From Candidatus Bathyarchaeota archaeon (lineage in GTDB: Archaea; Thermoproteota; Bathyarchaeia; TCS64), in assembly GCA_014729945.1 (NCBI GenBank), contig WJJC01000090.1:1-10531 (forward strand): a DNA stretch of 10,531 bases, in the 5' to 3' direction. The position numbers and the translations under genes are program-made. Each line of letters starts with the position of its first letter. Positions within the stretch are counted from its first letter, which is position 1. The notes under the pieces are model-generated. The model did no database searches. It was not told where the DNA came from and was given only the letters and a program-made list of their open reading frames with translations. Shown here in pieces: positions 1-10,531 of this stretch.

Positions 1-1
1 A

Positions 2-949
2 CCTACAGGCGCAGGTAAAACCCTGCTACTAGAAACAATACAAGGATTCCACCAACTGGACAACGGCGAGATACTGCTCGACGGCACGGACATCACCATG
101 CTTCCTCAGCAGCAGCGTCGCATCGCCTATGTTCCCCAGAATCCAGTTTTCCCCCCTAGAAGCACGGTAAACCAGATACTTAGCTATGGCACAGACAGCG
201 TATACAGTGACGCCCAGAAGATATTGGACGGCATAACAGATATGATGCACCTAAAACCTCACCTAGAACGTACAGTTGTAACCCTCAGTGGCGGTGAGAA
301 ACGAAAACTAGCCCTAGCGCGAGCTCTAATTCAGCAGCCCAGAGTGCTCCTTCTGGATGAGCCTTTGAATAATTTGGACATCATCAGCCAGAAGAGTCTC
401 AGAGACGAGATACAGATGATCCATCGGTATCTGGATCTAACCACAATACACGTAACCCATAACCAGACCGAGGCCTTAACTATGGCAGACAAACTGGCTG
501 TCATACGAGAAGGCCAACTAAGAGCAACGGGAACCGTGGAACAGGTCTATAGTAATCCCATGGATGAATACGCTGCACGCTTCTTTGGGTACCGCAACAT
601 ATACCCTGTTGAAGAGTATCAGCACGGAGAACCGTACACTAAGGCAAACATAGGAGAAATAATTCTCCGAACAAGCCATGTTCCAGACATGAATCAGGAG
701 AAAATCGCCGTACACGGCGCCGAGATAATCCTCCACAGAAAAACGCCGGTAAACACGGGGGACAACCTTTTCCAGGGCACAGTTAAAGAGATAATCACTA
801 CAGGACCTATCACATATATAACCACGGACATCGGCGAGGATATCATCCTAACCATGGGCCGCAGAGCCGTAAAAGCCTCAAACCTCCACAAAGATGAACG
901 AATATGGGTACAGTTCAGCACCGACGCGGTAAAACCCATTAGATCCTAG
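2..949 (+). CDS. wtpC: Tungstate/molybdate-type ABC transporter ATP-binding protein, 5'-truncated
   Basis: This is the cytoplasmic ATPase of an ABC importer. The frame is already open at base 2, with Walker A (PTGAGKT) as the first visible residues, so about 35 N-terminal residues lie outside the window; 315 codons remain and the full protein would be near 350 aa, usual for the ModC/WtpC/PotA group. Further motifs in order are the Q-loop (YVPQNP), the signature LSGGEKRKLALARAL, Walker B (RVLLLDEP), the D-loop (NNLD) and the H-loop (THNQTEA). The last ~65 residues resemble a TOBE/MOP-type oxyanion-sensing domain. Walker A followed by LLLETIQGF is typical of archaeal tungstate/molybdate transporters, but sulfate or polyamine import cannot be excluded. 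The permease and binding protein are presumably upstream. It is separated from the hdr operon by two small genes. A tungstate supply would suit a W-dependent formate or formylmethanofuran dehydrogenase, which is inference only. Confidence 0.85.
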   Translation, partial: PTGAGKTLLLETIQGFHQLDNGEILLDGTDITMLPQQQRRIAYVPQNPVFPPRSTVNQILSYGTDSVYSDAQKILDGITDMMHLKPHLERTVVTLSGGEKRKLALARALIQQPRVLLLDEPLNNLDIISQKSLRDEIQMIHRYLDLTTIHVTHNQTEALTMADKLAVIREGQLRATGTVEQVYSNPMDEYAARFFGYRNIYPVEEYQHGEPYTKANIGEIILRTSHVPDMNQEKIAVHGAEIILHRKTPVNTGDNLFQGTVKEIITTGPITYITTDIGEDIILTMGRRAVKASNLHKDERIWVQFSTDAVKPIRS

Positions 950-1088
950 ATCAGAACTCATCAATCAGATATAACTCTCATATGCCTTTCATACTACAAT
1001 TTACTCTGATTCAATTCAACGCCTAAATAATAAACTTATTTGTAGCCAATTACCTGAATCCATCATAACTATACTTAACATATACCCA

Positions 1089-1370
1089 TTGATACATGAA
1101 TATATGGAGAAACGAACAACAAAACCTGAGTACATCGAACCACTATTAAATACACTAAAAAAACTGGGAAAAACCGAAGAGGAAACATTATACGAACAAA
1201 CATATAAAACGATAAAAACAAAGCTATACCCCTCTGACAGAGCTATATTACCTAATGGAGAGCCAAGGTGGCGCTATCAGATGCAACATATGCTAGATGG
1301 ACTTGTTGAATCGGGTAAAATAATTAAAAAAGAAGGAAAAATCTGGGTTAATGAGAACCAGCGGAGCTAA
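1089..1370 (+). CDS. Small winged-helix-like protein (Mrr N-terminal-like)
   Basis: A 93-aa basic protein of unknown function. The TTG at 1089 gives the longest form; an in-frame ATG at 1104 (88 aa, starting MEKRTTK) is equally possible, and neither has a clear Shine-Dalgarno site. The N-terminal part is predicted helical (PLLNTLKKLG at 18-27). The C-terminal part, with LPNGEPRWRYQMQHML at 54-69, then GLVESGKIIKKEGKIWV at 71-87, has the pattern of a winged helix: a helix followed by a two-strand wing. It resembles the N-terminal winged-helix domain of Mrr-type restriction proteins, but there is no nuclease domain, so it may be a stand-alone DNA-binding protein. Its last 23 bp overlap the 3' end of the convergent gene. 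Codon use is much more A/T-rich than in the ABC gene upstream. Family assignment is tentative; that it is a real gene is fairly likely. Confidence 0.6.
   Translation: MIHEYMEKRTTKPEYIEPLLNTLKKLGKTEEETLYEQTYKTIKTKLYPSDRAILPNGEPRWRYQMQHMLDGLVESGKIIKKEGKIWVNENQRS
1326..1341 (-). terminator. Oligo-U terminator candidate for the minus-strand gene
   Basis: Read on the minus strand just past the stop codon at 1348-1350, the sequence contains a run of five T, then CCTTC, then a run of six T. Such U-tracts without a strong hairpin are the usual archaeal intrinsic terminator. The tract lies inside the coding region of the convergent plus-strand gene, where it encodes a Lys-rich stretch, so it may simply reflect that composition. 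Confidence 0.35.
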
Positions 1371-1839
1371 CCCATTCCTCAACATTACTAAGAGTAGGTG
1401 GCCGTTTAGTGATCCCTGTCTCCTCATTGATCTCCAGAAGTTTTTCGTAAAGCACCTCAGGATCCGCAGAGGCGATCTTATTGATACTATTATATCCCGC
1501 TTCTCTGAGTAACTCCTGATACTTAGGACCTACACCATCGAGTTCAGCGATATCTTTAAAATCTTCTTCAACTGCGTCATCATTATCCTCCTTTTCTCTT
1601 GACTCAGTGACTGATTCTTTCTCTTCTTTTGAAGACTGTTCCTCCTCTTGAAGTGCTTCTTCATTCATCTCTTCTTCATACTGGGCTTGATACTCGCTAA
1701 CTTTTATCACGTTTTTATCACTAGACTCCTCTCCAGTGCTGGGTAAAATCTCTTCATTTACATCTTCTTTTTTCTGTAGATAATAGAGTAAAGCACCTAG
1801 TATTACAGCAAATATAACAATTGTTAATAGTGGATTCAT
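1348..1839 (-). CDS. Membrane-anchored acidic protein with C-terminal helix-hairpin-helix domain
   Basis: A 163-aa protein on the minus strand. Residues 4-21 form one hydrophobic segment followed by LQKK, which by the positive-inside rule puts the C-terminus in the cytoplasm. Residues ~25-93 are a very acidic, Glu/Ser-rich linker without recognisable fold. Residues ~94-160 (DIAELDGVGPKYQELLREAG, then a helix containing ADPEVLYEKL) carry a helix-hairpin-helix motif with the GVGPKY turn, as in DUF4332/HHH_5-type domains, which often bind nucleic acid or act in protein contacts. The function is unknown. The ATG at 1839 is supported by a TATA-like box at 1871-1879. It faces away from the hdr operon and overlaps the small winged-helix gene tail-to-tail. 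A membrane-tethered nucleic-acid-binding role is inference. Confidence 0.75.
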   Translation of the reverse strand: MNPLLTIVIFAVILGALLYYLQKKEDVNEEILPSTGEESSDKNVIKVSEYQAQYEEEMNEEALQEEEQSSKEEKESVTESREKEDNDDAVEEDFKDIAELDGVGPKYQELLREAGYNSINKIASADPEVLYEKLLEINEETGITKRPPTLSNVEEWVSSAGSH

Positions 1840-1870
1840 CTCTGTTTCATTTAATAGAATAACTCCTTAA

Positions 1871-1879
1871 TTTATAAAT
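1871..1879 (-). promoter_or_regulatory. TATA-like box for the minus-strand HhH gene
   Basis: The sequence TTTATAAAT lies 32-40 bp upstream of the ATG at 1839. An archaeal start about 25 bp downstream would give a leader of about 10 nt. The AAGGAG complement at 1863-1868 would then lie upstream of the transcription start and probably is not a ribosome binding site. The box is symmetric, so direction is assigned from its distance to the gene. Confidence 0.5.
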
Positions 1880-1957
1880 CCAGAGAAACCTGTGAAAAAA
1901 TTCTCCTGATATTTTAAAAATAATCAGTAAATAATTCTTAAATCAAATCACGTTCCA

Positions 1958-1974
1958 TTTTTTCAACTTTTTTT
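1958..1974 (+). terminator. Two T-tracts, possible archaeal terminator or insulator
   Basis: Runs of six T (1958-1963) and seven T (1968-1974) are separated by CAAC on the plus strand. They could stop read-through transcription into the hdr operon from upstream, or be simple AT-rich spacer. No gene on the plus strand ends nearby, so this is weak. Confidence 0.2.
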
Positions 1975-1987
1975 AACATGAACTTTC

Positions 1988-2000
1988 CATCTAATAGATG
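1988..2000. promoter_or_regulatory. 13-bp perfect palindrome upstream of the hdr operon
   Basis: CATCTA-A-TAGATG is a perfect inverted repeat with a single central base, about 70 bp upstream of the TATA-like box of the hdr operon. It is too tight for a stable RNA hairpin, and its form suits a dimeric regulator site. No known regulator is recognised. Confidence 0.3.
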
Positions 2001-2027
2001 AAGATAACTGTTGAAGAAACCTTAGAA

Positions 2028-2060
2028 TAGTATAACTAGATACTAGGAGTAATAATACTC
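2028..2060. promoter_or_regulatory. Adjacent pair of inverted repeats upstream of the hdr promoter
   Basis: Two short inverted repeats lie next to each other: TAGTAT-N6-ATACTA (2028-2045) and GAGTA-N4-TACTC (2047-2060). Both end about 10-25 bp upstream of the TATA-like box at 2071, where an activator or a competitor of TFB would bind in an archaeal promoter. The half-sites share the core AGTAT/ATACT or AGTA/TACT. They could arise by chance in AT-rich DNA. Confidence 0.35.
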
Positions 2061-2070
2061 AATACAACAT

Positions 2071-2079
2071 TTATTATAA
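2071..2079 (+). promoter_or_regulatory. TATA-like box of the hdr operon
   Basis: TTATTATAA is centred about 26 bp upstream of the ATG at 2101, the normal distance from an archaeal TATA box to the transcription start. Transcription would begin at or very close to that ATG, giving a leaderless mRNA. This is why the ATG at 2101 is preferred over the in-frame TTG at 2092. The overlapping AT-rich sequence to 2088 makes the exact register uncertain. Confidence 0.5.
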
Positions 2080-2100
2080 TTATTATACTAATTGTACTCG

Positions 2101-2580
2101 ATGATCACTTCCAAGGAACTACTGGATAATCTAATCTCCGATGAAAAACTTGGATACTGTCAAAACTGTGGGGCTTGTACAGCAAGCTGTCCAATAGCTA
2201 AAGTAATGCCTGATAAATATAATCCAAGAAAACTCCTACAAAAGGTACACCTAGACCCAGATGAGACAGCTAAAACAGAAGATCTCTGGCTATGTGCATG
2301 GTGCTATAGATGTACTGAGAGATGCCCTCAAGGGATACAACCTACCGAAGTTTTTCTACTAACAAGAAACTTTGCAACCGATAAAGGGTTAATTCCCCCT
2401 AATCCTCGACAGATAATAAATGAGATATTAAAGTCGGGGCGCTCAATGCCCTATGATGAATTTATCGATGAACTGAGAGAGGATTATGGTTTACCACGAA
2501 TTGGCGCTATACCTGAGAAGATAATCAAAGAACAGAGATTGATTGCAGGAGACTACTTCATAGGGAAGGTGAAAAAATGA
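2101..2580 (+). CDS. hdrC: Heterodisulfide reductase subunit C (HdrC1)
   Basis: HdrC is the electron-wire subunit carrying electrons from HdrA to HdrB in the cytoplasmic HdrABC complex. Counting from the ATG at 2101 (159 aa), two [4Fe-4S] motifs are present: C20-C23-C26-C30-P (CQNCGACTASCP) and C65-C68-C71-C75-P (CAWCYRCTERCP). The NPRKLLQK segment between them and the LLTRNFA helix after the second cluster are typical of the family. There is no membrane segment, which rules out the DsrM/HdrE-type fusions. An upstream in-frame TTG at 2092 would add three residues; the promoter position favours ATG, and there is no Shine-Dalgarno site in front, consistent with a leaderless message. The stop codon overlaps the hdrB1 start (ATGA), so translation is coupled. 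It forms the first hdrCB pair of the operon and is distinct in sequence from HdrC2. Confidence 0.93.
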   Translation: MITSKELLDNLISDEKLGYCQNCGACTASCPIAKVMPDKYNPRKLLQKVHLDPDETAKTEDLWLCAWCYRCTERCPQGIQPTEVFLLTRNFATDKGLIPPNPRQIINEILKSGRSMPYDEFIDELREDYGLPRIGAIPEKIIKEQRLIAGDYFIGKVKK

Positions 2581-3461
2581 GTCTTGAATATTCTCTTTAT
2601 CCTGGATGCGTTGCTGCTACAAGAGAGATTGGCTATGAATTAGCTGTTAGAAATGTGTACAAACAACTGAATATTAAATTGAATAAAGTTGAAGATTTTA
2701 GCTGCTGTCAACCAGCATGCCTAGTACATAGTATAGATTATGTTAAGGGATTAGCGTTAACCAGTAGAAACCTTGCAGTAGCTGAAGAACTAGACCTCCC
2801 CATGATGACTCTATGTTCAAGCTGTTTTGGGAATCTCTCAAGAGCAAAATATCTTCTGGATACAAACTCAAAACTCAAGGAAGAGGTTAACAAATTACTG
2901 GGGAAAGCTGGGCGAGAATACAAAGGTACTGTTAAGATAGAACACGTCGTAACAACTCTATACAATGATTACACCTTAGATAAATTGGAAAAAACTATTG
3001 ATAACCCACTAGAAAAAATCAAGGTAGCCCCCTTTTACGGTTGTCACATATTTATGCCGGCTAAATACAGCAAGTTTGATGATCCTGAGCATCCAATAAA
3101 ACTTGATGAATTAATAGAAACTACGGGAGCTGAGTCTATAGATTACCCAGAAAAAACAAGTTGCTGTATAGGTTGCGGTAGCTTCTTCGGGAAGGTTTCA
3201 GAGGAGGCATCAGTCAAATTGGCTAAGAATATCCTCACCAGTGCCGCTGAGAAAAACGCTGACTGTGTAGTTACTACATGTCCCTTCTGTATTATGCAAC
3301 TTGAGATAGGGCAGATAAAGTTAAGAGAACATGACTTGAAATTCAATTTACCTATCCTACACTACGTGGATATATTGGGCTTATCACTGGGACTTAAGCC
3401 TGATGAACTTGGGTTCGATTTACGGCGAGTAAACATATCCCCTCTTTTATCCAAGGTGTAG
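2577..3461 (+). CDS. hdrB: Heterodisulfide reductase subunit B, variant CCG motifs (HdrB1)
   Basis: HdrB holds the two noncubane [4Fe-4S] clusters at which the disulfide is reduced. This 294-aa protein has the normal length and both five-cysteine sets: C11, C43-C44, C80, C83 and C156, C196-C197, C235, C238. It differs from canonical CCG-domain proteins because the glycine after each Cys pair is replaced: the first reads CCQPAC and the second CCIGCG. This places extra cysteines (C48 and C200) next to the cluster ligands. Residues 156-157 (CH) and the CPFC near 235-238 are as expected. The start ATG overlaps the hdrC1 stop and is preceded by GGTG. The physiological disulfide is unknown; with no methanogenesis genes seen, CoM-S-S-CoB should not be assumed. 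The ten ligands argue that it is functional. Confidence 0.93.
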   Translation: MSLEYSLYPGCVAATREIGYELAVRNVYKQLNIKLNKVEDFSCCQPACLVHSIDYVKGLALTSRNLAVAEELDLPMMTLCSSCFGNLSRAKYLLDTNSKLKEEVNKLLGKAGREYKGTVKIEHVVTTLYNDYTLDKLEKTIDNPLEKIKVAPFYGCHIFMPAKYSKFDDPEHPIKLDELIETTGAESIDYPEKTSCCIGCGSFFGKVSEEASVKLAKNILTSAAEKNADCVVTTCPFCIMQLEIGQIKLREHDLKFNLPILHYVDILGLSLGLKPDELGFDLRRVNISPLLSKV

Positions 3462-3468
3462 AATATCT

Positions 3469-3481
3469 TTTATCGGATAAA
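3469..3481. repeat. 13-bp palindrome in the hdrB1-hdrC2 gap
   Basis: TTTATC-G-GATAAA is a perfect inverted repeat with one central base, seated in the only gap (3462-3516) between genes of the operon. It could be a protein site, a small RNA hairpin affecting processing, or chance. No convincing TATA box lies at the right distance for a separate hdrC2 promoter. Confidence 0.25.
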
Positions 3482-3516
3482 CCCCGGTATTTACTATCAT
3501 ACAATAGGGATGGTCA

Positions 3517-4026
3517 ATGATTTCTAGTGATACGGAAGCTGATTCGGAGATATGGGCGCTTGAGGAAGCAGTTTGGAGGATGCATAGTGAGGTTTGTGAT
3601 CAATGTGGAAAATGTTCATCAGCCTGCCCAGTATCAAAGGAGATAGAAGGGTTCAACCCGAGACAACTAGTGACTAGAATTGCCTTAGGTCATATAAATG
3701 AGGTATTGGATGAGGACGCTATATGGACATGTACAACGTGTCTAAAATGTAGAGAACGTTGTCCCGAGGAGATATCACCTTATAATATTATTCTAGCTTT
3801 GAGGAACTTGGCTTATCGAATGGGATTAAACTATCCGATTGGTTATGATGATTTTATTAACGGAATTCTTGAGCGTGGATATATTTCCAGTCCTCACTCG
3901 GTTAGGACGAGAACCGGTGAAAGGGTTACACGTATCACTTTAGAGCTACCGGAGCCTTCTGTGCCTATGAAGATGAACGCCTTCAAGGGAAATCTAGAGG
4001 AAATTTTGAGGGTGGGTAGTGACTAG
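3517..4026 (+). CDS. hdrC: Heterodisulfide reductase subunit C (HdrC2)
   Basis: This is a second HdrC, 169 aa, with two [4Fe-4S] motifs: C27-C30-C33-C37-P (CDQCGKCSSACP) and C72-C75-C78-C82-P (CTTCLKCRERCP). It shares the family layout with HdrC1: an FNPRQLVTRI segment between the clusters and an LALRNLAYRMG helix after the second. Its N-terminal ~25 residues are longer and acidic, and its C-terminal tail differs, so it is an old paralogue and not a recent copy. The ATG at 3517 is preceded by GGGATGG a few bases upstream; a nearer out-of-frame ATG at 3510 hits a stop after five codons. The stop codon overlaps the hdrB2 start by one base. It probably delivers electrons to HdrB2, but which HdrC pairs with which HdrA cannot be read from the sequence. 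Confidence 0.93.
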   Translation: MISSDTEADSEIWALEEAVWRMHSEVCDQCGKCSSACPVSKEIEGFNPRQLVTRIALGHINEVLDEDAIWTCTTCLKCRERCPEEISPYNIILALRNLAYRMGLNYPIGYDDFINGILERGYISSPHSVRTRTGERVTRITLELPEPSVPMKMNAFKGNLEEILRVGSD

Positions 4027-4907
4027 TGAAATACGCATTATACCTTGGATGTACGGTTCAGACAGAGCAGTATGCTCTTGAGGCATCCGTTAGAGAAATC
4101 ATGCCTAAATTAGGCATTGAGTTAAGTGATATGAGTAATACTAGCTGTTGTGGATTTCCCGCTTTTAGCAGTATATCCCAAGAAGCTTGGATATATTTAA
4201 CAGCTAGGAATCTTGCTGTAGCTGAACATATGGGGTGCCCTGTTTTACCTCTATGTAATGGCTGTCATCTATCCTTCATCGAAACTAAGCATTATTTGGC
4301 TGAGGATGAGGTATTGAAAAACAAAATAGATGAAAAGTTAGCTAAAGAAGACTTATCTTATACTGGGGATGTTGAAATAGTTCATTTACTAGAATTATTA
4401 CATGATGTAATAGGTTCAGAGAAAATCCGTGCCTCTGTATCTAATCCTCTGAAAGACCTTTTAATTGCAGCTCATCCTGGGTGTCATGTTATAAGACCAT
4501 CAGAGCTCCAAAAAGTGGATAACGCTGAAGATCCCCAGAAGCTGGATGATTTAATAAAAGCGATTGGAGCAGAGACATTTGATTACCCCGAGAAAATAGA
4601 TTGCTGCGGTAGTCAGTTAGCTGTAGCCTCTGGGCGGAGTACGTTAAAGATAGCGGGAGAGAAGCTTCAGAAGGTTAAATCATATGGTTTTGATGGGGTC
4701 ACAACTACTTGTCCATTTTGCTTTAAAATGTATGATGCCCGACAACGGGCCATAATGGGAACGATGAGAGATCGTTCATTGACTATACCCGTTTTTTACT
4801 ATACTCAGTTATTGGGGTTATCTATGGGTATTGAGCCAGAGAGACTAGGTTTGATGATGAATCGAAGCCCGGTTGATGAGATAATTAAACAGATATTGGA
4901 GAAATAA
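4026..4907 (+). CDS. hdrB: Heterodisulfide reductase subunit B, canonical (HdrB2)
   Basis: This second HdrB (293 aa) has two CCG domains with complete ligand sets at nearly the classical positions: C9, C41-C42, C77, C80 and C153, C193-C194, C229, C232. Both Cys pairs are followed by glycine (CCGFP and CCGSQ), unlike HdrB1. PGCH at 151-154 and TTCPFC at 227-232 are typical. It starts with GTG at 4026, inside the hdrC2 stop codon; GGGTGG at 4010-4015 is a suitable ribosome binding site. The C-terminal YYTQLLGLSMGIEPERLG matches the equivalent end of HdrB1, showing that the hdrCB pair was duplicated as a unit long ago. It is presumably the site of disulfide reduction in the complex; the substrate is unknown. 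Confidence 0.94.
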   Translation: MKYALYLGCTVQTEQYALEASVREIMPKLGIELSDMSNTSCCGFPAFSSISQEAWIYLTARNLAVAEHMGCPVLPLCNGCHLSFIETKHYLAEDEVLKNKIDEKLAKEDLSYTGDVEIVHLLELLHDVIGSEKIRASVSNPLKDLLIAAHPGCHVIRPSELQKVDNAEDPQKLDDLIKAIGAETFDYPEKIDCCGSQLAVASGRSTLKIAGEKLQKVKSYGFDGVTTTCPFCFKMYDARQRAIMGTMRDRSLTIPVFYYTQLLGLSMGIEPERLGLMMNRSPVDEIIKQILEK

Positions 4908-4909
4908 AA

Positions 4910-6214
4910 ATGGAAAAACCAGTACTAGTAATCGGTGGAGGTGTTGCTGGCATACAGGCATCACTGGATCTAGCTGACAGAGGTTTAAAAGTACACCTTG
5001 TAGAGAAATTACCCTCAATAGGAGGTGTAATGGCTCAATTAGACAAGACATTTCCCACTATGGATTGTAGTATATGTATACTAGCGCCAAAAATGATTGA
5101 ATGCTTTAGACACCCGAATATAACTATTCACACTCTTAGCACCGTTAAGGACTTAGATGGTGAGGAAGGAAATTTTTCCGTTACAATTCATAAAAAACCA
5201 AGATATGTGGATGAGACCAAATGCACTGGATGTGGAATATGTTCAGAGAAGTGTCCTACCCGTATCAAAGATGATTGGCAGGAAGGATTAACAGATAAGA
5301 AGGCTATCTCGATAATGTTTCCCCAAGCGGTTCCCTTAGTGGCTTACATCGATAAAGATAATTGTCTTTATTTCCAAAAGGGTATATGTCAAGTATGTAG
5401 CAAGGTATGTCCAGCGGGTGCAATTGATTATACACAGTCAGATATATATGAAAAAATAAATGTTTCAAGCATAATCGTAGCAACCGGGTTCCAAGAGTAT
5501 GATCCTGTTGAACTTGCAGAATACGGATATGGTAGATATGATGACGTAATCACCGCCATGGAGTTTGAGAGACTAGTATGTGCTTCAGGACCAACCCATG
5601 GACACCTCAACAGACCTAGTGATGAAAAAATAGCTAAAAGAATAGCCTTTGTCCAATGTGTTGGTAGCAGGAGCCAGCAGAAAGGGTATCCGTATTGCAG
5701 TAGTGTCTGCTGTATGTACGCTACAAAAGAATCAGTTTTAATAAAGGAACATGACCCAGAGAGTGATGTAACTATATTTTATCTGGATCTCAAAGTATTT
5801 GGTCAAGGGTTCCAAGAGTTCGTGGATCGCGCTGAAAATCAATATGGAGTGAAATATATCAGAGGAAGACCGGGTGAGATCCGTAAAGATCCGATCACAA
5901 ATAATCTGAACGTATGGTATGAGAATACTGCAAATGGTGAGGTAGGAGAAAAAGAGGTTGATCTTGTTGTATTGGCTAGTAATATGGAGGCTCGTCCCGA
6001 GAACAAGGAACTAGCGGACGTACTTGGATTAGAATTAGATGAATGGGGCTTCTTCCAGCCAAAAGACAACATTACACACCCCATCGAGACTAAGAAACCG
6101 GGTATATTTATGTGCGGATGTTGTCATGGCCCCAGAGATATTCCTGAATCGGTTGCGGAAGCAAGTGGTTCAGCGGCTTGTGCCGCAGAGGTCGCTAGGA
6201 GGTATGCTCAATGA
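4910..6214 (+). CDS. hdrA: Short HdrA-like flavoprotein with inserted ferredoxin (HdrA1, split form)
   Basis: HdrA binds FAD and distributes electrons in the Hdr complex. This 434-aa protein begins directly with the thioredoxin-reductase-like FAD domain (GGGVAG at 9-14) and has the HdrA hallmark DKTFPTMDCSIC (45-56). A ferredoxin insert follows with C105-C108-C111-C115 and a wide-spaced second motif C152-x7-C160-x2-C163-x3-C167. Then come QCVGSR (249-254), YCSSVCC (262-268) and a C-terminal FAD segment with CGCCHGP (402-408). Compared with methanogen HdrA (about 650 aa), it lacks the ~130-residue N-terminal Fe-S domain and the C-terminal ferredoxin. Those parts are present in HdrA2, immediately downstream and translationally coupled by ATGA. 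GGAG at 4897-4900 supports the ATG. It probably forms a heterodimer with HdrA2; this is inference from domain complementarity. Confidence 0.93.
   Translation: MEKPVLVIGGGVAGIQASLDLADRGLKVHLVEKLPSIGGVMAQLDKTFPTMDCSICILAPKMIECFRHPNITIHTLSTVKDLDGEEGNFSVTIHKKPRYVDETKCTGCGICSEKCPTRIKDDWQEGLTDKKAISIMFPQAVPLVAYIDKDNCLYFQKGICQVCSKVCPAGAIDYTQSDIYEKINVSSIIVATGFQEYDPVELAEYGYGRYDDVITAMEFERLVCASGPTHGHLNRPSDEKIAKRIAFVQCVGSRSQQKGYPYCSSVCCMYATKESVLIKEHDPESDVTIFYLDLKVFGQGFQEFVDRAENQYGVKYIRGRPGEIRKDPITNNLNVWYENTANGEVGEKEVDLVVLASNMEARPENKELADVLGLELDEWGFFQPKDNITHPIETKKPGIFMCGCCHGPRDIPESVAEASGSAACAAEVARRYAQ
6197..6203 (+). promoter_or_regulatory. Shine-Dalgarno site of hdrA2
   Basis: AGGAGGT ends 7 bases before the ATG at 6211, inside the hdrA1 coding sequence. 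It fixes the hdrA2 start at the ATGA overlap and shows that translation of the two split HdrA halves is directed separately and not by frameshift. Confidence 0.7.
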
Positions 6215-7893
6215 GTAAAGACATTAGAATAGGTGTTTTCGTATGTCACTGTGGAATTAACATAGGTGGATACGTAGATGTTCCTGATGTTGTAGAGTAT
6301 TCTGAGAATTTGAATGATGTAGTATACGCTGAACCCAATCTCTATACCTGTTCGTCCGATGGTTTACAGAAGATACAAGAAGCTATCAAGAAACATGATC
6401 TAAACCGAGTCGTAGTAGCTTCATGCACTCCAAGGACACATGAACCATTATTCCAGTCAGCGTGCGAGGAAGCAGGATTAAACAAGTACTTGTTTGAGAT
6501 GGCGAACATAAGAGACCAGTGTAGCTGGGTTCACATGCACGAACCAGAAAAAGCCACCGAGAAGGCCAAGGACTTAGTAAGAATGGCAGTCGCCAAGGCA
6601 AGGCTACTAACACCGGAGGAGGAGCCAGAGATCGAGATACAACCAGTTGGACTAATTATAGGAGGAGGCGTATCCGGTATAACTGCATCATTGTCTTTGG
6701 AGGATCAAGGATTCAATGTTCACCTCGTTGAGAAGACAGATAAACTTGGTGGTATATTGAATGACTTAGATTCTCTTTTCCCATCTAACAAGAAAGCTAA
6801 TGATGTCATTAACCCCTTAATAGATCGGATAGCAGATAGTAAGAATATTAACGTCTATTTGAAGTCAGAGATAGAAAAAATAAAGGGATTCATTGGAAAC
6901 TTTGATGTCGATATTAGGGGAAGAGGTCAATCGATCCCAATTAACGTGGGAACAATTATACTGGCAACAGGCGCAGAGTATCTTGAGCCAGTTGGTTTAT
7001 ACGGATACGATGAAATAGAGCGAGTTGTAACACAGAAAGAACTTGAAGATAAGATACGGAAAAAACAACTTGATGATGTTAAGAAAATTGTTATGATCCA
7101 GTGCGTGGGTGCAAGAAACGAGGAAAGACCATATTGTTCAAGAATTTGCTGTAGCGAGGCGATGAAGAACGCAAAATTACTAGCTGACGAAGACCCATAT
7201 CGGGATATCTACATACTTTATAGGGATCTCCAAACTTATGGTTTAGAATATACAGAGATGGAGTGGAACGCCAAACAGAGTGGAGTAAAGCTCCTGAAAT
7301 ATGAAAAGGATCGTCCCCCGGTCGTGGAGAATATCCCTAATGGTCAAAAAGTATCATTATTTTCACCCCTTCTGGGCACGGAGTTAACAATAGAATCCGA
7401 TATGGTAGTTCTCAGCGTACCCCTGATCCCTAACCCTGATAACAAGAAATTATCCCAGTTACTTAAGGTTCCAATAAACTCAGATGGGTTCTTTATGGAG
7501 GCACACGTAAAACTACGTCCAGTGGATTTTGCTACAGATGGAGTATATGTATGTGGTACAGCTCACAGCCCAAAGGAAGTAGCTGAGAGTATCTCACAGG
7601 CAAAGGGGGCTGCCTCAAGAGCTGGAATACCTATGGCGAAGAGAACCTTAAAGACAGCAGCATATTCCAGTGTTGTGGATGAGACGAAATGCAGTGGGTG
7701 CGGAACCTGTATAGAAGTATGTCCCTATAATGCAATTTCAAAGAACGAGAAAGGTTTAGCAAAGGTAACAGCCGCTGTTTGTAAAGGCTGTGGTGTATGT
7801 GGAGCAAGCTGTCCTGAGAAGGCAATAACAATGAGACATTTCACCAATGAGGAAATAGATGCACAGGGATTAGCAGCCCTTAGGGAGGCCTAA
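6211..7893 (+). CDS. hdrA: HdrA-like flavoprotein without inserted ferredoxin (HdrA2, split form)
   Basis: A 560-aa HdrA paralogue complementary to HdrA1. Residues 1-130 are the N-terminal Fe-S domain of HdrA: VCHCGINIGG (11-20), YTC (47), ASCTPRTHEP (70-79) and DQC (104). The FAD domain starts at GGGVSG (151-156). Where HdrA1 has DKTFPTMDCSIC, this protein reads DLDSLFPSNKK: the Cys pair is gone, and so is the whole inserted ferredoxin. QCVGAR (297-302), YCSRICC (308-314) and CGTAHSP (448-454) are kept. A C-terminal two-cluster ferredoxin follows: C494-C497-C500-C504 and C524-C527-C530-C534, ending in the HdrA-type tail MRHFTNEEIDAQ. The N-terminal cluster and the C-terminal ferredoxin make it the probable contact point for MvhD, which is encoded next. 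Whether its FAD is bound and active is uncertain. Confidence 0.93.
   Translation: MSKDIRIGVFVCHCGINIGGYVDVPDVVEYSENLNDVVYAEPNLYTCSSDGLQKIQEAIKKHDLNRVVVASCTPRTHEPLFQSACEEAGLNKYLFEMANIRDQCSWVHMHEPEKATEKAKDLVRMAVAKARLLTPEEEPEIEIQPVGLIIGGGVSGITASLSLEDQGFNVHLVEKTDKLGGILNDLDSLFPSNKKANDVINPLIDRIADSKNINVYLKSEIEKIKGFIGNFDVDIRGRGQSIPINVGTIILATGAEYLEPVGLYGYDEIERVVTQKELEDKIRKKQLDDVKKIVMIQCVGARNEERPYCSRICCSEAMKNAKLLADEDPYRDIYILYRDLQTYGLEYTEMEWNAKQSGVKLLKYEKDRPPVVENIPNGQKVSLFSPLLGTELTIESDMVVLSVPLIPNPDNKKLSQLLKVPINSDGFFMEAHVKLRPVDFATDGVYVCGTAHSPKEVAESISQAKGAASRAGIPMAKRTLKTAAYSSVVDETKCSGCGTCIEVCPYNAISKNEKGLAKVTAAVCKGCGVCGASCPEKAITMRHFTNEEIDAQGLAALREA
6397..6600 (+). repeat. Near-identical DNA patch shared with hdrA3 (copy 1)
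   Basis: This part of hdrA2 aligns without gaps to 10174-10377 in hdrA3 (offset 3777). It contains a 49-nt exact match (6485-6533 with 10262-10310), and 6481-6600 differs at only 9 of 120 bases. One divergent segment (about 6451-6480) interrupts the patch. Outside it the two genes differ at most third codon positions. Confidence 0.85.
7883..7888 (+). promoter_or_regulatory. Shine-Dalgarno site that fixes the TTG start of mvhD
   Basis: GGGAGG lies 8 bases before the TTG at 7897, overlapping the last codons of hdrA2. The residues translated from this TTG (MTNFEPKIVGYLCNWCSYAG) match the usual MvhD N-terminus, and no ATG lies nearby in frame, so TTG is the likely start. Confidence 0.7.
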
Positions 7894-7896
7894 AAA

Positions 7897-8664
7897 TTGA
7901 CGAACTTTGAACCTAAAATAGTCGGATATCTATGTAACTGGTGTAGCTACGCTGGAGCCGATCTATCTGGGGTTAGCAGGATTCAATATCCTCCCAATAT
8001 TAGAATAATAAGAGTCATGTGCAGTGGAAGAGTGGAGCCATCAATGCCCTTAAATCTACTTATCAATGGCGCTGATGGTGTGATGGTAACAGGGTGTCAC
8101 ATAGGCGACTGTCATTATATAACGGGTAATCTCCACGCCAAGAGAAAATTTACTCTACTCCGGAAACTGGTGGAAAAGACAGGTATGAGTCCAGAGAGAG
8201 TAATGCTTGAATGGGTATCAGCCAGCGAGGGGCAGAAATTCGCAAATCTAGTCAAAGACTTCACAGAAAAGATAAAGAATCTTGGACCTAATCCCGTTGA
8301 AGATAACCCCGAGTTATTACTTAATCTGAAAGCAGCAAAATTGGTCTCTGATGAGACAAGACTACGTAGTTTTGTTGGAAAAGAAGAAAAATTGGTTACT
8401 GAGGGGAACGTCTACGGTGAGGTTTACACTGAGGAAGAGTTTGATAATATAATGGAAGATGCATTAGAAGACGAATATATTCGAAACAAAATAAGAATAA
8501 TCTTAAACCAGAAACCTCAATCCGTTAAAGAAATCGCTGAAAAAATACGAGTTGATACAAAGGATATCCTAGAACATATTGTAGTGATGCGTCAAAGAGG
8601 CTGGATAGATTTGGATGAAATAACCGGTCAGACTCCCGTTTACCGTATAATGGAGGTTGCTTAA
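7897..8664 (+). CDS. mvhD: MvhD/FlpD-type electron-transfer protein with C-terminal winged-helix extension
   Basis: MvhD carries a [2Fe-2S] cluster and passes electrons from a hydrogenase or formate dehydrogenase to HdrA. The N-terminal ~130 residues of this 255-aa protein are the MvhD domain with all expected cysteines: C13 and C16 (CNWC), C42 (MCSGR), C67 and C72 (GCHIGDCHY). Typical MvhD is about 140 aa. The extra ~120 residues comprise a charged, mostly helical linker (130-190) and a predicted winged-helix domain (about 200-252; SVKEIAEKIRVDTKDILEHI, then MRQRGWIDL and a wing ending VYRI). The start is TTG, supported by the GGGAGG site. It lies 3 bp after hdrA2 and directly abuts hdrA3, so it could serve either HdrA form. 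No hydrogenase or formate dehydrogenase catalytic subunit is visible to identify its electron donor. Confidence 0.9.
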   Translation: MTNFEPKIVGYLCNWCSYAGADLSGVSRIQYPPNIRIIRVMCSGRVEPSMPLNLLINGADGVMVTGCHIGDCHYITGNLHAKRKFTLLRKLVEKTGMSPERVMLEWVSASEGQKFANLVKDFTEKIKNLGPNPVEDNPELLLNLKAAKLVSDETRLRSFVGKEEKLVTEGNVYGEVYTEEEFDNIMEDALEDEYIRNKIRIILNQKPQSVKEIAEKIRVDTKDILEHIVVMRQRGWIDLDEITGQTPVYRIMEVA

Positions 8665-10531
8665 ATGGAAAAGAACGGGGCCGTCCTAATAGTAGGAGGA
8701 GGAATAGCTGGTATACAGGCAAGCCTAGACTTAGCTGACTCTGGTTTCAAGGTATACTTGATGGATAAAGAACCCACTATCGGAGGCATCATGACCCAAT
8801 TGGACAAGACTTTCCCCACCAATGACTGTGCTATGTGTATTTTAGCCCCAAAACTTGTGGGAGCAGGCAGGCATCATAACATTGAGCTACTCACATACAG
8901 CGATCTCGTGGATCTAAGAGGTAAGGAAGGAAACTTCACAGCGGTAATTACAAGAAAAGCTAGAAGAGTTGACCCAGAAAAATGTACAGGGTGTGGTGAC
9001 TGCGCGAAAAAATGCCCTGTAGAAGCAATTGATGAATACAATGAAGGATTTGGCGCGCGTAGTAGTAGCTATATAAAGTATCCTCAAGCCGTTCCATTAG
9101 TAGCGACAATAGATAAGACCAAATGTATTGGATGCGGTATCTGCGCAGAGGTATGCAAAGCAGACGCAATTATTTATGAAGAGGAGACAGTTGAGAAAGA
9201 AATAGATGTAGGATCAGTTATTCTCTCACCTGGTTTCAAAGCTTTTGATCCCTCGAAATTAACTGAATATGGTTATGGAAGGTATCCAAACGTCGTATCT
9301 AGTATGGAGTTTGAACGAATACTTAGCGCGACAGGTCCGTACAGAGGAGTAGTAATGAGACCAAGCGACGGAGACCTGCCCAAGAAGGTAGCTTTCCTCC
9401 AGTGCATCGGTTCAAGAGATGAACGAATAGGAAACCCCTATTGCAGTGGAGTCTGCTGCATGTATGCAATAAAGGAGGCTGTTATCGCTCAGGAGCACAA
9501 CGAAGGTCTTGAGGCATCCATATTCTTCATGGATATGCGTGCCTTTGGTAAAGAATTCGATGATTACTATACACGAGCAGAGGAAGAGCATGGTATAAGA
9601 TTTATCCGTTCAAGAATAGCCTCAACAACCCAGAACCCGGATACCCGAGGTGTAATACTAAGCTATGAGAAAGAAGGTGAGATAGTCGAAGATGAGTTCG
9701 ACATGGTTGTTCTTAGCGTCGGGTTGAGTCCTCCGGAAGACGCTCAGAAACTCGCTGAATCCATAGGTATCAAATTAAACAAGTATGGGTTTGCTGAAAC
9801 AAGTATATTTGAGCCACTGGAGACCAGCAGACCAGGAGTATATGTCTGCGGAGCGTTCCAGGGACCAAAAGATATACCTGACAGCGTAGCACAGGCAAGC
9901 GGAGCAGCCGCTAAGGCATCAAAGAGCATTGCTTCAGCTAGGGGTACAATGGTATCTAAACTTGAGTACCCAGACGAGAAGGATGTAAGCTCAGCTGAGC
10001 CACGAATAGGAGTATTCGTCTGTCACTGTGGGATCAACATAGGTGGCGTGGTTGGCATAAGCAGTGTTGTAGAGTATGCTCGTCAATTACCAAACGTTGT
10101 ATTTGCTGAGGAAAATCTATACACCTGCAGTCAGGATACTCAGGAGAATATCAAAGAGAAGATTATCGAAAACGATCTAAACAGAGTCATAGTAGCTTCA
10201 TGCACTCCAAGGACACATGAACCACTATTCAGAGCTACCCTTAGGGAAGCAGGTTTAAACGAGTACTTGTTTGAGATGGCGAACATAAGAGACCAGTGTA
10301 GCTGGGTTCATATGCATGAACACGAGAAAGCCACCGAGAAGGCCAAGGACTTAGTAAGAATGGCTGTAGCCAAAGCAAGGCTCTTGGAGTCCTTGAAGAA
10401 GCATATCATTGAGACAACTCCTATAGGCCTTGTTATCGGTGGGGGATTGACAGGTATGACCGCTGCACTAGATATAGCTGATCAAGGCTATGATGTGCAT
10501 TTGATTGAACGGACAGACAAACTTGGTGGTA
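8665..10531 (+). CDS. hdrA: Fused double HdrA flavoprotein (HdrA3), 3'-truncated by the window edge
   Basis: The open frame begins with ATG directly after the mvhD stop, with GGAGG at 8652-8656, and runs off the window after 622 residues. Residues 1-~425 correspond to HdrA1: GGGIAG (11-16), DKTFPTNDCAMC (47-58), a ferredoxin insert with C107-C110-C113-C117 and C154-C157-C160-C164, QCIGSR (246-251), YCSGVCC (259-265) and CGAFQGPKDIP (395-405). After a ~20-residue linker, residues ~447-575 are the HdrA N-terminal Fe-S domain (VCHCGINIGG at 452-461, YTC 488, ASCTPRTHEP 511-520, DQC 545) and a second FAD domain begins at GGGLTG (592-597), as in HdrA2. The order is thus HdrA1-like plus HdrA2-like in one chain; the full protein should approach 1000 aa and may end with a ferredoxin. 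The second ferredoxin motif is CIGCGICAEVCK, unlike the wide-spaced motif of HdrA1. Confidence 0.92.
   Translation, partial: MEKNGAVLIVGGGIAGIQASLDLADSGFKVYLMDKEPTIGGIMTQLDKTFPTNDCAMCILAPKLVGAGRHHNIELLTYSDLVDLRGKEGNFTAVITRKARRVDPEKCTGCGDCAKKCPVEAIDEYNEGFGARSSSYIKYPQAVPLVATIDKTKCIGCGICAEVCKADAIIYEEETVEKEIDVGSVILSPGFKAFDPSKLTEYGYGRYPNVVSSMEFERILSATGPYRGVVMRPSDGDLPKKVAFLQCIGSRDERIGNPYCSGVCCMYAIKEAVIAQEHNEGLEASIFFMDMRAFGKEFDDYYTRAEEEHGIRFIRSRIASTTQNPDTRGVILSYEKEGEIVEDEFDMVVLSVGLSPPEDAQKLAESIGIKLNKYGFAETSIFEPLETSRPGVYVCGAFQGPKDIPDSVAQASGAAAKASKSIASARGTMVSKLEYPDEKDVSSAEPRIGVFVCHCGINIGGVVGISSVVEYARQLPNVVFAEENLYTCSQDTQENIKEKIIENDLNRVIVASCTPRTHEPLFRATLREAGLNEYLFEMANIRDQCSWVHMHEHEKATEKAKDLVRMAVAKARLLESLKKHIIETTPIGLVIGGGLTGMTAALDIADQGYDVHLIERTDKLGG
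10174..10377 (+). repeat. Near-identical DNA patch shared with hdrA2 (copy 2)
   Basis: This is the hdrA3 counterpart of 6397-6600. It covers the ASCTPRTHEP cluster motif and the conserved helices that follow. Synonymous positions are largely identical, in contrast to the flanking FAD-domain codons from about 10395 onward, where nearly every codon differs from hdrA2. Confidence 0.85.

Follow-up and report, generated by a model that had tools for sequence, protein, structure and literature searches.

Why would a single operon encode HdrA twice, once as two tandem genes and once as a fused chain, and what do these forms reveal about the parts of the protein that work together? How HdrA bifurcates was worked out on symmetric dimers, whose half-reactions, being identical, mask which parts cooperate; the split and fused forms resemble natural experiments in which one half-reaction has been deleted. 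Both forms lie side by side in the stretch analysed here (the window), 10,531 nucleotides of Candidatus Bathyarchaeota DNA (contig WJJC01000090.1), which carries the following features.

2092..2580, + strand: hdrC of the first pair, HdrC-like with two 4Fe-4S motifs (TIGR03290, E 4.5e-30, under the curated cut-off)
2577..3461, + strand: hdrB of the first pair, both CCG domains present (PF02754, 2.4e-20, in two stretches; TIGR03288, 9.8e-80, under cut-off)
3517..4026, + strand: hdrC of the second pair (TIGR03290, 2e-24, under cut-off)
4026..4907, + strand: hdrB of the second pair, both CCG domains present (PF02754, 2.4e-24, in two stretches; TIGR03288, 1.2e-76, under cut-off)
4910..6214, + strand: hdrA1 (434 aa), FAD/TrxR core with inserted ferredoxin, without N-domain or C-terminal ferredoxin
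5066..5077, + strand: DCxxC of HdrA1 (C53 and C56, equal to Cys194 and Cys197 of HdrA; alignment offset 141 to 5odc_A)
5204..5422, + strand: inserted ferredoxin domain of HdrA1, second motif C-x7-C-x2-C-x3-C
6211..6214, + strand: ATGA overlap of hdrA1 and hdrA2
6211..7893, + strand: hdrA2 (560 aa), N-domain, TrxR core without inserted ferredoxin or Cys197, and C-terminal 2[4Fe-4S] domain
6211..6624, + strand: N-terminal Fe-S domain of HdrA2
7669..7833, + strand: C-terminal 2[4Fe-4S] domain of HdrA2 (PF14697, 6.1e-10)
7897..8664, + strand: long form of mvhD, an MvhD/FlpD domain (PF02662, 4.3e-52; Foldseek 5odc_D, 2.8e-14) with a 119-residue winged-helix tail
8305..8661, + strand: winged-helix tail of the long MvhD (PF21476, 6.8e-5, under cut-off; AF2 model; ArsR-type Foldseek matches)
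8665..10531, + strand: hdrA3, fused HdrA, open, with 622 of about 1000 aa inside the window
8665..9939, + strand: HdrA1-like half of HdrA3, with Cys197 and inserted ferredoxin, without N-domain (boundary from the model of relative P0002)
9940..9999, + strand: linker joining the HdrA3 halves (boundaries from the P0002 model)
10000..10531, + strand: start of the HdrA2-like half of HdrA3, N-domain and then second FAD motif (relatives P0002 and L111)

NCBIfam HdrA models match HdrA1, HdrA2 and HdrA3 at E values from 4e-109 to 9e-226, under the curated whole-protein cut-offs, as is expected of chains that are split or cut. Scans for promoters and terminators scored close to the shuffled level and say little in an archaeon; no plasmid record matched.

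The two split proteins divide the modules of HdrA between them. The match of HdrA1 to HdrA 9sfi_A spans residues 143-562 and takes in the inserted ferredoxin, but not the N-domain or the C-terminal ferredoxin, neither of which HdrA1 has; HdrA2 aligns to residues 3-237 and 315-642 of 5odc_A, skipping the inserted ferredoxin, and reads FPSNKKANDV where HdrA1 has FPTMDCSICI. These alignments bear out the initial annotation, which had described HdrA1 as an FAD domain with inserted ferredoxin and neither terminal Fe-S module, and HdrA2 as having both terminal modules without the inserted ferredoxin or the DC-x-x-C pair. HdrA1, HdrA2 and the N-half of HdrA3 all possess the features of the HdrA superfamily, namely the GxGxxG FAD motif, four cysteines at ligand positions 386, 399, 403 and 404, E356 and K409 (Lys273 in HdrA1). 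None of the three is a canonical HdrA with all four modules in one chain, since HdrA1 and HdrA2 each lack modules and HdrA3 has two cores. The split genes form a complementary tandem, in which the N-domain and Cys197, a residue whose role is treated by Chadwick et al. 2022 (PMC9012536), are distributed over different copies.

HdrA3 repeats both patterns in order, an HdrA1-like half followed by an HdrA2-like half, just as had been proposed. In the model of P0002, residues 1-425 fit HdrA 140-568 and residues 444-996 fit HdrA 2-651, which places the joint of HdrA3 at about residues 426-445, in agreement with the earlier estimate of about 425-446. The second FAD motif (residues 589-622) is still within the window, and the last ~380 residues, beyond it, are judged from relatives that are 88% (P0002) and 79% (L111) identical to the window part; an AF2 model of a full fused relative has a pLDDT of 91.8 and a pTM of 0.92. 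An inserted ferredoxin past the window edge, raised in the initial annotation as an argument against complementarity, is rejected as far as relatives tell, being absent from P0002, L111 and all 59 fused C-halves surveyed (3 of the 59 end early). With two TrxR domains per chain, A6-like and A12-like, HdrA3 is a type II (fused) HdrA, the remainder of its C-half being known from relatives only.

Complementary tandem and fused HdrA are already published (Chadwick 2022, PMC9012536; Lyu 2025, PMC12054007) and widespread. According to Chadwick et al. (PMC9012536), ANME archaea have tandem HdrA5/HdrA6 and HdrA12/HdrA13, for which a heterodimer was proposed and in which likewise one copy has the N-domain without Cys197 and its partner Cys197 without the N-domain; the tandem described here differs in lying on Bathyarchaeota-like DNA whose relatives have no detected mcrA, in having a fused copy in its operon and in the winged-helix-tailed MvhD between the two. 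The fused HdrA3/HdrA4 of the same authors correspond to the type II HdrA of Lyu et al. 2025 (PMC12054007), described there as a fusion of classes A6 and A12 with a proposed single origin, in a genome set with mcrA or mcrA-like genes; window HdrA3 resembles it in its size of about 1000 aa, its two TrxR domains and its HdrA1-like and HdrA2-like halves. The passage of Chadwick et al. on fused HdrA3/4 puts the N-domain half first, whereas here, also in loci of ANME-2 and Methanoperedens, the Cys197 half comes first. An archaeal fusion survey (PMC11237513) likewise reports chains with two fused HdrA domains, from Asgard lineages and from TACK phyla; the passages seen contain no neighbourhood or half-site analysis of split and fused forms. 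The HdrA of MetVF-HdrCBA-MvhD clusters in Sporomusa ovata and Moorella (PMC9430772) shares two TrxR domains and a second half without inserted ferredoxin, but is tied to methylene-THF reductase and, in Moorella, carries a GltD insert. The way in which split and fused HdrA are linked in the window was not found in print.

What could such a division of modules achieve? HdrABC-MvhADG and Elp-Hdr of methanogens (5odc; Nomura et al. 2025, PMC12350162) have the same domains, cofactors and MvhD, but are built on a symmetric homodimer in which each full-length HdrA contributes an arm and a core. In the model of that study, the mobile arm of each HdrA (N-domain, C-terminal ferredoxin, MvhD and donor) serves its partner's FAD core: MvhD hands electrons to FAD', from where one continues to the TrxR-domain cluster' and HdrC-HdrB and the other reaches the inserted ferredoxin' via the arm's C-terminal ferredoxin (PMC12350162, Extended Data Fig. 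5 legend). We favour the view that HdrA1-HdrA2 is probably an asymmetric HdrA dimer and HdrA3 a one-chain form of the same layout, each with one arm and one complete core. The complementary losses would then arise because the arm acts in trans: HdrA2 would be the sole arm of the split pair and its electron input, and HdrA1 the sole complete receiving core, with Cys197, the inserted ferredoxin as outlet and the bifurcation residues, so that one of the homodimer's two routes would be deleted. HdrA3 would follow the same one-arm, one-core scheme inside one chain. In this reading the domain anatomy, residue conservation and gene order are direct observations, whereas the heterodimer, the route of the electrons, the linking role of the long MvhD and H2 as donor are inferences from sequence.

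The complementarity extends well beyond the window. The class table of the survey leaves out HdrA pieces classed as 'other' (12), cut or ambiguous (6) or uncertain (1), and a 933-aa misfit protein (L078) was dropped from the fused counts; six-frame ORF starts were over-called in GC-rich L001, L049 and L003, and the true hdrA starts of L001 and L049 were taken from the sequence. Every single HdrA1 (25/25) has Cys197 and the inserted ferredoxin and lacks the N-domain and C-terminal ferredoxin, and every single HdrA2 (27/27) has the N-domain and lacks Cys197; two HdrA2-type proteins (L023, L067) retain the inserted ferredoxin. Among 24 hdrA1 genes with a readable 3′ neighbour, hdrA2 is next in 23, and the remaining one is followed by a piece of N-domain where the contig ends. 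Of 25 readable cases, 21 have an MvhD directly 3′ of HdrA2 or fused to it, while no HdrA1 has one as its immediate 3′ neighbour; an MvhD-HdrC fusion gene sits just 5′ of hdrA1 in three loci (L007, L013, L036). The 63 fused proteins carry Cys197 in the first half in 62 cases (one unreadable) and in none of 59 second halves, while the arm is absent from all 63 first halves; they come from about a dozen phyla, all joining these halves in one order. The 17 canonical HdrA in these loci have all four modules, mostly by class definition. Taken with the published trans mechanism, the complementary loss, the fixed gene order and the mvhD behind or fused to the arm half give good support to an obligate HdrA1-HdrA2 pairing with divided labour, as the initial annotation had suggested; that the HdrA2 FAD no longer bifurcates, also part of that suggestion, is unproven, given its K409. 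The coexistence of both forms in one operon, singled out at the time as the most striking feature, is confirmed here and turns out to be recurrent, with at least 8 of 23 adjacent split pairs, the window included, showing it and several pairs cut by contig ends.

The neighbourhood of the long MvhD opens a possibility that goes beyond two separate enzymes, and that we hold tentatively: the split pair and HdrA3 may form one assembly and a two-stage cascade, in which the HdrA2 arm and the long MvhD serve the HdrA3 core, or the HdrA3 arm serves HdrA1. In keeping with MvhD/FlpD, which has conserved cysteines for [2Fe-2S], residues C13, C16, C42, C67 and C72 are invariant among 17 long MvhD, all of which precede an HdrA1-like core (17/17, against 3/69 for other MvhD). 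Genes found by the winged-helix tail alone (the best 50 of 57 matches) lie directly before such a core in 48 of 50 loci, the others being one unreadable locus and L133, where no HdrA follows the long MvhD in the 4.3 kb read. Upstream of the long MvhD there is nearly always a gene whose product ends in an HdrA-type C-terminal ferredoxin, and downstream a core-first HdrA; within the favoured reading of the two modules it is the likely link, with the HdrA2 arm on one side and the HdrA3 core on the other. In 29 of the 50 tail-class loci read, the 5′ slot, in the place of the split pair, is taken by a GltD-type flavoprotein. Physical contact, however, does not follow from gene order, the long MvhD may be the upstream enzyme's own MvhD with a regulatory tail, and L133 is an exception to the pattern. 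Judged by relatives, the operon probably continues to a second mvhD, hdrCB and mvhGA, so that H2 is the probable electron donor; among tail-bearing loci, most of the longer stretches read have [NiFe]-hydrogenase genes further on, L014 and L111 have hydrogenase genes downstream, and 9 of 10 related genomes encode a NiFe hydrogenase. As to CoM-S-S-CoB as a possible substrate, HdrB has both CCG domains, but mcrA (PF02249) was detected in none of 10 related genomes, drafts of unstated completeness. A possible, though not the more probable, extension is a core module of fused HdrA, short MvhD, HdrCB and [NiFe]-hydrogenase with the tailed MvhD as second docking port, into which either a GltD-type NAD(P)H flavoprotein with HdrA-type terminal ferredoxin or the split HdrA1-HdrA2 with its own HdrCB might plug. 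GcvH-like neighbours were considered as a lipoyl substrate for HdrB and set aside, as the sole sequence read (L117) has ETWMFMFDLYAPVSG, without a lysine at what we take to be the lipoyl site.

Alternatively, each pair or fused chain could bifurcate at both of its FADs, and so twice per protein, as suggested for type II HdrA in the discussion of Lyu et al. (PMC12054007). Beside this published argument, the residues are in place: K409 and E356 are present in window HdrA1 and HdrA2 and in most C-halves, with E356 kept in 27/27 single HdrA2, and K409 in 17/17 canonical HdrA, in 50/59 fused C-halves of the loci, in window HdrA2 and in 108 of 109 readable near relatives (11 more are unreadable). 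The FAD of the split HdrA2 of this clade may therefore still bifurcate. The structural context points the other way, since without an inserted ferredoxin in any of the 59 C-halves or an arm in any of the 63 first halves, the second core would lack both arm and ferredoxin outlet on the published trans path. Substitutions are also one-sided: K409 is kept in 69/69 HdrA1-like tree rows versus 68/80 HdrA2-like ones, with no changes in the former and at least 6 in the latter, 3 of these to R, although the patterns by which survey loci were fetched, on HdrA1 similarity, span the K409 region and so favour K409 in HdrA1-like halves; among new matches of a search by the C-half alone the contrast is weak (N 40/40, C 36/38). 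Position 409 of the C-half is G and T in P0002 and L111, respectively, and core columns are better conserved in the N-half than in the C-half (314 pairs, Wilcoxon p 2e-4). The Sporomusa study (PMC9430772) reports the E/K pair of S. ovata HdrA (E160, K216) in one TrxR domain only. C-halves of Chloroflexota, Thermoplasmatota, L017, L020 and L033 have CCRxGC in place of CSRxCC; one ligand seems to have shifted, and loss of the TrxR cluster is therefore not claimed. On balance, two bifurcations per protein appear unlikely.

That HdrA1 and HdrA2 do not pair at all, forming homodimers or joining other partners, is very improbable. A small single-chain HdrA-like protein is indeed known from sulfur-oxidising Hdr-like systems (6tjr_A), with a comparable core-only fold, and HdrA1 by itself carries the FAD motif and the ligands of the TrxR cluster; the 6tjr subunit, however, with its 349 residues has no room for an inserted ferredoxin such as that of HdrA1, and is not known to have an arm partner. 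The complementary losses, the unbroken hdrA1-hdrA2 order (24/24, one an N-domain fragment) and the recurrence of the same halves in fused form all argue for partnership. Least credible by far is a recent local duplication and fusion without separate function, which the adjacency and shared domain order might suggest: in quick trees, one clade of HdrA1 and HdrA3-N (window, L001-L003, P0009) is rejected (delta lnL 148.9, p-AU 1.6e-5) and a single clade of fused N-halves is not (p-AU 0.317). Thus hdrA3 is not a recent fusion of the neighbouring hdrA1-hdrA2, and its proposed status as their covalent equivalent holds for layout, not for descent; the two modules would be old paralogs brought together.

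For the HdrA family, an asymmetric dimer with one half-reaction apparently deleted means that the arm-in-trans model becomes testable by mutations in a single chain, which is impossible in the homodimer. If the docking scheme is true, the lineage of the window would run two bifurcation stages in series within one assembly, each stage using only one of the two half-sites of the ancestral HdrA homodimer. More broadly, the tailed MvhD and its exchangeable slot, filled by a split HdrA pair or a GltD flavoprotein, point to a way in which H2, NAD(P)H and ferredoxin might be coupled in anaerobic archaea where no methyl-coenzyme M reductase has been detected.

An unbroken forward-strand run of genes, hdrC-hdrB-hdrC-hdrB-hdrA1-hdrA2-mvhD-hdrA3, extends from position 2092 to the window end; from the second hdrC on, neighbouring genes overlap or are only briefly separated. 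Among the best 80 of 590 matches, the nearest genome loci to its HdrA1 are from MAGs titled Bathyarchaeota: L001, L002 and L003 (79, 75 and 68% identity). Two genes upstream of the operon and one part of MvhD are referred to as follows:

Window 2-949, + strand: WtpC-like (tungstate-type) ABC ATPase
Window 1348-1839, - strand: DUF4332 helix-hairpin-helix protein, upstream of the operon
Window 8305-8661, + strand: winged-helix tail of MvhD, 119 residues, with a winged-helix fold

HdrA1 consists of the HdrA core with the inserted ferredoxin and Cys194/Cys197 (HdrA numbering; here C53 and C56). HdrA2 combines the N-domain, the core and a C-terminal 2[4Fe-4S] domain and has neither the inserted ferredoxin nor Cys194/Cys197. 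HdrA3 carries an HdrA1-type and an HdrA2-type half in a single chain that the window cuts after residue 622. The complementarity of HdrA1 and HdrA2, and their union in HdrA3, noted in the initial annotation, is thus borne out. Beyond the window edge, the second half of the HdrA3 relatives P0002 (protein database, 88%) and L111 (genome contig, 79%) is HdrA2-like and lacks an inserted ferredoxin. In HdrA1 (window 4910-6214) the second inserted-ferredoxin motif has a 5-residue insertion (residues 152-167, C-x7-C-x2-C-x3-C), and the standard motif is also missing from many surveyed HdrA1-like halves.

An AlphaFold2 model of P0002 (79-row alignment; pLDDT 91.8, pTM 0.92) superposes with residues 1-425 on HdrA 140-568 at 1.1-1.3 Å; in the second half, residues 444-996 match HdrA 2-651 at 2.7 Å (5odh) and residues 446-997 match 7bkb at 2.1 Å, and the match to 7bkd is at 7.1 Å. 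Chains 8rvu_a and 8rwn_A, the latter from a structure of the Hdr core alone, are modelled over ~149-575 of HdrA, the extent of HdrA1.

The half-site pattern was surveyed in 78 loci from a genome-contig scan (best 80 of 590 matches) plus the window, a sample biased to the HdrA1 family because contigs were fetched with HdrA1 as query. All 25 single HdrA1-type proteins have Cys197 and the inserted ferredoxin and lack the N-domain and C-terminal ferredoxin; all 27 single HdrA2-type proteins have the N-domain and lack Cys197, 22 with the full pattern, three without a visible C-terminal ferredoxin (two run off the contig) and two (L023, L067) with an inserted ferredoxin. Excluding the misfit L078 protein, the full pattern is found in 62 of 63 fused first halves (Cys197 unreadable in one), while all 59 fused second halves have the N-domain and none has Cys197 or the inserted ferredoxin, three being cut before the C-terminal ferredoxin. 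Seventeen canonical HdrAs have all modules, and 19 HdrA pieces are unclassified. Fused hdrA genes are spread over 12 named phyla (58 loci), including Chloroflexota and other bacteria; those in Chloroflexales and relatives (L046, L054, L056, L057, L064, L072) lie in photosynthetic-type genomes (titled Chloroploca, Oscillochloris, Viridilinea). In some C-halves (L017, L020, L033, L046, L047, L054-L057, L060-L062, L064, L068, L071, L072, L074, L077) the TrxR cluster motif CSRxCC reads CCRxGC, as if one ligand had shifted three residues. Another split type (L018:13988-15823, L024:2703-4571) places an N-domain protein of ~161-176 aa beside a core of ~440-448 aa with inserted and C-terminal ferredoxins.

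Within this survey, hdrA1 is followed by hdrA2 in 23 of 24 readable cases; in the other, where the contig ends, an N-domain fragment comes next. This gene order and the complementary domain loss make the proposed HdrA1-HdrA2 pairing sound, although it is already published. MvhD follows hdrA2 in 21 of 25 readable cases (mvhD gene 16, fused domain 3, MvhD-HdrC fusion 2), and HdrA1 has no MvhD fused or directly 3′ in the survey loci; an MvhD-HdrC fusion gene lies 5′ of hdrA1 in three loci. Directly 5′ of hdrA1 in L004 and L006 (both 8487-9986) is a 499-aa fusion of HdrC with a GltD-type flavoprotein. The side-by-side order A1-A2-mvhD-A3 recurs in at least eight of 23 adjacent split pairs (window, L001, L002, L003, L006, L014, L016, L049), a lower bound since contig ends cut some pairs. 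Fused proteins keep this arrangement, starting with the Cys197 half in 62 of 63 (one unreadable). The text of PMC9012536 on fused ANME HdrA3/4 puts the N-domain half first, whereas the ANME-2 (e.g. L040) and Methanoperedens proteins here have the Cys197 half first (L026-L043, L053, L059, L065, L076).

In the published scheme (PMC12350162, Extended Data Fig. 5 legend), the HdrA arm feeds FAD′ of the partner subunit HdrA′ with electrons; the high-potential electron exits via HA4′ and the low-potential electron runs from HA3 of the arm to HA5′. Mapped onto the split pair, HdrA2 would supply all that the arm needs and HdrA1 all that the receiving core needs; the reverse route would be absent, with no arm on HdrA1 and no inserted ferredoxin or Cys197 on HdrA2. 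Weaker constraint is therefore predicted on the second core. The first core is indeed more conserved (314 paired columns, Wilcoxon p 2e-4), and on a quick tree K409 is kept in 69/69 HdrA1-like vs 68/80 HdrA2-like rows, with no change in the former and at least six in the latter. Half of the six changes give arginine; only the other three, covering eight rows (N, T, S, E, G, A), introduce a clearly different residue. Pattern counts in protein-database matches, restricted to halves with a matched motif, give K409 in 117/117 first halves (first search) and 40/40 (new matches of a C-half search), and in 81/113 and 36/38 second halves, respectively (first set by alignment, 86/118). Two observations speak against a dead second core: K409 is present in 108 of 109 proteins read from the split HdrA2 family near the window (11 more not read), and E356 is conserved almost throughout (27/27 split HdrA2 in the survey). 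A published parallel is S. ovata HdrA, described in PMC9430772 as having E/K in one of two TrxR domains only.

HdrA1-like and HdrA2-like halves separate on the quick tree (SH-aLRT support, midpoint root), with canonical HdrA and the HdrA2-type L023 and L067 on the HdrA1 side. Because one clade for HdrA1 and HdrA3-N, the first half of HdrA3 (window, L001-L003, P0009), is rejected (p 1.6e-5), hdrA3 is, judged by sequence, an old paralogous module and not a fused copy of its neighbours: the suggested covalent equivalence holds for the two halves in one chain but not for descent from hdrA1-hdrA2. A single clade is not rejected for split HdrA1 (p 0.176) or for fused N-halves (p 0.317), the latter being compatible with the one HdrA fusion event proposed by Lyu et al. 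(PMC12054007).

The MvhD tail has ArsR-type Foldseek matches (E ~0.01-0.03, probability ~1) and occurs in 17 of 86 surveyed MvhD ORFs (15 sequences). An HdrA1-like core lies directly 3′ of all 17 (15 by script, two once the true start was read) vs 3/69 others; the loci are related, so the p of 3e-15 does not refer to independent events. As these loci had been fetched by HdrA1, the tail alone was searched in 201 genomes from the same class as the related genome G001, giving 57 matches in 48 genomes; L081-L144 denote loci with such a tailed MvhD. Among the best 50 of 57, six of which repeat first-survey genes, a core-first HdrA lies directly 3′ in 48 (30/30 and 18/20), the misses being L133, where the sequence read shows no HdrA, and the broken locus L135. 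The tail is possibly a docking piece.

The gene 5′ of long MvhD ends in or shows an HdrA-type 2[4Fe-4S] domain in 49 of these 50 (L135 unread): HdrA accounts for 18, a GltD/NfnB-type flavoprotein for 29 and a ferredoxin-domain piece alone for two. In L112-L123 (e.g. L116:7645-9375, - strand) a NAD(P)H flavoprotein of the GltD/NfnB type (~577 aa), whose C-terminus carries an HdrA-like 2[4Fe-4S] domain, takes the position of hdrA1-hdrA2. GcvH-like genes nearby (e.g. L117:4249-4836) bring to mind the lipoate-binding proteins of sulfur-oxidising Hdr-like clusters; the L117 copy has no lysine at the presumed GcvH lipoate site. The open-access literature searched contained no mapping of split HdrA onto the trans-arm mechanism with a one-sided K409 change, no winged-helix-tailed MvhD before fused HdrA and no slot common to the split pair and a GltD flavoprotein; these, not found in print, are the additions made here.

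Fourteen longer stretches follow the plan (GltD-Fd or hdrA1-hdrA2)-mvhD long-hdrA fused-mvhD short-hdrC-hdrB-mvhG-mvhA, with GltD in the slot in 12 and HdrA in two; hdrC is uncalled in L111 and L124. Both hydrogenase genes are present in 11, one in two and none in L112. L111, the closest of the 14 to the window by its tail, carries the two genes (VhuA- and VhuG-like, with scores under the curated cut-offs), as does L014, and the L001 genome has a hydrogenase gene on the tail's own contig, 6.2 kb past the tail. No mcrA (PF02249) was found in the ten genomes around key loci, which leaves open the disulfide reduced at HdrB, a point that PMC7886697 also makes for one Bathyarchaeia MAG; nine of the ten have a NiFe hydrogenase. 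Hydrogenase genes downstream in relatives make a terminal hydrogenase probable for the window operon too, with H2 as the likely electron donor.
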